Origin: Crocinitomicaceae bacterium
GTDB taxonomy: Bacteria > Bacteroidota > Bacteroidia > Flavobacteriales_D > Crocinitomicaceae
Direction of reading: 5' to 3'
Assembly (NCBI GenBank): GCA_014762645.1
Contig: JABURP010000068.1
Span: 62,001 to 126,000 of the forward strand
Length of the DNA stretch: 64,000 bases
Below, one piece after another: positions 1-64,000 of the stretch. Under the pieces are notes generated by a model that was not told where the DNA came from, made no database searches, and was given only the letters and a program-made list of their open reading frames with translations. A program made the translations under genes and the position numbers. Positions within the stretch are counted from its first letter, which is position 1; each line of letters opens with the position of its first letter.

Positions 1-1521
1 GAAGAAGCCTTCAATTATTGGTCAGATCAATATGATATGTTGGCAGAAGCAAGAGCTGATATTATGCAAAAGGATGCTATACGCTCATTTGCACTACTGG
101 CGCTTTCTTTCCTAGCGGTGTTGCTCTTTATAAGAGGAGTATACAACAAATACATTTTGGGCGGAGCTTTGGCAATTCTAATATTATTTGATCTCGGGGG
201 CGTTTCAAAGCGCTATATAAATACAGAAAAAAGAGGTAGGAATTATGAGCAGTGGGTTGAAGTGTGGAAACAAAAGCTTCCATACAGTGCTGGTAACGGT
301 GATTTAGAAATTTTTAATCGGGAAGTACAGAAAAACCCTGATTTGCTATTCGCAGTTGATTCAGCGCTAAATGCTACGGATTTTTCAGACATGGAAAACA
401 AAGAGAAGGCCCGTTATATGGATTGGGTGAAGTTCAGAACCTTGAATCGTTACACCAATTACCGTGTGATGGATATGTCAAATCCGTTTAATTCTTCCTA
501 CGCATCCTATTTCCATAAATCGATTGGTGGTTATCATGGTGCTAAACTTGGCAGGTACCAGGAATTGATTGAATTTCACATTGGAAAAGCAAATCCGGCG
601 GTACTGGATATGTTAAATATGAAGTATCAAATTGCGTCACAACCTACACAAAGTGGGGACATGAACAGTCAGTTTGTGAAAGAAAACCCTACTGCTATGG
701 GCAATGCCTGGTTCACGAAAAACGTGAAGATGGTAGAAAATGCAGATGAGGAAATCATGGCGCTTGAATCCAGTAATGCAGCTAAATTATCCATTGGTAA
801 AGCAGGATTCCCGGTTTATATAAACGGTGAGCAAGTTACGGAAACAACAGTAGTCACAGGACAGGAGAATGTTTATTTCCTATTTCCTTCACAACAAGTA
901 GACGGTTCGGTTGTATATGATACCATAAAGCAGCAATTGCCGGTTCAGCAGGCAGCAGCTTTTGACTTATCCTTGATCCCAGGACAAAAGCCTGGAACAT
1001 GGAATTGGGCCTACGACGAGATGTTGGACTCGACATTTAACAAAATCATGACACTGACCACCTCTGGAAGGATTGGTTGGGATCCGCTGGAAGAGACTGT
1101 AGTAGACAATGATTTTAGTGATCAAATCTCACAACAGTCATATTCTGGTGAAGGAACGATTACAATGACTTCCTACCACCCGGATAATCTCGTATACAAA
1201 TCTTCGTCACCGGATAAACAATTAGCGGTGTTCTCAGAAATCTATTACCCACTTGGGTGGAAAGCCTATATAGATGGTGAAGAAGTTCCAATAATTCGAG
1301 TGAATTACGTTTTACGGGCAATTGAGGTGCCTGCGGGAGAACACACCATTGAGTTTGCTTATAATCTTCCATCATTTAAGCGTTCTGGAACTTTTTCATG
1401 GATCGGATCAATACTGGTACTCTTAATGATTGGTGCTGGTATTTTCTATGAAACAAAACGTACGGATGAGGCTACTTCTGAGGAAGAAGGTGAGGATGAA
1501 ACTGATGCCGAAGAAGTTTAA
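1..1521 (+). CDS. YfhO-family membrane protein, C-terminal part (5' end outside window)
   Basis: The reading frame is already open at base 1, so the true start lies upstream; the first ATG inside the window (37) is internal. About 506 residues are visible. They begin near the end of a membrane domain (hydrophobic stretch around residues 30-70), continue as a long soluble extracytoplasmic domain, and close with one membrane segment followed by an acidic tail rich in Glu/Asp. The motif YYPLGWKAYIDG followed by RAIEVPAGEHTIEF is the hallmark of the YfhO family of large GT-C-like multi-membrane proteins, linked to glycosylation of envelope polymers (for example lipoteichoic acid in Firmicutes). 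The substrate in Bacteroidota is not known to me. A GT2 glycosyltransferase starts 6 bp downstream, which suggests a shared operon for envelope sugar transfer. Family assignment is good; function is inferred. Confidence 0.8.
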   Translation, partial: EEAFNYWSDQYDMLAEARADIMQKDAIRSFALLALSFLAVLLFIRGVYNKYILGGALAILILFDLGGVSKRYINTEKRGRNYEQWVEVWKQKLPYSAGNGDLEIFNREVQKNPDLLFAVDSALNATDFSDMENKEKARYMDWVKFRTLNRYTNYRVMDMSNPFNSSYASYFHKSIGGYHGAKLGRYQELIEFHIGKANPAVLDMLNMKYQIASQPTQSGDMNSQFVKENPTAMGNAWFTKNVKMVENADEEIMALESSNAAKLSIGKAGFPVYINGEQVTETTVVTGQENVYFLFPSQQVDGSVVYDTIKQQLPVQQAAAFDLSLIPGQKPGTWNWAYDEMLDSTFNKIMTLTTSGRIGWDPLEETVVDNDFSDQISQQSYSGEGTITMTSYHPDNLVYKSSSPDKQLAVFSEIYYPLGWKAYIDGEEVPIIRVNYVLRAIEVPAGEHTIEFAYNLPSFKRSGTFSWIGSILVLLMIGAGIFYETKRTDEATSEEEGEDETDAEEV

Positions 1522-1527
1522 GGTGAA

Positions 1528-2436
1528 ATGATCACAGCGACGATCAGCACATATAACCGAGAGAAATATCTCCCGCAAGTGCTGGATTCATTAAAACGTC
1601 AATCACTTGATAAGTCACTGTTTGAAATTGTTTTAGTGGACAACAATTCTCCCGGTAATACCCGTGAAATTACTGAAAAATTCATTGCGGATAATCCAGA
1701 TATGGATGTGTCCTATCATTTGGAAACGAATCAGGGCCTTTCCTATGGTAGAAATCGTGGTATAAAAGAAGGAAAAGGAAAGTACATCACATTTATTGAT
1801 GATGATGCATTTTTATCCGAAGATTATCTGGAAAAGATTTACCACTACTTCGAAGAAGATTCAAGTATTGCGGCAATTGGGAGTAAAATCCTTTTACATT
1901 ATGAGGATATCAAACCAAAATGGGAAAACAAGTACCTAAACTCACTATTGGGTTGGTATGATTTAGGAGATGAACGCATTGAATTTCCAAAAAATGAATA
2001 CCCTGGAGGGTCAAATATGTCTTTTCGGATGGATGTGTTTGATCGTGTTGGATCATTCAATGTTGATTTAGGAAGGAAAGGAACCAAAATGGCCGGAAGT
2101 GAAGAAAAAGATATGTTTACACGAATATATTCACATTCGGATTTACAAGTAATTTACGTTCCTGATGCTATAGTATATCATTGTGTTCCACTTGAACGTA
2201 CGACTCCTGAATTTATCAAAAAGCAAGCATTAGGAACAGGGTATGGAGAGCGCGTTAGGGTAAAGAACAGTGGATTCGGAGCCACAGTTAAGCGTTGGTT
2301 CGTAGAATGGTTCAAATGGGGAGCCAGTTTTATCTTATGGTTTGCGTATCTGTTCAAAGGTCAACCCGCAAAAGGCAATATGATCATTCGATTTAGATGG
2401 TGGGTGAGTAAAGGGTTGTTTCTGGGTAAAGAATAG
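1528..2436 (+). CDS. Glycosyltransferase family 2 protein
   Basis: A 302-residue cytoplasmic or membrane-associated GT-A fold enzyme. The N terminus has the GT2 nucleotide-binding start (ATISTYNREKYLPQVLDSL), then VLVDNNS, and a metal-binding acidic cluster FIDDDAF near residue 93, equivalent to the DxD motif. The middle carries the EEKDMFTRI acceptor-side motif typical of GT2 (the ED/EEKD catalytic region). The C terminus has a hydrophobic segment around residues 262-277 that could anchor it to the membrane. It lies 6 bp after the YfhO-like gene and is probably co-transcribed. The sugar and acceptor cannot be told from sequence. No terminator is evident before the convergent gene that ends at 2680. 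Confidence 0.88.
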   Translation: MITATISTYNREKYLPQVLDSLKRQSLDKSLFEIVLVDNNSPGNTREITEKFIADNPDMDVSYHLETNQGLSYGRNRGIKEGKGKYITFIDDDAFLSEDYLEKIYHYFEEDSSIAAIGSKILLHYEDIKPKWENKYLNSLLGWYDLGDERIEFPKNEYPGGSNMSFRMDVFDRVGSFNVDLGRKGTKMAGSEEKDMFTRIYSHSDLQVIYVPDAIVYHCVPLERTTPEFIKKQALGTGYGERVRVKNSGFGATVKRWFVEWFKWGASFILWFAYLFKGQPAKGNMIIRFRWWVSKGLFLGKE

Positions 2437-2679
2437 CTATTGATCATCTAAAATCGAATTATTTTCCCACGGTTTCTGATTTTGATATAAATCTAATACA
2501 ATGGGTTTATGGAAATAAAGGGAGGATGCCCAAAACAATTGGACCAAGCCATTAAAGATTATCATAAACTGTGTGGTAGCTAAGAATTATCTTGTCATCT
2601 TGGGTAATTATAGCCCTTATTATCAGAAATTTTACTTTAGAAAGGGATGTGCTGCTCCATGAAGTTCAGTTGGTCTAAC
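2437..2679. other. Intergenic region between convergent genes, no gene recognised
   Basis: About 240 bases separate the GT2 gene from the end of a minus-strand PpiC gene. I see only very short open frames, no tRNA-like cloverleaf and no strong U-tailed hairpin. Confidence 0.5.
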
Positions 2680-4068
2680 CTAACTTCCGCCTACCTTCAC
2701 CCAGTTGTACTTGAAAGTGCAACGTTTTGCATATGATTCATCCAGCCAAACGTAATTCCCATTAATTTTCCGCTTAATCCATGCGTCAATGACTTTTTGT
2801 TTTTTCTCATTGAGGGCGGCCATTTGAATCAATTGGTAATCTTCATTAAGGCTGGCGATATGTGGTTTTGTTTTCCCCAATAGTTTAACAATTCGTACAC
2901 CTTTTTTCTGCTCATACATATTGTCATACAAGGTAGGAGGAGAGTAACTGCCAACATTCAAACGATCCACAATTGGTGACATTTGAGGGTCGATATCATT
3001 GATGTTTTGTAAATCCCACTTAAAATCACCCGTGTATGGATTCATAATTTTACCACCACTTCCCTTCGACTGTTCGTCCATACTAAATTTTTCAGCGGCT
3101 TCTTCAAAAGTGATGGTCCCAGATTTTATTGCAGTATAGATGCTGTCAAGTCGCTTTTTTTGTCTTACCAAAGCGTTGTTATCAGTTTCTACACATACTA
3201 ACACATGACGTACATGGTAATTATCACCTTTTCGGTCAATCAGCTGTAAATAATGGTAACCGTATTGTGTCTCAAAAATTTCAGATATCTCGCCTTCTTC
3301 AAGAGAAAACGCCTTGGCTTCAAATTCAGGAACCATGGTTCCTTTGGTTTGCCACCCTAAACTTCCGCCCTGAACTTTAGAACCAGGATCACAAGAGGTA
3401 TTAAAGGCTTCCATTTTGAATGATATATCTCCATTCACCACACGTTCCCGGGATTCTTTAATCGCTTTCATGGCTTTTGCTTTGTCCTTCTCTGTTACTT
3501 GAGGATACAAGACTATTTGTGCCACGGTTATCTTTGAGTTGATATAAGGAATACTGTCTTGGGGTAACCTATTAAAGAACTCTTTCACTTCCCGAGGTGT
3601 AACATCTACCCCCTGAGTGATTGTCTCTTTCATGCGCTCCGCTTGCATTCGTTTCTTGATGACTTCAAAGAATTCAGCTTTAATCTGTGCAACAGATTTT
3701 CCATAAAATTCTTCCAGCTTTTCAAGACTTCCGATTTGTTGAGCAATAACGTTCAGACGGCTTTCCATCTCCTGGTTCACTATTTCATCCCCAACTTCAA
3801 CACTGTCAATAACCGCCTGGTGGGCCAATAATTTTTCATATAACAATCCTTCTAGAATTTCACAATCCGTTTCATCCGTAACTTCCATACCATTTTGTAG
3901 CAAGTTCAGCTTCTGGTTCTGGATGTCTGAATAAAGGATATACTCATCACCCACTTTGGCAACAATCTTATCCACCATTTTATGCTGCCCAAAGACGGAT
4001 GTTCCTGACCAAAATAACATTACAAAAAGTGCAATGCTTTTAATATTTCTTAACTGAATTCGATTCAT
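2680..4068 (-). CDS. SurA-like peptidylprolyl isomerase (parvulin domains)
   Basis: A 462-residue periplasmic folding factor. Residues 1-27 form a signal peptide ending in VFGQ. A SurA N-terminal-type helical region follows (KVGDEYILYSDI, around 35-160). Next comes a parvulin domain around 175-285 (GGSLGWQTKGTMVPEFEAKAF, then QYGYHYLQLIDR) and a second, more degenerate parvulin-like domain around 285-395 (VRHVLV, then FEEAAEKFSMD). Such proteins chaperone outer-membrane proteins and can catalyse prolyl cis-trans isomerisation. Its start overlaps the 3' end of the upstream lipoprotein gene by 29 bp, so the two are probably translationally coupled. It is last in a minus-strand cluster guaB, PpiC, lipoprotein, PpiC, an order I recall from other Flavobacteriia. 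Confidence 0.88.
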   Translation of the reverse strand: MNRIQLRNIKSIALFVMLFWSGTSVFGQHKMVDKIVAKVGDEYILYSDIQNQKLNLLQNGMEVTDETDCEILEGLLYEKLLAHQAVIDSVEVGDEIVNQEMESRLNVIAQQIGSLEKLEEFYGKSVAQIKAEFFEVIKKRMQAERMKETITQGVDVTPREVKEFFNRLPQDSIPYINSKITVAQIVLYPQVTEKDKAKAMKAIKESRERVVNGDISFKMEAFNTSCDPGSKVQGGSLGWQTKGTMVPEFEAKAFSLEEGEISEIFETQYGYHYLQLIDRKGDNYHVRHVLVCVETDNNALVRQKKRLDSIYTAIKSGTITFEEAAEKFSMDEQSKGSGGKIMNPYTGDFKWDLQNINDIDPQMSPIVDRLNVGSYSPPTLYDNMYEQKKGVRIVKLLGKTKPHIASLNEDYQLIQMAALNEKKQKVIDAWIKRKINGNYVWLDESYAKRCTFKYNWVKVGGS

Positions 4069-4882
4069 ACGCCTCGTTAATAATGTCCTGTTTAATTTTT
4101 TGCCTTAATTCCTTTATTCGCAAGTTAAGGATCCGTTCCTTGATGTTATTCTTTTCAAAACTCAATGGTGAAATTGTGTTTTTTAGTTTGTAATCTAATA
4201 TGTTCAGAAAATAATGGTATCCATTTTCTTCAAAACGGATTTTGGACTTTTTCATTATAAATCGGTCCTTATTTATATCCTGCAAAGGTATTTCTTTTAA
4301 TAGATCGTCAAAGTAGATCCAGTTGTTTTCGTCGTAATAATAATTGCTCGCGTATATTTTTGCATAAACATCAATTTCTTCAATATCTGTATCGTTATAT
4401 AGTTTGTAGGTTCTATTGATCTTCTCTATGTCTGGTGCATCAACGGGAATTTTCAAATAGAGTACCTTCACCAAATAATCATTTAACTGAAAATCCTGTT
4501 TGTGCTTTTCATAATATGTTTTGATCTCCTGATCACTTATGACAGTATCTAACTGCTGATCAACTAATATTTGTTCTAGTTTTAGGATGTAAATATCTTT
4601 TCTGAATGCCGCTACTTTATAACTGATTTTTTCATGATCTAACTGTTCATTCTCTTCAGCTTCCTGTAAGAGAATTTGATCTTCAATCCACTGATCAATG
4701 AATTCATCCGCAATTTTAGCACTGTCTGGTTTTTCGTACTGAATTGAGTTAAGATACTTCTGTAGGTCCTGTTGATACAACTCAGCTTCATCAACACTTG
4801 CCAATAATTTCCCTTTGTCCTCATCTTCCCTGCAGGACACCAAGCTAATAATTGCTATACTATATATGAAGAGCTTGTGCAT
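4040..4882 (-). CDS. Lipoprotein related to SurA N-terminal region, no clear PPIase domain
   Basis: A 280-residue predicted lipoprotein. I start it at the ATG at 4882, giving MHKLFIYSIAIISLVSC with a lipobox ending in Cys17; a longer frame to 4927 would put 15 polar residues ahead of the signal and is less likely. The body is charged and mostly helical, with the spacing of a SurA N-terminal chaperone arm (DQWIEDQILLQEAEEN), but no parvulin active-site block (GGxLG or YGYH) is present. It sits between two genes with parvulin domains, so I infer that it is a chaperone-like partner in outer-membrane protein folding that lacks isomerase activity. The 3' end overlaps the next gene. Confidence 0.75.
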   Translation of the reverse strand: MHKLFIYSIAIISLVSCREDEDKGKLLASVDEAELYQQDLQKYLNSIQYEKPDSAKIADEFIDQWIEDQILLQEAEENEQLDHEKISYKVAAFRKDIYILKLEQILVDQQLDTVISDQEIKTYYEKHKQDFQLNDYLVKVLYLKIPVDAPDIEKINRTYKLYNDTDIEEIDVYAKIYASNYYYDENNWIYFDDLLKEIPLQDINKDRFIMKKSKIRFEENGYHYFLNILDYKLKNTISPLSFEKNNIKERILNLRIKELRQKIKQDIINEAYESNSVKKY

Positions 4883-4958
4883 CCTCAAAGACGAATTTAG
4901 GTAATTATTACCTTGTGAACGTGACAAGACACAAGGCTCTGATTTTCTTTAACAATAA

Positions 4959-6959
4959 TTAATTATTGTCTGCGAAGTCTTCAACGGAGTATAAAGCTTC
5001 TTGATGTACTTCAATGGTATGAGATTTTCTAAGTTCCTCCAACCATCTTTTCTCAAGTTCATTCTGATAAGCCGCAGTAACTAACCCTTTGGCTTCACTG
5101 AATTCACGCTCTCTTGGAGGAAGAACCTCAGCTACGTCAAATACATAGAATTCCCCATCTTTTTCAAAGATTTTGTTCAATCCTTCCTTGAATTTTCTGA
5201 TTTTCTTTCCTTTTTTGAACGCATCAGTTGTCTCAGAATTAAATGTGTGTGAACGCACCAATAAATTTAAAGTTGAATTAGCATTAATTACTTCCTGAAT
5301 CTGTCCGTAAGTTATGGTGTCAGACTCTACCATTTCATATACCCTTTCAGCTGTTTCCTTGTCTTTACACTTGTACAGTTCTCCTTTGTACCTAACTGGG
5401 TATGTAAAATCAGAACGGTGTTCATTATAATATTTTTTGATGCCAACGGTATCGTTTGCGGCTTTGTTCCAGATTTCATTTTGCATGATTTCAAAAACAA
5501 GAATTCCATCTCTGTACTCCTGCACCAAAGCTTTAAATTCCGGATATTTCTCTTCAAGCTTACTGTCTTCATATTCGGTCAGTTTAAGGGTGGACCAAAT
5601 TTTAAACTGCTCTTCAATAAACCCTTTCATTGGGCGCGGTTTTCCGGCATTTTGGAAGGTCAGTAAATACTTTTCAAAATCACCAACCGTATAGAATTGA
5701 TCGGCAAAACTGAACAATATTTCATCTTTGTGCGCATCCGACTCTAACCCTTTCCAGCGTCCCATAAAATATTCATCTCCCATTGTATTATAAAACATTG
5801 GAAGAAGTTTTTGCGCATTGGCATCCTCAAAGTTGTATTCTTTCTTTAGCTTATTTAAAAAAGAGTTCCTTGTTTGCTGTGCACGGACATCTTTTTCAAC
5901 TTTTAGCTTCAGCTCCCTGTACATTTCTTCATACGTAGGAACCGGTGTTAGCTTAATTCTTTTGATGATATGAAAACCGTAAGGGGTTCGAATAGGTTTA
6001 GTGTATTCACCATCTGCCTGAAGCGCAAATACAGCCTCTTCAAAAGAAGGAACCATTCGTTGTTTAGCACCCGCTCCAAATTCAGGTAAAACACCACCTC
6101 TTGATTTAGAGGATTGATCATCTGAGTACTTTTTTGCCAGAACTTCAAACTTCTCACCGTTTTCAAGTAGTTCGTAAATTTCATTAATCTTTTGTTCTGC
6201 AGCATCAATTTCTTCTCGGCTGGCATCAAAATTTACCAGTACCATGATATGAGCTGCCTGAATTTTCCCTTTCGCTTCACGGAGATCATGAGTTTGGATG
6301 ATATGATAACCATAGCGAGTCCTAATAGGCATAGAAACTTTACCTATTTCAGTATTAAAAGCAGCTTCTTCAAATGGGTATACCATCTGTAAAGCAGAAA
6401 AATACCCAAGATCCCCTTTGTTCATTTTAGCAGATGGATCCTGAGATCCTCCCTTTCCTGCTGCAACCTCACCAAAATCTTCTCCATCCAAAATGCGCTG
6501 GCGAAGCTCCATAATATTATTCCAGGCTTTTAAGGTGTCCTCCGGTGAAGCTTCCGGACTTACACGTATAAGGATGTGGCTGGCATGGACTTCATTTTTG
6601 GTTCGGAAATACGCTTCTTCAATCAGTTTTTCACTCTGTTTTTTGTCTACCATATAGGGCAGGGCAAGCTGTCTTCTGTATTGTTCAAGCTCTTGTTTAA
6701 GTTTCGGAATTGTATCATACCCTAAACGTTCTGCTTCTTTAACTTTTAATTTATAGTTAATGAAAAGCTCCATATACTCATCCAGGTCTTTTTTCTTAAA
6801 AGATGGGTCAGCATTGTTTTTTGTATAGATGTACAAAAATTCTGAAGCATGAATCCCTTCGCCATCAATAGTGAGTACCACGGGATCGTTTTCATCATTA
6901 TGTCCAAAACTAATGGCAGTAAATAATAATGCGAGTAATGTTACAAATACGTTTTTCAT
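4959..6959 (-). CDS. PpiC-type peptidylprolyl isomerase with two parvulin domains
   Basis: A 666-residue exported protein. Residues 1-19 are a signal peptide (MKNVFVTLLALLFTAISFG). There are two canonical parvulin domains: about 125-235 (EVHASHILIRV, GDLGYFSALQMVYPFEEAAF, RYGYHIIQTHD) and about 232-340 (IQAAHIMVLV, GGVLPEFGAG, PYGFHIIKR). The C-terminal 300 residues are a helical SurA/PpiD-like region with no known motif. It probably acts on outer-membrane proteins in the periplasm. It lies 10 bp downstream of guaB on the same strand, so it is probably co-transcribed with guaB or read from a promoter inside it. Confidence 0.9.
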   Translation of the reverse strand: MKNVFVTLLALLFTAISFGHNDENDPVVLTIDGEGIHASEFLYIYTKNNADPSFKKKDLDEYMELFINYKLKVKEAERLGYDTIPKLKQELEQYRRQLALPYMVDKKQSEKLIEEAYFRTKNEVHASHILIRVSPEASPEDTLKAWNNIMELRQRILDGEDFGEVAAGKGGSQDPSAKMNKGDLGYFSALQMVYPFEEAAFNTEIGKVSMPIRTRYGYHIIQTHDLREAKGKIQAAHIMVLVNFDASREEIDAAEQKINEIYELLENGEKFEVLAKKYSDDQSSKSRGGVLPEFGAGAKQRMVPSFEEAVFALQADGEYTKPIRTPYGFHIIKRIKLTPVPTYEEMYRELKLKVEKDVRAQQTRNSFLNKLKKEYNFEDANAQKLLPMFYNTMGDEYFMGRWKGLESDAHKDEILFSFADQFYTVGDFEKYLLTFQNAGKPRPMKGFIEEQFKIWSTLKLTEYEDSKLEEKYPEFKALVQEYRDGILVFEIMQNEIWNKAANDTVGIKKYYNEHRSDFTYPVRYKGELYKCKDKETAERVYEMVESDTITYGQIQEVINANSTLNLLVRSHTFNSETTDAFKKGKKIRKFKEGLNKIFEKDGEFYVFDVAEVLPPREREFSEAKGLVTAAYQNELEKRWLEELRKSHTIEVHQEALYSVEDFADNN

Positions 6960-6969
6960 TTCTTAAATT

Positions 6970-8442
6970 TTATTTTTTACTGTAATTAGGTGCTTCACGA
7001 GTAACAGCAACATCATGTGGGTGACTTTCCAACACACCTGCATTGGATATTCGCACAAATGGTGCTCCTTTGAGGTTTTCTATATCTTTTGCTCCACAAT
7101 ACCCCATTCCGGCTCTTATACCTCCAATAATTTGATGCATTACTTCAAAGAGGTTTCCTTTGTATGGCACTCTTCCTGAAATTCCTTCCGGAACCAGTTT
7201 TTTTGCATCATCTTCTGCCGATTGAAAGTAACGATCTTTTGATCCTTTTTGCATGGCTTCAACAGATCCCATTCCACGGTAAGATTTAAATTTTCGTCCC
7301 TGGAAGATAATGGTTTCTCCAGGACTTTCTTTAACTCCTGCAAACATTGAACCAACCATTACCGTATCCGCACCAGCTGCAATTGCTTTTACAAAGTCTC
7401 CGGTATAACGAACACCTCCGTCTGCAATTACCGGAACTCCTGATCCTTCAATAGCCATGGCTACGTCGTTCACCGCAGATAATTGAGGAACGCCAACTCC
7501 GGCAATAACGCGTGTGGTACAAATAGAACCGGGTCCAATTCCTACCTTCACGGCATCAGCACCTGCATCTACTAAAAATTTTGCTGCTTCCTTCGTGGCA
7601 ATGTTTCCTACAACAACGTCAATATTCTTGTGTTTATTTTTTATTTCCTTCAGGGTGGTAACAACACCTTGTGTATGTCCATGAGCGGTATCAATAACAA
7701 TGGCATCTACACCGGCTTCTACCAGTGCATCCACGCGTTCCAGAGAGTCATTTGTAACCCCTACAGCTGCAGCTACCCGCAATCTTCCGTATTGATCTTT
7801 ACATGAAGTGGGATGTTCTTTAACTTTAATAATATCCCGGAATGTTATGAGGCCTACAAGTTTGTTGTCTTTGTCAACTACCGGAAGTTTCTCAATTTTG
7901 TATTTCTGCAACGTTTGTTCAGCATCAATAAGTGTGGTTCCTGCTGAAGTGGTAACAATCTTATCAGAAGTCATAACTTCAACAATAGGACGGTCTATCT
8001 CCTTTTCAAATCGAAGGTCCCTGTTCGTTACAATTCCGAGCAAATATCCATTTTTATCAATAATGGGTATACCGCCAATGCTATTTTCTTCCATGAGTTG
8101 GAGAGCATCTTTGACCATAGCATCTTCACCCAGGGTAATGGGATCAATGATCATCCCACTTTCTGATCGCTTTACCTTTCGAACTTCCAGCGCCTGCTCT
8201 GCTATTGTCATGTTTTTATGTACAACACCAATTCCACCTTGCTGAGCAATTGCTATAGCCAGTGCAGATTCAGTTACGGTATCCATAGCAGCAGAAACGA
8301 TTGGAGCATTTACTTCAATGTTACGACTAAACTTTGATTTTAATTCTACCTGACTTGGTAAGACCTCGGAAAATCTTGGAACGAGCAGTACGTCATCATA
8401 AGTCAAACCTTCCTTTACGTTTTTAAGATCTGCTAGTCCCAT
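6970..8442 (-). CDS. guaB: Inosine-5'-monophosphate dehydrogenase
   Basis: A 490-residue cytoplasmic enzyme that oxidises IMP to XMP with NAD+, the committed step of GMP synthesis. All family hallmarks are present: N-terminal [13 protein letters not shown], two CBS domains around residues 95-205 inserted in the TIM barrel, the catalytic loop [10 protein letters not shown] with the nucleophile Cys308, the IMP-phosphate motif ([11 protein letters not shown]) and the mobile flap [10 protein letters not shown]. Length is standard. A TAACTTTG -7-like box lies on the minus strand at 8482-8475, about 33 bp before the ATG. Downstream are three envelope-folding genes, an unrelated pathway sharing the transcript. 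Confidence 0.98.
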
Positions 8443-8474
8443 ATTTCTGAATTTATTTCGATTATAAATTCCCG

Positions 8475-8482
8475 CAAAGTTA
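8475..8482 (-). promoter_or_regulatory. Putative -7 promoter box of guaB
   Basis: On the minus strand this reads TAACTTTG, an exact match to the Bacteroidota -7 consensus TAnnTTTG, about 33 bases upstream of the guaB ATG. I found no convincing -33 TTG at the usual spacing, so confidence is limited. Confidence 0.4.
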
Positions 8483-8599
8483 ATAAAAGGAAATTGAATC
8501 GTCTATATATATAAGGACCGTTGAGTCAATAGATTCTAATTTTTGTTAAATGACTTTTAGTTTCAGTGATTAATACCGTTATTTGTGAAAGCTTTTATG

Positions 8600-9244
8600 A
8601 TGCGAAAATTACTTTTTATACTGACATTGTTGATCGGATGGAGTGCATCCGCTCAGAAACAAAATGCTAACCCCAAAAAAGATTCTGTAAAGTTTATACA
8701 GTTAACGGGAATTGTTATTTCTGATAGCATGCAACGAATTCCGTACACAAAAGTGTATGATTTGAGCACCGGAAGAGGGGTTATAGCTGATTATTTCGGA
8801 TATTTTGCACTAGTGGTTCACCCGGGAGATACCATCCAGTTTAAATGTTTAGGATATAAAAAGAAAAACTTCATCATTGATGATTCTACCGACTTAAAGG
8901 AGATTAGCCTGGTTCAGATTCTGAAGTTTGATACCCTGATGTCCGATCCCGTTGATGTTTATCCATGGCCGTCTAAAGAAGCGTTTGCTGATGCTTTTGT
9001 GAATATGCCAAGTCCAAATGATGATTTAAAAAGAGCGAGAAAAAGGCTAACGCAACAAGAAATGGCATTTGTTGGTGCATTGATGGAGTCAGATGGATTG
9101 TCTTCTTACAATTCGTACATGCAAAACTTCTATCAGGAACAATACATTCGAGGACAGGGGCCAATGAACAACTTATTGAACCCGGCATCATGGGCTGATT
9201 TCATTAGTGGGATAGGAACCGGCAGGTATCGAATTTCTAATTAG
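8600..9244 (+). CDS. Exported protein with carboxypeptidase-regulatory-like domain
   Basis: About 214 residues. The frame opens with GTG at 8585, but ATGs at 8597 and 8600 immediately precede the signal peptide (MRKLLFILTLLIGWSASAQ), so I place the start there. Residues about 35-100 fit a CarboxypepD_reg-like beta-sandwich (IQLTGIVIS, then DYFGYFALVVHPGDTIQFKCLGY), a module common in Bacteroidota surface and TonB-linked proteins. The C-terminal half has no motif I know. It stands alone, divergent from guaB, and its 3' end overlaps the convergent gene at 9237 by 8 bp. Function unknown. Confidence 0.8.
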   Translation: MRKLLFILTLLIGWSASAQKQNANPKKDSVKFIQLTGIVISDSMQRIPYTKVYDLSTGRGVIADYFGYFALVVHPGDTIQFKCLGYKKKNFIIDDSTDLKEISLVQILKFDTLMSDPVDVYPWPSKEAFADAFVNMPSPNDDLKRARKRLTQQEMAFVGALMESDGLSSYNSYMQNFYQEQYIRGQGPMNNLLNPASWADFISGIGTGRYRISN

Positions 9245-9695
9245 AGAGTAGTTTCCCTAGTGCTTCTTTATCCGGGATTTCTTTTAAGAAACGCATTTCA
9301 CCTTTAGCGACATCTACAAACGCGCAATAATGCTCAATTCCGTTTGTTAAAATAAGTATGGGAGCTTCAAGCGTACTGGTGTATTTGGCAATTTGGTAAA
9401 ACGTATCTTCATTGAGTACAACTCCTGGCGCTTTACACTCAACAATTACATCCACACCTAACTTTTGATTGAATAACGCAACATCACAGCGTTTTTTCAT
9501 CCCATTGTAGTCAAGGGTATATTCAGAAACCATGCGTCCGGCAGGATAATCTTTATGTTGGATGAGGTATTGAATGAAATTTTGCCGCACCCATTCTTCC
9601 GGGGTGAGTTGTACATACTTTTTCCGCAGTACATCCCATATTTTTTCCCCGTCAATTTTTAAGTCAAATTCAGGTAGGTTCAAATTAGGGTACAT
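9237..9695 (-). CDS. Orphan PD-(D/E)XK nuclease-like protein (HsdR N-terminal-like domain)
   Basis: A 152-residue protein with the N-terminal nuclease module of type I restriction subunit HsdR (HSDR_N_2-like) and nothing else. The probable active site is the Asp in KKRCDVAL followed by VIVECKAP (Glu-x-Lys), with the helical motif QIAKYTSTL behind. There is no helicase domain and no HsdM or HsdS neighbour, so it is not part of a classical restriction system. In my knowledge this stand-alone family is widespread in Bacteroidota near DNA-replication genes; here recF follows on the other strand. It may bind or cut DNA, but its role is unknown. The start MYPNLNLPEFD is typical for the family. Confidence 0.82.
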   Translation of the reverse strand: MYPNLNLPEFDLKIDGEKIWDVLRKKYVQLTPEEWVRQNFIQYLIQHKDYPAGRMVSEYTLDYNGMKKRCDVALFNQKLGVDVIVECKAPGVVLNEDTFYQIAKYTSTLEAPILILTNGIEHYCAFVDVAKGEMRFLKEIPDKEALGKLLSN

Positions 9696-9801
9696 ATGGT
9701 AAAGTTAAGATTTATCAGCAAATTTTCAGTGCGAAAAACGCTGTGGATTATTCTGTTCTTAAGTACTCAATTTGGATGCACTTTCCTTCGGTACTATGCC
9801 T

Positions 9802-9809
9802 TATATTTG
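9802..9809 (+). promoter_or_regulatory. -7 promoter box immediately before recF
   Basis: TATATTTG matches TAnnTTTG exactly and ends only 5 bases before the ATG at 9815. Transcription from it would start at or next to the start codon, so the recF mRNA would be leaderless or nearly so. No clear -33 TTG sits at standard spacing. Confidence 0.5.
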
Positions 9810-9814
9810 TAGCC

Positions 9815-10921
9815 ATGCATCTGAAATTACTTTCCGTTGTCAATTTTAAAAACTACGAAGAGGCCAGTTTAAACCTGAGCCCGGAGATCAATGTTTTTGT
9901 AGGCAACAATGGTCAGGGAAAAACGAATTTGCTGGATGCCATTTACTTTCTTTCTTTTTGCAAATCCTATCTAAATCCGATAGATAAACAAAGTATTCGT
10001 ATTGGAGAGAAGTTCTTTTTACTCAACGGTGAGTATTTTAAGAATGATAAAAAAGTATACATCAGTGTTTCGGTTCAGGAAGGGCAAAAAAAGAAGGTTA
10101 AGCGAAACAAACAGGAGTATGATCGTTTGGCAGAGCATATTGGCCAGTTTCCCGCGGTTGTGATATCACCTTATGATCGTAATTTAATCAGCGAAGGAAG
10201 CGAAACCCGAAGAAAGTTTATTGACAGTATAATTTCGCAATATGACCGGATGTATCTGGATACACTAATTCGGTATAATAAAGTTTTGCAGCAACGAAAC
10301 GCGCTTTTAAAGCAATTTCAGGAGTTGCGAATTTTTGATCAGGAGAGTATTGAGGTTTGGGATGCACAACTTATTACTTTGGGAGAACAGGTTTTTAAAA
10401 AACGAGCAGAATTTCTCAAGGATTTTATTCCCATTTTTCAAAAGTACTTCAACCTGATTTCAGAGGAATCTGAATTAATATCGATTACCTATGAATCTCA
10501 ACTTAAAAAGGGGAAGTTTGCAGAATTATTGGATGCATCCAGTAAAAAAGATTCAGCAACAGGATACACGAATGCAGGGATCCATAAAGATGATTTGGTG
10601 TTTTTGATTCATGAGCATCCCATTAAGAAATATGGCTCTCAGGGTCAACAAAAATCATTTTTAATTGCATTGAAGTTGGCCCAGTTTGAATTGATCTCGG
10701 AATTGTTAAAGATGAAACCCATCTTGCTATTGGATGATATTTTCGATAAATTGGACCACCAAAGAGTAGAACGCCTTATGAAATTGGTATCAGATCACGC
10801 TTTTGGACAAGTGTTTATTACCGATACAGATGCGGACAGAATAGAAAAAGTATTTCAGCAAATTGATATTGAACGATTTGTGTTTAAAGTAGAAAGCGGA
10901 AAAGTTGAAAAAATCGGATAG
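9815..10921 (+). CDS. recF: DNA replication and repair protein RecF
   Basis: A 368-residue SMC-like ATPase that loads RecA at gapped DNA together with RecO and RecR. I start at ATG 9815, not the GTG at 9743, because the protein family starts with xxLxxLxxxNFKNY; the 24 extra residues of the longer frame look unrelated and overlap the promoter box. Walker A GNNGQGKT is at residues 30-37, the ABC signature YGSQGQQKSFLIALKLA near 286, and Walker B ILLLDDIFDKLD near 305. Length is normal. The downstream DUF721/DciA-like gene overlaps its end by 17 bp. Confidence 0.97.
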   Translation: MHLKLLSVVNFKNYEEASLNLSPEINVFVGNNGQGKTNLLDAIYFLSFCKSYLNPIDKQSIRIGEKFFLLNGEYFKNDKKVYISVSVQEGQKKKVKRNKQEYDRLAEHIGQFPAVVISPYDRNLISEGSETRRKFIDSIISQYDRMYLDTLIRYNKVLQQRNALLKQFQELRIFDQESIEVWDAQLITLGEQVFKKRAEFLKDFIPIFQKYFNLISEESELISITYESQLKKGKFAELLDASSKKDSATGYTNAGIHKDDLVFLIHEHPIKKYGSQGQQKSFLIALKLAQFELISELLKMKPILLLDDIFDKLDHQRVERLMKLVSDHAFGQVFITDTDADRIEKVFQQIDIERFVFKVESGKVEKIG

Positions 10922-11201
10922 GGACGGAATTTCAATGAATGATGCCATGCAGCACTATCTCAAAGCTATTGGGATTGATCAAAAAGTGCATGAAGCAGCT
11001 GTGTTAGCCAGATGGGTTGAACTCATGGGCGAAGCCGTCGCTAAACGTACCGAAAAGAAATACATCAAAGACCGCATCCTACACATTGAGTTAAACTCAA
11101 GCGTTATGCGGGATGAACTCATGCAGCAACGTTCAAAAATTGTCGATAAAGTCAATAAAGCCTCAGGAATTGATATTGTAGATGAGGTGTTTTTGGCATA
11201 G
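10905..11201 (+). CDS. DUF721 / DciA-like protein
   Basis: A 98-residue protein matching the short Bacteroidota DUF721 pattern: an N-terminal helix (MNDAMQHYLKAIGIDQKV), the ARWVELMGEAVAKRT core and a beta/KH-like half (RILHIELNSSVMRDELMQQ). DciA, the best known member, recruits the replicative helicase DnaB. The usual N terminus implies a TTG start at 10905 inside the recF end (17-bp overlap); ATG 10935 is the alternative. Tight coupling with recF suggests a replication or repair role. Whether this short form loads DnaB is not shown by sequence. Confidence 0.82.
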   Translation: MKKSDRDGISMNDAMQHYLKAIGIDQKVHEAAVLARWVELMGEAVAKRTEKKYIKDRILHIELNSSVMRDELMQQRSKIVDKVNKASGIDIVDEVFLA

Positions 11202-11214
11202 GCCAATCGAGCAT

Positions 11215-11997
11215 TTAATTAGACTCTATTTCTGAAGGTATATCGAGCTCTGCATATTCAACCAGTTCTGTTGCCTTTTCAATATTTCCAATGCTGTCTT
11301 TTCCTCTTAGTTTGTGCACAGAGTGTGCGTGTAATAAATCAGGATCAAAAGGTGTGAACAACGACTTTAGTTCAGATAAATCTTTTTGAATATTTAACCA
11401 GTCTTCAATTTGATCATCTGACAAAATAACCGGCATTCTTGGCTCATCCAGTTTGGGGTTATTGTGTATTTTGGAGAGTAAGTCATTTCCTTTTGTCGTA
11501 AGGATAGTGAAGGTTTTAAGCAACTCTCCTGTTTCTTTGTCAACCCATTCGGACCATAAACCAGCAAGATTTATAGGTTGTTCATCTTTTCGAGAAATGT
11601 AAAAGGGGTACGTTTTGTTTTGATGGTGATGATGCTCAAAAAATCCATCAACAACGATAACACATCTCCTTGTTTTTGCAGAATCCCGGAAGGAAGGTTT
11701 TTCAGTGATGGTTTCTGATCGGGCATTCAGGGTATGGTTCCAAAAGGATTCTGCCGACTTTTTATCCTTCGTCCAATGCGGAATTAAACCCCACTGTGCA
11801 ATCACGGGCTCGGGAAATACATCATTCGTATAGATAAGTAAATGTGGATGAGCAAAACCGGATGTGTGATGCCAGTCCAACTCCCAATCTTCGAGATATG
11901 GTTTAAGATCCTCCAAAATGGCAGGAACCAAGTGCGGAGTGTATCGTTTGGCATGTTTTAATTGAGATTCCAGCTGTGATTTTATATCGTAGCACAT
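11215..11997 (-). CDS. SRAP-domain protein (YedK/HMCES family)
   Basis: A 260-residue SOS-response-associated peptidase. This family shields abasic sites in single-stranded DNA by forming a thiazolidine DNA-protein crosslink through Cys2. The diagnostic N terminus MCYDIKSQ places Cys2 correctly after Met removal. Other family blocks are present: NARSET near 90, the VDGFFEHH segment near 120 with the catalytic Glu, and the HNNPKLDEPRMPVIL block that usually reads H.RMP. The gene is alone on its strand and convergent with the DUF721 gene (13-bp gap). No LexA box was recognised. Confidence 0.93.
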   Translation of the reverse strand: MCYDIKSQLESQLKHAKRYTPHLVPAILEDLKPYLEDWELDWHHTSGFAHPHLLIYTNDVFPEPVIAQWGLIPHWTKDKKSAESFWNHTLNARSETITEKPSFRDSAKTRRCVIVVDGFFEHHHHQNKTYPFYISRKDEQPINLAGLWSEWVDKETGELLKTFTILTTKGNDLLSKIHNNPKLDEPRMPVILSDDQIEDWLNIQKDLSELKSLFTPFDPDLLHAHSVHKLRGKDSIGNIEKATELVEYAELDIPSEIESN

Positions 11998-12060
11998 ATA
12001 CTGAATTTACCAAAATATCAGAAATTGAAGTGAAAAATTTGTCTTTACACGTGGTCTTTT

Positions 12061-12102
12061 GTCTAAAGTCTAGCATCTAGCATCTAGCGTCTTGCATCTA
12101 AT
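12061..12102. repeat. Imperfect heptanucleotide tandem repeat
   Basis: Six consecutive 7-base units of the form (g/a)TCTAGC can be read here: gtctaaa, gtctagc, atctagc, atctagc, gtcttgc, atctaat. The outer units are degraded. It lies upstream of the small lipoprotein gene at 12129. No function is known to me. Confidence 0.75.
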
Positions 12103-12128
12103 TATTATCTTAGCAAAAAAACCTACGT

Positions 12129-12392
12129 ATGAAAAGAGCGATTTTTTTCCTTTCGATTTTAGCAATGGTATCTGCCTGTGGTGGAGCCAGTGACGAACAA
12201 TCCAAAGCTGCCAAAGAAATGTGTAATTGCATGGATAAAGCCGAATTTGGTGATTTTGACATTGACTACTTTGAATGTGAAGTAAAAGCAAAGGAAAACT
12301 ACCCCGGTGAAGTATTTTCAGACGAAGGATGGACTGAAGCACTCGAAGAAGAGTGCCCTACAGTAGCTTCTAAAATGACGGAGAACGAATAG
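12129..12392 (+). CDS. Small cysteine-containing lipoprotein
   Basis: An 87-residue predicted lipoprotein. The signal MKRAIFFLSILAMVSAC ends in a lipobox Cys17 followed by GGAS. The mature part is acidic and has four further Cys (MCNCMD, then one in YFECEV and one in EEECPT), enough for two disulfides in the periplasm. Proteins of this size and pattern recur in Bacteroidota but I know no function. The convergent cyclophilin gene ends 5 bp away. Confidence 0.82.
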   Translation: MKRAIFFLSILAMVSACGGASDEQSKAAKEMCNCMDKAEFGDFDIDYFECEVKAKENYPGEVFSDEGWTEALEEECPTVASKMTENE

Positions 12393-12396
12393 TTCT

Positions 12397-12828
12397 TTAC
12401 TCCTCGATTGTAATACTCTCGATTAGGTCTCCAGCTTCAATTTCATCAACGATATCAACACCTTCAGTTACAATTCCAAAGCAGGTGTGGTTACCGTCAA
12501 GGTGTGCCGTGTTTTCACGACTGTGGCAGATGAAAAATTGTGATCCACCGGTGTCTCTTCCAGCATGAGCCATAGATAAAACACCTCTGTCGTGATATTG
12601 CTTGTCAGCATTGACCTCACACTTGATAGTGTAACCGGGTCCACCCACGCCGGTACCTTCAGGGCAACCTCCCTGAATAACAAAGTCAGGAATTACACGG
12701 TGCCAGGTTAAACCATTATAAAACCCTTCTTTTGCCAATTTGGCGAAGTTTTCAACTGTTCCCGGTGTTTCTTTTTCGTAAAGATCCACCGTCATGGTTC
12801 CTTTGTTCGTTACGATTGTTGCTTTCAT
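12397..12828 (-). CDS. Cyclophilin-type peptidylprolyl isomerase
   Basis: A 143-residue single-domain cyclophilin without a signal peptide, hence probably cytoplasmic, like PpiB. The active-site blocks are clear: [13 protein letters not shown] (catalytic Arg in HRVIPDF), [17 protein letters not shown] and [11 protein letters not shown]. It catalyses prolyl cis-trans isomerisation during folding. A TAAATTTG box on the minus strand (12878-12871) lies about 43 bp before the start. It stands alone, divergent from the membrane protein at 12946. Confidence 0.96.
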
Positions 12829-12870
12829 ATTCTTTTACGCTTTTTAGATTGAGGTTTATAAATCGTGATG

Positions 12871-12878
12871 CAAATTTA
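12871..12878 (-). promoter_or_regulatory. Putative -7 promoter box of the cyclophilin gene
   Basis: The minus strand reads TAAATTTG, matching TAnnTTTG, about 43 bases before the ATG at 12828. A TTTG lies further upstream, but at a spacing (about 24) longer than usual. Confidence 0.38.
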
Positions 12879-12945
12879 GGGTGAATTTGTTTTAAATCTG
12901 GTCAAATATCAGTTTATTCGTAGAGTAAAATCTAAACCCTTAGCC

Positions 12946-13386
12946 ATGTCCTCTGATGAAATTTTAGAAGAATCCGTTGAATACGTGAACAAAAAAGGAA
13001 TGGGCGGCGTCAAATCAATTGCTGTCTTTACCTACATTGGTAAACTACTTTTATTCCTGGCTGCAACGGGTGTCTTTGTAACTATTTTTATCTCTGAAGA
13101 CTACATGGTGAACAAGGTGAAGGATGCTGATATCAGTTCGGATCAGTGGGTGCTGGAAACCAAAATTTATTGCCTGATCATCATGTTAACATCTATTGGA
13201 GCAATTGTAGGCGCCAGGAAGATGACCAAGCGTAAAAGACAGGGATTTTTTCTGCATGCCGCTTCTAATATTGTGTTTATTGCTTTTCTGCTGTATAATG
13301 CTAATATAGCCGAATTCATACTGGCAGGTGTCTCCGTATTATTTATCTTACTTTACCTACGCTATTTAAAAAGATTAGATCAGTAA
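12946..13386 (+). CDS. Small four-helix membrane protein, function unknown
   Basis: A 146-residue protein with a short acidic N terminus and four hydrophobic segments (about residues 24-48, 70-88, 99-115 and 119-138), with KKR-rich cytoplasmic loops (RKMTKRKRQG). No enzyme motif was seen. It lies 18 bp upstream of bshC, but bshC has its own -7 box in that gap, so co-transcription is not needed. A hypothetical integral membrane protein. Confidence 0.72.
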   Translation: MSSDEILEESVEYVNKKGMGGVKSIAVFTYIGKLLLFLAATGVFVTIFISEDYMVNKVKDADISSDQWVLETKIYCLIIMLTSIGAIVGARKMTKRKRQGFFLHAASNIVFIAFLLYNANIAEFILAGVSVLFILLYLRYLKRLDQ

Positions 13387-13392
13387 ATTGAC

Positions 13393-13400
13393 TAATTTTG
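13393..13400 (+). promoter_or_regulatory. -7 promoter box immediately before bshC
   Basis: TAATTTTG matches TAnnTTTG exactly and ends 4 bases before the bshC ATG at 13405. Transcription would begin at the start codon. It partly explains how bshC could be expressed independently of the gene ending at 13386. Confidence 0.5.
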
Positions 13401-13404
13401 GCAC

Positions 13405-14994
13405 ATGCTTCAAGCCACATACTCATTTGAAGATCTCAAAATGTCTTCCCGACTGATAAGAGACCTTATCAGTAATAGTAAGGAGGTAAAGCCGTTGGTT
13501 GACCAATTTTTCGATCTGGATAATATCCCAAAACAAATTGAAAAGAAGAAACTCAGCCGTATCAATCGAGGTGTTCTGGTAGACGCTTTAAAACGACAAA
13601 ATGCACTTCTTGATCTTGACACTAAAGCCAATAAAAATATTGAATCACTTCTTAAGGATTCTACCTATACGATTACCACCGGGCATCAGCTAAACCTGCT
13701 CACCGGACCGCTTTACAGTATTTACAAAATTGCGCAATGTATTGTTTTGACGAATGATCTCAATACGCGCTATCCCGACAACAGTTTTGTGCCGGTTTTT
13801 TGGATGGCTACAGAAGATCATGACTTTGAAGAGATCAATCACCTCCATTTATTTGGACAAAAGATTAGCTGGGAAAAAGAAGGACAGGAAGATGTAGTTG
13901 CTGGAAGGATTAAACCTGAAGATATTAAGGATTTCCTGAAGCAGATTGAAGATAAATTTCAGGATCCAAAAGCGCTGGAAGTTATTCGAGTATTTACTGG
14001 TTTTTATCGTGAGTCAGAAAATCTTTCAGTTGCTACCCGGAAACTGGTTCACCACCTCTTTAAGGATACCGGACTGCTTATTATAGATGGAGATGACAGA
14101 GAACTGAAGAAGCTCTTCAAGGAAGTAATGATTCGGGAAGTGAAAGAGGAAGTTGGGTATACTGAGGTAATGAAGACCAACGAATACCTGACAGAGAATG
14201 ATTATCACGAGCAGGTATATGTGCGGGAAAGCAACTTGTTTTATATTGATGAATCGGGTGTAAGACAACGGATACGAAAGGAGCAGGGAGATTTCTTTAT
14301 TGAAGCCAAACCAATAGAAAGAAATCAGTTAATTGCAGAGATAACGGATCATCCGGAGCGTTTTTCGCCTAATGCGCTTTACCGACCATTGTATCAGGAA
14401 CAAATATTACCTAACCTGGCGTACATTGGTGGAGGAGGAGAGATTGCCTACTGGTTGCAGATAAAAGCGTTATTTGAAGCTCACAACATAACATTTCCAA
14501 TGTTGCGCGTACGTGATTCGGTATTGCTCTACTCTAAGGATCAGGCACAGCTTTTAGAAAATCTTCGGTTAGAACTTTTGGATATCAAATTGGGGGTTCA
14601 TGATATTGTAAAGGAAATAGCAATGAATGAATCGGATGCTGATTTACAACTTACGGCAGCTGAAGCAGATCTTCTAAAGGCTAAAAGTAAGGTGGTAGAG
14701 AAGGTGCATAAGGTTAACCCTGCACTTGAAACAATGGTAGAGGCAGAGTTTACGAAGATGATTAAGAGTATTGAGAAAATTGAAGCAAAACTCATTAAAG
14801 CTGAAAAGGCCAAACACGAGAAGACTCAAAAACAACTCACCCGGTTACGCGATAAATTCTTCCCGGACAATGGCTTTCAGGAACGACACGACAACTTTCT
14901 TCCATTTTACCTCAAGGATGATCAGTTTGTCCATAAAATTCTGAGTAACTTGAAGCCCGAAAATTCCCCTTTGATCCGAACCATTGAAATTTGA
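13405..14994 (+). CDS. bshC: Bacillithiol synthase BshC (cysteine-adding enzyme)
   Basis: A 529-residue cytoplasmic enzyme proposed to add cysteine to glucosaminyl-malate in the last step of bacillithiol synthesis. The family signature is clear: TITTGHQLNLLTGPLYSIYK around residue 92, PVFWMATEDHDFEEIN around 133, and the C-terminal coiled-coil region (around 400-490, Lys/Glu-rich) that mediates dimerisation. Length is typical. bshA and bshB are not in this window. The purine/pyrimidine phosphorylase gene follows 17 bp later and is probably in the same transcript. Confidence 0.95.
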   Translation: MLQATYSFEDLKMSSRLIRDLISNSKEVKPLVDQFFDLDNIPKQIEKKKLSRINRGVLVDALKRQNALLDLDTKANKNIESLLKDSTYTITTGHQLNLLTGPLYSIYKIAQCIVLTNDLNTRYPDNSFVPVFWMATEDHDFEEINHLHLFGQKISWEKEGQEDVVAGRIKPEDIKDFLKQIEDKFQDPKALEVIRVFTGFYRESENLSVATRKLVHHLFKDTGLLIIDGDDRELKKLFKEVMIREVKEEVGYTEVMKTNEYLTENDYHEQVYVRESNLFYIDESGVRQRIRKEQGDFFIEAKPIERNQLIAEITDHPERFSPNALYRPLYQEQILPNLAYIGGGGEIAYWLQIKALFEAHNITFPMLRVRDSVLLYSKDQAQLLENLRLELLDIKLGVHDIVKEIAMNESDADLQLTAAEADLLKAKSKVVEKVHKVNPALETMVEAEFTKMIKSIEKIEAKLIKAEKAKHEKTQKQLTRLRDKFFPDNGFQERHDNFLPFYLKDDQFVHKILSNLKPENSPLIRTIEI

Positions 14995-15011
14995 ATTAAA
15001 AACACTATAGA

Positions 15012-15881
15012 ATGGCATTTGAAGCGTCTGAACTCACGCTGGATAAGAACGGAAAGATCTATCATTTAGGAATTGGCCCGGATGACCTGGCTGAAACAAT
15101 CATTTTGGTTGGTGATCAAAATAGAGTTGATTTGGTAGGTACTTTCTTTGAGCGAATCACTTTTAAAACTCAAAATCGTGAGTTTTGTAGTATTACCGGG
15201 ACATATCGAGGTACTCCAATTTCAGTAGTATCGACGGGTATTGGTACAGATAACGTTGATATCGTACTGAATGAAATTGACGCCGTTGTAAATATCGACC
15301 TTGAAAACAGAAAAGAGAAAGAGAAGAAAGTTTCACTGGATTTTATCCGCATTGGAACCTGTGGCGCATTACAGGAAGATATTGAACCCGGGTCGTACGT
15401 TATCTCTAAATATGCCATTGGATTGGATGGGGTGGCCAACTTTTATCAAATTCCTTACACGGAAGATGAACTCCTGGCAACAGATTCCTTCATAAAACAT
15501 TCCAACTGGAAAGACACGCTAAACTATCCATACATCAAAAAAAGCTCAGATCGCTTGTGTAAAGCATTGCAGGAAGGAATGGAAGCAGGTATTACCATTA
15601 CAGCAAATGGCTTTTACGGGCCACAAGGCCGTGCTATTCGAATTCCGCTGAGTATTCCTGATTTCAAAGAAAATATCCGCACATTTAAATGGGATAATTG
15701 CAGGGCCACCAACCTGGAAATGGAAACTTCAGCACTTTATGCGCTTTCTTCTGCATTGGGACACAATGCAGTGACCTGTTGTCTTGCGCTTGCCAACCGC
15801 TATTCCAACAAGTTCATGCCGGATTACAAAGAGCAAATGAAAGAGCTGATTCAGACGGTGTTAGATAGGCTTGTGAAATAG
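15012..15881 (+). CDS. Nucleoside phosphorylase (uridine phosphorylase-like, PNP/UDP family)
   Basis: A 289-residue cytoplasmic enzyme that phosphorolyses nucleosides to a free base and (deoxy)ribose-1-phosphate. Visible motifs are YHLGIGPDDLAE and ILVGDQNRVD at the phosphate-binding start, RIGTCGALQ (the usual GTxG phosphate loop) and NLEMETSALYALSSALGH with the ribose-binding MET and family signature. The overall pattern is closer to uridine phosphorylase than to PNP. Substrate specificity is not certain. The gene lies 17 bp downstream of bshC. Confidence 0.92.
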   Translation: MAFEASELTLDKNGKIYHLGIGPDDLAETIILVGDQNRVDLVGTFFERITFKTQNREFCSITGTYRGTPISVVSTGIGTDNVDIVLNEIDAVVNIDLENRKEKEKKVSLDFIRIGTCGALQEDIEPGSYVISKYAIGLDGVANFYQIPYTEDELLATDSFIKHSNWKDTLNYPYIKKSSDRLCKALQEGMEAGITITANGFYGPQGRAIRIPLSIPDFKENIRTFKWDNCRATNLEMETSALYALSSALGHNAVTCCLALANRYSNKFMPDYKEQMKELIQTVLDRLVK

Positions 15882-15990
15882 TTTGAAGCCAATTATTACG
15901 AAGAGCGCTCAAAAAGGTTATTACGATTTTCTAACATTAGCAGGTGTAAAACATTTAGGCTGTGTAAAATAATCCCCAATACAAGCACCG

Positions 15991-15998
15991 TACATTTG
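15991..15998 (+). promoter_or_regulatory. -7 promoter box immediately before the SirB1-like gene
   Basis: TACATTTG matches TAnnTTTG exactly and ends 5 bases before the GTG start at 16004, again predicting a leaderless message, here with a non-ATG start. Confidence 0.45.
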
Positions 15999-16003
15999 TA
16001 TCG

Positions 16004-16906
16004 GTGGATGCACTGAATAGAGATAACAGTCAACTGACAGCCTTGATAAGGTTGGTAGAAGACCCTGATCCAAATGTCTTTGGACACGTCAAATCCAGGC
16101 TAATAGAAATGGGCCGGGAGGTGGTTCCTACGCTTGAAAATACCCTGGAGATAAGAAAAACACAGTTTGCTTTTGATCTTGATCATGAAGAGCGACTCAG
16201 AAAGATTATTAACGAAATTCACTTCAATCAGGTTAAGAAGGAACTTAGCCAGTGGAGAGCATCCTCAACTCGTGATTTGCTCAAAGGTTCAATAATCGTT
16301 TCTAAATTTGAGTTCCCTCAAGTAGATGAAAAGATTGTAGAAAGTGAACTCGATCAGATCAAACAAAAGGTTTGGCTGGAAATTAGTGAAGAAAATACGG
16401 CATTTGAAATAGTTAAGATATTTAATCACGTTCTGTTCGATCTTTGTGGTTTTGAGTCTTCTAAAAATAATTTCTACTCCCCGGAAAATAGTTATATCAA
16501 TCAGGTTATCACATCAAGGAAGGGAAATCCATTATCATTGTCTATCTTGTATTCGGTAATAGCACAGCGCTTGCATATTCCTATTTACGGAGTGAATTTG
16601 CCAAACCATTTTGTTTTGGGATTCGTAGACGAATTTCAGACACTTAAAATGTTAGGAATGAACGACGACAGAAATATTCTGTTCTACATCAATCCTTTCA
16701 GTAAAGGGCGAATTTTTGATCATAACGAAATTGAGAACTACTTGCGTAGCTTAAATTTACCTTTACAAAAGAACTACTTTGAGCCGTGTTCAAATACGGA
16801 CATATTAAAACGAATGCTGACCAACCTCACGTTTGCCTACAACAAAGAAGGCGATACAGAAAAGGTAGAAAGCATACAGGAGCTTCAACTTATCTTGGAG
16901 TCCTAG
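16004..16906 (+). CDS. Transglutaminase-like (SirB1 family) protein
   Basis: A 300-residue protein starting at GTG 16004; the ATG four bases later is in another frame. The central block SRKGNPLSLSILYSVIAQRL followed by YGVNLPNHFVLGF is the SirB1/Transglut_core2 signature, a transglutaminase fold usually without a classical Cys-His-Asp triad. The N terminus is helical with a HEAT-like look. The C terminus (FAYNKEGDTEKVESIQELQ) resembles a TPR-like helix pair. Its molecular role is unknown in bacteria. Its last 120 bp are overlapped out of frame by the next gene. Confidence 0.85.
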   Translation: MDALNRDNSQLTALIRLVEDPDPNVFGHVKSRLIEMGREVVPTLENTLEIRKTQFAFDLDHEERLRKIINEIHFNQVKKELSQWRASSTRDLLKGSIIVSKFEFPQVDEKIVESELDQIKQKVWLEISEENTAFEIVKIFNHVLFDLCGFESSKNNFYSPENSYINQVITSRKGNPLSLSILYSVIAQRLHIPIYGVNLPNHFVLGFVDEFQTLKMLGMNDDRNILFYINPFSKGRIFDHNEIENYLRSLNLPLQKNYFEPCSNTDILKRMLTNLTFAYNKEGDTEKVESIQELQLILES

Positions 16907-18432
16907 TCTTCGTATTGGTCTCACTCAGTAGTTTTTCTCAAGCCAAACGTATCATTAAAAAACATGAAATTCGAGACGGAATTTCTCCGAAATCTGTCGT
17001 TACCAATGGCCAGGGATTATTTGCGGCCCAAAACATGATGTACCGTCACACCATTACGGTTTATGATGTATACGGTAACCGGAAAGCTAAAATCCGAGAT
17101 GAGGTGAACTTACGGGAGTTCGGTTATTCTGAGTATCCGAACAAAAAAATTAAAGGAGGTCCTGTAGAAGGAGCCTTTACCAATGACGGGAAGTACTTAT
17201 GGGTATCTAATTATAATATGGAGGGGGAAGGGTTTGAAAATCCGGGTTGTGATGCTTGCAATGGTTCTGAGTTTGATCCGAGTTTCTTGTATAAAATTGA
17301 TATGGGCACCTTTGAGATTGCCAGTGTTGTAAAAGTAGGCTCTGTACCTAAATTTCTAGCTATATCGAATGATGATAAAAAATTGGTGGTATCAAATTGG
17401 AGCAGTGGAGATGTTTCTATCGTTGATTTGGAGAAGGAAGAGGAGGTAAAACGCATAAAAGTTGGTATTCATCCGCGTGGTGTCGATATTACCGAAGACT
17501 CGAAAACGGCGTATGTCACTGTTATGGGGTCCACAAAAATTGCTGAAATAGATCTTGAAAATTATCGGTTAAACTACATTGAGGATGTAGGAAGAGCACC
17601 GCGGAGCTTAATCTTGGGTAATCACGATTCGATCATGTACATTTCTCTGAATTCAGGAGGAAGTGTCATTAAGTACAATCGTTATACGGAAGAAAAAATT
17701 ACCTGTAAAACTGGTGGTGGACCGCGGAGTATGTGCATGACACCGGAAGGGGATTATCTCTATGTTGTCAATTATTTTGCACGCTCGTTTTCAAAAATCA
17801 ACACCAAGAACATGGAACTGGTTGAAGAAGTTAAAACAGCGGATAAACCTATTGGAATTTGCGGAAACTGGGATGATTCAGAGATATGGGTCGCCTGTTA
17901 TTCCGGGCGGATAGAAATATTCAAAGACTTTCACCTGGATAGCCTCCGCCATGGAAACTCCATGCTGGGAATAGATCTATCGTCTTTTTGGGCTTTCAAC
18001 AAATCTGCAAGTACAACTAGGGAAGTAGAGGATACCGAAGACACAGAGTTCGCTCCAGATGGAAGTAATAACGAAAATGAAATACTGCTGTCAGACTCGC
18101 TGGAAACTACTGAAAACATAGTGAACGAGCCTGTTATGAGTGTAGTTTCAGCTAAAAAACCCCTTACACCGATTAATAAAGACAGATTTTCAAAGAAGAG
18201 TGTTATTAGCCCGGATTGTACGTATCACGTAATAGCCGGCTCATTCTCGGTTCCTGAAAATGCGCAGACACGGGCAACGGAATTAATGAGCAAGGGTTAT
18301 TCTACAACAATCATTCAAGGAAATCTATCCTATGTTTCTGCGTGTTGTTTTTCTAATAGGAAAGAAGCGGAGCAAGGCGCCAAAGACGTGAAATTAAATA
18401 CAGGCTATTCCGCCTGGATTCTAAAGCGTTAA
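16786..18432 (+). CDS. YVTN beta-propeller protein with C-terminal SPOR-like domain
   Basis: The frame opens at GTG 16786, inside the preceding gene, and contains no ATG before the propeller; the true start is unresolved. A signal-peptide-like stretch (YLGVLVFVLVSLSSFSQA) lies at residues 36-53 after an Arg/Lys-rich run. The body (about 60-390) carries YVTN/NHL-type repeats such as VSIVDLEKEEEVKRIKVGIHPRGVDI and YLYVVNYFARSFSKI, forming a periplasmic or surface beta-propeller. A Ser/Glu-rich linker leads to a C-terminal SPOR-like domain around 475-548 (TYHVIAGSFSVPENA), a fold that binds denuded peptidoglycan. The stop abuts the convergent gene at 18433. The partner is unknown. Confidence 0.82.
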   Translation: MFKYGHIKTNADQPHVCLQQRRRYRKGRKHTGASTYLGVLVFVLVSLSSFSQAKRIIKKHEIRDGISPKSVVTNGQGLFAAQNMMYRHTITVYDVYGNRKAKIRDEVNLREFGYSEYPNKKIKGGPVEGAFTNDGKYLWVSNYNMEGEGFENPGCDACNGSEFDPSFLYKIDMGTFEIASVVKVGSVPKFLAISNDDKKLVVSNWSSGDVSIVDLEKEEEVKRIKVGIHPRGVDITEDSKTAYVTVMGSTKIAEIDLENYRLNYIEDVGRAPRSLILGNHDSIMYISLNSGGSVIKYNRYTEEKITCKTGGGPRSMCMTPEGDYLYVVNYFARSFSKINTKNMELVEEVKTADKPIGICGNWDDSEIWVACYSGRIEIFKDFHLDSLRHGNSMLGIDLSSFWAFNKSASTTREVEDTEDTEFAPDGSNNENEILLSDSLETTENIVNEPVMSVVSAKKPLTPINKDRFSKKSVISPDCTYHVIAGSFSVPENAQTRATELMSKGYSTTIIQGNLSYVSACCFSNRKEAEQGAKDVKLNTGYSAWILKR

Positions 18433-19134
18433 TCACAAATAGGTGAAATGAACTTTGAGACATTCATCATTATTCCAAAAGGATTGATGCGATATACGTC
18501 CCTGATGATCATAATAGTTGATCAGTGTCTCCGTAAGCTCATCTCCATTATAGTAACATTTAAATATCTGATATCCTTTTTCATATTCGATTTCAACCTG
18601 ATCCTGAAGTGTGTAATCAGGGGTGTAATCAAGATATAAGGAATCACCCTCATAACGCTCAAACCAGGCAATGTAATGCTTTATCATGGTGAGGTTACCG
18701 CTTTTATCTCTGGAAAAAATGTATTTGTCATAGGCACTGTTACCACCAACCTCGCACATCAGCGAATCAAAGGTCTCATACGTGTCTTGTTTTTGACCTA
18801 GTTCCAATAAGTAGGGACTAACAGATTCTGGCCAAATAGGATAGCGTAGGTAGCATTTTCCCTGTTCCTTAATTATTGTACCATTCTTCTTTAAAACAGA
18901 GCAATGCAAAACACTATCAACTCTTTCTGAACCGCACCGATATACTTCTATTTTGGTATCAAAATCTTTTACATAAATATGGTGTTCGTCTATAGAATCT
19001 ACATGTTGTTTGATAAACAAACCAGTATCCGTGATCATTTTATGATTATGTCTGTTTGATACAGCTGTTTCATCCTGCTGACAAGCGGAACAAAGAAGGA
19101 TAGAGCTAAAAGCTAAAAAAGTAATGGGTCTCAT
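18433..19134 (-). CDS. Putative lipoprotein, function unknown
   Basis: A 233-residue predicted lipoprotein. The signal MRPITFLAFSSILLCSAC ends at Cys18 followed by QQDE. The mature region is rich in Tyr and Asp with beta-type segments (KIEVYRCGSERVDSVLHC, then YNGDELTETLINYYDHQGRI), vaguely like MORN/YD-type repeats of secreted Bacteroidota proteins. Its stop codon directly abuts the stop of the plus-strand propeller gene. I recognise no family. Confidence 0.75.
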   Translation of the reverse strand: MRPITFLAFSSILLCSACQQDETAVSNRHNHKMITDTGLFIKQHVDSIDEHHIYVKDFDTKIEVYRCGSERVDSVLHCSVLKKNGTIIKEQGKCYLRYPIWPESVSPYLLELGQKQDTYETFDSLMCEVGGNSAYDKYIFSRDKSGNLTMIKHYIAWFERYEGDSLYLDYTPDYTLQDQVEIEYEKGYQIFKCYYNGDELTETLINYYDHQGRISHQSFWNNDECLKVHFTYL

Positions 19135-19238
19135 GAAGCCTGAAATTAGGCTACCTATGGGTGACTTGAAAATTTAAGACGGGATCATTTTACATCCATT
19201 TATTATTTGAGGCAATGGATAAATTAACAGTGACGCGA

Positions 19239-19979
19239 TCAATGTTGCATCTTATATTGCGCCGTTAAAATACCTGTAGCCATGGCTACATTTAGTGACT
19301 CTGAACCGCCGAAGCGAGGGATGCTAATCGAACTTACTAACTCACTAATTTCTTCAGATAATCCATGGGATTCAGACCCCATAACAATTGCACTTTTCAC
19401 AGGGAATTTTGTGGTAAAGGCATTTTCGCCATGCATCTCAGCTCCATAAACCTTAAATGACTGATCCTGCAATGATCGTATAGACTTCACGAGGTCTTCA
19501 TAGCATAAAGAAATTCTGAAAATGGCTCCCATTGAGGCTTGTACTACTTTTGGGTTGTACATTTCAACGGTTTCCGGTGAACACACAATTTGATCAATTC
19601 CAAACCAATCGGCAGTGCGAATAATGGTACCAAGATTTCCAGGATCTTTCAGGTTATCCAGTAACAAAATGAGCTTATCCGTATCCGTGTTTAACGCTGT
19701 GTTTTTTCTTTGATGAATTACGGCAAGTACCTGATTTGGTGACTTTAATCCTGATATACGTTCTAGCTCAGTTATACTGACCTGATGACTTGCTACTTCA
19801 CTCATTTTTGGATGCTGATATCCTTCGAGGTGATAGATTCCCTGTACGTCAAAGTGCATTGACTCCAATGCTTCATGAACCATCTTAACCCCTTCTACCA
19901 CAAACAATTTTTCCAAATCCCTTTTTTTCTTAAGGTGAAGTGACTTAAGGAATTTTATTTCGTTTTTTGAAAGAGACAA
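19239..19979 (-). CDS. TrmH/SpoU-family RNA 2'-O-methyltransferase
   Basis: A 246-residue SAM-dependent SPOUT enzyme that methylates a ribose 2'-OH in tRNA or rRNA. There is an N-terminal substrate-binding domain (residues 1-95), then the three SPOUT knot motifs: LDNLKDPGNLGTIIRTADW around 107, VMGSESHGLS around 197, and PRFGGSESLNVAMATGI around 217. The third motif has PRFGG where many relatives have PM-x-G. The exact RNA target is not clear. It is divergent from the TamL-like gene, a neighbourhood I recall from other Flavobacteriia. Confidence 0.93.
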   Translation of the reverse strand: MSLSKNEIKFLKSLHLKKKRDLEKLFVVEGVKMVHEALESMHFDVQGIYHLEGYQHPKMSEVASHQVSITELERISGLKSPNQVLAVIHQRKNTALNTDTDKLILLLDNLKDPGNLGTIIRTADWFGIDQIVCSPETVEMYNPKVVQASMGAIFRISLCYEDLVKSIRSLQDQSFKVYGAEMHGENAFTTKFPVKSAIVMGSESHGLSEEISELVSSISIPRFGGSESLNVAMATGILTAQYKMQH

Positions 19980-19991
19980 CCCTTATTCGTT

Positions 19992-19999
19992 TATTTTTG
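19992..19999 (+). promoter_or_regulatory. Putative -7 promoter box for the TamL-like gene
   Basis: TATTTTTG fits TAnnTTTG about 47 bases before the ATG at 20047. A TTTG at 19966-19969 is a possible -33 element, with a long 22-base spacer, inside the divergent gene. Confidence 0.4.
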
Positions 20000-20029
20000 T
20001 AGCGTTTACCCCTAATTTTATGGGAAGAA

Positions 20030-20037
20030 CAAAGATA
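20030..20037 (-). promoter_or_regulatory. Putative -7 promoter box for the TrmH-family gene
   Basis: The minus strand reads TATCTTTG, matching TAnnTTTG, about 50 bases upstream of the methyltransferase start at 19979. With the plus-strand box at 19992 it would make overlapping divergent promoters. Confidence 0.35.
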
Positions 20038-20046
20038 GAGTAATTG

Positions 20047-22869
20047 ATGAATCCCGGAAACCGCAGATATCTATTAATCCTCTTTTTTGCATTGGCGTTT
20101 GCAAGTTGTAGACAGGCCAAGTACGTTCCGGATGACTATTATCTGCTAAAAGAAAATAATACAGAGTATTACGTTTTATCCGATTCAACAGGTGAATGGC
20201 AGGATAATCACAGTCAAATTGATGAAGGTGATTTGGAGGATCTTATACGACCAGAGACAAATAATGGATTTAGACTTTGGGTGTATAACCGTATTGATAC
20301 GGGGCGCTATCAAAAACAGGTTATCCGTAAACGAAAAAAGTTCAATAAAAAGAATGAACGTAGACAAGCACGGGAGGATCGGATAAATAAAAAGCGCATT
20401 CAGAAAGCCAGAAAAAAAGGCAAGGAGAAATACAAGAAGAAGACGATAAAAGATAAAGCGGTTCGCTTGGGTTGGCGTCACTGGGTCCTTGATCATTGGG
20501 GAGAACCGCCGGTGATTCTCGATACGGCAAAAATCTCAAAATCCAGGCAACAGATGAAAGTGTACCTTTCAAAAAAAGGCTTTAAATACGGAGAGGTAAC
20601 AGACTCCATTACTTACAATGAAAAAAAACAAAAGGCTAGCGTGACGTATTACGTCAATCCGGGTAAACCATACATTATTGATAGCATTTGGTTTCATAAG
20701 ACCGTCTATAATCGCAGGCTGATTGGGGAATATGAGGAAATGAAGCGAAAAGAGGGTACTGATTTGGAAGTTGGTGATCTATTGGACGAAGACAAGCTGG
20801 ATGATGAACGTGATCACATGACGACCTATTTTAAAGACAAAGCCTTCTTCGGGTTTACAAAAAGTTATATCAATTTTATTGTCGACACAACTGTAGGTGA
20901 TTTTAAAGCACATGTCGCTATCTATATAAAACCCAGAGAAATACCTGACCCTAATAATCCGGATACTACCAGAAATCTTCAACATTACACCTATTACGTT
21001 GGCGAAGTCACGTATAAATTACACAATCCGGATTCCGCTTCTTTTAATGACTGGGAAGGGTATAAAAAAAGATGCGAGGCATTTGGGTATTCATGGCCAT
21101 ACAGGGATGAGAATCAAAATTACTATCTGCTGGACACCATGTTTATTGAGGATACGACTATTAACACTTACTACATTAATTTTGAAAAAAATCGTAGAAA
21201 AAAATGTGGCTTGTTTGGTAAATGTATCGATACCACTATTAACTATAAAGGTTATTTCATTTATAATGAAGAACCATTTCTGAAACCAACTTTACTCGAT
21301 AAGCAAAACTTCCTTGAACATACTGATATAGAAAGAGACGATAAAAACTTTGCAAAAGATTACTATATCGATCGTACCTTTAAAAGCTTTTACAGGCTGG
21401 ATGTTTTCTCACGAGTAACGCCTAATGTAGGCATTCGTGAAAGTGAACCATTGGGCAGATTTGTGGATGTTTCTTATGACCTGACTCCGGCACCAAAACA
21501 ACAATTTACAATTGAGCCTAGAGCAACGAATACCGCAAGTATTTTAGGGGTGTCAGGTAGGATTAGTTACGTCAATAAAAATCTTTTCAGATCGGGCCAT
21601 CAGTTGAAAATATCAGTTGAAGGAGGGTTACAATCCCAACCTTTAGTAGGTGGATCAAGAGATGACTCTACCACATTTCGCTTCCGCGGATTGAATACGT
21701 TTGAATTTTCACCGGAAATAACCTACAAAATCCCACGCTTTTTCCCTATGACGAAAAAAATGCGCGAAACAGTCTCCAAAAGGGCCTATCCTTCAACTGA
21801 AATTACGGCCCTGTATAATTATCAGAAACGACCTGAATTTTCAAGGCATATTGCGGAGTTTGGGTATCGTTGGAAATTTTCAATTCCTCCTGATGAAATA
21901 CAACGGGTAACGATTACACCATTAGTTTTTAATTACGTTTTTCTAAATAAAACAGCTGAATTTGATTCGGTCCTCAATAAAACGAATGACCCATTTCTAA
22001 TTAATTCGTATTCCGACTTTTTGTCAATTGGGATTTTGAATGCTCGTCACGAGTATACCAATGCGGCATTACCAAAAAGAAAGCGAAAGAAGAGGTACGT
22101 TGAAAACACGTATAGCAATGTCGTTGATCTCAACGCGGCAGGTTTAATCGTAAATACTATTTATGCCATGGCCGATAAGAATCAAAACTTCACAGAATCC
22201 TTTAATGATACGAACAAAGTACTTTTCGGAGTTCCTTTCACACAATATGCAAAATTGACGAATACCACCATTTACAACATGTACGTCAATAAAAATCACA
22301 GGGTAGCCACACGTTTGATTATGGGGGCAGGATTTACTTATGGCAATGGTTTTGCCTTACCGTACACACAAAGTTTTGTGGGCGGAGGTTCAAATGATAT
22401 TCGTGCATTTGCTGCAAGAACAATGGCACCCGGAGGCACACAAGTGTGGGCAGATACCAATGCCACGGAAACTCAAATTGGGGACATGAAACTTGAACTC
22501 AATGTGGAATGGAGATTTAGAATTGCAGGGCAATTGCACGGTGCCATCTTTACGGATATTGGAAATATATGGAAGATTAATTCAGATTCTGCCAGTAATG
22601 ACCCCGGGGTATTTAATTTCAATACATTTTACAAACAGGTAGCCATTGGAGTGGGATTTGGAGTGCGCTATGATCTAACATTCCTTATTCTCAGGCTTGA
22701 TGTTTCATGGCCTTTACATAACCCTTATCTCCCTGAAGGTGCGCGCTGGTGGCGTGTTGGTGACAAGTCGGCCTACGTGACTGCTGTTAAGGAACAACAG
22801 GCTAATTATGACTTCAGGGATTGGCCACATGGTCCAACCTTTAATTTTGGAATCGGATATCCATTCTAG
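20047..22869 (+). CDS. tamL: TamL-like outer-membrane Omp85 lipoprotein
   Basis: About 940 residues; TTG 20044 is adjacent, but ATG 20047 is preferred. The N terminus is a lipoprotein signal (LILFFALAFASC), unusual for Omp85 proteins but characteristic of TamL, the Bacteroidota lipoprotein version of TamA. A Lys/Arg-rich segment (about 95-150) precedes POTRA-like domains (YYVNPGKPYIIDSIWF and others). A long 16-strand-type barrel follows, with the late motif SFVGGGSNDIRAF, equivalent to the VRGF/Y loop-6 region, and a C terminus ending in Phe (NFGIGYPF). It probably inserts or exports outer-membrane or surface proteins. tamB is not adjacent. The sialidase-like gene follows by 3 bp. Confidence 0.85.
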   Translation: MNPGNRRYLLILFFALAFASCRQAKYVPDDYYLLKENNTEYYVLSDSTGEWQDNHSQIDEGDLEDLIRPETNNGFRLWVYNRIDTGRYQKQVIRKRKKFNKKNERRQAREDRINKKRIQKARKKGKEKYKKKTIKDKAVRLGWRHWVLDHWGEPPVILDTAKISKSRQQMKVYLSKKGFKYGEVTDSITYNEKKQKASVTYYVNPGKPYIIDSIWFHKTVYNRRLIGEYEEMKRKEGTDLEVGDLLDEDKLDDERDHMTTYFKDKAFFGFTKSYINFIVDTTVGDFKAHVAIYIKPREIPDPNNPDTTRNLQHYTYYVGEVTYKLHNPDSASFNDWEGYKKRCEAFGYSWPYRDENQNYYLLDTMFIEDTTINTYYINFEKNRRKKCGLFGKCIDTTINYKGYFIYNEEPFLKPTLLDKQNFLEHTDIERDDKNFAKDYYIDRTFKSFYRLDVFSRVTPNVGIRESEPLGRFVDVSYDLTPAPKQQFTIEPRATNTASILGVSGRISYVNKNLFRSGHQLKISVEGGLQSQPLVGGSRDDSTTFRFRGLNTFEFSPEITYKIPRFFPMTKKMRETVSKRAYPSTEITALYNYQKRPEFSRHIAEFGYRWKFSIPPDEIQRVTITPLVFNYVFLNKTAEFDSVLNKTNDPFLINSYSDFLSIGILNARHEYTNAALPKRKRKKRYVENTYSNVVDLNAAGLIVNTIYAMADKNQNFTESFNDTNKVLFGVPFTQYAKLTNTTIYNMYVNKNHRVATRLIMGAGFTYGNGFALPYTQSFVGGGSNDIRAFAARTMAPGGTQVWADTNATETQIGDMKLELNVEWRFRIAGQLHGAIFTDIGNIWKINSDSASNDPGVFNFNTFYKQVAIGVGFGVRYDLTFLILRLDVSWPLHNPYLPEGARWWRVGDKSAYVTAVKEQQANYDFRDWPHGPTFNFGIGYPF

Positions 22870-22872
22870 CTT

Positions 22873-24150
22873 ATGAAATACATTGCTTATTTACTTTGTT
22901 TTTCCTGCATGTCAGTGTATGCTCAATTTGAGAACGTTCAATTACCACGTCCCAAAAGGGCAAAATACGCTTATTCTCAGGTGGAACCTTCTATTTGCAT
23001 TAATCCAAAGAATACGAATGAGGTGATAGCTGGTACCGTTATGAACGATTACTATTATTCGTTAGATGGGGGTAAAACCTGGAATGCAAAATCAATTAAA
23101 AGTAAATACGGTGTAAACGGGGATCCGTGTATGTTGATTGATACGTTGGAGAGGTATTTTTACTTTCACTTGTCCAATATTAAGGGTGAAAGTCTGGTTG
23201 GAGGAATGGTTTCTCAGTACACGAAGAATATCAAAGGTAGATGCTGGAAAAGTGGAAGAACAGTGGCTAACGGAAAGTATCACGACAAGCAATGGGTAGC
23301 CCTAGACCCTAGAACCAATCACATCTATATGACCTGGACCCAGTTTGATGTATATGAATCTCCGCGAACAAAAGACCGCAGTAATATTTTATTCTCAAAG
23401 ACAGAAGATGGAAGAAACTGGTCTGACCCTGTGGATATATCCTACTATTCTGGAGATTGTCTGGATAATGACATGACAGCAGAAGGAGCAGTTCCGGCTA
23501 TTGGTCCAAACGGCGAGATTTATGTGGTCTGGGCAAGAAATGATTCGCTTTGGTTCAATCGTTCACTGGATGACGGAAAAACATGGATGGAGAAAGAGAG
23601 CTATGTTGCTGAACAGCCCCATGGCTGGGTCATTGATATTCCCGGTTTGTACCGTTGTAATGGATTGCCAGTTACTGTTTGTGATTTGAGTGACTCTGAA
23701 AACAAAGGCACTATATATGTAAATTGGGCGGATCAGTCAAACGGTGTGGACAATACAGATATATGGTTGATCTCCTCTAAAGATGGAGGCAAAACGTGGT
23801 CAAAGCGTATTAAAGTAAATCGTGATAATTCAGAAAGACATCAGTTCTTAACCTGGATGACCATTGATCAGACCAATGGCTATCTTTATTTTGTGTACTA
23901 TGACAGAAGGAACCACGAAGACAATCTAAAAACAGATGTCTACCTCGCTGTTTCAAAGGATGGAGGACAAACTATTAAGGACTATAAGATCAGTGAATCC
24001 CCTTTTAAACCAAACCCCAGGATATTTTTTGGTGATTATACGAACATTTCGGTCCACAATGGCGTAATAAGACCTATCTGGACGCGTTTACATGGAGGTC
24101 GCATTTCTGCGTGGACGGCTCTGATCAATCAAAGCGACCTGGACAAATAA
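22873..24150 (+). CDS. Exported sialidase/BNR-type beta-propeller protein
   Basis: A 425-residue protein with signal peptide MKYIAYLLCFSCMSVYAQ. Asp-box repeats (SxDxGxTW) recur: YSLDGGKTWNAKS, NRSLDDGKTWMEKE, SSKDGGKTWSKR and VSKDGGQTIKD, giving a six-bladed sialidase-type propeller. The Arg triad of true sialidases cannot be confirmed by eye, so glycosidase activity is uncertain. No T9SS C-terminal domain is visible, so it is probably periplasmic, or exported by an unknown route. It lies 3 bp after the TamL-like gene and 13 bp before the GT2-fusion gene. Confidence 0.82.
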   Translation: MKYIAYLLCFSCMSVYAQFENVQLPRPKRAKYAYSQVEPSICINPKNTNEVIAGTVMNDYYYSLDGGKTWNAKSIKSKYGVNGDPCMLIDTLERYFYFHLSNIKGESLVGGMVSQYTKNIKGRCWKSGRTVANGKYHDKQWVALDPRTNHIYMTWTQFDVYESPRTKDRSNILFSKTEDGRNWSDPVDISYYSGDCLDNDMTAEGAVPAIGPNGEIYVVWARNDSLWFNRSLDDGKTWMEKESYVAEQPHGWVIDIPGLYRCNGLPVTVCDLSDSENKGTIYVNWADQSNGVDNTDIWLISSKDGGKTWSKRIKVNRDNSERHQFLTWMTIDQTNGYLYFVYYDRRNHEDNLKTDVYLAVSKDGGQTIKDYKISESPFKPNPRIFFGDYTNISVHNGVIRPIWTRLHGGRISAWTALINQSDLDK

Positions 24151-24163
24151 GGTGAACCAATAG

Positions 24164-26113
24164 ATGCAGCTATCTGTCATCATAGTTAATTACAATGTTG
24201 AGTTCTTTCTGGAACAATGTCTGAACTCTGTCTTTGCAGCACTCAAACACGTTGAAGGCGAAGTTTATGTGGTGGATAATAACTCTATTGACGGGTCACT
24301 CGCCATGGTACAAGCAAAGTTCCCACAAGTACACCTTATTGCCAATAAAGAAAATGTTGGCTTTTCAAGGGCAAATAACCAGGCATTGCGAGTAGCCAAA
24401 GGAAAATATCATCTGCTCTTAAATCCTGACACAATTGTAGAAGAAGACACCTTTAAGAAGGTGATAGATTTTATGGATGAACATCCTGAAGCAGGTGGTT
24501 TAGGAGTTAAAATGATTGATGGAAAAGGTAACTTTTTACCAGAGTCCAAAAGAGGATTACCCACACCAAAAGATGCTTTTTATAAAATATTTGGCTTGTC
24601 CAGGTTATTTCCCAGATCAAAGCGTTTTGGGCGTTACCATCTGTCTTTTTTGGACAAGAACGAGATACATGAAGTGGAAATTCTTTCAGGAGCATTTATG
24701 CTGATGAGAAAAGAAGCATTGGACAAGGTTGGATTATTGGATGAAGACTTCTTTATGTATGGGGAGGATATTGACCTGAGCTATCGTATAGTCTTGGGGG
24801 GATACAAAAATTATTACTATCCTAAAACCCGAATCATTCATTACAAAGGTGAGAGTACAAAGAAAAGTTCGGTGAATTATGTATTCGTGTTTTACAATGC
24901 CATGATCATTTTTGCCAAAAAGCACTTCTCCGAGAAAAACGCTCGACTGTATTCGTTTCTGATCAACCTGGCCATCTACTTTAGAGCAAGTATTGCCTTG
25001 TTGACACGCTTTGTAAAGAAAGCCATTGTTCCGGTTATTGATCTTACATTCATTGTGTTAGGGTTGTTTTTAATCGCTCAGAATTACCAACGAATTGAGC
25101 AAATTCAAATTCCGGAGGAATTATTGTTTGTGGCTCTTCCGGTTTATGGCGTTGTATGGTTTCTATCACAGGTTTTTGTTGGGGGATATGACAAGCCCAT
25201 CAGGTTGTATAAAAATATTTTAGGATCTGTGATAGGTACCGGGGTGATCCTGGTGGTTTATGCCTTACTGAGTAAAGATTATCAATTCTCCCGGTTGATC
25301 ATCCTTTTGGGAGGATCCTGGGTTGCCGTTTATTACCTGGCATCAAGGTTTGTTTTACATCATTTGGTTGGGGAACATTACAGGATCGGCGGAGCAAAGA
25401 ATAAACGTTTTGCGATAGTGGGAGATGCTCAGGAAGTGGAACGTGTCAACCAAATCCTCCAACAAACGAATTCTAAAATTCAGTCTGTAATTTATTTGTC
25501 ACCTGAAGATGAAAAAAGAGATGATAAATTTTTAGGTACTTTCTCGCAGCTGGATCAGGCCGTGGATATTCACGACATTGATGAAATAATTTTTTGTGCT
25601 AAGAATATTTCAGCTGCGCAAATTATTACGAAGATGCTTCAACTGGAAAGTCGTAACGTAGATTTCAAAATTGCTCAGCCGGAAACTTCATTTCTAATTG
25701 GCAGCAATTCGATTGACTCACAAGGCGACTTGTATGTCATGGACATCAATCGTATCAATAAGCCCGCTAACCGCCGGAATAAACGCATTATTGATGTGTC
25801 TTTGTCATTTTTATTGCTGATGCTTTCCCCTTTGATTGTATGGGGGTATAAAAACAAGTCCAACTTCATTCGCAACATGTTTGGAGTATTGATTGGAAGA
25901 CTCTCTTTTGTGGGCTATGCGAGAATTGAGCACGCATCTAATTTACGTTTGCCAACAATTCGTAAAGGAATTCTGAATTCGTTGATGATGGTCCCTGATA
26001 CAAAAAAGGATGATGACGCCATATCCCGATTGAATTTGATTTACGCCAAGAATCATTCCTTTATCATGGATCTGAAGATCATTTTCCGAAACCTCGGGAA
26101 GTTAGATCGGTAG
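24164..26113 (+). CDS. GT2 glycosyltransferase fused to membrane and degenerate sugar-transferase-like modules
   Basis: A 649-residue multidomain protein. Residues 1-240 are a GT2 domain: LSVIIVNYNVEFFLEQCL, YVVDNNSIDGS, LLLNPDTIV as acidic motif, and YGEDIDLSYRI at the acceptor site. Several membrane segments follow (about 265-300, 320-345, 350-370, 378-400). Next is a Rossmann-like domain around 415-530 (KRFAIVGDAQEVERVNQIL), as in WbaP/WcaJ-type proteins. The tail (about 540-649) aligns by eye with bacterial sugar transferases (KRIIDVSLSFLLLMLSPL, LSFVGYARIE, a final SFIMDLKIIFRNLG), but the segments bearing the KFRSM and DELPQ motifs and the PRP loop are missing. I infer an inactive phosphoglycosyl-transferase remnant serving as a membrane module. 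Confidence 0.85.
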   Translation: MQLSVIIVNYNVEFFLEQCLNSVFAALKHVEGEVYVVDNNSIDGSLAMVQAKFPQVHLIANKENVGFSRANNQALRVAKGKYHLLLNPDTIVEEDTFKKVIDFMDEHPEAGGLGVKMIDGKGNFLPESKRGLPTPKDAFYKIFGLSRLFPRSKRFGRYHLSFLDKNEIHEVEILSGAFMLMRKEALDKVGLLDEDFFMYGEDIDLSYRIVLGGYKNYYYPKTRIIHYKGESTKKSSVNYVFVFYNAMIIFAKKHFSEKNARLYSFLINLAIYFRASIALLTRFVKKAIVPVIDLTFIVLGLFLIAQNYQRIEQIQIPEELLFVALPVYGVVWFLSQVFVGGYDKPIRLYKNILGSVIGTGVILVVYALLSKDYQFSRLIILLGGSWVAVYYLASRFVLHHLVGEHYRIGGAKNKRFAIVGDAQEVERVNQILQQTNSKIQSVIYLSPEDEKRDDKFLGTFSQLDQAVDIHDIDEIIFCAKNISAAQIITKMLQLESRNVDFKIAQPETSFLIGSNSIDSQGDLYVMDINRINKPANRRNKRIIDVSLSFLLLMLSPLIVWGYKNKSNFIRNMFGVLIGRLSFVGYARIEHASNLRLPTIRKGILNSLMMVPDTKKDDDAISRLNLIYAKNHSFIMDLKIIFRNLGKLDR

Positions 26114-26170
26114 GATTAAATAACATGTGTTCAGTGTGAAAATGACCACAATCCTATATTTTACTAAGAA

Positions 26171-26214
26171 GAAGCGGTATTCAGCAATTTGCTTGCTGAA
26201 ATACCTTGAGCTTC
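26171..26214. terminator. Long hairpin, possible bidirectional terminator
   Basis: GGTATT-CAGCAA (26176-26187) pairs with TTGCTGAAATACC (26193-26205) with one bulged A and a 5-base loop. An outer GAAGC/GCTTC helix (26171-26175 with 26210-26214) extends it. It lies 57 bp after the GT2-fusion stop, between convergent genes. The following sequence is only weakly T-rich, so it may instead be a processed 3' end or an RNA element. Confidence 0.45.
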
Positions 26215-26311
26215 TACTTTGTCAAAGATTCAAAGAGGTGGGCTAAAATGAACATCCCTATTCAATTTTGTTATAGAGACTTACAAGGTAGGGATTCTAG
26301 CAGCTCCTATC

Positions 26312-26329
26312 TACCGTATTTTTACGGTA
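26312..26329. promoter_or_regulatory. Perfect inverted repeat TACCGTA-TTTT-TACGGTA
   Basis: A 7-bp perfect palindrome with a TTTT spacer near the end of the response-regulator operon. It could be an operator, or a terminator hairpin for the plus strand (followed by ATTTTG and an A-rich run). Its left arm could alternatively pair with GGTAG at 26287-26291. Confidence 0.4.
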
Positions 26330-26395
26330 ATTTTGTTAAAAAAATCACGAATTGTTTTTTTTGATAGTAAATTAATACCGGGGTTCAACGTGCTT

Positions 26396-27064
26396 CTAAT
26401 ACTCCTTGTCAATCTTTATGATTCCATTTTTTACACCATACATAATAACACCACATGCATTTTTAACGCCTGTTTTAGTCATTATACTGGCTTTGTATCC
26501 ATCAATGGTTCGTGCACTTTTGTGTAGCATATCCGCTATTTCTTTTGTCGTGAGTTCCCGGCTCATTAATTTTATCACTTCAATCTCGGCTTCATTCAGT
26601 TGCTCCTCTTCATCTTCAAACCGAGGTTTGATTTTACCCTGAGATACCAGGTTGCCAATTAAATGTTTGCTGGTACGATCATTCAGATAGTAACCTGTAG
26701 AACATGTACTCTCAATTGCTTTGAAAATCTCTTCTGCGCTCTCCTCTTTGGTTATATAACCAACTGCTCCGTTAGCAATGGAATTGAGGACAAATTCTTC
26801 TGCTTCGTAGTTGGAAAGCATAAGAATTTTGATATCTGGATACTTGCTTGTCAAAATGCGAGTAGCTTCAATCCCATTCATAATTGGCATTTGAAAATCC
26901 ATAAAGACAATATCCGGAACATTGCCTCTTGCCTGATTGATCAGGTCTTTACCGTTAGCCGCTTCTATTGTGACTTTTAACCCTTTTTTGGAGTTAATTA
27001 CTTTGGCCAGTCCTGCTCTGAACATTTCCTGATCCTCCGCTATGGCTATTTTTACTTCAGGCAT
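26396..27064 (-). CDS. NarL/FixJ-type response regulator
   Basis: A 222-residue two-component regulator. The receiver domain (1-120) has the acidic pair E10/D11, the phospho-acceptor Asp56 in VFMDFQMP, the conserved Ser/Thr at LMLSN and Lys in GYITKE. The C-terminal HTH_LuxR domain (about 155-215) has LNEAEIEVIKLMSRELTTKEIA and a recognition helix around SARTIDGYKASI. It is last of four overlapping genes; its start overlaps the kinase gene by 8 bp, so the two are clearly a pair. Candidate binding sites are the TACGG-type inverted repeats on either side of the operon, but this is a guess. Confidence 0.95.
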   Translation of the reverse strand: MPEVKIAIAEDQEMFRAGLAKVINSKKGLKVTIEAANGKDLINQARGNVPDIVFMDFQMPIMNGIEATRILTSKYPDIKILMLSNYEAEEFVLNSIANGAVGYITKEESAEEIFKAIESTCSTGYYLNDRTSKHLIGNLVSQGKIKPRFEDEEEQLNEAEIEVIKLMSRELTTKEIADMLHKSARTIDGYKASIMTKTGVKNACGVIMYGVKNGIIKIDKEY

Positions 27065-27842
27065 AATATTTTGTTATGATAACCCGATTACCCTTTTCAA
27101 GGGTTGCATCTCTTTCGTATTCTGCATTGATTTGTTGTAATCTGCTCTCAATATTTCTTAAACCAAAGTGTTTTTCGCTAATTACTTGCTGATCCTTGTC
27201 AAATTCAATACCGTCATCCATAATTTCCAGTTGTGTGTGTGTATGTTCAATATGTGTTAAAGATACCTTGATACAACTACACTTTGAGTGCTTGAGAATA
27301 TTGCTGAGTGATTCTTGCGCTATTCGAAAAAATGCGAGTTCAACTTCTTTATCAATTGAATATTCATCTGTGTCTGGGCAGATGCTCTCATAACTAATTC
27401 TGATTTCAGAGCTTCTGCTTAAAGTCGAACACAAGTTTTTCAAAGCGTTACAAAGTCCAAGTTCCTGTAAAATAATTGGGTGTAATTCATTACAAATTTC
27501 CCGAACTCTGATAACGACATCCTTCAAGTGGTTATCCAATTCTATTCGGTCTTTTTCATCAATTTGATAACCATTAAGATTGAGCTTGATTGCTGTAATA
27601 TTGGAGCCTACTTCATCATGGAGTTCTCGTGCTATTCTTTCCTGTTCTACTTCTTTGGCTCTAACCACCGAGTCTAATAGTTGTTTCTGATATTGCTGTT
27701 CAACCTTGCTAAATTGTAGTTTTTTCTGCAATAATTTTCGTCGGTACACAAACACAAATAGAACTAAACTGAATACCAGCATTAGCATACCTATAGTTCC
27801 GGTTAAAATTATCGTTATATCTGTCTGTGACGGCCCTTCCAT
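27057..27842 (-). CDS. Sensor histidine kinase of the HisKA_3 (NarX/DesK-like) type, no sensor domain
   Basis: A 261-residue kinase with one N-terminal membrane helix (residues about 10-33), a short coiled coil, then HisKA_3 with phospho-acceptor His75 in ERIARELHDEVGSNITAI. The HATPase domain has FRIAQESLSNILKHSKCS (N box), DDGIEFD (the G1-box Gly position is kept but the rest is shortened) and KHFGLRNIESRL (G2). It has almost no extracytoplasmic sequence, so the signal must come from another protein. The 6-TM gene upstream overlaps it by 28 bp and is the obvious candidate. It phosphorylates the regulator encoded next to it. Confidence 0.93.
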   Translation of the reverse strand: MEGPSQTDITIILTGTIGMLMLVFSLVLFVFVYRRKLLQKKLQFSKVEQQYQKQLLDSVVRAKEVEQERIARELHDEVGSNITAIKLNLNGYQIDEKDRIELDNHLKDVVIRVREICNELHPIILQELGLCNALKNLCSTLSRSSEIRISYESICPDTDEYSIDKEVELAFFRIAQESLSNILKHSKCSCIKVSLTHIEHTHTQLEIMDDGIEFDKDQQVISEKHFGLRNIESRLQQINAEYERDATLEKGNRVIITKYYA

Positions 27843-28450
27843 AGTGAAATTGCGAGAAGTAGGTTTAAAATTAAATTTAAAAAGGTATGGATTAGCCAGT
27901 TACTAAAAAAACTTTCTTCATCCATATATTTAATGCCGTATAAGAAAAGAAATAACGTTCCTGAAAAGTAGGTGAGAAAACCTGTGAACATCCAAAATTG
28001 CCATGATTTGAGAATATCCTCCTCTTCAATATCTGTCAATTCTTTTATATAATAACCCAAACAAAAAACCAGAATAATAATACCCTCTATTGCGCGCTCA
28101 ATACCATTAAAATGATTGATTGACATGGTGGAGAATATCATAATTAAATGAAACCCAATGAACGCAGGAATTAAAAAATAGATAATTAATGAAAGTGTTT
28201 TCGAATTAAAATAGAGATGGAAAATCCAAAGAATTATGCTGAATTCTATAACTGTATGGAAGTGAAAAACCCACATGTTATTGATGCCATTATTGGCCAT
28301 CCAGGTGGCTGAAAGATCAAGAATAAAAGTAAGAAGCAAAAAGACGCCCAATAACTTGAGCGCCTTGTTAAGGTATTTAAAATTCCAGAACCACACCACC
28401 AGCGGTATGATTATAGAAAATAGCGATATGTAGATTAATACAGCAATCAA
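27815..28450 (-). CDS. Six-helix membrane protein in a two-component operon
   Basis: A 211-residue very hydrophobic protein with about six membrane helices (starting at residues ~3, 31, 58, 88, 120, 155 and perhaps 185) and short loops. No transport or enzyme motif was seen; the layout resembles 7TM/5TM-type sensory membrane modules. It overlaps the 102-residue gene upstream by 4 bp (ATGA) and the histidine kinase downstream by 28 bp, so it is translated together with them. I infer that it is the input module for the sensor-less kinase. A structural membrane protein of other function cannot be excluded. Confidence 0.82.
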   Translation of the reverse strand: MIAVLIYISLFSIIIPLVVWFWNFKYLNKALKLLGVFLLLTFILDLSATWMANNGINNMWVFHFHTVIEFSIILWIFHLYFNSKTLSLIIYFLIPAFIGFHLIMIFSTMSINHFNGIERAIEGIIILVFCLGYYIKELTDIEEEDILKSWQFWMFTGFLTYFSGTLFLFLYGIKYMDEESFFSNWLIHTFLNLILNLLLAISLWKGRHRQI

Positions 28451-28755
28451 CTGTTTAAGTCATTCGACTCTCCACAATAGGAGGGGCAGGGCAGGGAGAT
28501 GTCCGCCACTTTTCCAATGATATCATCTCCGTTGCTATCTGCACCCACAATTACGAGAGCCAGATCGTCATTACTATCGATTGCAAAATACATACGTATT
28601 CCCATGCAATCTTCCTGTGCTAAGAGTTCTTTCAGGATGTCTTTTCCAAAAAATCTACCTTTTACTTCGTTGGGATAATTAGTACGAAAACTCCCTGTCA
28701 TACTTGATCCGTTTGATAAGGTGATTTCTCCACCTTCTGTTCCATCATAAGCCAT
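28447..28755 (-). CDS. Small conserved-looking cytoplasmic protein, first gene of the two-component operon
   Basis: A 102-residue protein without signal peptide. It starts MAYDGTEGGEITL and contains the segments KGRFFGKDILKELLAQEDCMGIRMYFAI and LALVIVGADSNGDDIIG, followed by a Cys-containing tail (LPCPSYCGES). I recall the pattern FFGKD-(I)L-x-x-(I/L)LAQ-x-x-C-x-GIR(M/I)Y from uncharacterised Bacteroidota proteins, but know no function. The stop overlaps the start of the membrane-protein gene (ATGA), which ties it to the sensory operon, perhaps as a signal-binding or output partner. Confidence 0.78.
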   Translation of the reverse strand: MAYDGTEGGEITLSNGSSMTGSFRTNYPNEVKGRFFGKDILKELLAQEDCMGIRMYFAIDSNDDLALVIVGADSNGDDIIGKVADISLPCPSYCGESNDLNS

Positions 28756-28995
28756 AATAAATAGTGTTAAGTTAAAAATGAATTAAATGAAACATCAAGA
28801 TAGATAAGTCTACTCCGTTATTTATCAAACTTTTTTCAACAAAAGTAAGAACACCCATAAAATTAAGGAGATTACCACCTAAAAATCAGTAATAATACGC
28901 AAGCGATTGCAGGAAATACGGTTTTTTACATTCCGTAGAATTTGCATTGACTATTTATAACCTGATAGCGTATCTTAGTTTAAGAATAAAGGTAT
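28756..28995. promoter_or_regulatory. Divergent intergenic region with TACGG/CCGTA inverted repeat
   Basis: About 240 bases separate two divergent genes. TACGG at 28917-28921 and CCGTA at 28933-28937 form a spaced inverted repeat, 34 bases upstream of TATCTTAG (28971-28978), a one-mismatch -7 box for the gene at 28996. The same core occurs in the palindrome at 26312. Confidence 0.35.
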
Positions 28996-29286
28996 ATGTC
29001 AAAAGTCAGGGTCATAGTTAGCAGTGAATTATCAAAAGTAAACCCAAATACTTTATACGAGCACTGGGTAAACTATTCAGGGTACAACGTTTTATTTTGT
29101 ACGGAGGTGAATTGCCTAATGAAAGATCCTCTTGGAGCTGAGGTCCAGTTTGTAGATTCTACTGAGAGGCAAACTTACATTGTCCCACTTTGCAACCATC
29201 ATGCTACTTCTGGTTTAATCATTGATATTGGTGAGACATTTGTAGCTCCCCTGCGTCACGAAGAATCCTCTGAATCATTTGATTAG
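28996..29286 (+). CDS. Small Cys/His protein, putative zinc-binding treble-clef type
   Basis: A 96-residue protein without signal peptide. It has two probable metal-ligand pairs: FCTEVNC (Cys-x4-Cys) and, 33 residues on, PLCNHH (Cys-x-His-His), with the intervening segment LGAEVQF...TYIVPLCNHH. I recall a family of small proteins with C-x4-C, GAHV and YIVPLC-x-x-HN in bacteria and phages; here GAEV replaces GAHV. The spacing resembles treble-clef/HNH-like zinc folds, but no catalytic His is assured. It lies divergent from the two-component operon. Function unknown. Confidence 0.72.
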   Translation: MSKVRVIVSSELSKVNPNTLYEHWVNYSGYNVLFCTEVNCLMKDPLGAEVQFVDSTERQTYIVPLCNHHATSGLIIDIGETFVAPLRHEESSESFD

Positions 29287-29489
29287 TATTTTACAGGCGC
29301 AATCCCATGTGTATCACTCATTGATTTTACTAGCTGTATTTAACTGATATTCAAAAGTCTGTGAAACCAGTTTTTTTTCAGAACTCAAAAATTATAACCT
29401 GATTTATTGGACTTTTAGACAAAAATTAGTAAACTGAAACATACCTTATAATTAAATCGTACAATCCTCAAAAAACTCTATAACAGATT

Positions 29490-29741
29490 ATGGAAACGAA
29501 AGTCGTTTTTTTTGAAAAAGACAGGTCATTGAAGAACGTTCGGTTAAAGATTGTTGAGTATCTTATTGCTCAAGGCGTGTTTCCTGAAAGTATTAAATTT
29601 TCAACTCAGGAGCTGCACTTTAAGCAACGCCCTGAGCAAAATAAACCTGATGAACAATGGTGTGATGAATTATCTGCCATGTTCAGAGGTAGGGTAGAAT
29701 TCAGAGAAAAATTCCCGGATCAATATCCTGCCGGACGGTAA
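29490..29741 (+). CDS. Small hypothetical protein
   Basis: An 83-residue cytoplasmic-looking protein (METKVVFFEKDRSLKNVRL). It is rich in charged residues, with KFSTQELHFKQRPEQNKP and PDEQWCDELSAMFRGRV, and no signal peptide or membrane helix. I do not recognise a family. Support is moderate: clean ATG start, normal composition for this genome, and a strong intrinsic terminator 24 bp after the stop that fits the end of a real transcript. Confidence 0.62.
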   Translation: METKVVFFEKDRSLKNVRLKIVEYLIAQGVFPESIKFSTQELHFKQRPEQNKPDEQWCDELSAMFRGRVEFREKFPDQYPAGR

Positions 29742-29764
29742 TGATCTTGTATCAACTTAACTTT

Positions 29765-29803
29765 AAAATGCCATGTACCCATTAGGTTCATGGCATTTTT
29801 TTT
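29765..29803 (+). terminator. Strong intrinsic terminator after the 83-residue gene
   Basis: AAAATGCCATG pairs with CATGGCATTTT (11 bp). After one T-T mismatch, ACC/GGT adds 3 bp around a CATTA loop. A run of 8 T follows (29796-29803). The hairpin is symmetrical enough to work on the minus strand too, thanks to the A-run. Confidence 0.9.
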
Positions 29804-29972
29804 GTTCTTCTTTTCAATCTTACCAAATTGGTTTGAAATCTCAATGTTTTCAAATGTTTCAAGTGTTCATTGTAGCGTTAAAATTAGTTTCTGTTTCAGC
29901 AGAAATTGGATGGATGGATGTAACTTTTTTAAAACCATCAGAGTAGAAGCAGATAACAACAAACCAAACATC

Positions 29973-30410
29973 ATGAAGACATTTCATTTAGCGATTGCTG
30001 CTTTTGGCATTCTTGTATTAAGCAGTTTTTCAAATCCAATTAAAGATGATCCCAAGGAGAACTCTCCCGAAGGAACAGAATCACAACTGGAGTACAGAAT
30101 TCAACTTGGTGCTTATTCAAATGAGCTTCCACAGGATGACAAAGAACGCTTGACCAAAGTAGATCAGGTCACTTCAATGCAATCAAAAGGTAAAACCGTT
30201 TACTTAACGGCGCCGTTTGATTCGGAAGAAGAAGCTTCAATGGAACTTCCGGAATATCGGCAAATGGGATTTAAGAATGCGGTAAAGGTAATAGTGATAG
30301 AAGGATATGTCATTACCTCCCGTGTATTTCACCTGATGTATGATAACCGTAACAAATCTGCCGCTGAGAAATATGAACTTTTCACTCCGGAAGTAAGAGT
30401 ATTAGATTAA
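29973..30410 (+). CDS. Exported SPOR-like protein (first of a pair)
   Basis: A 145-residue protein started at ATG 29973, where a signal peptide begins (MKTFHLAIAAFGILVLSSFS); the 61 residues that could be read upstream overlap the preceding terminator and are not coding. After a short linker comes a SPOR-like module: YRIQLGAYSNELPQDD, KGKTVYLTAPFDSEEEAS and ELPEYRQMGFKNAVKVIV, the beta-alpha-beta pattern of peptidoglycan-binding SPOR domains with a variant QLGAY start. It is paralogous to the next gene, 22 bp downstream. It probably acts in the periplasm; binding to denuded glycan is inferred only. Confidence 0.8.
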   Translation: MKTFHLAIAAFGILVLSSFSNPIKDDPKENSPEGTESQLEYRIQLGAYSNELPQDDKERLTKVDQVTSMQSKGKTVYLTAPFDSEEEASMELPEYRQMGFKNAVKVIVIEGYVITSRVFHLMYDNRNKSAAEKYELFTPEVRVLD

Positions 30411-30432
30411 ACAACACAACAAACCAGATATT

Positions 30433-30840
30433 ATGAAAATTTCAACATTAATTATTGCAAGTATTGGGCTATTGATGAGTTTCACAGTAGCACCAGTCAA
30501 TCCAAGTTCATCTAACAGTCTTGATGAAACAACTTCAGTAACGCATAGAATACAGCTCTGTAAATATGATAAAGTGGTTCCGGTAAAAGTAGTGGAGCTA
30601 TTGAGAAAAGTAGGTAATGTGAAAGCGGTGAAATCTAATGGAGGTTCCGTTTATCTGAGTGCGCCATATCCATCAAAAGAAGAAGCATTAAAGGATTTGC
30701 CTAAATTTCAGTCAATGGGCTTTGAAAAAGCAGAACCTGTGGTAGAGGTGAATAATGAGATTATGGCGTTAAATGAGTATCAGACTAAATTGAGTAAATC
30801 AGAAGACGAACCGACCCCGATAGTTCGTATTTGGAAGTAA
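30433..30840 (+). CDS. Exported SPOR-like protein (second of a pair)
   Basis: A 135-residue paralogue of the preceding gene. Signal peptide MKISTLIIASIGLLMSFTVA, then the SPOR-like pattern HRIQLCKYDKVVPVKVVELL, GGSVYLSAPYPSKEEA and DLPKFQSMGFEKAEPVVEV. The QLGAY strand has become QLCKY. Its stop TAA overlaps the ATG of the M14-like gene (TAATG), which implies translational coupling. The pair looks like a recent tandem duplication with divergence. Likely periplasmic, possibly peptidoglycan-associated. Confidence 0.8.
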   Translation: MKISTLIIASIGLLMSFTVAPVNPSSSNSLDETTSVTHRIQLCKYDKVVPVKVVELLRKVGNVKAVKSNGGSVYLSAPYPSKEEALKDLPKFQSMGFEKAEPVVEVNNEIMALNEYQTKLSKSEDEPTPIVRIWK

Positions 30841-31601
30841 TGCTAAATGCGCGATTCGTAATTATATTGCTCCTTGTTTTACCTTTGCACATAGTAGCGC
30901 AGAATGATAGCAGTATGATGAGGAGCATTCAAATAGGAGATTCTACCGTTCAGATCCTTCAGGAATATGGAAACCTGGAGGATCAAATCCTTTTTATAAA
31001 CGTACATGAAGACGAGCAAACCAGTATTGATGCCGTATATGAGTTTGCCAAAGAAAACCCTGTTCGCTTTGTACGTTTAAAACACAATGAAACCAGACGT
31101 ATTGACTTCTCATTGAGAGGGAGACAGTATTCTGTTGATCCGAACCGTATATTTACCGGAGTTGGCCGTTGGAAGACGTTAAGAGATGGTGGCAAATATT
31201 CATTCAAAGCTTCCCGATCAGTGAAGTATCTGGCCAATGAGATTCTAAATTATGTTCATAAGAACGCGGTAATCATTGCCATGCACAACAATACAGATGT
31301 AAATTACTCGATAAAAAGTTATTTACCGGGCGGTGATGAGTCAAAAAACACAAAAGAGATTTACATCAATGAAGCCATGGACCCGGATGATTTCATTTAT
31401 ACCACGGATGAATCCTTTTTCTATAAGTTAAAAGAGAAGAAGATCAATGTTATTTTACAGGATAACAAGCGGTATGTGAATGATGGTTCACTTTCTGTTT
31501 ATTGTGGAAAGAACGGTATCCCTTACATCAATATTGAGGCTCAAAAAGGACATTTTGACGAACAAGTTCGCCTCATTCAGGAAGTGCTATCTATTCTTTA
31601 A
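30840..31601 (+). CDS. Exported M14/amidohydrolase-like protein (putative)
   Basis: A 253-residue protein; the ATG at 30840 shares a base with the previous stop. Signal peptide (MLNARFVIILLLVLPLHIVAQ). Three elements resemble the zinc site of M14-type carboxypeptidases and aspartoacylase-like hydrolases: INVHEDEQTS (His-x-x-Glu), IIAMHNNTD (third ligand His) and the late INIEAQKGH (possible catalytic Glu). VDPNRIFTGVG is also characteristic of a Bacteroidota family I recall without a defined function. Coupled with two SPOR-like genes, it might trim cell-wall peptides, but this is inference. The 3' end overlaps the convergent gene by 11 bp. Confidence 0.65.
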   Translation: MLNARFVIILLLVLPLHIVAQNDSSMMRSIQIGDSTVQILQEYGNLEDQILFINVHEDEQTSIDAVYEFAKENPVRFVRLKHNETRRIDFSLRGRQYSVDPNRIFTGVGRWKTLRDGGKYSFKASRSVKYLANEILNYVHKNAVIIAMHNNTDVNYSIKSYLPGGDESKNTKEIYINEAMDPDDFIYTTDESFFYKLKEKKINVILQDNKRYVNDGSLSVYCGKNGIPYINIEAQKGHFDEQVRLIQEVLSIL

Positions 31602-32502
31602 ACGGATAATACGTGTAGTTGTATCGATTAATCCATTTGGGTTTATTTCGCTTGTAAAACACCTCCATGACTAACTGACCTTTTGAGTTATACACCCATT
31701 CCTGGTCTTTGCTAATCTTTCCTCGTTTATCGGATGAAGATGATGAAATTAATCTGCCTTCCGTGTCATACGCAAATAGATACACCGTAGAATCCCAGTC
31801 TTTTTTCCCTAATTCATAATCTGTTTGTTTGATGCAATTACCTGTAGAATCATATTTGTAAGTAGTGTAGGCCACTCCTGGGTAGTAGTCATGTCGAATC
31901 AATTGCCCCTTATCGTCATAAAATGAGGTTTGAATATTGCCAGATGTATCAGTATCGGCATGAATTAGGTTCTTGTTTTGATCGTATTCAAAAAGTATGG
32001 TCCAGGGTTCCGTATCGGTTTCCCCTCTGTTGTTGTAATAGTACATCTTTTTAGATATCCGTCCATCCGGGTAATACGAGTACGCAATGGTTGCAAGGGT
32101 AATAACCTGTTTTGTAACCTGGTGTTTGATGTTGTAAAAAAAATCATTACTCTGCCCGTTAACCCCATTTTTGGTAGTTACCTGAAAATCGTATGAAGTG
32201 ACATATCCGTAAAGATCATACTGATATTTTTTTACATACGAATTTTGATTTTTCTTACCGCCATAAAGCGTTTTCATGACTAGATCCCCGCTGTGTGAAT
32301 AGTCTAACACACCTTTTACAACCGAATCTTTGTAGTGACCATTCTTCTTGTATTTCATACCGTAGATCACTACCTGTTCTACTCCATTTGTGTCCTTTTC
32401 GGTCTGAATTTCATCTAACTTAATCTCTCCCAGCAACAAACTTTCCTGGGCAAATGGAATGTAACAAAGTGTTAGGAGGAATAAGCTGATTATCAATTTC
32501 AT
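31591..32502 (-). CDS. Exported YD/RHS-like repeat protein
   Basis: A 303-residue protein. I start it at ATG 32502, where a signal peptide begins (MKLIISLFLLTLCYIPFAQ); a longer frame to 32565 adds an unlikely polar extension. The body is a series of short beta-hairpin units ending in Tyr/Asp (KYQYDLYGYVTSYDF, SYYPDGRISKKMYYY, TSFYDDKGQLIRHDYY, LFAYDTEGRLISS, EWVYNSKGQLVMEVFY), the YD-repeat pattern seen in RHS-like and Bacteroidota secreted proteins. No toxin or nuclease tail is present. Probably periplasmic or surface. Function unknown. Confidence 0.78.
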   Translation of the reverse strand: MKLIISLFLLTLCYIPFAQESLLLGEIKLDEIQTEKDTNGVEQVVIYGMKYKKNGHYKDSVVKGVLDYSHSGDLVMKTLYGGKKNQNSYVKKYQYDLYGYVTSYDFQVTTKNGVNGQSNDFFYNIKHQVTKQVITLATIAYSYYPDGRISKKMYYYNNRGETDTEPWTILFEYDQNKNLIHADTDTSGNIQTSFYDDKGQLIRHDYYPGVAYTTYKYDSTGNCIKQTDYELGKKDWDSTVYLFAYDTEGRLISSSSSDKRGKISKDQEWVYNSKGQLVMEVFYKRNKPKWINRYNYTYYPFKE

Positions 32503-32672
32503 GAATGCTGTTATCTGTTGTTTTGTTCGTTTAAATACTACAACATTAGTACCAATTTTCTTCAAAAGTATTAATGATTGTTAGGTGAAGTGAACCTTAA
32601 GTATTTGAAATTCCTATGAAATTAGAGCATTTAACCATAACTTTGTACTACTACTCGAAAAAACTTTAAATA

Positions 32673-35555
32673 ATGCTCAACCTCAAACCTGTTTGCGTGA
32701 GGCTATACCTCCTCGCGCTCGTTTTATTGTTCACCAATCAACTGGAAGCCCAGGTATTTCTGGAGACTTTTGACGAAGCTAATACCTCTGTTACCGGCGC
32801 CGATAACATTGGCGGGGTAACCTGGTCAGCTACCTGTCCTTCTTGTATCCCTCCTAGTGATTATTGGCATGTTAATAATGGTCAATTTGAATGTCAGGAT
32901 ACTAACGGACCGGCAGTTTGGGAAACGACCTCTGATATTGACATTAGCGGTTGTAGTATGGTTGAAATCACCATGGATATCGAAGAAGATGATGTGCTTG
33001 AAGGGTGTGGAACAGGTTGTAATGCGGTTGATTGGGTTCAGCTAGAATATAACGTTGATAATACAGGATGGCAGACGCCCTCAAATTCGACGTTTTGCGC
33101 GGGTACATGTGCCGGTATTAACGTCATTCAGGCAGATGATATTCCCGGTGGAGCTATGTCCTATTCGTCAACTTGTGATATTGTTGCAGGTACCACATTA
33201 CGCCTTAGGGTGACCGTACAAACCTGGGCAGGAACGGAGCGTTGGCGAATAGATAATGTCACTGTGAATTGTGCTTCAGCCAGTTTAGATGCAGGACCCG
33301 ATCAACAGGTTTGTGAAGGATCATCCGTAACACTAACAGCTTCAAATACAATGGGAGCAAGTATTTCATGGAACAATGGCATTACTGATGGAGTTCCTTT
33401 TACACCTCCCGTAGGATCAACTTATTATACCGTTACCGCTTCAATGGGAGCCTGTTCTGTTCAGGATTCGGCATTGATTACAACTTCACCGGGTCCAAAT
33501 TTCACCTTGAGTTCTACGAATTCTTCTACATGTCAACCTCCTTTTGACGGAACTATCACTTTAAGTAACCTAACACCAGGGGCTACTTATGATTTAACTT
33601 ATGATGACGGAACAGGGCAGGTAGGACCCACTACGTATACTGCAAATGGCTCTGGAGAGATAGTCCTTACCAATCTGGCTCCGGATTCTTATACAAACTT
33701 CTTATTAGACTCTGCAGGTTGTACAACGCTGGATACATCTACGATTCAAATAACACAACCAATAACGCCAACGGTAGATGCAGGACCCAACCAATCTGTT
33801 TGTGAAGGAGATTCTATTACACTTACAGCATCTAATCCTAACGGTGGAACCTTGACCTGGGATAATGGCGTAACGGATGGCGTTCCGTTTATACAAGCTC
33901 CGGGAATAGTCACATACCATGTTACTACTGATGTGTCAGGTTGTACTGCAACGGATAGTGTAGATGTCACTGTCACGGCGATCCCTACTGCAAATGTTCC
34001 ACCTCACGGTCCTTATACCATTAGTTCGGGAGTGCAGACAATTTCAGGATCACCAGCTGGAGGCACGTGGAATGCAAGTTGTGGCGCTTGTATAAATACT
34101 ACAACGGGAGATTTTGACCCTGCTGTTGCTGGTCCTGGTCAACATACGGTTTGTTATACAGCAGGGACATCACCTTGTTTGGATTCTATGTGTATTTACA
34201 TCACTGTCACCACAGGTTGTGGCATGATTGGAAGTATAAACAGTAACCCTCCAACATGCTACCAGTTTTCAGATGGCTCCGTTACAGTAAATGTTCAGTT
34301 TGCCACCGGTAATGTAACGTTTGTTATTGAAGATTCGCTTGGTAATCAGGTAAATTCAGGTAACAGCAACACTGCCAATAATCTATCCGAAGGTTGGTAT
34401 TATGTTACCGCTACGGATGAATTGATGTGTGTATATCAGGACTCTGTATTTTTAGATGATCCGGATGAGATGCAAGTGGATCTTGACTTGTTTCCACCGT
34501 CATGTTACGGAATACAGAATGGTATGGCCATTGCAGATACCGTTTACAATTTCACAGGAAATTACGGGCAAATCTCTTATGTATGGGCCCCAAATTCGGG
34601 TTCAAATGGAATAGGAGAGGATACCTTATTCAATGCAGGAGGTACAGGTTATACATTATTACTTACTGATGAGAACGGCTGTGCGATAACAATGGATTTC
34701 AATTTACCCTACCCAGATTCTCTTTACCTGGTAGATTTTGGTTCTGAACCGGCTTATTGCAGGCAATTTGGATATCAATCAGGTAACGGTGTAGTATACG
34801 CGGCAGCTGCAGGTGGTACACCAGATTATACGTATATCTGGGTGAACGTGGATAATGGAGATACCACAAATAACACCACATGGGGTGGATTAAATCCTGC
34901 AAATTATGAGATTACAGTTATCGATAATAACGGGTGTATACTGAAGGATACTATTTATCTGGACTCTCTGAATCCTGTTGCGGCATTTACAATGACATCT
35001 GCAGATTTTACTGCACAATATGAAGGAACTGCGCCGGTAGATGTTCATTTTGTCAATAACTCCATGTATTTTGCCAATCCAAATAATCCGCAGGCCGATA
35101 CTACCTTCTTCTGGAATTTTGGGTTTGGAAGCTGGTTGATCTCCCATGATTATTATGAGGAATTTGATACTACTTATCTTACGGGTGGTGTTTATGAAGT
35201 CTGTTTAGTTGCCATTAATAAAAACGGATGTTCAGATACGGCCTGTGTTCCAATCACAATTTATGATCAGCAATCATTCGTTCCGGTAAATGTGTTTACA
35301 CCAAATGAGGATGGGGCAAATGACCTCTTTACATTTAGTGAATGGGCAATCGCAATTGATGATTTTGAATGCGTAATTGTTAATCGTTGGGGAGAAACGG
35401 TTGCTATTATTAACGACATCAATGACGGATGGGATGGAACCAACCTAAAAGGGAAAAAATGTGTTGCTGGTGTATACTTTTATAAGTATGTAGCAACAGC
35501 CCAAAATGGCGAAGTGCTTGAAGGGCAGGGGAATGTGCATTTGATTCGCAAGTAG
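32673..35555 (+). CDS. Large secreted T9SS protein with Ig-like, SprB-like and CHU_C domains
   Basis: A 960-residue surface protein. Signal peptide 1-27 ends in LEAQ; then a Cys-rich jelly-roll-like domain (about 28-200). Two Ig-like repeats start DAGPDQQVCEGSSVTLTAS (around 207) and DAGPNQSVCEGDSITLTAS (around 370); their DNA is also similar, indicating internal duplication. SprB-like repeats follow (PTCYQFSDGSVTV near 528, PSCYGIQNGMA near 610), then a PKD-like domain near 770-870. The C-terminal 90 residues are the CHU_C/gliding-associated domain (NVFTPNEDGANDLF, IVNRWGE, GWDGTN-L-KGK, AGVYFYK), a type B T9SS sorting signal. It is probably an adhesin; SprB is the motility adhesin with similar repeats. 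Confidence 0.9.
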   Translation: MLNLKPVCVRLYLLALVLLFTNQLEAQVFLETFDEANTSVTGADNIGGVTWSATCPSCIPPSDYWHVNNGQFECQDTNGPAVWETTSDIDISGCSMVEITMDIEEDDVLEGCGTGCNAVDWVQLEYNVDNTGWQTPSNSTFCAGTCAGINVIQADDIPGGAMSYSSTCDIVAGTTLRLRVTVQTWAGTERWRIDNVTVNCASASLDAGPDQQVCEGSSVTLTASNTMGASISWNNGITDGVPFTPPVGSTYYTVTASMGACSVQDSALITTSPGPNFTLSSTNSSTCQPPFDGTITLSNLTPGATYDLTYDDGTGQVGPTTYTANGSGEIVLTNLAPDSYTNFLLDSAGCTTLDTSTIQITQPITPTVDAGPNQSVCEGDSITLTASNPNGGTLTWDNGVTDGVPFIQAPGIVTYHVTTDVSGCTATDSVDVTVTAIPTANVPPHGPYTISSGVQTISGSPAGGTWNASCGACINTTTGDFDPAVAGPGQHTVCYTAGTSPCLDSMCIYITVTTGCGMIGSINSNPPTCYQFSDGSVTVNVQFATGNVTFVIEDSLGNQVNSGNSNTANNLSEGWYYVTATDELMCVYQDSVFLDDPDEMQVDLDLFPPSCYGIQNGMAIADTVYNFTGNYGQISYVWAPNSGSNGIGEDTLFNAGGTGYTLLLTDENGCAITMDFNLPYPDSLYLVDFGSEPAYCRQFGYQSGNGVVYAAAAGGTPDYTYIWVNVDNGDTTNNTTWGGLNPANYEITVIDNNGCILKDTIYLDSLNPVAAFTMTSADFTAQYEGTAPVDVHFVNNSMYFANPNNPQADTTFFWNFGFGSWLISHDYYEEFDTTYLTGGVYEVCLVAINKNGCSDTACVPITIYDQQSFVPVNVFTPNEDGANDLFTFSEWAIAIDDFECVIVNRWGETVAIINDINDGWDGTNLKGKKCVAGVYFYKYVATAQNGEVLEGQGNVHLIRK

Positions 35556-35635
35556 TCTTTCATTATGATCATACGTGCAAATTTCATTCTTCAATAGGTA
35601 AAACAGTATCTTTACCGTCGCTTTAAACGTCACTC

Positions 35636-36928
35636 GTGAATCAAAAGGCAGGTAAAGGATCGATTATTTTTATTTTCATTACGGTGTTGATAGACGTAAT
35701 GGGTCTGGCGATTATAATCCCGGTTTTACCAACATTAATTCAGGAATTAACAGGTGAAAGTGTGAGTAAATCTGCTGAGTATGGTGGATATATGCTCATG
35801 TTTTTTGCTGCGGCTCAATTTTTATTTGCCCCTTTAATGGGAGAACTCAGTGATCGATTTGGGAGAAGACCGGTTCTATTGTTAGCGCTAACTGGGCTGG
35901 GAATTGACTATTTAGTACACGCATTTGCCCCTACGATTACGATCCTGTATATTAGCCGAATTGTGGCTGGAATATTTGGTTCCAGTCATACCGTTGCAAG
36001 TGCTTATATAGCGGATGTCAGCACTCCAGAAGACAAGGCGAAGAACTTTGGTTTACTCGGCGCAGCATTTAGCCTGGGTTTTATTGTCGGCCCGTTTATT
36101 GGCGGGGTCTGCGCACAGTGGGGCTATCAGGTTCCGTTTATTGTTGCTGCGTGCTTTTCATTCTTAAATGTCATCTTCGGATTATTTGTTTTACCTGAAT
36201 CTTTACCAAAGAAACTTAGAAGAAAAGTAAACACGACTAAAACATTGCCGTTTGTGTCGCTCATTCACTTAGGGAAATATAAATCTCTGCTATTGTTTGT
36301 TATTGCGTTTACACTTACATTTTTAGCTGGTCAGGTTCTGCCATCAACCTGGGCATTTTTTACCATTGAAGCGTTTGACTGGAGTGATAAGGAAGTTGGT
36401 TATAGTCTTGCAGTAGTAGGTGTATTGGTTGGAACAGCACAGGGTTTGCTGGTAGGGAAAAGTGTGAAAAGATTTGGAAGTAAAGCGGTAATTGTTGCCG
36501 GTTATTTATTGTGGACATTTGGGATGTTTGCATTCGCGTTCGCTTCTAATTCCTACTTACTTTATGCTGCTCTTGTTCCTTATGCATTGGGAGCAACGGC
36601 AAGCCCTGTAATTCAGGGCATCATGTCAAACGCCGTTCCAGGTAATGAACAAGGTAATCTTCAGGGAGCTCTGACCAGTTTAATAAGTCTCACAGCCGTT
36701 TTTGGACCGGTGTTGTTTACCTGGATTTTTCACAAGTTCACGGCTGAAGGTGCGGAACTGTATTTTCCAGGTGCGTCTTTTTTAGTAGCGGCCGGAATTT
36801 TGGTTATTTCCACTGTAATTGCGCTTATAGCGCTAAGTAGAATGAAGGAGCTATTTACCAGTAAAGAAGTTTTAGATAGTCCTGAAGATGAAGAGGCAAT
36901 TTCAGCTGTTGGAGAGATAGATGATTAA
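35636..36928 (+). CDS. MFS transporter of the TetA/TCR type
   Basis: A 430-residue inner-membrane exporter of the major facilitator superfamily with about 12 helices. The first helix has IDVMGLAIIIPVLPTL, matching the D-x-x-GxGIIxPVLP start of TetA-like proteins. Motif A is GELSDRFGRRPVLL between helices 2 and 3, and the motif C-like region is GLLGAAFSLGFIVGPFIGG. It is probably a proton-driven drug or metabolite efflux pump; tetracycline as substrate is not implied. It starts at GTG 35636. A TATCTTTA box at 35607-35614 may be its promoter. Its stop directly abuts the stop of the convergent gene at 36929. Confidence 0.92.
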   Translation: MNQKAGKGSIIFIFITVLIDVMGLAIIIPVLPTLIQELTGESVSKSAEYGGYMLMFFAAAQFLFAPLMGELSDRFGRRPVLLLALTGLGIDYLVHAFAPTITILYISRIVAGIFGSSHTVASAYIADVSTPEDKAKNFGLLGAAFSLGFIVGPFIGGVCAQWGYQVPFIVAACFSFLNVIFGLFVLPESLPKKLRRKVNTTKTLPFVSLIHLGKYKSLLLFVIAFTLTFLAGQVLPSTWAFFTIEAFDWSDKEVGYSLAVVGVLVGTAQGLLVGKSVKRFGSKAVIVAGYLLWTFGMFAFAFASNSYLLYAALVPYALGATASPVIQGIMSNAVPGNEQGNLQGALTSLISLTAVFGPVLFTWIFHKFTAEGAELYFPGASFLVAAGILVISTVIALIALSRMKELFTSKEVLDSPEDEEAISAVGEIDD

Positions 36929-39133
36929 CTATGGCTTTAGCATATTTTGGAATTCCTCTGGGGTATAAAATTTCCCATCATACTCAACATTAACGGTCAT
37001 ATTCTCAAGGCCATATATTTCAAAATCTTTAATGGCAGCTTCTGCTTCCTGTTCGGTCTTGAATTGTTTTTTGGAATAGTAAACCTGCTGTCCATCTAGT
37101 TTTGCATACGGCATCACACCGCCTTCCAGGTTTCGAAGAACATTTAATACTTCCGCATCCAGGTTTTCACCTTTTGGCACAGTCATAAGGTTTATACGGT
37201 ACTTAACTTTTGTCAAGTCTATTCCATTAACAATGTTGTTATTCGTGGTAGTTGTATCTGTATTATTAGTTGGATTACCAATTGTTGGATTTTTATCTTC
37301 TTCAGTAAAAGTGCTCAATTCAGATTCTTCATTATAATTATCAGGAAGTTCATTTGGATCGATACCAAGATCTTGTAAAGTTCTTCTTTGACCACCTTCA
37401 TAGGCTACAACAAAAGCGGAGCGGTAACCTTTTGATATCATTTTTTTACGGTACTCATTTGCCTCTACATAATTGTTAAACTTACCTGTGTAATATCTTG
37501 TAAACCCGTCTTCACCTGTGACGTATGTGACATTATCGATATTTGGAAACGACTTTTCAATATCCACTTTCTTAGTAAATGCCCCAAGTTGAATTCTAAA
37601 TACCTTTTCGTCATTTCTCTCGATAGTAGCAGTGACGCCATGCTCTTCGTTACTTTTATCAACCTTTTCAATAACTTTTTGATCAACCGCGTAGAAAGTA
37701 CTGTCATTTGAACCATCTCTACCAATAAGCTCAACTTCAACACCTTCTTTTTGTAGTGCATTAGCGTAAGCTACGGCATCTTCTATTTTATCATATTCAC
37801 CAAGTATATAATAAACAGTATCTCCACGTTGTTCAGTTTTAAAATCATTGTAACCAAGGTACTTGTGTAATTCGTTGGCTTGAATATCTTTATGTTCTTT
37901 TCCAATTATAATAACATAAGACTGATTTTTTTTCGGCCTAGGTAAATAGTTAAAACTTGGAATCCCTTCTTTTCCAAATTCAACCACAAGTCGTTCTTCA
38001 ACAAAATCATGATCGTATCCAGTTGAATCCATGTATTCTCTCCAATGTTTCGCGATATCCTCTTCTGACAAAGTAACACCATATTCATCCACCCAGTTTC
38101 CTTCAGGGGTATCAGGTTCGTCATCCTTATAATCAGGTACACCGTCCATGTCTCCATCAAGCGGACAACCTTTGTCATCCACCAATGCTTCAAGTGGTGT
38201 ATCCGGACATTCGTCATGTGCATCAATTACGCCATCTTCATCCCAGTCACTATTGTCAAAATCAGCATATAACGGCACGTCACTGTCATCAAGCGGATCA
38301 AACACTTCTCCGTCTTTCGGGAATTGAAGGTCATAGCTTAATGATACGTAAGTGGTCCATAACTTGTCGTTTTTACTGTCGCCATGTCGTTCTATTCCTT
38401 GTCCGGCTGGAGTGATATTGTCAATTAGATCGGTGAAGGTCAGGTGATAGGTTGTAGCAATTCTGAAATCCCATCTTGGAGACAAGTGAAATTCAATACC
38501 TGCCGTTAGCGGGATAGAGAAACTTTGCTCTTTATAATCGCCAAGGCTGTCAAGGTTCTGTTCGCGCAAATCAGTTTCATACACGTAATCTCTTTGTAAA
38601 GGAATGGCATTGTACGCCTGCGGATCGTCTTCGGCCATATTCATGATAGAACCGTCTGACCAGTAGTGATATTGGTTGCCGTCGGCATCATACATATCTG
38701 TCTTTGATAAAAACTCAAATGATGATATACCAGTACCGACAAAAGGGTGAAATAAAGATCTTCTATTCGTAAAAAACGGGTAGAAGTTATAATATAACTG
38801 CACAGTACCCATTCTAATTCGTGACTGAAAATTGAGATTCTCGTACAAAGAACGCTCATTAGCTGCTATCTTACCATAAGAGGCAGAAAATTCGAGATTG
38901 AAATATCTGGTAATTGGAGCGTTGACATAGGCCTGTCCGAAATAACGATTTACCATTGGAACAAAACCCTTTTGATAGTTTTGAACCTCCCCGTAGTAGG
39001 TCATAGTTCCCACACCCAATCCAATCCGTGGTCTAAAAACGCTGGCTAGAGTATCCATACCTCCTTGTGAATAAGAAGAGTAGGTGGATGAAAAGAAGAG
39101 TATTACAAGTAAGTATTTGTTAAATTTTACCAC
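36929..39133 (-). CDS. Outer-membrane barrel protein with TSP3 repeats and three SPOR-like domains
   Basis: A 734-residue protein. Signal peptide 1-23. Residues about 25-270 look like a small outer-membrane beta-barrel (FRPRIGLGVGTMTYYG, then GIEFHLSPRWDFRIATTYHL). Calcium-binding thrombospondin type 3 repeats follow at about 290-345 (DWDEDGVIDAHDECPDTP, DGDMDGVPDYKDDEPDTP), the layout of Bacteroidota OmpA-like proteins. Instead of an OmpA peptidoglycan domain there are three SPOR-like modules: about 400-470 (SYVIIIGKEHK), 510-590 (VFRIQLGAFTKKV) and 650-730 (KYRINLMTVPKG). I infer an outer-membrane-to-peptidoglycan anchor. A TPR-PD40 gene lies 110 bp upstream on the same strand. Confidence 0.87.
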   Translation of the reverse strand: MVKFNKYLLVILFFSSTYSSYSQGGMDTLASVFRPRIGLGVGTMTYYGEVQNYQKGFVPMVNRYFGQAYVNAPITRYFNLEFSASYGKIAANERSLYENLNFQSRIRMGTVQLYYNFYPFFTNRRSLFHPFVGTGISSFEFLSKTDMYDADGNQYHYWSDGSIMNMAEDDPQAYNAIPLQRDYVYETDLREQNLDSLGDYKEQSFSIPLTAGIEFHLSPRWDFRIATTYHLTFTDLIDNITPAGQGIERHGDSKNDKLWTTYVSLSYDLQFPKDGEVFDPLDDSDVPLYADFDNSDWDEDGVIDAHDECPDTPLEALVDDKGCPLDGDMDGVPDYKDDEPDTPEGNWVDEYGVTLSEEDIAKHWREYMDSTGYDHDFVEERLVVEFGKEGIPSFNYLPRPKKNQSYVIIIGKEHKDIQANELHKYLGYNDFKTEQRGDTVYYILGEYDKIEDAVAYANALQKEGVEVELIGRDGSNDSTFYAVDQKVIEKVDKSNEEHGVTATIERNDEKVFRIQLGAFTKKVDIEKSFPNIDNVTYVTGEDGFTRYYTGKFNNYVEANEYRKKMISKGYRSAFVVAYEGGQRRTLQDLGIDPNELPDNYNEESELSTFTEEDKNPTIGNPTNNTDTTTTNNNIVNGIDLTKVKYRINLMTVPKGENLDAEVLNVLRNLEGGVMPYAKLDGQQVYYSKKQFKTEQEAEAAIKDFEIYGLENMTVNVEYDGKFYTPEEFQNMLKP

Positions 39134-39243
39134 AAAATTCCCTTTGTCTTACTAAAGATACGAGAAAAATTAGTGAATGGTAAATAAAAAAACCAATATT
39201 ATTAACAATTCTCTATGAAAATAAGTGAATATACTCAATCGAT

Positions 39244-40653
39244 TTACTCGGGATCAGGGAAATTAAACTCATAGTTGCTCATGTCAACCTCAAAAATGTC
39301 CCTGGCTCCAACTCCTTTGTTCTCAGAAGAAGAAAAAGTAGTATAGTACCCTTTCTTTTGTTCAGGGAGATAGATGAAATGTGTTTCGTCAGACACAGTA
39401 TTTATAGGGTATCCAAGGTTTACAGGATCACTCCATTGTCCGTCCTGGTTTTTACAAACGTAAACGTCGTATCCTCCAATTCCTTCATGCCGGTCAGATG
39501 AGAAAAACAAATATTTTTCGTCAGGTGTTACATAAACAGTGGTTTCCTGACCTTTGGTATTAATTGTTGCCCCAAGATTTACAGGTTTTCCCCAATCTTT
39601 GCCCACTTTAGTACTTGACCAGATATCGCCGTTCCCATATCCTCCTTTTCTTTCAGATATAAAATACATGGTTGATTCATCTGCCGTAACGGATGCAAGT
39701 GCATCAAACCAAATGCTGTTTATTGGTTTACCAATATTTTTAGGTGAATTCCATCCGCCTCTGTTGTTCATTCTGCAAAGAAAGATATCGGAGTGTTTAG
39801 TTTTAGGTTTGGGTTTATCCATTGCCATGGTATTAATAGTCACATACATGTACTTGCCATCAGGAGAAATATGTGTAACGGCATCAAACCCCTTTGTGTT
39901 TACTCTTCTTAACAAGTCGTCCGAATTTACAGCTTCGGTCCACTGGTTTTTTTCTTCATCCCAAAAACTAACATAAATATCCTCAAAGTAGCGTTGATCA
40001 TCTGGGTTTACTCCTCCACCTTTATTATCAGCTCTACGAGAGGTAAAATAAAATGTCTTACCATCCGGTGAAATGGTCGGTGAATAATCGTCAAAAGCTG
40101 AGTTGATGTTCATCCCCATGTTGGTAATCTTAACTTGTCTTGGATTTTCCATCATTTCCTTCGCACGCTCGCACTGGGCAATTAAAAAATCGAGCATTAG
40201 TTCTTTCGCACGGGTTTCTTTTACCATGCTTTTACACTTTTGATACATCTCAATGGCCTTATCCAACTTGGCTAATCTGTGATAACAAACTCCAAGTAAA
40301 TAACCATATTCCTTATCAACTTCAGGGTCTTTAGCAATCGCTTCTTCTGCATAACCTATTGCTTTTTCATAATTACCTAAGGCTTTATGACATTCACCTA
40401 CCCAATAGGTGGCTAGTGCATTTCCTTTGTCCTTCACGAGGGCTTCTCTAAATTTTACCAGTGCTACACGGTATTGCCCCTCGTTAAATATTCTTCTTCC
40501 TTCAGCAATTAAATACTGGGCCGTTCCTTTTTCTATAATATTGGATGTTGAGTCAGGTGGAGTCAATGGATAATCGTTCCGCCCAAAAGCAGAATTGCTA
40601 ACCATAATCAATCCCAAAACAACCAGTGTAGAAAAGAATATTCTCATAATCAT
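39244..40653 (-). CDS. TPR plus WD40-like PD40 repeat protein (PorE-like, no OmpA domain)
   Basis: A 469-residue exported protein; the ATG at 40647 (MRIFFSTLVVLGLIMVSNSAFG) is an equally good start. TPR-like repeats lie at about 45-165 (AEGRRIFNEGQYRVALVKF, ALATYWVGECHKALGNYEKA). Five PD40-type propeller blades follow (YSPTISPDGKTFYFTSRR, THISPDGKYMYVTIN, ASVTADESTMYFISER, VYVTPDEKYLFFSSDR, GYYTTFSS). In T9SS, PorE has TPR-PD40-CRD-OmpA; this protein has only the first two parts. It is next to the SPOR-bearing barrel protein on the same strand, suggesting a shared complex. Confidence 0.88.
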   Translation of the reverse strand: MIMRIFFSTLVVLGLIMVSNSAFGRNDYPLTPPDSTSNIIEKGTAQYLIAEGRRIFNEGQYRVALVKFREALVKDKGNALATYWVGECHKALGNYEKAIGYAEEAIAKDPEVDKEYGYLLGVCYHRLAKLDKAIEMYQKCKSMVKETRAKELMLDFLIAQCERAKEMMENPRQVKITNMGMNINSAFDDYSPTISPDGKTFYFTSRRADNKGGGVNPDDQRYFEDIYVSFWDEEKNQWTEAVNSDDLLRRVNTKGFDAVTHISPDGKYMYVTINTMAMDKPKPKTKHSDIFLCRMNNRGGWNSPKNIGKPINSIWFDALASVTADESTMYFISERKGGYGNGDIWSSTKVGKDWGKPVNLGATINTKGQETTVYVTPDEKYLFFSSDRHEGIGGYDVYVCKNQDGQWSDPVNLGYPINTVSDETHFIYLPEQKKGYYTTFSSSENKGVGARDIFEVDMSNYEFNFPDPE

Positions 40654-40721
40654 GTCATAAATAGTTTAACAGCTCAAAATCAAGCTGATTATTTCATTTT
40701 CAAACGATCGACCAAATATAA

Positions 40722-41642
40722 TTAATTTGCAGTTTCAATACCTTCTGACGCCTGATTTTTGTCCGACTGATTTGAAGTTTGTCCCTCTTTCGATTCTGCA
40801 TACGGATTGGTCGATAAATTAACAACTTCATGCATGGACAGGGTTGAAGACGCTATCGCCAAAATTGGAGCTGATACCGCCAGTATAAATAATACCACCA
40901 AAACCGTGCCCCAAAATATTTGAGAATTGTTATCCGTTGGTATTGTCCAGTATTTGCGCCAAACATAATCAAAGCCGAGAAAACAACTCGCATAAATACT
41001 TCCTAATGCAAATGCCAATCCACGGTGTTTTGACACAAAATGAATGGATTGTCTAATATCTAACCTTCTTCGCTCCAGGATATAATCAATGTATCCAAAT
41101 CCATAAAAGTAAAACCCGATTAGAAATGGTATTACATACACTATATAATACTTATAAGGGTCGCCCACGAACGTGCCAATTCCCAAAAAAACAAGGATAA
41201 TGGCATACTCCACTAAAATCAAACGGACATTTAAAATAAAAGCGCGTTTAATGTCTTTTAAAATTTGAATCAGGTTCCATTTGTACGTATTCCCTGTGAG
41301 GATGCGTTCAATTTTTTCAGAAACAACTGCCAAAACAGGGGCCAGACACATGATCACAAAATACATGGTAAACTTTGTAAAAAGAAAATGGAGCTGATCA
41401 AAGAATATGATACGAAGCGTCTTCCTTATCAACCCATGTAGTGTATTGATATTTTCAATATTCTGTTTAACATCTTCACTGATACTGAATTCAATTTGCT
41501 TGAAATAATGACCTAATAAAAATATCCCTACAAAAAGAATAATTGGAAATACGACATACCAATACAATTTATGTTGTATGAGAAACCTTAGTCCCCCCCA
41601 ATAATTTTTAATTCCTAAAGCAAATAGCTTGAAAAACCGCAT
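40722..41642 (-). CDS. EI24-domain (CysZ-like) membrane protein
   Basis: A 306-residue inner-membrane protein with the EI24/CysZ topology: YWGGLRFLIQHKLYWYVVFPI at the N terminus, about six membrane helices, and the conserved GFGYIDYILERRRLDIRQSIHFVSKHRGLAFALG segment typical of the family (given here for orientation at residues about 175-210). CysZ imports sulfate, but many EI24 proteins in Bacteroidota have no assigned substrate. A Ser/Gln-rich tail ends the protein. It stands alone on its strand, divergent from the VWA protein gene. Confidence 0.86.
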   Translation of the reverse strand: MRFFKLFALGIKNYWGGLRFLIQHKLYWYVVFPIILFVGIFLLGHYFKQIEFSISEDVKQNIENINTLHGLIRKTLRIIFFDQLHFLFTKFTMYFVIMCLAPVLAVVSEKIERILTGNTYKWNLIQILKDIKRAFILNVRLILVEYAIILVFLGIGTFVGDPYKYYIVYVIPFLIGFYFYGFGYIDYILERRRLDIRQSIHFVSKHRGLAFALGSIYASCFLGFDYVWRKYWTIPTDNNSQIFWGTVLVVLFILAVSAPILAIASSTLSMHEVVNLSTNPYAESKEGQTSNQSDKNQASEGIETAN

Positions 41643-41765
41643 TTAGTTGATTTCAAATTGTTTCTTGGTCGCATAAAAATACAAATGCTACACTAAAAAC
41701 TACGCCTTTCCGTAATTAATTCAGGCAAGCGAAAAGTATTTGCTATTTTTATCTGATTTTCAGAC

Positions 41766-43835
41766 TTGGAAATATATCTAACATATCACCCTGCATGGTT
41801 ACTACTGGGAACAGTCGTGGCATTCGCTTACAGTTTTTTCCTTTACAGAAAGGATGAATTACTGGAGGAAGTAAAATCCTGGGTGAAGTGGGTAATGGCA
41901 GTTTTCAGGTTTACTGCGGTTTGGTTAATCTTCCTGTTATTGTTGGGGATCATCTTTGAAAATTTTGTGGACCGAAAAGAAAAGCCGCTTATTTTCATTG
42001 CGCACGATCAGTCAGAATCTGTGCTTTTGAATAAAGATTCCGTCTTTTACCAAACAGAGTATATTCAAAAGTTGAAAGAGTTATCTACTCATTTACAGCA
42101 GGAATATGATGTAGTGGAGTATAGTTTCGCTGAATCACTCACAGAAGGGATTGAAGGGGACTATAACGGGAAAATGACAGACATTGCGCAGGTATTCAAT
42201 CAGATCTTTGATCAATATACCAATCGTAATATTGGTGCGATAATTATGTCTACTGACGGTATTTATAATACCGGATCTAACCCTGTTTATGCGGTTGCCA
42301 GAAAAAGTTTTTTACCCATTTTTTCAATAGGCTTGGGAGATACTAACCAGGTTCGGGATGTCAAAATAGATCAGGTAAAACACAACGATATCGCTTTCTT
42401 GGGGAATCAATTTCCTGTTGATGTGATTCTATCACAATCAAAGTGTGGTGGGGAAAGTGTTAAAGTTGGAATTTATAACAAGGATCGGCTACTTGAGGAA
42501 AAACGTATAAACTTTCAGGGAGAAGAGCAGCAGGTGACGGCACATTTTGTATTAAATGCTGATCGGATCGGTTATCAAAAGTATACGACAAGGGTCACGG
42601 TGCTTAGTGATGAATTCTCCAAGGACAATAATGTTTCCAATTTTTATCTGGAGATTATTGACGGCAGACAGAAACTATTAATTGCCCATAACGGACCACA
42701 TCCAGACATCTCCGCTTTTAGGTACGTTATTGAAAACAATAAAAATTATGAAGTTGAAGTAAAGAATATTGATGAGGTTCGGCAAACAGATAAATATGAT
42801 CTCCTGATTTTACATAATTATCAACCTACCAATAGTGTTATTACTGAAGCCATTAGCACAGGCAGTGCACCATGTTTGTTTGTCGTTGGAAATAAAACAA
42901 GTATGTCGGGTCTACAAACTGCTCAAATAGGGCTCAGTGGAATTAGGTCTGATTTTGAAGAAGTTGGTTTTTCTGCTAATTCCAATTATAAGGATATACT
43001 ATTAACTCCTGCTACCCTTCAATTGTTGAGTACGGCACCTCCGTTACAAGCTCCTTTTGGTAGTTTCAATTTTTCAGGTGCAATTGATGTATTGGCTTAT
43101 CAGAAAGTGGGAAATATTGTTCTGGATGATCCTTTGATTTATTTCACAAAGAAGAATGCAAGTCGTATTGGTGTAATTATGGGAGAAGGTATTTGGCGTT
43201 GGAGATTATATGATCAGGCAAGAAATGGAACGACTGCAAATTTTGAAGATTTTGTTGGTAAACTCATCACCTATTTGGCGATTAAAGAGAATAAAGATCC
43301 TTTTAAAGTTCACTTGAAGAATGAATATTCGGAAAGTGAAGATGTTATTGTAAAAGCCGAATTGTACAATAAATCATTTGAGTTAATTAATGAACCAGAG
43401 GTAAAGTTTGAATATACCAACGAACAAGGAAAAACATTTGAACCCTATTTTGTAAGAATTGGGAGTTATTATCAGTTGGATTTGGGAAAAATGCCACAGG
43501 GAATTTATACCTGGAAAGCTTCCACGGATTTTCAAAACAGACACTACGAAAAAGCGGGTACCTTCTTGGTTCGAGAGGTAATGATTGAGGCATTAAATAA
43601 TCAGGCAAATCACCGACTACTGATGAATCTGGCCGAAAATTCCGGTGGTGAATTTTACCTTCCCCGTGAGTTGGAACGTTTGGAAAAAGATATTGCAGAA
43701 AGGGATGACCTTGTGACGGTAGTATATCAGGAAAAAACATTCAATGATCTTATCGATTATAAATGGCTCTTCTTTTTAATTGTGTTCCTCTTTTCTTTAG
43801 AATGGTTCATGCGTAAATATCACGGTGCGTATTAG
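41766..43835 (+). CDS. Membrane-anchored VWA-domain protein
   Basis: A 689-residue protein with two N-terminal membrane helices (about 8-25 and 42-64), a large extracytoplasmic part and one C-terminal helix (about 666-684). The VWA domain (about 75-195) keeps the metal-ion adhesion site: HDQSESV (DxSxS), a mid-domain Thr around KMTDIAQ and IIMSTDGIYNTGSNP. The distal half has beta-sandwich features and ends GGEFYLPRELERLEK, a layout I know from Bacteroidota VWA proteins of unknown role. It starts at TTG 41766. A partner in envelope stress or transport is possible but not shown. Confidence 0.85.
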   Translation: MEIYLTYHPAWLLLGTVVAFAYSFFLYRKDELLEEVKSWVKWVMAVFRFTAVWLIFLLLLGIIFENFVDRKEKPLIFIAHDQSESVLLNKDSVFYQTEYIQKLKELSTHLQQEYDVVEYSFAESLTEGIEGDYNGKMTDIAQVFNQIFDQYTNRNIGAIIMSTDGIYNTGSNPVYAVARKSFLPIFSIGLGDTNQVRDVKIDQVKHNDIAFLGNQFPVDVILSQSKCGGESVKVGIYNKDRLLEEKRINFQGEEQQVTAHFVLNADRIGYQKYTTRVTVLSDEFSKDNNVSNFYLEIIDGRQKLLIAHNGPHPDISAFRYVIENNKNYEVEVKNIDEVRQTDKYDLLILHNYQPTNSVITEAISTGSAPCLFVVGNKTSMSGLQTAQIGLSGIRSDFEEVGFSANSNYKDILLTPATLQLLSTAPPLQAPFGSFNFSGAIDVLAYQKVGNIVLDDPLIYFTKKNASRIGVIMGEGIWRWRLYDQARNGTTANFEDFVGKLITYLAIKENKDPFKVHLKNEYSESEDVIVKAELYNKSFELINEPEVKFEYTNEQGKTFEPYFVRIGSYYQLDLGKMPQGIYTWKASTDFQNRHYEKAGTFLVREVMIEALNNQANHRLLMNLAENSGGEFYLPRELERLEKDIAERDDLVTVVYQEKTFNDLIDYKWLFFLIVFLFSLEWFMRKYHGAY

Positions 43836-43877
43836 TTACATAAATAGTCTACAGTGTTAATATTTTAAACACTACGT

Positions 43878-43885
43878 TAATTTTG
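43878..43885 (+). promoter_or_regulatory. -7 promoter box for the small lipoprotein gene
   Basis: TAATTTTG fits TAnnTTTG and lies 41 bases before the ATG at 43927. A weak TTA at 43856-43858 gives a 19-base spacer as a possible -33 element. Confidence 0.45.
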
Positions 43886-43926
43886 GAATGAAATTTGTTA
43901 AATTGATCTGAAATTAACTAAACACT

Positions 43927-44163
43927 ATGAAAAAAGCACTTTTCCTCAGCATGGCGGTTTTGGCTTTAGGATTTATGTCCTGTAAGAAATGCCAAACATG
44001 TAACACAAAAACAGTACAGGACTATGGGTCCTACTCACAGCAAGTTAATACTTCTGATGAGTATTGTGGTGATGATTATGACAACGCACCATCACCTGGA
44101 ACAACTACTCAGTCTAGTGGTGGTGTAACACAAACGGTTACCATCACTTGTGAAGACAGTTAA
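43927..44163 (+). CDS. Small lipoprotein with paired cysteines
   Basis: A 78-residue predicted lipoprotein: signal MKKALFLSMAVLALGFMSC with lipobox Cys19, then KKCQTCNTKT, and further Cys in EYCGDDYD and ITCEDS. Ser/Thr/Gly-rich low-complexity linker between. Small lipoproteins starting CKKCxTC are common in Bacteroidota; no function is known to me. It has its own -7 box upstream and an intrinsic terminator 51 bp after its stop, so it is a monocistronic unit. Confidence 0.82.
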   Translation: MKKALFLSMAVLALGFMSCKKCQTCNTKTVQDYGSYSQQVNTSDEYCGDDYDNAPSPGTTTQSSGGVTQTVTITCEDS

Positions 44164-44214
44164 GAGCCATTAACAGATAGATTTTAACCGTTTAAATTTA
44201 TTGTTATAAATAAG

Positions 44215-44245
44215 CGCATCCACCGGGAATTGGTGGGTGCGTTTG
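44215..44245 (+). terminator. Intrinsic terminator after the small lipoprotein gene
   Basis: CGCATCCACC (44215-44224) pairs with GGTGGGTGCG (44232-44241) with one G-T pair and a 7-base loop, followed by TTTGTTCATT. The stem is strong but the T-tract is short. Confidence 0.75.
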
Positions 44246-44296
44246 TTCATTATTGGCTGAGAATTTCGTATTTTTCGGGACTTAAACTCTAAGATT

Positions 44297-47200
44297 ATGA
44301 ACCTGAAAAACTCGCTACTACTTATCTCAATCCTTTTAGGAAGTATTTCTACTTCTTTCAGTCAAAATTCATATCCCTACGAATCAGAATTTCAAAGTGC
44401 ATATCAGCAATATCCGGATATTCCAAAGGGAATGTTGGAAGCTGTTTCATATTGTCAAACAAGAATTTCTGATTTAAACCACGAAGCTCCTTCTTGTTTA
44501 GGACTTCCGGGTTACTTTGGTGTAATGGGACTCGTTCTTGATGGACAAAACTATTTTGATGAAACAGCTACTAAGGTTGCTAACCTTGCCAATGTTCATC
44601 CATTTACTCTCGGTGATCCACACAACGATATCATGGCATTTGCAAAAGCGTACCATGTTTTAATGGTTCAGAATAATGTTACATCTACTGATTTTGTGGG
44701 GCAGGAATTAATATTAAGAGCCTTGTCAGAAATACCGAAAGATTCTAATACAGTTAATAATTATGCGCTTTCATGTCATACCTATCAAATATTAGACTTT
44801 TTGAGAGATGAAGAGAATCAGGCCAGGTATAATTTTCCCGCTCATAATATTGATCTGATTTCTATATATGGTGAAGAGAATCTTCGATTACTTTCGGCAA
44901 AAAGGGTGTTTCTATCTACTAATAATCAGGTGATGGATGCAAAGGGAAATTCTTACACACCGCAAAATAAATCAGCTGATTATGCTCCGGCATTATGGGT
45001 GGCTACACCAACTTGTAATTATTCATCTCGTAATGGAACAGCAATCTCAGCAGTTACGGTTCACACCATTCAGGGGTCTTATGCTGGCGCTATTAGCTGG
45101 GCTCAAAATTGTAGTGCTAATGTATCGTATCACTACGTAGTTAGATCTAGCGACGGGCAAATTACACAAATGGTGTATGAGGCAGATAAAGGTTGGCATG
45201 TGGGGAGTGAAAACCCGTACACTATTGGAATAGAACACGAAGGGTTTGTTGACGACCCATCCTGGTATACAACAGCTTTATATACGGCATCAGCAGCACT
45301 GGTGAAAGATATTACCCAATCTGGGTACGGTATTAACCCGTTGAGAACATTTCAGGGACCAGCTACTGTTGGTATTAATGTAATAGGTGGATGCACCAAG
45401 ATAAAAGGACACCAGCATTATCCAAATCAAACACATACGGATCCGGGAATTAACTGGAATTGGGAATATTACTACCAGCTAATTAATGATAACCCACCAT
45501 TGACTTCGTTTACAAATGCTTCCGGAACTTTTTATGACTCAGGTGGACCATCTGGTAACTATACGGATGACGAACGAGAATTGTATCTCATTGAACCACC
45601 GGCTACACAAAGTGTTACCATCACATTTAATCAATTTAGTTTGGAGAACAACTGGGATTATATGTATATCTATGACGGAAACTCATTGTCTGCTCCATTA
45701 TTAGGCGTTTATACTGGAAGTGCCGTACCGACAAATATTACATCTTCTGGTGGTGCAATGCTCATTGAATTTAGGTCGGATTGTGCTACGCAAGATATTG
45801 GATGGGAAATTTCTTGGACGTCCGTTCCAGATCCACAGGTGAGTGATATTATTCCGCCAACAACATCTGTAAATGTAACAGGTAACTGGCAAACCACAGA
45901 TTTCACGGCAAATTTCACAGATGTTGACAACAACGGCGGAAGCGGTGTAGATAAAAAATTCTACCAGGTGATACATTTTGATGGTACCGAATGGCGAGCG
46001 AATGCAAACAATGGTTTCTTTTCGGATAATTTCAACTCGGCTATTCATGCAGATTGGACTCAACAGGTAGGTACCTGGGGAATTGGGGCTTCTGTGCTGA
46101 ATCAATCGGATGAGTTGAATACCAACACAAATATATGGGCAAACCTAAATCAGGATAGTTACGACCAGTGGTTATATCATTTCAAGCTGAAAATCGGTGG
46201 GGCTGGAGCTAATAAACGAGGAGGATTCCATTTTATGTGTGATGATCCAACTCAAACCAACCGAGGTAACTCCTATTTTATTTGGTTACGCTCAGATGAT
46301 GATAAAATTCAAATCTATAAAACCGTAAATAATGTTTTCCAATTGGAACAGGATATAGCATTTACGGTTAATGATAATCAGTGGTACGATATCAAAACTG
46401 TTTACAATAAGACAACGGGAGAGATTCAGCTGTTTATTGACAACTCAATGGAAGCAGCATGGACGGATACAGCACCTTATACAACAGGGAATTCAGTTTC
46501 ATTCCGATCTGGTGATGCCAATATGGATGTAGACAACTTTAAGGTGTATCACAATCGTGGAAATGCTGAGTTGGTTACTATTGGAACAGGAAATGACGTG
46601 GCGTATCAAAATCCTGATCCCTTAACACCTTCTGCCAAGATCAAATCCATTGCGATTGATAGCGCTTTGAATATTTCAGACATTATCTTTGATTTTGCGA
46701 ATGTGGATTGGACACCTCCAACAAGTATTGCGCAGGTAAATGACGGCACAGGAGCGGATATCAATACAACAACTACCAGTACACAATTATCAGCCAACTG
46801 GACTACTTCAGGTGATGTGAACTCAGATTTGGCCAGGTATTGGTACGCAGTTGGAACATCTCCATTGGCAACAGATGTTGCACCTTGGACAGATAACTGG
46901 TTCAGTGATACATTGACTTTATCTGGTTTGAATCTTAGTGTTGGAACTACCTATTATACCTGTGTATATTCTGAAAATGGCGCAGGCCTTTATTCAGATA
47001 CTGTATGTTCAGACGGACAAACTTTACAGGCACCAACCGGATCACCTACTGCAGATTTCATTGTACCGAATTCATACATCTGTTCCTATGAAGCTGTTCA
47101 GGTGCAAAATTCAAGTTTAGATGCAATAAGTTACTCGTGGAGTGCACCTGGCGCAACACCGTCAACATCCACTGATGTGAATCCTGTATTTACATATACA

Positions 47201-47809
47201 ACCACCGGGTATTATGACATTACATTAACCGCTACGGGAACTGCCGGAACGGATACACAGGTACAAACTATATTTGTGAATATTGATACGGTTCCAACAG
47301 CTGCATTTACGCCAAGTGCGCTTGTAGTTGATATTAGTAACCCGTTTGTTTCATTCGCAAACCAATCACAACATGCAAATGGTTACAATTGGGACTTTGA
47401 TGATGGAAACATCTCTAATGATGTAAACCCATGGCATGAGTTCACTGCAACCGGTGATTATTATGTAGAGTTAATTGCTGTAAACGGACTGTGTCCGAAT
47501 GATACTACAGTGCAAATGATCCAGGTAATTGATAACCTTGGAGTTTCTGATGAAGAAATAGGTGGAGTAGAGGTGTATCCAAATCCTGCCTCTGATAACG
47601 TTAACCTAAGTTTGGACAATAGTTGGTCTGATAAAGTGACAGTAACCTTGTTAGATACACGGAGCAGAGTTGTTTATACAAAACAATGTACTGGCGGTTC
47701 AACAGTGTCAATAACTCTCAATGAAAATGTGGAAGAAGCCGTGTACTTTTTGCGCATTTCGGACGGAAAAAAGACTGTAATCCGTAAAATACTCGTCAAA
47801 CCTCACTAG
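44297..47809 (+). CDS. T9SS-exported N-acetylmuramoyl-L-alanine amidase with CUB, FN3-like and PKD domains
   Basis: A 1170-residue secreted enzyme. Signal peptide 1-23. After an N-terminal helical domain comes an Amidase_2/PGRP catalytic domain at about 235-390: VTVHTIQGSY (first zinc His), GIEHEGF with a conserved Glu, and IKGHQHYPNQTHTDPG with late His ligands. A CUB-like domain spans about 405-515 (ENNWDYMYIYDG). A LamG/jelly-roll-like region lies at about 575-755, an FN3-like stretch around 800-895, two PKD domains around 900-1075, and a type A T9SS tail at 1090-1170 (VEVYPNPASDNVNLSL, then IRKILVKPH). It cleaves the amide between muramic acid and L-Ala, outside the cell or on neighbours' walls. 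Confidence 0.92.
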   Translation: MNLKNSLLLISILLGSISTSFSQNSYPYESEFQSAYQQYPDIPKGMLEAVSYCQTRISDLNHEAPSCLGLPGYFGVMGLVLDGQNYFDETATKVANLANVHPFTLGDPHNDIMAFAKAYHVLMVQNNVTSTDFVGQELILRALSEIPKDSNTVNNYALSCHTYQILDFLRDEENQARYNFPAHNIDLISIYGEENLRLLSAKRVFLSTNNQVMDAKGNSYTPQNKSADYAPALWVATPTCNYSSRNGTAISAVTVHTIQGSYAGAISWAQNCSANVSYHYVVRSSDGQITQMVYEADKGWHVGSENPYTIGIEHEGFVDDPSWYTTALYTASAALVKDITQSGYGINPLRTFQGPATVGINVIGGCTKIKGHQHYPNQTHTDPGINWNWEYYYQLINDNPPLTSFTNASGTFYDSGGPSGNYTDDERELYLIEPPATQSVTITFNQFSLENNWDYMYIYDGNSLSAPLLGVYTGSAVPTNITSSGGAMLIEFRSDCATQDIGWEISWTSVPDPQVSDIIPPTTSVNVTGNWQTTDFTANFTDVDNNGGSGVDKKFYQVIHFDGTEWRANANNGFFSDNFNSAIHADWTQQVGTWGIGASVLNQSDELNTNTNIWANLNQDSYDQWLYHFKLKIGGAGANKRGGFHFMCDDPTQTNRGNSYFIWLRSDDDKIQIYKTVNNVFQLEQDIAFTVNDNQWYDIKTVYNKTTGEIQLFIDNSMEAAWTDTAPYTTGNSVSFRSGDANMDVDNFKVYHNRGNAELVTIGTGNDVAYQNPDPLTPSAKIKSIAIDSALNISDIIFDFANVDWTPPTSIAQVNDGTGADINTTTTSTQLSANWTTSGDVNSDLARYWYAVGTSPLATDVAPWTDNWFSDTLTLSGLNLSVGTTYYTCVYSENGAGLYSDTVCSDGQTLQAPTGSPTADFIVPNSYICSYEAVQVQNSSLDAISYSWSAPGATPSTSTDVNPVFTYTTTGYYDITLTATGTAGTDTQVQTIFVNIDTVPTAAFTPSALVVDISNPFVSFANQSQHANGYNWDFDDGNISNDVNPWHEFTATGDYYVELIAVNGLCPNDTTVQMIQVIDNLGVSDEEIGGVEVYPNPASDNVNLSLDNSWSDKVTVTLLDTRSRVVYTKQCTGGSTVSITLNENVEEAVYFLRISDGKKTVIRKILVKPH

Positions 47810-47910
47810 TTTTTCGACTAAATTACTTGGATTGAGGCATAATTATTGCTACATTTACAAGTAAGATAATCTACTTCTAATGTAGGTTTCGGGTTTTATA
47901 GTTTTTGCAT

Positions 47911-47956
47911 GAAAAAAGGAAGTGATCCAATATGGTTGTTTCCTTTTTTCTTTTTT
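47911..47956 (+). terminator. Intrinsic terminator after the amidase gene
   Basis: GAAAAAAGGAA (47911-47921) pairs with TTCCTTTTTTC (47940-47950), an 11-bp stem enclosing an 18-base loop that can itself pair weakly, then TTTTTT. It lies about 100 bp after the amidase stop, and its A-rich left arm would also serve the minus strand. Confidence 0.7.
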
Positions 47957-48009
47957 AAGCGCCAGTGATCCTACTGATTCACCATTATTCAATACGATTA
48001 ACCCTAGAT

Positions 48010-48495
48010 TTATTTCAACGACATAGCCATGTAAACGTCACATGAAAAATGGCCCGTATCGCCCATTGGATGATCAATATAATCAAAGCCCGCATGCTTA
48101 TAAAAAATCTGGGCGTCTGTCATAGTGCCAAATGTCTCCAAATAAATGAGCTCATATCCTTGTTCACGAGCAAACTCAAGACACTTTTCCATTAGTGCCT
48201 TTCCTATTCCAAAACCCCGCATCTCTTTTATCAGATACATCTTCTGTAATTCACAATAGTTTTCAGATTGATTGGCAATTGGAGCAATACCTGCACCCCC
48301 CAGAATCATGCCGTTTGATTCAGCAACATAGTAAACGGTTCCATCCTTTTGGTAATTCTCGTACATGTGATCCGTTTCCCTGTCTGTGTACACGGTTCCT
48401 TCAAGCGCACAGTCCAGTTCTTCCAGCGTGGATTTAATAATGTGCGATATTGCTTCATTATCTTCTGATCGTATCAGGCGAATTTTATATTCCAT
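48010..48495 (-). CDS. GNAT-family N-acetyltransferase
   Basis: A 161-residue cytoplasmic acetyltransferase. The acetyl-CoA pyrophosphate loop is MRGFGIGKALMEKCLEFA around residues 91-110. The preceding strand LQKMYLIKEM and the following YELIYLETFGTMTDAQIFYKHAGF fit GNAT motifs A and B. The acceptor is unknown. It stands alone, divergent from the sortilin-like gene, and ends 54 bp from the terminator hairpin at 47911-47956. Confidence 0.93.
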   Translation of the reverse strand: MEYKIRLIRSEDNEAISHIIKSTLEELDCALEGTVYTDRETDHMYENYQKDGTVYYVAESNGMILGGAGIAPIANQSENYCELQKMYLIKEMRGFGIGKALMEKCLEFAREQGYELIYLETFGTMTDAQIFYKHAGFDYIDHPMGDTGHFSCDVYMAMSLK

Positions 48496-48597
48496 ATTTA
48501 TAACGAAATTAATCCATTTAACTTAAAATTTGTGCATTTGATCATTCCGATCATTCATACCATAGATTTCTTATTACTTTTAACAAAATTCCAGTAC

Positions 48598-51500
48598 ATG
48601 AAGTATTCAGTAATTACCCTTTTAGTTCTATGTTTTAGTGTGTCCCTAACCCTTGCTCAAAAAGGAGATAAGGATGAAAAAGATAAGGAGAAGAGTCCAA
48701 TTAATTCCTCACTCGTTTCGGGATTATCATTCAGAAGTATTGGGCCTGCCCTTACCGCTGGTCGTATTGCTGACATAGCTGTGAATCCAAACAATCCTGA
48801 TCAATACTACCTGGCTGTAGCTTCAGGAGGAGTATGGAAAACAGATAACCATGGAACTACATATTATCCAATATTTGATAATCAAGGATCTTATTCAATC
48901 GGTTGTATAACTATTGATCCAAATAACGAGAATACAATTTGGGTAGGAACAGGAGAAAATAACAACCAGCGTTCCGTTGCATACGGAGACGGTGTTTATA
49001 AGTCGACGGATGGAGGTAAAAGTTGGAAAAATATGGGGCTGAAAGAATCAGAACATATTTCCAAGGTTATTGTTGACCCAAGAAATTCTGATGTTATTTA
49101 TGTTGCGGCTTATGGGCCACTATGGTCAGATGGAGGTGAAAGAGGAGTGTACAAATCAACTGATGGCGGAGAGAACTGGGAGCGCATCCATTATATTTCT
49201 GATAAAACGGGAACATGTGACCTGGTGATGGATCCAGTAAATCCGGATGTTCTTTACGAAGCTGTTCATCAAAGAAGAAGACACGTATTTACGTATGTGG
49301 GAGGCGGAGAAGAGAGCTCTGTATATAAAACTACGGATGGAGGAAAAACCTGGGAAGAAATCACAAGTGGCTTGCCTAAAGGAAAAATGGGTAGAGTAGG
49401 ACTGGCGATTTCTCCGGTTGATCCAAACTATATCTATGCAATTGTTGAAGCAGAGGATGATAAGCACGGGTTTTTCAGATCGGTTAACAAAGGGTTAAAA
49501 TGGGAAAAACGAAGTGGTTATAAGACTTCAGGGAACTACTACCAGGAAATTGTTTGTGATCCGGTGGACAGAGACAAGGTGTTTAGTATGAATACCTGGT
49601 TGCACCATACAGAAGACGGTGGAAAATCATTTAAAGCAACCGGAGAAAAAGGCAAGCACGTAGATAATCATTGTATGTGGATCAATCCTGAAAACACCAA
49701 TCATTGGATTGTAGGATGTGACGGAGGAGTTTACGAAACATGGGATCACGCCGATAACTGGCACTACAAACCCAACCTGCCGATTACTCAGTTTTACAAG
49801 GTTTCAGTTGACAATGACCTGCCTTTTTACAATGTCTATGGCGGTACACAGGATAATAATTCTATTGGAGGACCTTCACGCACTTTAAACAATGCGGGCA
49901 TTCTCAATTCTGACTGGTACATAACGAACGGAGGAGATGGCTTTGAGACACAGGTTGACCCCAAGGATCCTAATATCGTATACGCTCAGGCGCAATACGG
50001 TTGGTTGGTGCGCTATGACAGAAAATCAGGTGAGCGAATTGGAATTCAGCCTATGCCAGGGAAAGGTGAAGATGGGTATCGTTGGAACTGGGATGCACCA
50101 TTGATCATTTCAAAACATGACCACAAGCGCATTTATTTTGCCGCCAACAAAGTCTTCAAGTCAGACGACAGAGGAAACACCTGGCAAACGATCTCACCGG
50201 ACCTTACCCGGCAATTGGATCGCAACAAAATGAAGGTGATGGGAGAAATTCAATCTCCGGATGTGGTGATGAAACACAAATCCACTACTATTTTTGGGAA
50301 TATTGTAGCACTTGATGAGTCTGCAAAGAATGAAAACCTACTTTACGCCGGAACGGATGATGGTTTGATCCATGTAACCACAGATGGAGGTCAAAGTTGG
50401 TCAAAAAAGGACAACTTCCCCGGAATTCCATCTATGACTTATGTAAATATGCTACTGTGTTCTCAGCATGACGAGAATACTGTTTACGCCGTCTTCAATA
50501 ATCATAAAAGGGGTGATTTTAAACCTTATATCTTAAAAAGTACCGATAAAGGAAATTCGTGGAGCTCCGTTTCAGGTAATTTACCGGAAAGAGGGTCGGT
50601 GTATGCCATTGCAGAAGACCACGTGAATCCGAATTTACTATTTGCAGGAACAGAGTTTGGTGTATTCTTTACGATTGATGGAGGTAAGAACTGGGTACAA
50701 CTTAATTCCGGTTTGCCTACAATTGCTGTAAGAGATATAGCCATTCAGCAAAGAGAGAATGACCTTGTGCTGGCAACATTTGGAAGAAGTTTCTACATCC
50801 TGGATGATTATACGCCATTGAGAGAGTTATCTGTTGAGATGACGAACGAAAAAGCAAAGATTTTTCCGGTTAAAACTGCCTTGCAGTACATTGAAAAAAA
50901 CCCACTTGGGTTACGTGGTACAGGTTCACAGGGAGCCTCGTTTTATGCGGCAGATAATCCTCCTTATGGAGTGACTTTTACCTACTATCTGAAAGAATCG
51001 CCAAAATCACCGAAGGAAAAACGCCAGGAAGAAGAGGAAAAAGTAAAAAAAGAGGGCGGGGATATTGACTATCCAACCTATGAAGAATTTGTTGCTGAAG
51101 ATAATTACGAAAAAGCCTACCTGCTGTTCATTATTAAGGATGCAAATGGTGACGAAGTCAGAAGGATAAAAAAATCTCCCGGAAAAGGAATTAATCGAAT
51201 TACCTGGAACATGCGTTATCCTACCACAACTCCTATTAAGTTGAAAGATTCTGAACCCGGACGATACAGTAACCCGGACGAAGGTCCGTTAGTATTGCCC
51301 GGAACGTATACGGTAGAAATGCACATGGCGGATAATGGCGTGTTTGAAAAATTGACAGATCCTGTTTCATTTGAGATCAAAGCGTTGGAAAATTCGTCTT
51401 TGGCCAGACAAACCGAAGCCAATATTGCGTTTAAAAAGGAATTAGCAGAGTTGAGAAGACAATTCAGAGGATCAGCAAGTCAGGTCAGTGAATTAAAGGA

Positions 51501-51879
51501 AAGACTGGACCATATTAAAACTGCTATTCAGAAGTACCCTGGTGCTAATCTTGAGTGGATGAGTGAGGTTAAGTTATTGGAAGATGTCTTTGAAGATATC
51601 CGAATTGCCATGTGGGGAGATTACCACAAAAGTGCAAGGGAAATAGAAGACGCTCCGGGTACCGGAAGTCGTATAGAAACAGTTGTATACCAAACCTGGT
51701 ACTCAACTTCTGATCCTACAACGACACAAAGAGAGCAGTATCAGATTGCAAAGGAAGAATATAAAGGGATCAAAACACTAATCGATAAGTTGAGGTCAGG
51801 TGTTCTTTCATTGGAGGAATCCTTAAATGATAAAGGGATCCCTTATACACCTTCACGAACCAATTTTAAAGAAGAGTAG
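48598..51879 (+). CDS. Large exported sortilin/VPS10-type beta-propeller protein
   Basis: About 1093 residues, started at ATG 48598 (MKYSVITLLVLCFSVSLTLAQ signal peptide); the upstream GTG at 48532 would add 22 residues and is less likely. Some ten Asp-box repeats run along residues 50-700 (YKSTDGGKSWKN, YKSTDGGENWER, YKTTDGGKTWEE, FKSDDRGNTWQT, HVTTDGGQSWSK, LKSTDKGNSWSS, FTIDGGKNWVQ), forming two or more propellers as in VPS10/sortilin-like glycosyl-hydrolase-annotated proteins. The C-terminal part has a Lys/Glu-rich linker, an Ig-like domain with RRIKKSPGKGINRITWNMRYP, and a helical end. No T9SS tail is seen. Substrate unknown. Confidence 0.87.
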   Translation: MKYSVITLLVLCFSVSLTLAQKGDKDEKDKEKSPINSSLVSGLSFRSIGPALTAGRIADIAVNPNNPDQYYLAVASGGVWKTDNHGTTYYPIFDNQGSYSIGCITIDPNNENTIWVGTGENNNQRSVAYGDGVYKSTDGGKSWKNMGLKESEHISKVIVDPRNSDVIYVAAYGPLWSDGGERGVYKSTDGGENWERIHYISDKTGTCDLVMDPVNPDVLYEAVHQRRRHVFTYVGGGEESSVYKTTDGGKTWEEITSGLPKGKMGRVGLAISPVDPNYIYAIVEAEDDKHGFFRSVNKGLKWEKRSGYKTSGNYYQEIVCDPVDRDKVFSMNTWLHHTEDGGKSFKATGEKGKHVDNHCMWINPENTNHWIVGCDGGVYETWDHADNWHYKPNLPITQFYKVSVDNDLPFYNVYGGTQDNNSIGGPSRTLNNAGILNSDWYITNGGDGFETQVDPKDPNIVYAQAQYGWLVRYDRKSGERIGIQPMPGKGEDGYRWNWDAPLIISKHDHKRIYFAANKVFKSDDRGNTWQTISPDLTRQLDRNKMKVMGEIQSPDVVMKHKSTTIFGNIVALDESAKNENLLYAGTDDGLIHVTTDGGQSWSKKDNFPGIPSMTYVNMLLCSQHDENTVYAVFNNHKRGDFKPYILKSTDKGNSWSSVSGNLPERGSVYAIAEDHVNPNLLFAGTEFGVFFTIDGGKNWVQLNSGLPTIAVRDIAIQQRENDLVLATFGRSFYILDDYTPLRELSVEMTNEKAKIFPVKTALQYIEKNPLGLRGTGSQGASFYAADNPPYGVTFTYYLKESPKSPKEKRQEEEEKVKKEGGDIDYPTYEEFVAEDNYEKAYLLFIIKDANGDEVRRIKKSPGKGINRITWNMRYPTTTPIKLKDSEPGRYSNPDEGPLVLPGTYTVEMHMADNGVFEKLTDPVSFEIKALENSSLARQTEANIAFKKELAELRRQFRGSASQVSELKERLDHIKTAIQKYPGANLEWMSEVKLLEDVFEDIRIAMWGDYHKSAREIEDAPGTGSRIETVVYQTWYSTSDPTTTQREQYQIAKEEYKGIKTLIDKLRSGVLSLEESLNDKGIPYTPSRTNFKEE

Positions 51880-51888
51880 TAAATTGTT

Positions 51889-52473
51889 TCAACTGTAAAA
51901 TGATTCCTGAAGGATACTGATCGAGTTAGGTCCTTCATTGAAGAGAAGATCCAATACGCTTAAATTACCCTGAAAGCCATGCCTTTCCTCGAATGGTTGG
52001 ATATAACGGTGCGTGTGAAAATTTTGATCAAATCGGTGAGTAGATTCTTTTGTGAGATTATTCGATTCGTGAATAACGCTAACGGTCAATCCAATTTTAT
52101 CAACGAAATAGTCTGTGAGCGTTTGATTGAGCTCCCATAAATAGGTGAAATCTGTGCGGATAATTGATAATAATTGATCAGCATAAAATTCGTAATATGG
52201 CGTTTTTCTGTAAGCACTTTCAATGGCTTTGATGTGATCTTTGCGCCAATTTTCGGTGTTGTGTATGAGAACATCACACATTTGCGTCTGTTTGCCATTG
52301 GGACGTTCAACAGGCACTGTTAACCAAATACGCCCGTTAGCAGTCATAATCTCACACCGGGAGCGTAGTGTTTGCTTTTTGTAGGTTTCCGTGAGATTAA
52401 CGATCACTTCTGAACTCTTCCACATTTGATAGAAGTACTCCAAATTCCCGCAATAAAAAGACGGAAGTACCAC
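51889..52473 (-). CDS. WbqC-family protein
   Basis: A 194-residue protein of the WbqC family, which in some organisms sits in O-antigen loci. The N terminus LPSFYCGNLEYFYQM and the segment YKKQTLRSRCEI are characteristic, as is IKAIESAYRKTPYYEFY. Its biochemical role is not established. It starts at GTG 52473, 2 bp after the lepB stop. It is the third gene in the run dapB-lepB-wbqC, an order familiar from Bacteroidota genomes. Confidence 0.88.
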   Translation of the reverse strand: MVLPSFYCGNLEYFYQMWKSSEVIVNLTETYKKQTLRSRCEIMTANGRIWLTVPVERPNGKQTQMCDVLIHNTENWRKDHIKAIESAYRKTPYYEFYADQLLSIIRTDFTYLWELNQTLTDYFVDKIGLTVSVIHESNNLTKESTHRFDQNFHTHRYIQPFEERHGFQGNLSVLDLLFNEGPNSISILQESFYS

Positions 52474-52475
52474 TG

Positions 52476-54347
52476 CTAGTTAATTGCTTTGAACATTCGG
52501 CTCCAGCGCATACCACCTCCAAACATTCCTTTTTCCTGATCTACCGATAACCAGGTAAATGCGGCGTGTCCAACTATGTGATCTTCGGGAACGAATCCCC
52601 AGAATCTGGAATCTAATGATCCGTTTCGGTTGTCACCCATCATCCAGTAATAGTTCATTTCAATCGTATATGTGTCGGTCTTTTTACCGTCAATGTAAAT
52701 ACCATCTGCTTTCTCTATAAGTTCGTGACCTTCATACGCATGAATGATGCGCTCATAAATAGGCAGTGTTTTATGGTTTAGCTGAACCACATCCCCTGCT
52801 TTAGGAATACGAAGTGGTCCAAAATTGTCTTCGGTCCAGTCGTATGACGGATCATTTGGAAAGACAGGGTAGTATGACCCTCTATTAGCCATAATTTCCT
52901 TTCGATAATATCCTCTTTCTTTATGAACAGGAATAAGGTTAGGAAAGTTTTTCTTCGCTTTATGATACGTTTCTTCATTCATTGGAATAGAAACATAAAA
53001 TAGGCTGGAGTCGGTGAGGACAGAATCTGTAGGTGTAGCACCTAATTCACTCACACCAGCATTGAAATTTTTCACGAAAAAATCGTGTTGAGTTTTGGTC
53101 CAACTCCACTTCATACCCATTAACCACCTGGGGTGTACATATCCCTCCAGTACATAGTCATATTGCAAATGATCGCTTTTCCAAGCTAATTCACCATTGA
53201 CGTATAATTCCTTATCTACAATTTTTATTTCATCTCCTGCAACCGCTACACACCTTTTTATATAATTCTCCTTTTTATCAACTGGACGTGTTAAAAGACC
53301 ATTAAATTCTGTGAACATCTTTTCTGAATCTCTACCAATATAAGAGGAGTAAGTCACGCCATCATCCGTAAATCTTTTTCGGGCTTTGCTAATGTAATAC
53401 TCCATGTTTTTTTCAAAAAACTCTAAACTTTTTCGCTCCTCATAAATGGCAATATAATGAGCTTCATCTCTTAGTATTTGGTGATAGTTGTGACCAATTA
53501 GCCCATCCGGCATTCTGGGGTCATTAATTGCTGTGTCACCTGCCGGGAAATTAAATACAACCACATCATTTCTATCTACTGAACGAATTCCGGGAACGCG
53601 CGTGTATGGAATAGTTTGAATGGTAGAGTATGATTTCACATTGATTACCGGAATCATGTTGTGAAAGATTGGAAATGAAAACGGGGTCATAGGAACACGC
53701 GGACCGTAGGTGATCTTATCAACAAAAAGTTGATCTCCTACCAAAAGTGTTTTCTCCATTGATCCCGTTGGAATTTTGTATGGTTCGAAAACATACGTTC
53801 GGATAACGGAAGCGGCAATTAACGCAAATAGAATGGCATCTCCCCATTCTTTATAATAAGATTTTTTTCCTGGTTTTCGATTAGATCGAGCCATTGCAAA
53901 TGGCACAGCGATAGCATGACCAACAACCGGTAAGGCAAAAAACAACGCGACATGATCACTTGGTGTCCTCGAATTCACCTGGCTGGCAACATCCCAGTTC
54001 GTAGGTTCAGCTACTGGATATTTCTTTTTGTCCTTTGATATTTTCAAAAATACCGGATACGGAAAAAGTATCCCCAAAATGGTTTCTTTAACACCAAATT
54101 CGCCGAATTTCCGAATATAGGTAACGTTCAAACACGCCCACATGTAAAATTGTACACCTGGAAATATTAGAAAGAACGTCCAATATCTCGGTAATTTACA
54201 AGCCTTTAAAAGTTGCCAGTAATTAAAAAACGGTATAAAGGCATGTTCTGCTTTTAATCCTAAATCAGGAAAACGCTTATGCCACATGCCTATCACCGGC
54301 GTTAATACGATAATTAAATAACCAATTATTAATCCGAGATATCCCAT
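52476..54347 (-). CDS. lepB: Signal peptidase I, enlarged Bacteroidota type
   Basis: A 623-residue inner-membrane protease that removes signal peptides from exported proteins. The N terminus has three or four membrane helices (a YdjM/DUF-like stretch with FIPFFNYWQLLKACKLP), then the S26 catalytic domain: YKIPTGSMEKTLLVGD with nucleophile Ser196, NYIKRCVAVAGDEI with the general base Lys364, and the late MMGDNRNGSLDSR box. The 168-residue spacing between Ser and Lys is about 110 more than in E. coli LepB, filled by an insertion. It lies 1 bp after dapB. Confidence 0.95.
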   Translation of the reverse strand: MGYLGLIIGYLIIVLTPVIGMWHKRFPDLGLKAEHAFIPFFNYWQLLKACKLPRYWTFFLIFPGVQFYMWACLNVTYIRKFGEFGVKETILGILFPYPVFLKISKDKKKYPVAEPTNWDVASQVNSRTPSDHVALFFALPVVGHAIAVPFAMARSNRKPGKKSYYKEWGDAILFALIAASVIRTYVFEPYKIPTGSMEKTLLVGDQLFVDKITYGPRVPMTPFSFPIFHNMIPVINVKSYSTIQTIPYTRVPGIRSVDRNDVVVFNFPAGDTAINDPRMPDGLIGHNYHQILRDEAHYIAIYEERKSLEFFEKNMEYYISKARKRFTDDGVTYSSYIGRDSEKMFTEFNGLLTRPVDKKENYIKRCVAVAGDEIKIVDKELYVNGELAWKSDHLQYDYVLEGYVHPRWLMGMKWSWTKTQHDFFVKNFNAGVSELGATPTDSVLTDSSLFYVSIPMNEETYHKAKKNFPNLIPVHKERGYYRKEIMANRGSYYPVFPNDPSYDWTEDNFGPLRIPKAGDVVQLNHKTLPIYERIIHAYEGHELIEKADGIYIDGKKTDTYTIEMNYYWMMGDNRNGSLDSRFWGFVPEDHIVGHAAFTWLSVDQEKGMFGGGMRWSRMFKAIN

Positions 54348-54348
54348 G

Positions 54349-55068
54349 TTAAAAATTTAAAACGTCTTTCATTGTAAATACTCCCTTTTTCCCTACAATC
54401 CATTCTGCAGCCAACACACTTCCCAACCCAAATCCTTCTCTGTTATGAGCAGTATGAATCATTTCTATTTTATCAACAGAAGATTCGTACAAAACCTCAT
54501 GTGTCCCTGGGACCTTAGGTAAACGCAATGATTCGATTGAAAGTACGTTCTCATCTGTGATTTCAGATTTTTTAACATTCTCCCAACTTTTATATACGTT
54601 GTGATGTGCTATAAGGTCCTCTGCAATTGTAATTCCGGTTCCACTCGGAGCATCAAGTTTCTCTGTGTGGTGTGTTTCAACCAAAGAAGCCTTATAATCC
54701 GGAAACTTAGACATTATTTTAGCCAATTGGCGATTTAGTTCAAAAAAGATATTTACTCCCAAACTAAAATTCGTGGCGTACAGCATTGCGCCCTCATGAT
54801 CTATACAATAACTGCTTAAGGTTTCAAGATGATCATACCAACCAGTTGTTCCTATTACAATAGGTACGTCATTATCCAAACAATAACGGATATTCTCTTC
54901 AGCACTTTCCGGAATCGAGAACTCTATAACCACATCAGTATTAGAAAGGTCAAATCTCTCTTTGGGTTCATCCCGGGTAACCCGTGCCGTGATCTCATGC
55001 CCTCTCTCAAGAGCAATTTTTTCAATCACTTTCCCCATTTTTCCGTATCCGAAGAGCGCTATCCGCAT
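54349..55068 (-). CDS. dapB: 4-hydroxy-tetrahydrodipicolinate reductase
   Basis: A 239-residue cytoplasmic enzyme that reduces hydroxy-tetrahydrodipicolinate with NAD(P)H in lysine and diaminopimelate synthesis. N-terminal Rossmann motif ALFGYGKMGK; catalytic region ETHHTEKLDAPSGTG with the His pair and Lys; the C-terminal IEMIHTAHNREGFGLG block. Length is on the short side of normal, as in other Bacteroidota. It is first in the dapB-lepB-wbqC run and divergent from the lipoprotein gene at 55155. Confidence 0.97.
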   Translation of the reverse strand: MRIALFGYGKMGKVIEKIALERGHEITARVTRDEPKERFDLSNTDVVIEFSIPESAEENIRYCLDNDVPIVIGTTGWYDHLETLSSYCIDHEGAMLYATNFSLGVNIFFELNRQLAKIMSKFPDYKASLVETHHTEKLDAPSGTGITIAEDLIAHHNVYKSWENVKKSEITDENVLSIESLRLPKVPGTHEVLYESSVDKIEMIHTAHNREGFGLGSVLAAEWIVGKKGVFTMKDVLNF

Positions 55069-55154
55069 TTAAATGTTTTTGCGAAAATAAACAATATTTG
55101 AAAGTAAGCTTTCGCAGTAGAATTTTTAACTTTAACCTGAATTATAGATCACCT

Positions 55155-55805
55155 ATGAAATACACATTTCTAGTATTATTCGGAGCACTAGTTGCTTCTT
55201 GTACCGGAGAAAAGAGTCCTTCTGATAAAGATCTGGACATTGAACAAGAGTTCGAAGAACTTTCTGATGAACTTTTGGGGGATGATACAGACAATCCTGT
55301 ATGGACTATGCGATCTGATTCGGCGTTTTTTGAAATGGAAGTTCCAACTCAAATGGAACCCAATGAAAGATTAAATCCTATCGCCAAACTTAAATATGGC
55401 TACGTTGGTAAATTTGAAGGTGAAGTTAAAGAACACTTCGTCATTGTACTGGTAGAAGAATTACCTGATGATGTTGAAGGAAAGGACGTTGACATTGTCG
55501 GATTTACAGAGGCTTATATTGATAGTTTGATGGATAGTAAGGAAAGTTATGAAATACTAAATGAGCCCGCGCTAGAATCGATTAATGAGATGGATGCAAT
55601 CGTTCATGAATTAAGAGCTTCTTTAATAGGTACTAACGACTCATTGGTAGATATCTATTATATGTTAGGTGTATATTTAGGTGAGCGCGCTATCTATCAG
55701 GTATTAACCTGGACACTTATGGATCAGAAAGATGATTTTAGAAGTGATATGCGCCGAATGATTTACTCTTTTAGCGAATTGAAAGAGGAAGAAGAATTTG
55801 ATTAG
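55155..55805 (+). CDS. Putative lipoprotein, function unknown
   Basis: A 216-residue predicted lipoprotein. The frame opens at TTG 55098, but ATG 55155 begins the signal (MKYTFLVLFGALVASC, Cys16) and is preferred. A Glu/Asp-rich linker follows. The rest is a mixed alpha/beta domain (FEMEVPTQMEPNERLNP, then KEHFVIVLVEELPDD) reminiscent of small Bacteroidota PsbP-like or NTF2-like lipoproteins, but I cannot name a family. It lies 20 bp upstream of ettA and is probably co-transcribed with it. A TAACTTTA stretch around 55128-55135 may be its -7 box. Confidence 0.75.
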   Translation: MKYTFLVLFGALVASCTGEKSPSDKDLDIEQEFEELSDELLGDDTDNPVWTMRSDSAFFEMEVPTQMEPNERLNPIAKLKYGYVGKFEGEVKEHFVIVLVEELPDDVEGKDVDIVGFTEAYIDSLMDSKESYEILNEPALESINEMDAIVHELRASLIGTNDSLVDIYYMLGVYLGERAIYQVLTWTLMDQKDDFRSDMRRMIYSFSELKEEEEFD

Positions 55806-55825
55806 AAAAATTTAAAATTAGAAAG

Positions 55826-57514
55826 ATGTCAGACGACAAGAAGATTATATTTTCAATGGTTGGTGTTTCCAAATTAACACCACAGGGTAAACCCGTAATT
55901 AAGGATATTTACCTCTCCTTTTTCTACGGAGCGAAGATTGGAATAATTGGAGCTAATGGTTCGGGTAAATCAACCGTTTTAAAGATTATTGCCGGATTGG
56001 ATAAAGCGTATCAGGGAGAAGTGGTTTTTAACCAGGAATACTCCATTGGTTATTTGGCCCAGGAACCAGAGTTGGATCCGAATAAGACGGTAAAAGATAT
56101 TGTAAAGGAAGGCGTTCAAGAAACGGTAGATCTGCTTGAAGAATACGAAAAGATCAATGCCAGTTTCATGGATGAAGAGATCATGAATGATCCTGACAAG
56201 ATGAACAAGCTTATAGAAAAACAGGGGCAGGTTCAGGAGCGCATTTATCAATTAGATGCCTGGGAACTTGATAATAAATTGGAAAGAGCCATGGATGCGT
56301 TGAGGTGCCCACCAGAAGACCAGAAAGTAGATACACTTTCAGGGGGAGAAAGAAGACGTGTCGCACTTTGCAGGTTGCTCTTACAAAATCCTGATATCTT
56401 ATTGTTGGATGAGCCTACCAACCACCTTGATGCCGAGTCGGTTCTTTGGTTAGAACAATATTTACAACATTATCCGGGAACAGTGATCGCCATTACGCAC
56501 GACCGTTATTTCTTAGATAATGTAGCCGGTTGGATACTTGAGTTGGATCGCGGAGAAGGTATACCGTGGAAAGGTAACTATACTTCCTGGTTGGATCAAA
56601 AAACCAAGCGCATGGAGCAGGAGGAAAAACAAGCCAGCAAGCGCAAGAAAATGTTAGACCGAGAGTTGGAATGGGTCCGTATGAATCCAAAGGGACGTCA
56701 TGCTAAAAATAAAGCGCGTTTGAGCAATTACGATAAACTCCTGTCAGAGGAAGGAAAAGAAAAGGAACAGACACTGGAACTGCCAATTCCTAACGGACCG
56801 CGTTTGGGAACCAATGTAATAGATGCGGTGAACGTGGCAAAGGGATTTGATCAGAAATTACTATACGATAACCTGAACTTTTCATTGCCGCCTAACGGTA
56901 TTGTTGGAATTATTGGGCCAAACGGTGCCGGTAAAACGACCATTTTCAAGATGATTATGGGAGAGATCAAACCTGACAAAGGAGAGTTTAAAGTAGGAGA
57001 TACCGTGAAGATTGGTTACGTGGACCAGGATCATCAGGAAATGGACCCGGAAAAAACCGTTTTTGAAGTAGTAACAGGTGGTACAGAATTTATTGAAGTA
57101 GGGAAAGATAAAATTAACTCCCGGGCATATTTGAGTCGTTTTAATTTTAATGGATCTGACCAAAACAAAAAAGTGGGTGTATTATCCGGTGGTGAACGAA
57201 ACCGTCTTCATTTGGCAATGACCCTGAAAACGGAGGCAAATGTTCTGTTGTTGGATGAGCCAACCAATGATTTGGATGTAAATACCATCCGGGCTCTGGA
57301 AGAAGGAATTAACAATTTCGCAGGTTGCGTGGTTGTGATTTCTCACGATAGATGGTTTTTAGATAGGATTTGTACACATATTTTGGCTTTTGAAAACAAC
57401 TCAGAAGTGTATTGGTTTGAAGGCGCCTTCTCTGAATATGAGGAGAATAGGAAAAAGCGTCTTGGGGATGAAGGCCCGAAACGTGTGCGTTTCAAGAAGC
57501 TCATTGTCGACTGA
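55826..57514 (+). CDS. ettA: Energy-dependent translational throttle ABC-F protein EttA
   Basis: A 562-residue soluble ABC-F ATPase that binds the ribosomal E site and gates entry into elongation according to ATP/ADP. It has two nucleotide-binding domains. First: Walker A GANGSGKST near 41, signature LSGGERRRVALCRLL near 171, Walker B ILLLDEPTNHLD. Second: Walker A GPNGAGKTT near 368, signature LSGGERNRLHLAM, Walker B VLLLDEPTNDLD. The linker between them (about 245-330, Lys/Glu-rich) is the P-site tRNA interaction motif. Length and N terminus (KKIIFSMVGVSKLTP) are typical of EttA rather than Uup or antibiotic-resistance ABC-F proteins. Confidence 0.96.
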   Translation: MSDDKKIIFSMVGVSKLTPQGKPVIKDIYLSFFYGAKIGIIGANGSGKSTVLKIIAGLDKAYQGEVVFNQEYSIGYLAQEPELDPNKTVKDIVKEGVQETVDLLEEYEKINASFMDEEIMNDPDKMNKLIEKQGQVQERIYQLDAWELDNKLERAMDALRCPPEDQKVDTLSGGERRRVALCRLLLQNPDILLLDEPTNHLDAESVLWLEQYLQHYPGTVIAITHDRYFLDNVAGWILELDRGEGIPWKGNYTSWLDQKTKRMEQEEKQASKRKKMLDRELEWVRMNPKGRHAKNKARLSNYDKLLSEEGKEKEQTLELPIPNGPRLGTNVIDAVNVAKGFDQKLLYDNLNFSLPPNGIVGIIGPNGAGKTTIFKMIMGEIKPDKGEFKVGDTVKIGYVDQDHQEMDPEKTVFEVVTGGTEFIEVGKDKINSRAYLSRFNFNGSDQNKKVGVLSGGERNRLHLAMTLKTEANVLLLDEPTNDLDVNTIRALEEGINNFAGCVVVISHDRWFLDRICTHILAFENNSEVYWFEGAFSEYEENRKKRLGDEGPKRVRFKKLIVD

Positions 57515-57576
57515 TTCTTTTAATCACCCAACCCTTTAGTTGAATCATCCGTTCTGCCCATTGAAATGTTAACCAT

Positions 57577-57600
57577 GCAATGAGGAAAAATCCCTCATGC
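57577..57600 (+). terminator. Hairpin downstream of ettA, possible terminator
   Basis: ATGAGG (57580-57585) pairs with CCTCAT (57593-57598) around a 7-base AT-rich loop, extended by GC pairs with one bulged base. No long T-run follows, so it may act as a weak terminator or 3' stabiliser. Confidence 0.35.
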
Positions 57601-57608
57601 TCAAAACG

Positions 57609-57637
57609 TTGAGGGTTTCAAAATTGCATTATATTTG
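57609..57637 (+). promoter_or_regulatory. Bacteroidota-type promoter (TTG-N18-TATATTTG)
   Basis: TTG at 57609-57611 and TATATTTG at 57630-57637 are separated by 18 bases, matching the -33/-7 promoter pattern of Bacteroidota. It lies 24 bases before the lipoprotein ATG at 57662. This is the best complete promoter I found in the window. Confidence 0.65.
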
Positions 57638-57661
57638 ACCAAAATTAATTTTAAACTAGTT

Positions 57662-58579
57662 ATGAAAAGAAGAATTTTATCAGTCATGGCAATTGCAGCC
57701 GTTGCATTTGTTTCATGTAACAAAGATGAAGATGCTTCCACTGAATTAGGGGAAGCGACTATCAAAGGAAATGTATGGGCTGACCTGGATCAAACAGATA
57801 GTGATGTTGAAGGTGTTGAAGGTATGCAGGTTACCGTAGTTGTAAATACAGCAGACTGGGATCAACAACCAGTTCCTGGTTACAACTATGATGAGAAAGT
57901 TTATACCGCAACAACGCTTGCAAATGGTGATTACGAGTTGATCATCCCGGCAACAGATGACGGGTATAACATTACAATTGAGTTTGAAGATGTGTATACG
58001 ACAAGAACTACACCAACAGGAACTCAAGATGTTAAAGTAACCCGTGCTAACATCAACAAATTTATTTATAGTGGTGCGGTTATCACAACTAAAGATGAAG
58101 CTTCGGTTACTGTTGTTAATTCAAATAACCAGGCGCACGGTACCGCAACTATTCACGGAACAGTTTGGGTAGATACAGATGATACCTGGTGGGATGGAAC
58201 AGACCCTGGATACGTTAAATTTACTGGCAGTACGAATCCTACATTAAATCAGCAAAATGTAGTATGGAGATATGAAGCTGGAAATGCTCCATATAACTCT
58301 AATGACAACACAGTTTACACAGCTGCAATTAGTACAGCAGATGGTTCGTACACATTGACTGTGCCTACGGAGTCACTTACAGGAAACTATATTTTTATTG
58401 ACTGGGGTGTGCTTGATTTTATCGGAGATGGTAAAATCAATAATGCTGCAGGAACTGCAGATACTACATCATCTGGTGTATATACAGGATCAGGTATTCA
58501 GGATTTTAACGGATTCGGATACATTGATGGTGACATTGATGTAAACATGGATATCTTCCTAAACTTTCAACCACTATAG
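57662..58579 (+). CDS. Lipoprotein with two related beta-sandwich repeats
   Basis: A 305-residue predicted lipoprotein. The frame opens upstream at 57635, but ATG 57662 begins the lipoprotein signal (MKRRILSVMAIAAVAFVSC, Cys19) and follows the promoter. Two related modules start ATIKGNVWADLDQTDSD (about 30) and ATIHGTVWVDTDDTWWDG (about 160) and continue with a YTA(T/A)...DG(D/S)Y(E/T)L strand pair, like carboxypeptidase-regulatory or SdrD-B-type sandwiches. It is followed by a barrel-protein gene 54 bp away, which ends in an intrinsic terminator, so the two probably form one unit. Ligand unknown. Confidence 0.8.
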   Translation: MKRRILSVMAIAAVAFVSCNKDEDASTELGEATIKGNVWADLDQTDSDVEGVEGMQVTVVVNTADWDQQPVPGYNYDEKVYTATTLANGDYELIIPATDDGYNITIEFEDVYTTRTTPTGTQDVKVTRANINKFIYSGAVITTKDEASVTVVNSNNQAHGTATIHGTVWVDTDDTWWDGTDPGYVKFTGSTNPTLNQQNVVWRYEAGNAPYNSNDNTVYTAAISTADGSYTLTVPTESLTGNYIFIDWGVLDFIGDGKINNAAGTADTTSSGVYTGSGIQDFNGFGYIDGDIDVNMDIFLNFQPL

Positions 58580-58633
58580 TCGTTTGAATAATTTACGATT
58601 AAATTGAATTATTAACTCAAAACGATTTTTAGA

Positions 58634-59524
58634 ATGAAGAAAGTACTAGGTATTGCTTGTGCATTGTGTATCGGGGTTGCTGCCTCAGCACAAAACGAGC
58701 AAATTCAAAATAAAAAAGGTGTCGACATTATGCCCGTAAGCGGAGAATACTCTGTAGGTATTGGTGTTGGACTGAACTCAGTAACTGGATGGATTGGTTC
58801 TATGTTTGGATATACGGGCTATAACAGCTTTTCTCAAACGTATGTAAACAATCCATTATTCTCAGGAACTCCTATAAGTATCTGGGGTAAATACATGGTG
58901 TCAGACGATAATGCGCTAAGAATGTCATTATCAAATACCGGAATAGATAACACGAATCTTTACAACGTTTTTGATGACAGATCAAATAATCCTGATTCAA
59001 TGGTTGTGGACAAAAGAAGGATCAATTCATCTACAACGTATCTTTCAGCTGGATGGGAATTCAGAAGAGGAAAAACCAGGCTTAGAGGTTTGTACGGTGG
59101 TGATGCAGTTATCTCATGGGCAAACAGCCATGACCATTTCGTATATGGTAACAGTTTAACTGCTGGAAACCTTACTCCAACTCAGGCAGCGGCTATGCCG
59201 GCCTGGAACGCTACATGGGGTAGAACTACTCAGGTAAGAAACGGAGCTACATTCGGAATTGGAGTGAGAGCTTTTGTTGGCGTTGAGTATTTCATTGCTC
59301 CTAAAATCTGTATCGGTACAGAGTTTGGATGGAGTGCCAGATACGAAGTAACCGGAGAAAGTAAAGTGGATTACGAAAGATTTGATCCATTTATTGACAC
59401 AGACGGCGACGGATCCCCGGATGGTGCTGTTAGAACACATACAGAAACTACTCTTGGTAGCAGAACATGGTCAACCGGATTGGATAACTTCAATACGCAG
59501 TTGTACTTTAATTTCTACTTCTAA
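58634..59524 (+). CDS. Outer-membrane beta-barrel protein
   Basis: A 296-residue protein with signal peptide MKKVLGIACALCIGVAASAQ. The mature part is a chain of amphipathic beta-strands rich in Gly, Tyr and Trp (GEYSVGIGVGLNSVTGW, STTYLSAGWEFRRGKTRLRG, GATFGIGVRAFVGVEYF), ending in Phe (LYFNFYF), the usual beta-signal for outer-membrane insertion. A small DTDGDGSPDG stretch near 257-266 looks like a calcium-type loop. It is downstream of the two-repeat lipoprotein and ends in a strong terminator. Function unknown. Confidence 0.85.
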   Translation: MKKVLGIACALCIGVAASAQNEQIQNKKGVDIMPVSGEYSVGIGVGLNSVTGWIGSMFGYTGYNSFSQTYVNNPLFSGTPISIWGKYMVSDDNALRMSLSNTGIDNTNLYNVFDDRSNNPDSMVVDKRRINSSTTYLSAGWEFRRGKTRLRGLYGGDAVISWANSHDHFVYGNSLTAGNLTPTQAAAMPAWNATWGRTTQVRNGATFGIGVRAFVGVEYFIAPKICIGTEFGWSARYEVTGESKVDYERFDPFIDTDGDGSPDGAVRTHTETTLGSRTWSTGLDNFNTQLYFNFYF

Positions 59525-59549
59525 GAAGTAAATACGTATTAAAAATAAG

Positions 59550-59579
59550 AACCCCGGTCACGCGATCGGGGTTTTTTTA
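59550..59579 (+). terminator. Strong intrinsic terminator after the barrel gene
   Basis: AACCCCGGTC (59550-59559) pairs with GATCGGGGTT (59564-59573): 10 bp, one G-T pair, an ACGC loop, then a run of T to 59578. Confidence 0.95.
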
Positions 59580-59593
59580 TGCAAAGAACTTAC

Positions 59594-59601
59594 TACCTTT
59601 G
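59594..59601 (+). promoter_or_regulatory. -7 promoter box for the cystathionine beta-synthase gene
   Basis: TACCTTTG matches TAnnTTTG, 19 bases before the ATG at 59621. The -33 position falls in the T-tract of the upstream terminator, so the two signals overlap. Confidence 0.5.
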
Positions 59602-59620
59602 CATACATTAAATTGCTATC

Positions 59621-60982
59621 ATGAAATATTTCAACAACGTACTTGAAACCATTGGAAACACTCCACTAATCAAATTAAATAAGATTCCAAAGGACATTGA
59701 TGCCCTGATTTTAGCCAAGGTTGAAACCACCAATCCGGGGAACTCTGTAAAAGACCGAATGGCGCTTAAAATGATAGAAGATGCCGAAGAACAAGGTCTT
59801 ATCAAGCCCGGTGGAACAGTAATTGAAGGAACTTCCGGAAATACTGGTATGGGACTGGCTCTCGCTTGTATCGCCAAAGGGTATAAACTGGTGTGTGTGT
59901 TAAGTGATAAGCAATCAAAAGAAAAAATGGATATCCTGAGAGCTGTGGGAGCTGAGGTTGTTGTATGCCCAACTAATGTAGAACCAGAAGATCCACGGTC
60001 TTATTATTCCGTGTCAAAGAGATTGGCAGAAGAAACGCCCAACTCATGGTATGTTAATCAGTACGATAACCCATCAAACACAGTAGCACACTACGAGCAA
60101 ACCGGCCCGGAGTTATGGGAACAAACCGAAGGAAAGATTACCCATTTTGTAGTTGGAGTAGGTACAGGTGGAACCATTTCAGGAGTAGGAAAATACCTGA
60201 AAGAAAAGAATCCGGACGTACAAATCCTTGGTATTGATACCTATGGATCTGTATTTAAAAAATACCACGAAACCGGAATTTTTGATGAAAATGAGATCTA
60301 TCCCTACATCACAGAAGGTATTGGTGAGGATATACTACCAAAGAATGTTGATTTTTCAGTGATTGATCATTTTGAAAAGGTCACGGATAGAGATGCTGCT
60401 ATCTATACAAGAAAACTGGCAAGGGAAGAAGGTATTTTTGTAGGTAACTCTGCGGGAGCAGCAATAGCAGGTATTTTACAGATGAAGGACCGATTTAAGA
60501 AGGGGGACGTGGTTGTGGTTTTATTCCACGATCATGGTAGCCGATACGTTGGTAAAATGTTCAATGATGACTGGATGCGGGAAAGAGGATTCCTGGAAGA
60601 AGGATTTAAAAATGCAAGGGATTTGGCCAATACTCACGGAGAAGAAGAACTCGTTACCTGTGGATCTGAAGAATTGGTATCGCATGCTGTTGCCAAGATG
60701 AAAGCGCAAAACATTTCTCAGATCCCAATTACAAAAAACGGTGAATTTGTTGGTTATGTGGATGAAACGAAACTATATCAACAGTTGATTGATGAGTCTA
60801 TTGAAATGGATACGCCATTGAGCAAGGTGATGGAGCCACCACTTCCTGTTGTTCCAGCCTCTGCAAAAATTGAAGAAATTTCCGGAAAAATTAACCGACA
60901 GGTGCCGGCAGTTCTGGTTGATCTGGGTGACGGTAAATACCATATTCTGACACGTCACGACCTGATTACTACGTTGGCATAA
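59621..60982 (+). CDS. cbs: Cystathionine beta-synthase (PLP enzyme with CBS-domain pair)
   Basis: A 453-residue cytoplasmic PLP enzyme condensing serine (or O-acetylserine) with homocysteine (or sulfide). The catalytic core (1-325) has IGNTPLIKLN, the PLP lysine Lys44 in GNSVKDRMA, the substrate loop EGTSGNTGMGLA, the phosphate loop VGTGGTISG, and VLFHDHGSRY. Two CBS domains follow (about 335-453), the regulatory Bateman module of cystathionine beta-synthase. Cysteine synthase activity cannot be excluded. Its stop overlaps the next start (TAATG), so the BtuF-like protein is translationally coupled. Confidence 0.9.
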   Translation: MKYFNNVLETIGNTPLIKLNKIPKDIDALILAKVETTNPGNSVKDRMALKMIEDAEEQGLIKPGGTVIEGTSGNTGMGLALACIAKGYKLVCVLSDKQSKEKMDILRAVGAEVVVCPTNVEPEDPRSYYSVSKRLAEETPNSWYVNQYDNPSNTVAHYEQTGPELWEQTEGKITHFVVGVGTGGTISGVGKYLKEKNPDVQILGIDTYGSVFKKYHETGIFDENEIYPYITEGIGEDILPKNVDFSVIDHFEKVTDRDAAIYTRKLAREEGIFVGNSAGAAIAGILQMKDRFKKGDVVVVLFHDHGSRYVGKMFNDDWMRERGFLEEGFKNARDLANTHGEEELVTCGSEELVSHAVAKMKAQNISQIPITKNGEFVGYVDETKLYQQLIDESIEMDTPLSKVMEPPLPVVPASAKIEEISGKINRQVPAVLVDLGDGKYHILTRHDLITTLA

Positions 60983-61746
60983 TGATATCGCTGAAAGATC
61001 AGTTGGGTAATTTAGTGCAACTCAATGCACCCGCTCAACGGATTGTCTCACTGGTTCCTTCTCAGACTGAACTATTGCAACATTATGGTTTGGAAAATGA
61101 AACCGTTGGGATTACCAAATTTTGTGTTCATCCACGAGAATGGTTCAAAAATAAAGAGCGAATCGGTGGAACCAAGAACGTAGATATCGAGAAGGTCAAA
61201 AAGCTGAATCCGGATCTCATTATTGGGAACAAAGAAGAAAACACACCTGACGATATTCACGCCCTTCAAAAGGACTTTCCCGTATATATAAGTGATATCG
61301 TAACATTTGATGACGCGTTTCAGATGATGAAGGATGTGGGCATATTATGCGGAAAAGAACAAGTTGCCGTCGATTTGATTGATGCTATTCGAGAAGATGT
61401 TGAGGATTTCCCGAAATTTTCAGGAACCGTGCTGTACGCTATATGGAAAGACCCATATATGGTTTGCGGAACACATAACTTTATCCACTCTGTATTAGAA
61501 AAGATTGGTTTAACCAATTTAATCAAAGAACCACGGTATGTGGAGATAACCAAAGAGGAAATTATAGCGTTAAATCCTGACTACCTTCTTCTCAGCAGTG
61601 AACCTTATCCATTCTCCACAAAAAATATTTTGGAATTCAGGACATTAGAAGACACGCGTATATTTTTGGTAGACGGAGAGATTTTTTCCTGGTACGGATC
61701 CCGAATGCTGAAAATGAAAGACTACTTTAAGGAGTTAGCGCTTTAA
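60982..61746 (+). CDS. BtuF-like helical-backbone metal-receptor protein without signal peptide
   Basis: A 254-residue protein of the TroA/BtuF-type periplasmic binding fold: RIVSLVPSQTELLQHYGL, GITKFCVHPREWFKNK, IEKVKKLNPDLIIGNKEEN, and the C-terminal lobe NPDYLLLSSEPYPF. It starts MISLKDQLGNL with no signal sequence or lipobox, so it should stay in the cytoplasm, unlike a transporter's binding protein. The ATG at 60982 overlaps the preceding stop, so alternative upstream starts are excluded. The 3' end shares a TTAA with the convergent gene. Cobalamin or heme binding is possible. Confidence 0.87.
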   Translation: MISLKDQLGNLVQLNAPAQRIVSLVPSQTELLQHYGLENETVGITKFCVHPREWFKNKERIGGTKNVDIEKVKKLNPDLIIGNKEENTPDDIHALQKDFPVYISDIVTFDDAFQMMKDVGILCGKEQVAVDLIDAIREDVEDFPKFSGTVLYAIWKDPYMVCGTHNFIHSVLEKIGLTNLIKEPRYVEITKEEIIALNPDYLLLSSEPYPFSTKNILEFRTLEDTRIFLVDGEIFSWYGSRMLKMKDYFKELAL

Positions 61747-63143
61747 GAATCGGTAGCGACATCAATAGCCAGGGAGATAAAGTAAAAACTCTCTCTCGCA
61801 AACAAGAGACTTTCAATTACACTTTGCCCTTCACGATTTTTCATTTGTACTTTCCCACTCGCTTTAATTTTTGAGTTGCTCTCTTTGGTCAATTGAAAAT
61901 TAATTTGCTCCACATTAGCGAGTGCGTGAAGATCATCCATCATATCCTTAGCTACAGCCATTCCTACTTTCTTCATCAAATCTCCCGGAGGGTTAGCTTC
62001 GTCCTCCATAAACTTTGTATTATCCAGTAAAGGTTCTATTTGAAGCTGCATGGCAAAACAAACACCCTCATCCTTATTTTCCTTAAGGTTAACCGGACTC
62101 TGGTAGAGTTCAAAGATTTCCTTATTGAGTTCATATTTGAAGAAAGTTCCCTCTTCTGTGGCAAGAATATGAGCAGTAGTGTCTAATCTTATTTTTTCCT
62201 GTGCCACGAGTGTGTCAATAAAGTCATACCATACTTTGTTATTTACCATATCAAAGTGGAGTTGCATTTCAGGGTATTTCTTAAATGGAAATTTATAATT
62301 AAAACTTCCGTCTACCATAAACATATTCACACCGTCATAGTCCAGTGCCATTTGTTTATATTCCGGTATACCTTCTATTTTTTCCTTACTAAACCAGTAA
62401 ATACTATTGAATACATTGAGGCTTGATCGCAGTGAAAATGCAACGTCTTCGTCTAAGGCATAGGCAATAGTAGGAACATCTTCAAACCCACTCACTGGGG
62501 TAAACTCTCCTCCTATATCTACGTGATCCTGGTGAAAATCAAAACTTAAATGTCCATCAATTAGTTCGTTCTCAAAATCAGCTGATGGAGGAATGAAATA
62601 ACAATTAATTTCTTTATCGGCTTTGAAGAATTTTCTCAGATCTACTCGGGAGGTAAATGGTTTTATTTCTTTCCGTGCAATTTGTACAAGACGCTCATCC
62701 ATTTTTTCCTGGTGCATGGATGTCGACAATTGAAGAATGGCATAACCATTTGACATGGCCATGTGCGTGTCTTTCAATTTGGTTTGAACATACGTTTTGA
62801 ATTTATCCTTGTCAGAGTAGGCAATAACTGCAATCCAAATATACTCATCTGCCCATTGCTCCCTGAAAAGGACGATCTTGGAGAAATAATCGATTCCTGT
62901 CTCAATTTCTACTTCTTCGAAGTCGATATTCTCCATGACATAAGCCTCATTAAAGATGCGCTGGTATGCAAATTCAGCAATGAAGTTGACGTTATTCACT
63001 TCAATGACAATGTCACTTTCCTGAGGAATGTAAGCGTAAATGTCCGTGCCTTTTTCAGTGACAAAATTTCTACCCGCTATCCATGTAATTGGGAAAATGC
63101 TCAAAAGAACAACAATAGCTGCGTATTTCTTCACCCGTCTCAT
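61743..63143 (-). CDS. Membrane-anchored protein, function unknown
   Basis: A 466-residue protein. The N terminus has one hydrophobic segment (about 8-24, YAAIVVLLSIFPITWIAG), probably an uncleaved anchor or signal. The rest is extracytoplasmic alternating beta/alpha sequence with segments such as IPQESDIVIEVNNVNFIAEF, LATEEGTFFKYELNKEIFEL and DMMDDLHALANVEQINFQLTK. The DIVIEVNN start and the two-fold feel resemble DUF3352-type proteins, but I cannot confirm this. Its stop overlaps that of the BtuF-like gene. Confidence 0.78.
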   Translation of the reverse strand: MRRVKKYAAIVVLLSIFPITWIAGRNFVTEKGTDIYAYIPQESDIVIEVNNVNFIAEFAYQRIFNEAYVMENIDFEEVEIETGIDYFSKIVLFREQWADEYIWIAVIAYSDKDKFKTYVQTKLKDTHMAMSNGYAILQLSTSMHQEKMDERLVQIARKEIKPFTSRVDLRKFFKADKEINCYFIPPSADFENELIDGHLSFDFHQDHVDIGGEFTPVSGFEDVPTIAYALDEDVAFSLRSSLNVFNSIYWFSKEKIEGIPEYKQMALDYDGVNMFMVDGSFNYKFPFKKYPEMQLHFDMVNNKVWYDFIDTLVAQEKIRLDTTAHILATEEGTFFKYELNKEIFELYQSPVNLKENKDEGVCFAMQLQIEPLLDNTKFMEDEANPPGDLMKKVGMAVAKDMMDDLHALANVEQINFQLTKESNSKIKASGKVQMKNREGQSVIESLLFARESFYFISLAIDVATDS

Positions 63144-63319
63144 GAAGTGGTAAATTTAAACATATTCCCAAATTATCCTGTGAGCACTTTAATTAATTTG
63201 AAATAAATGTTTTAAGCGGGATTTAAATGAATGAGAAAGAACAAATTGCTTTCACATTTGTTAACACATTGAGATGAAATGCAACATAGTTATTCCCGTC
63301 TAAATAAAGAAAAATCAAT
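63144..63319. other. Divergent intergenic region
   Basis: About 175 bases between the unknown membrane protein and the msrBA gene. It presumably holds both promoters, but no clear -33/-7 pair was recognised. No hairpin or small gene was seen. Confidence 0.4.
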
Positions 63320-64000
63320 ATGATGAAGATACTTGCTAAATTTATACCACTTGTTGCATTAATCATGAGCTATGGATTCACCGCATGCAGCCAGCAAAAC
63401 AAGAATGAAACAAATAAAACCACAACCTTAAAAGTAATGACAGATTCAAATGATTGGAACGAACTAACTCCGGAAGAAGAAAGAGTAATCGTTCATAAAG
63501 GAACGGAAATGAGTTGGACCGGCAAGTATGTAGATCATCATGAGGATGGTATATATAGTTGTAAGCGGTGTAATGCACCTTTGTTCGAGTCAGACGACAA
63601 GTTTGAGTCGGGTAGTGGATGGCCGTCTTTTGATGACGCGATTGAAGGAGCAATTAAAGAAATCCCTGATGCGGACGGACACCGAACAGAAATTGTTTGC
63701 GCAAATTGTGGTGCTCACCTGGGACATGTTTTCAAAGGAGAGCACATGACATCAAAAAATACCAGGCATTGTGTAAATTCGATCTCATTAAACTTTGTTC
63801 CGGAAGGTCAGGAAGTAGTGACACCGGACAACAACTCAAATCAGGAAGTGAAAACAGATACTGCAATATTTGCCTCAGGATGCTTTTGGGGAACAGAATA
63901 TTTCTTTGAAAAAGAAGAAGGAGTGATTAGTACACAAGTGGGCTACATTGGAGGACACAAAGACAATCCTACCTATGAAGAAGTTTGCGCCAATACAACG
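63320..64000 (+). CDS. msrBA: MsrB-MsrA fusion methionine sulfoxide reductase lipoprotein (3' end outside window)
   Basis: The open frame runs from ATG 63320 (or 63323) to the window edge, 227 residues visible. The N terminus is a lipoprotein signal ([15 protein letters not shown], then SQQN). Residues about 45-170 are a complete MsrB domain: [11 protein letters not shown] and [13 protein letters not shown] with the two zinc CxxC pairs, SGSGWPSF, and RHCVNSISL with the catalytic Cys. After a short linker the MsrA domain starts: [13 protein letters not shown] with its catalytic Cys, then [18 protein letters not shown]. It reduces both R and S methionine sulfoxide in exported proteins. Confidence 0.94.

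Follow-up and report, generated by a model that had tools for sequence, protein, structure and literature searches.

Introduction

In the LiaFSR and VraTSR systems of Firmicutes, a separate membrane protein controls a near-sensorless kinase that is followed by a NarL-type regulator. The LiaS kinase has two helices and a short extracellular loop, and the Lia operon carries a promoter-proximal effector, LiaIH. Multi-helix membrane receptors also feed bacterial kinases in the 7TMR-DISM and LytS-type systems, where the receptor domains are fused to the kinase. LiaF has been described as an accessory negative regulator (PMC3543457). In the DbfQRS system of Vibrio cholerae, the small protein DbfQ, which is encoded beside a kinase-regulator pair, has been described as modulating that pair; it acts in the periplasm, where it binds to the sensory domain that the kinase itself carries, and no seven-helix subunit is named in the abstract (PMC12714742).

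Here we analyse a gene set found in a window of 64,000 nucleotides (the whole stretch of DNA examined) from a Crocinitomicaceae bacterium, in which a small protein (S102), a membrane protein, a kinase and a regulator are encoded in a row. The set resembles LiaFSR and VraTSR in its separate membrane protein, near-sensorless kinase and NarL-type regulator, but LiaF belongs to another family, the membrane protein of the window has seven helices, the kinase has one helix rather than the two of LiaS, and the first-gene partner is unlike LiaIH. In contrast to the 7TMR-DISM and LytS-type receptors, the receptor-like protein is a separate gene. With DbfQRS, as far as the accessible description goes, the set shares a small-protein gene adjoining a kinase-regulator pair. 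A literature search on this gene set, with thin coverage of subscription journals, found nothing, and we are apparently dealing with a several-component signalling set that is undescribed in the literature searched, and that could be how Bacteroidota sense something at the membrane.

Results

Four overlapping genes include a kinase with a single membrane helix

The ORF list places four open reading frames in a row on the minus strand, with overlaps of 4, 28 and 8 bp, just as a preliminary description of this DNA had reported. The first gene, S102 (28447..28755; 102 aa, known from its ORF and a predicted structure), is followed by the gene for the seven-helix membrane protein (27815..28450; 211 aa), whose TTG start overlaps the TGA stop of S102 within the 4 bp overlap. 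Next come a histidine kinase gene (27057..27842; 261 aa) and a response regulator gene (26396..27064; 222 aa). Pfam matches, all above the cut-offs, identify these last two as a two-component pair: HisKA_3 (residues 66-121) and HATPase_c (168-253) in the kinase, and a receiver (6-118) and a GerE/LuxR helix-turn-helix DNA-binding domain (156-208) in the regulator. When compared with NCBIfam models, the kinase matched LiaS at 3.1e-23 and scored better against MctS (1.3e-31) and UhpB (8.3e-25), all below cut-off.

Read from the sequence, the kinase has one hydrophobic helix at about residues 10-32, preceded by some 9 residues, and hydropathy counts give one helix in most of its relatives as well. 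Together with the domain content, this confirms the earlier view of a kinase with a single helix, almost no periplasmic sequence and no sensor of its own. H75 and N181 are invariant across 27 aligned kinases, and the helix has recurrent positions, with G15 and T16 each present in 15 of the 27 and M19 in 16.

The membrane protein is a seven-helix bundle with a predicted N-out/C-in topology

Six membrane helices had originally been counted in the second protein; the confident AlphaFold2 model (mean pLDDT 93.4, pTM 0.89) has seven. Averaged over 54 relatives, the number of lysines and arginines is 3.1 in loops 1-2, 2.4 in loops 3-4, 2.0 in loops 5-6 and 2.5 in the C-terminus, as compared with 0.5-1.1 elsewhere, and because basic residues concentrate in these segments we assign the protein an N-out/C-in topology. 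The window protein has no Pfam or NCBIfam match above cut-off, and neither that protein (Pfam, NCBIfam) nor the 54 relatives (Pfam) gave a LiaF-type match. At E values up to 0.01, the only Pfam family found among the 54 relatives was DUF3817, in one member at E 0.007, which we took as noise; none of the 54 matched the 7TMR-DISM region at that threshold, and there was likewise no Pfam match to LytS-type receptor domains.

The predicted bundle superposes on microbial rhodopsins and GPCRs. In Foldseek, TMq reached 0.64 and the best E was 0.14; in VIA-align, 949 of 1000 aligned chains had a Z of at least 8, the best being 14.1 with an rmsd of 3.9 over 204 positions. However, unrelated helical models reach about 14, so we limit the claim to the arrangement of the helices. 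Neither the PDB nor Pfam yielded a relative by sequence, and helix 7 (residues 178-205) of the window protein contains no lysine before its cytoplasmic end that could correspond to the retinal lysine; there is also no rhodopsin Pfam match. Searched by sequence against the PDB, the two families of the set, S102 and the seven-helix protein, gave no credible match (best E values 5.7 and 1).

The first gene is a fast-diverging group with a recurrent C-terminal tail

The AlphaFold2 model of S102 is likewise confident (mean pLDDT 91) and consists of two helices followed by three strands, ending in a CPxxC...NxLNS tail; no signal peptide is seen in the window sequence. R54, Y56, C90, P91 and C94 are invariant in 28 aligned relatives, C90 and C94 are nearly invariant in a larger alignment of 43 sequences, and variable positions lie between the fixed residues of the tail. 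Comparison with solved structures produced no convincing fold match (Foldseek best E 0.32, VIA-align best Z 3.4), which is no proof of a new fold. Pfam and NCBIfam returned no match for the window S102, and none of ten further first genes reached the NCBIfam cut-off. Searching the 43 family members against Pfam gave nothing credible: five families appeared in one to three members each, the best at E 0.0044 in two members, and we treated these as noise.

Mobile-element and defence origins were considered and set aside. S102 had no tblastn match in phages and the seven-helix protein none in plasmids; PHROGs returned weak matches only (E 0.079 for the window S102, and E 0.00069 between the first gene of locus L181 and a family of unknown function); and PADLOC hits were at noise level, PDC-S14 being matched by 2 of the 43 small proteins (best E 0.0034) and two further families by a single protein apiece.

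In cassettes with no recognisable S102, a different small gene usually comes first. Among 153 distinct first genes, some of them cut at the end of a stretch, 99 are of the S102 type and 54 are not. CPxxC occurs within the last 60 residues of 83 of the 99 and 19 of the 54; with looser Cys or PP tails included, which can arise by chance, the counts rise to 97 and 50, and several of the remaining first proteins, as well as those of L356 and L358, end in a tail of the D/N-x-G-x-x-x-P type. By crude patterns, 8 of the 99 S102-type proteins and 19 of the 54 others carry an export signal or are anchored at the N-terminus, and clear lipoprotein signals are visible by eye in the first proteins of L156, L168, L180, L184 and others. 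Since the first protein is a lipoprotein or anchored at some loci and unsecreted at others, a single docking face cannot be assumed. Profile comparison links S102 with groups A11 (97.9%) and A8 (91.1%), and these two with each other (99.3%). Group A9 has a weaker link (77.9%) and is likely related, and A10 is joined through the tail alone (46.3%); given these last two values, a single superfamily comprising all first genes is unsupported. The first genes form a fast-diverging group that includes some lipoproteins; a CPxxC or proline tail at the C-terminus is frequent.

A short protein with a conserved C-terminal CPxxC tail, variable positions between fixed ones, and relatives in lipoprotein or anchored forms could be a self-inducing signal, its tail being released or displayed and then read by the seven-helix protein as a receptor, much as in peptide quorum sensing. 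The signs of self-regulation from palindromes (see below) would fit this, as would the divergence of the seven-helix protein, which has the lowest mean pairwise identity of the four proteins in 51 cassettes (0.185, versus 0.30-0.37 for the other three); receptors often diverge fast. We nevertheless regard this as improbable: the window S102 has no signal peptide, its tail is conserved rather than hypervariable, no processing protease stood out among the cassette genes, and no cysteine ranks among the seven-helix family's 30 most conserved positions. The last point also separates the set from Agr quorum sensing, which employs a membrane cysteine protease, AgrB, and a LytTR-type regulator, whereas the regulator here is of the GerE type.

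Reciprocal neighbourhood tests couple the pair to short kinases

We examined gene neighbourhoods starting from each member of the set in turn. Of 103 distinct S102 proteins, one lies at a contig end and was excluded; in 95 of the 102 that could be assessed the next gene on the same strand encodes the seven-helix protein, and 78 of these 95 pairs overlap or are separated by at most 20 bp. Inspection by eye added a 96th (L096), leaving six misses, namely L115, the longer secreted forms of L045-L047 and the extra copies of L116 and L117. As 49 of the 95 seven-helix genes were themselves rows of the profile that recognised them, we repeated the test using hydropathy alone. A hydrophobic ORF of 180-300 aa follows S102 in 93 of 102 cases, versus 22 of 314 for other ORFs (at least 200 aa).

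Starting from the seven-helix family, a same-strand kinase lies downstream in 37 of 40 regions, 36 of these 40 coming from genomes with no S102 profile match; the three seven-helix genes with no adjoining kinase are those of L161, L185 and L186. More broadly, a kinase starts no more than 400 bp downstream of 146 of 172 distinct seven-helix genes, with tandem copies and cut stretches counted among the misses. Homologues of the two families are therefore not found mostly away from two-component genes.

Starting from the kinase, we used the source genome and ten others, all chosen because they carry the cassette. They contain 95 HisKA_3 places, and 80 of these were examined, after removal of the one in the window itself and of 14 whose open frames measure at least 436 aa. 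A seven-helix gene lies directly upstream of 36 of the 39 short kinases (no longer than 360 aa and with an uncut start) and of none of the 40 kinases longer than 360 aa; the cut kinase of L228 was set aside from this comparison. Of the 36 seven-helix genes, 7 were rows of the profile. The other three short kinases comprise L236, positive by eye because an overlong ORF had hidden the gene, L255, at a contig edge, and L289, a true exception. The pattern held in 61 genomes that were not picked for the cassette and include the source genome, where ten HisKA_3 open frames of up to 300 aa were found among the matches listed; one of them (C37, in the source genome) is cut, and eight of the nine complete ones are preceded by a seven-helix gene. 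Here, L355 is a short kinase with no seven-helix gene; at L357 an S102-type gene sits between the seven-helix gene and the kinase. Short kinases thus carry the pair and longer ones do not, and the idea of an uncharacterised signalling module is well supported.

This specificity bears on another reading, in which the seven-helix protein would work as an enzyme or transporter and its gene would only be co-regulated with the kinase. The positions in or near the membrane that are commonly polar (E69, H63, N57, N58, N196 and Y161) could be catalytic or line a path. However, no polar position is fully conserved in the 54 sequences, no enzyme or transporter family match was found, and a coupling that short kinases show and longer kinases lack argues against simple co-regulation; we judge this reading highly improbable.

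The set is widespread in Bacteroidota

When 150 genomes of the order were searched with single sequences, 31 gave a match to S102 and 14 to the membrane protein; four of the latter matches were at E 0.004-0.007, and three of those four lay within open frames of more than 900 aa. In profile searches of 395 genomes of the phylum, at least 43 have S102 (E up to 0.001) and at least 82 have the seven-helix family (E up to 1e-6). When the lists were matched by eye, all 43 S102 genomes fell among the 82. Sixteen of the 43, together with the window, making 17, had supplied rows to the seven-helix profile; the other 26 supplied none, and all 26 have the family.

Scanning genomes with organism names yielded 46 loci with S102, which come from Bacteroidota or related groups (Fluviicola chungangensis and Hymenobacter among them), from generic bins, from Kapaibacterium (L115) and from a genome labelled Glaciecola amylolytica (L088), a label that looks wrong. 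The order S102, seven-helix gene, kinase is found in 42 of the 46, counting L089, where the kinase is split into two ORFs, and L116 and L117, where the matched S102 is an extra copy beside a cassette; L096 and L114 were confirmed by a separate check. The four others are L077 and L082, with no kinase, L095, at a contig end, and L115, with S102 alone. The set of seven-helix protein, small protein and kinase is widespread in Bacteroidota, and because many genomes across the phylum show the same order of genes, it goes beyond chance; a chance or merely local operon is ruled out, and the best explanation is that the four genes form one signalling unit.

Duplication and co-evolution link S102 to the seven-helix protein

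S102 and the seven-helix gene are duplicated together in tandem at L042 and L048; arrays of seven-helix genes precede a single kinase at L190 and L191; and at L077 and L082 the pair adjoins LuxR-type helix-turn-helix proteins (detected using the regulator profile) with no kinase. Joint duplication and the kinase-less pairs indicate that S102 keeps company with the seven-helix protein and not primarily with the kinase.

Across 51 complete S102 cassettes, the partial correlations between tree distances largely follow the chain from S102 to seven-helix protein to kinase to regulator, with values of 0.21, 0.41 and 0.79 for the successive links, and -0.12 for S102-kinase and 0.08 for seven-helix protein-regulator. 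None of 500 label shuffles, which ignore shared ancestry, reached the S102-seven-helix value of 0.21. The S102-regulator value of 0.19 departs from what a simple chain predicts.

Palindromes before the first gene suggest autoregulation

In relatives, two palindromes with a common core, GTA-N4-TAC, occur in front of the cassette. TAGTA-N4-TACTA has ten sites in 8 of 101 S102 upstream regions (250 bp) and is absent from the window operon. Over seven genomes, TAGTAYNNRTACTA sites number 30, against 18 in a reversed control, and 12 of the 30 immediately precede a cassette of the S102 or seven-helix kind; two of these genomes have such a site at a second cassette as well. For CCGTA-N4-TACGG, 23 sites were found in seven other genomes, the source genome among them, against 3 in the control. 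Three genomes hold the four of these sites that precede S102, at a distance of about 150-275 bp, and two of the seven genomes have no site. None of the eight sites in the source genome lies before S102, and the strict form is absent upstream of the first gene of the window. Between the two palindrome groups, the regulators have different recognition helices.

In the window, an operator-like element, GCGTA-TTAT-TACTG, lies on the minus strand at 28887..28900, 132-145 bp upstream of the first gene, and fits the form [CG]CGTA-N4-TAC[GT]G of relatives, a pattern that was loosened after the window sequence had been seen and is a lead only. A palindrome search of nine upstream regions from the sub-group of the window regulator gave nothing above shuffles. 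A perfect palindrome, CCGTA-TTTT-TACGG, is located at 26314..26327, 69 bp past the regulator stop, where a terminator hairpin between convergent genes is just as good a reading. Taken together, the palindromes that several relatives carry ahead of the first gene, and the looser one of the window, suggest autoregulation, with putative binding of the regulator at GTA-N4-TAC sites.

As the surplus of palindromes over the control (30 versus 18) equals the number at cassettes (12), the operon itself may be the main target. S102, as the first gene of an apparently self-regulated operon, could then be an output: a promoter-proximal effector made when the kinase fires, like LiaIH, with the seven-helix protein alone acting as the sensor. 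The presence of first-gene family members in more than one compartment and the S102-regulator partial correlation would agree with this. Nonetheless, S102 duplicates are paired with a seven-helix gene, the seven-helix family is present in every one of the 43 S102 genomes (17 of which gave profile rows), and a lone effector would be expected more often than at L115, at L045-L047 and in the extra copies of L116 and L117. On balance we think an output role rather unlikely.

Discussion

Our favoured interpretation, which we consider probable, is that the seven-helix protein is a detached input subunit of the kinase, that S102 is its dedicated partner and that the regulator regulates its own operon. 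The preliminary description had already proposed the membrane protein as input module; that part stands as the most likely reading, argued from coupling and co-evolution. On this proposal, the N-out/C-in protein would be the membrane input subunit, receptor or regulatory, of a sensor-less HisKA_3 kinase, and would act by contact with the kinase's single membrane helix. S102 would dock on the seven-helix protein, most likely by its C-terminal tail, and set its state as a ligand or modulator. The kinase would then phosphorylate the NarL-type regulator, which may bind the GTA-N4-TAC palindromes before the first gene, so that the operon would regulate itself.

If this is true, short sensor-less HisKA_3 kinases of Bacteroidota would have an input route in the form of a separate seven-helix subunit and its protein partner, and two widespread families with no credible Pfam match would gain a testable role. 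A bolder version, which we hold to be speculative and on present evidence unlikely, is that these are widespread Bacteroidota seven-helix receptors with protein agonists, in which the S102 tail acts on a GPCR-like N-out/C-in receptor, and through it on the sensor-less kinase, with self-induction of the operon. Since at least seven seven-helix genes occur in one genome, a single demonstrated ligand could open up a whole class of bacterial receptors. For such an agonist, the tail motif can be written as D-hydrophobic-G/S-x-x-(C)-P-P-x-(C), with S102 inside or outside the cell.

Variant cassettes in related genomes

At two loci in relatives' genomes, L077 (451-2709) and L082 (3832-5905), no kinase gene lies beside the paired genes for S102, the small first-gene protein of the cassette, and the seven-helix membrane protein. 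Instead, these pairs adjoin a multi-helix protein with a LuxR-type HTH at its end, together with a second neighbour that carries several LuxR-type HTH repeats, an arrangement that is possibly a kinase-free version of the pathway. Genes for the seven-helix protein also occur in arrays of two or three (L190, L191, L161 and L254), followed by one kinase gene, except at L161, where there is none; this arraying suggests that the proteins encoded form hetero-oligomers.

The ATP-binding box of such kinases has the motif DxGxG. In nine kinases (those of L091, L093, L096, L097, L098, L106, L107, L109 and L113), histidine replaces the first aspartate, giving HNG or HDG, a change which hints at altered ATP binding or at pseudokinases.

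The gene order differs at L356 and L358, where the regulator is followed by the first gene, the seven-helix gene and the kinase, and the first-gene proteins end in YDxGxLxP. In two Dyadobacter genomes, a complete cassette is adjoined by an additional, divergently oriented S102-type gene (L116, 5734-6300; L117, 5863-6300) with a CPxxC end.

Palindromic sites and other genes

Perfect copies of the palindrome CCGTA-N4-TACGG lie at 26314-26327 and 20289-20302 in the window, and the whole genome (GCA_014762645.1) holds 8 such sites, as against 2 for the reversed control. On the forward strand, 24164-26113 encodes a 649-aa protein in which a glycosyltransferase of family 2 is combined with a CoA_binding_3 region and with a tail that weakly resembles a sugar transferase. 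Locus L088 comes from a record titled with a proteobacterial name, Glaciecola amylolytica (CP034120.1), yet it matches G130, a searched genome assigned to the window's Bacteroidota family, and the title therefore looks wrong.
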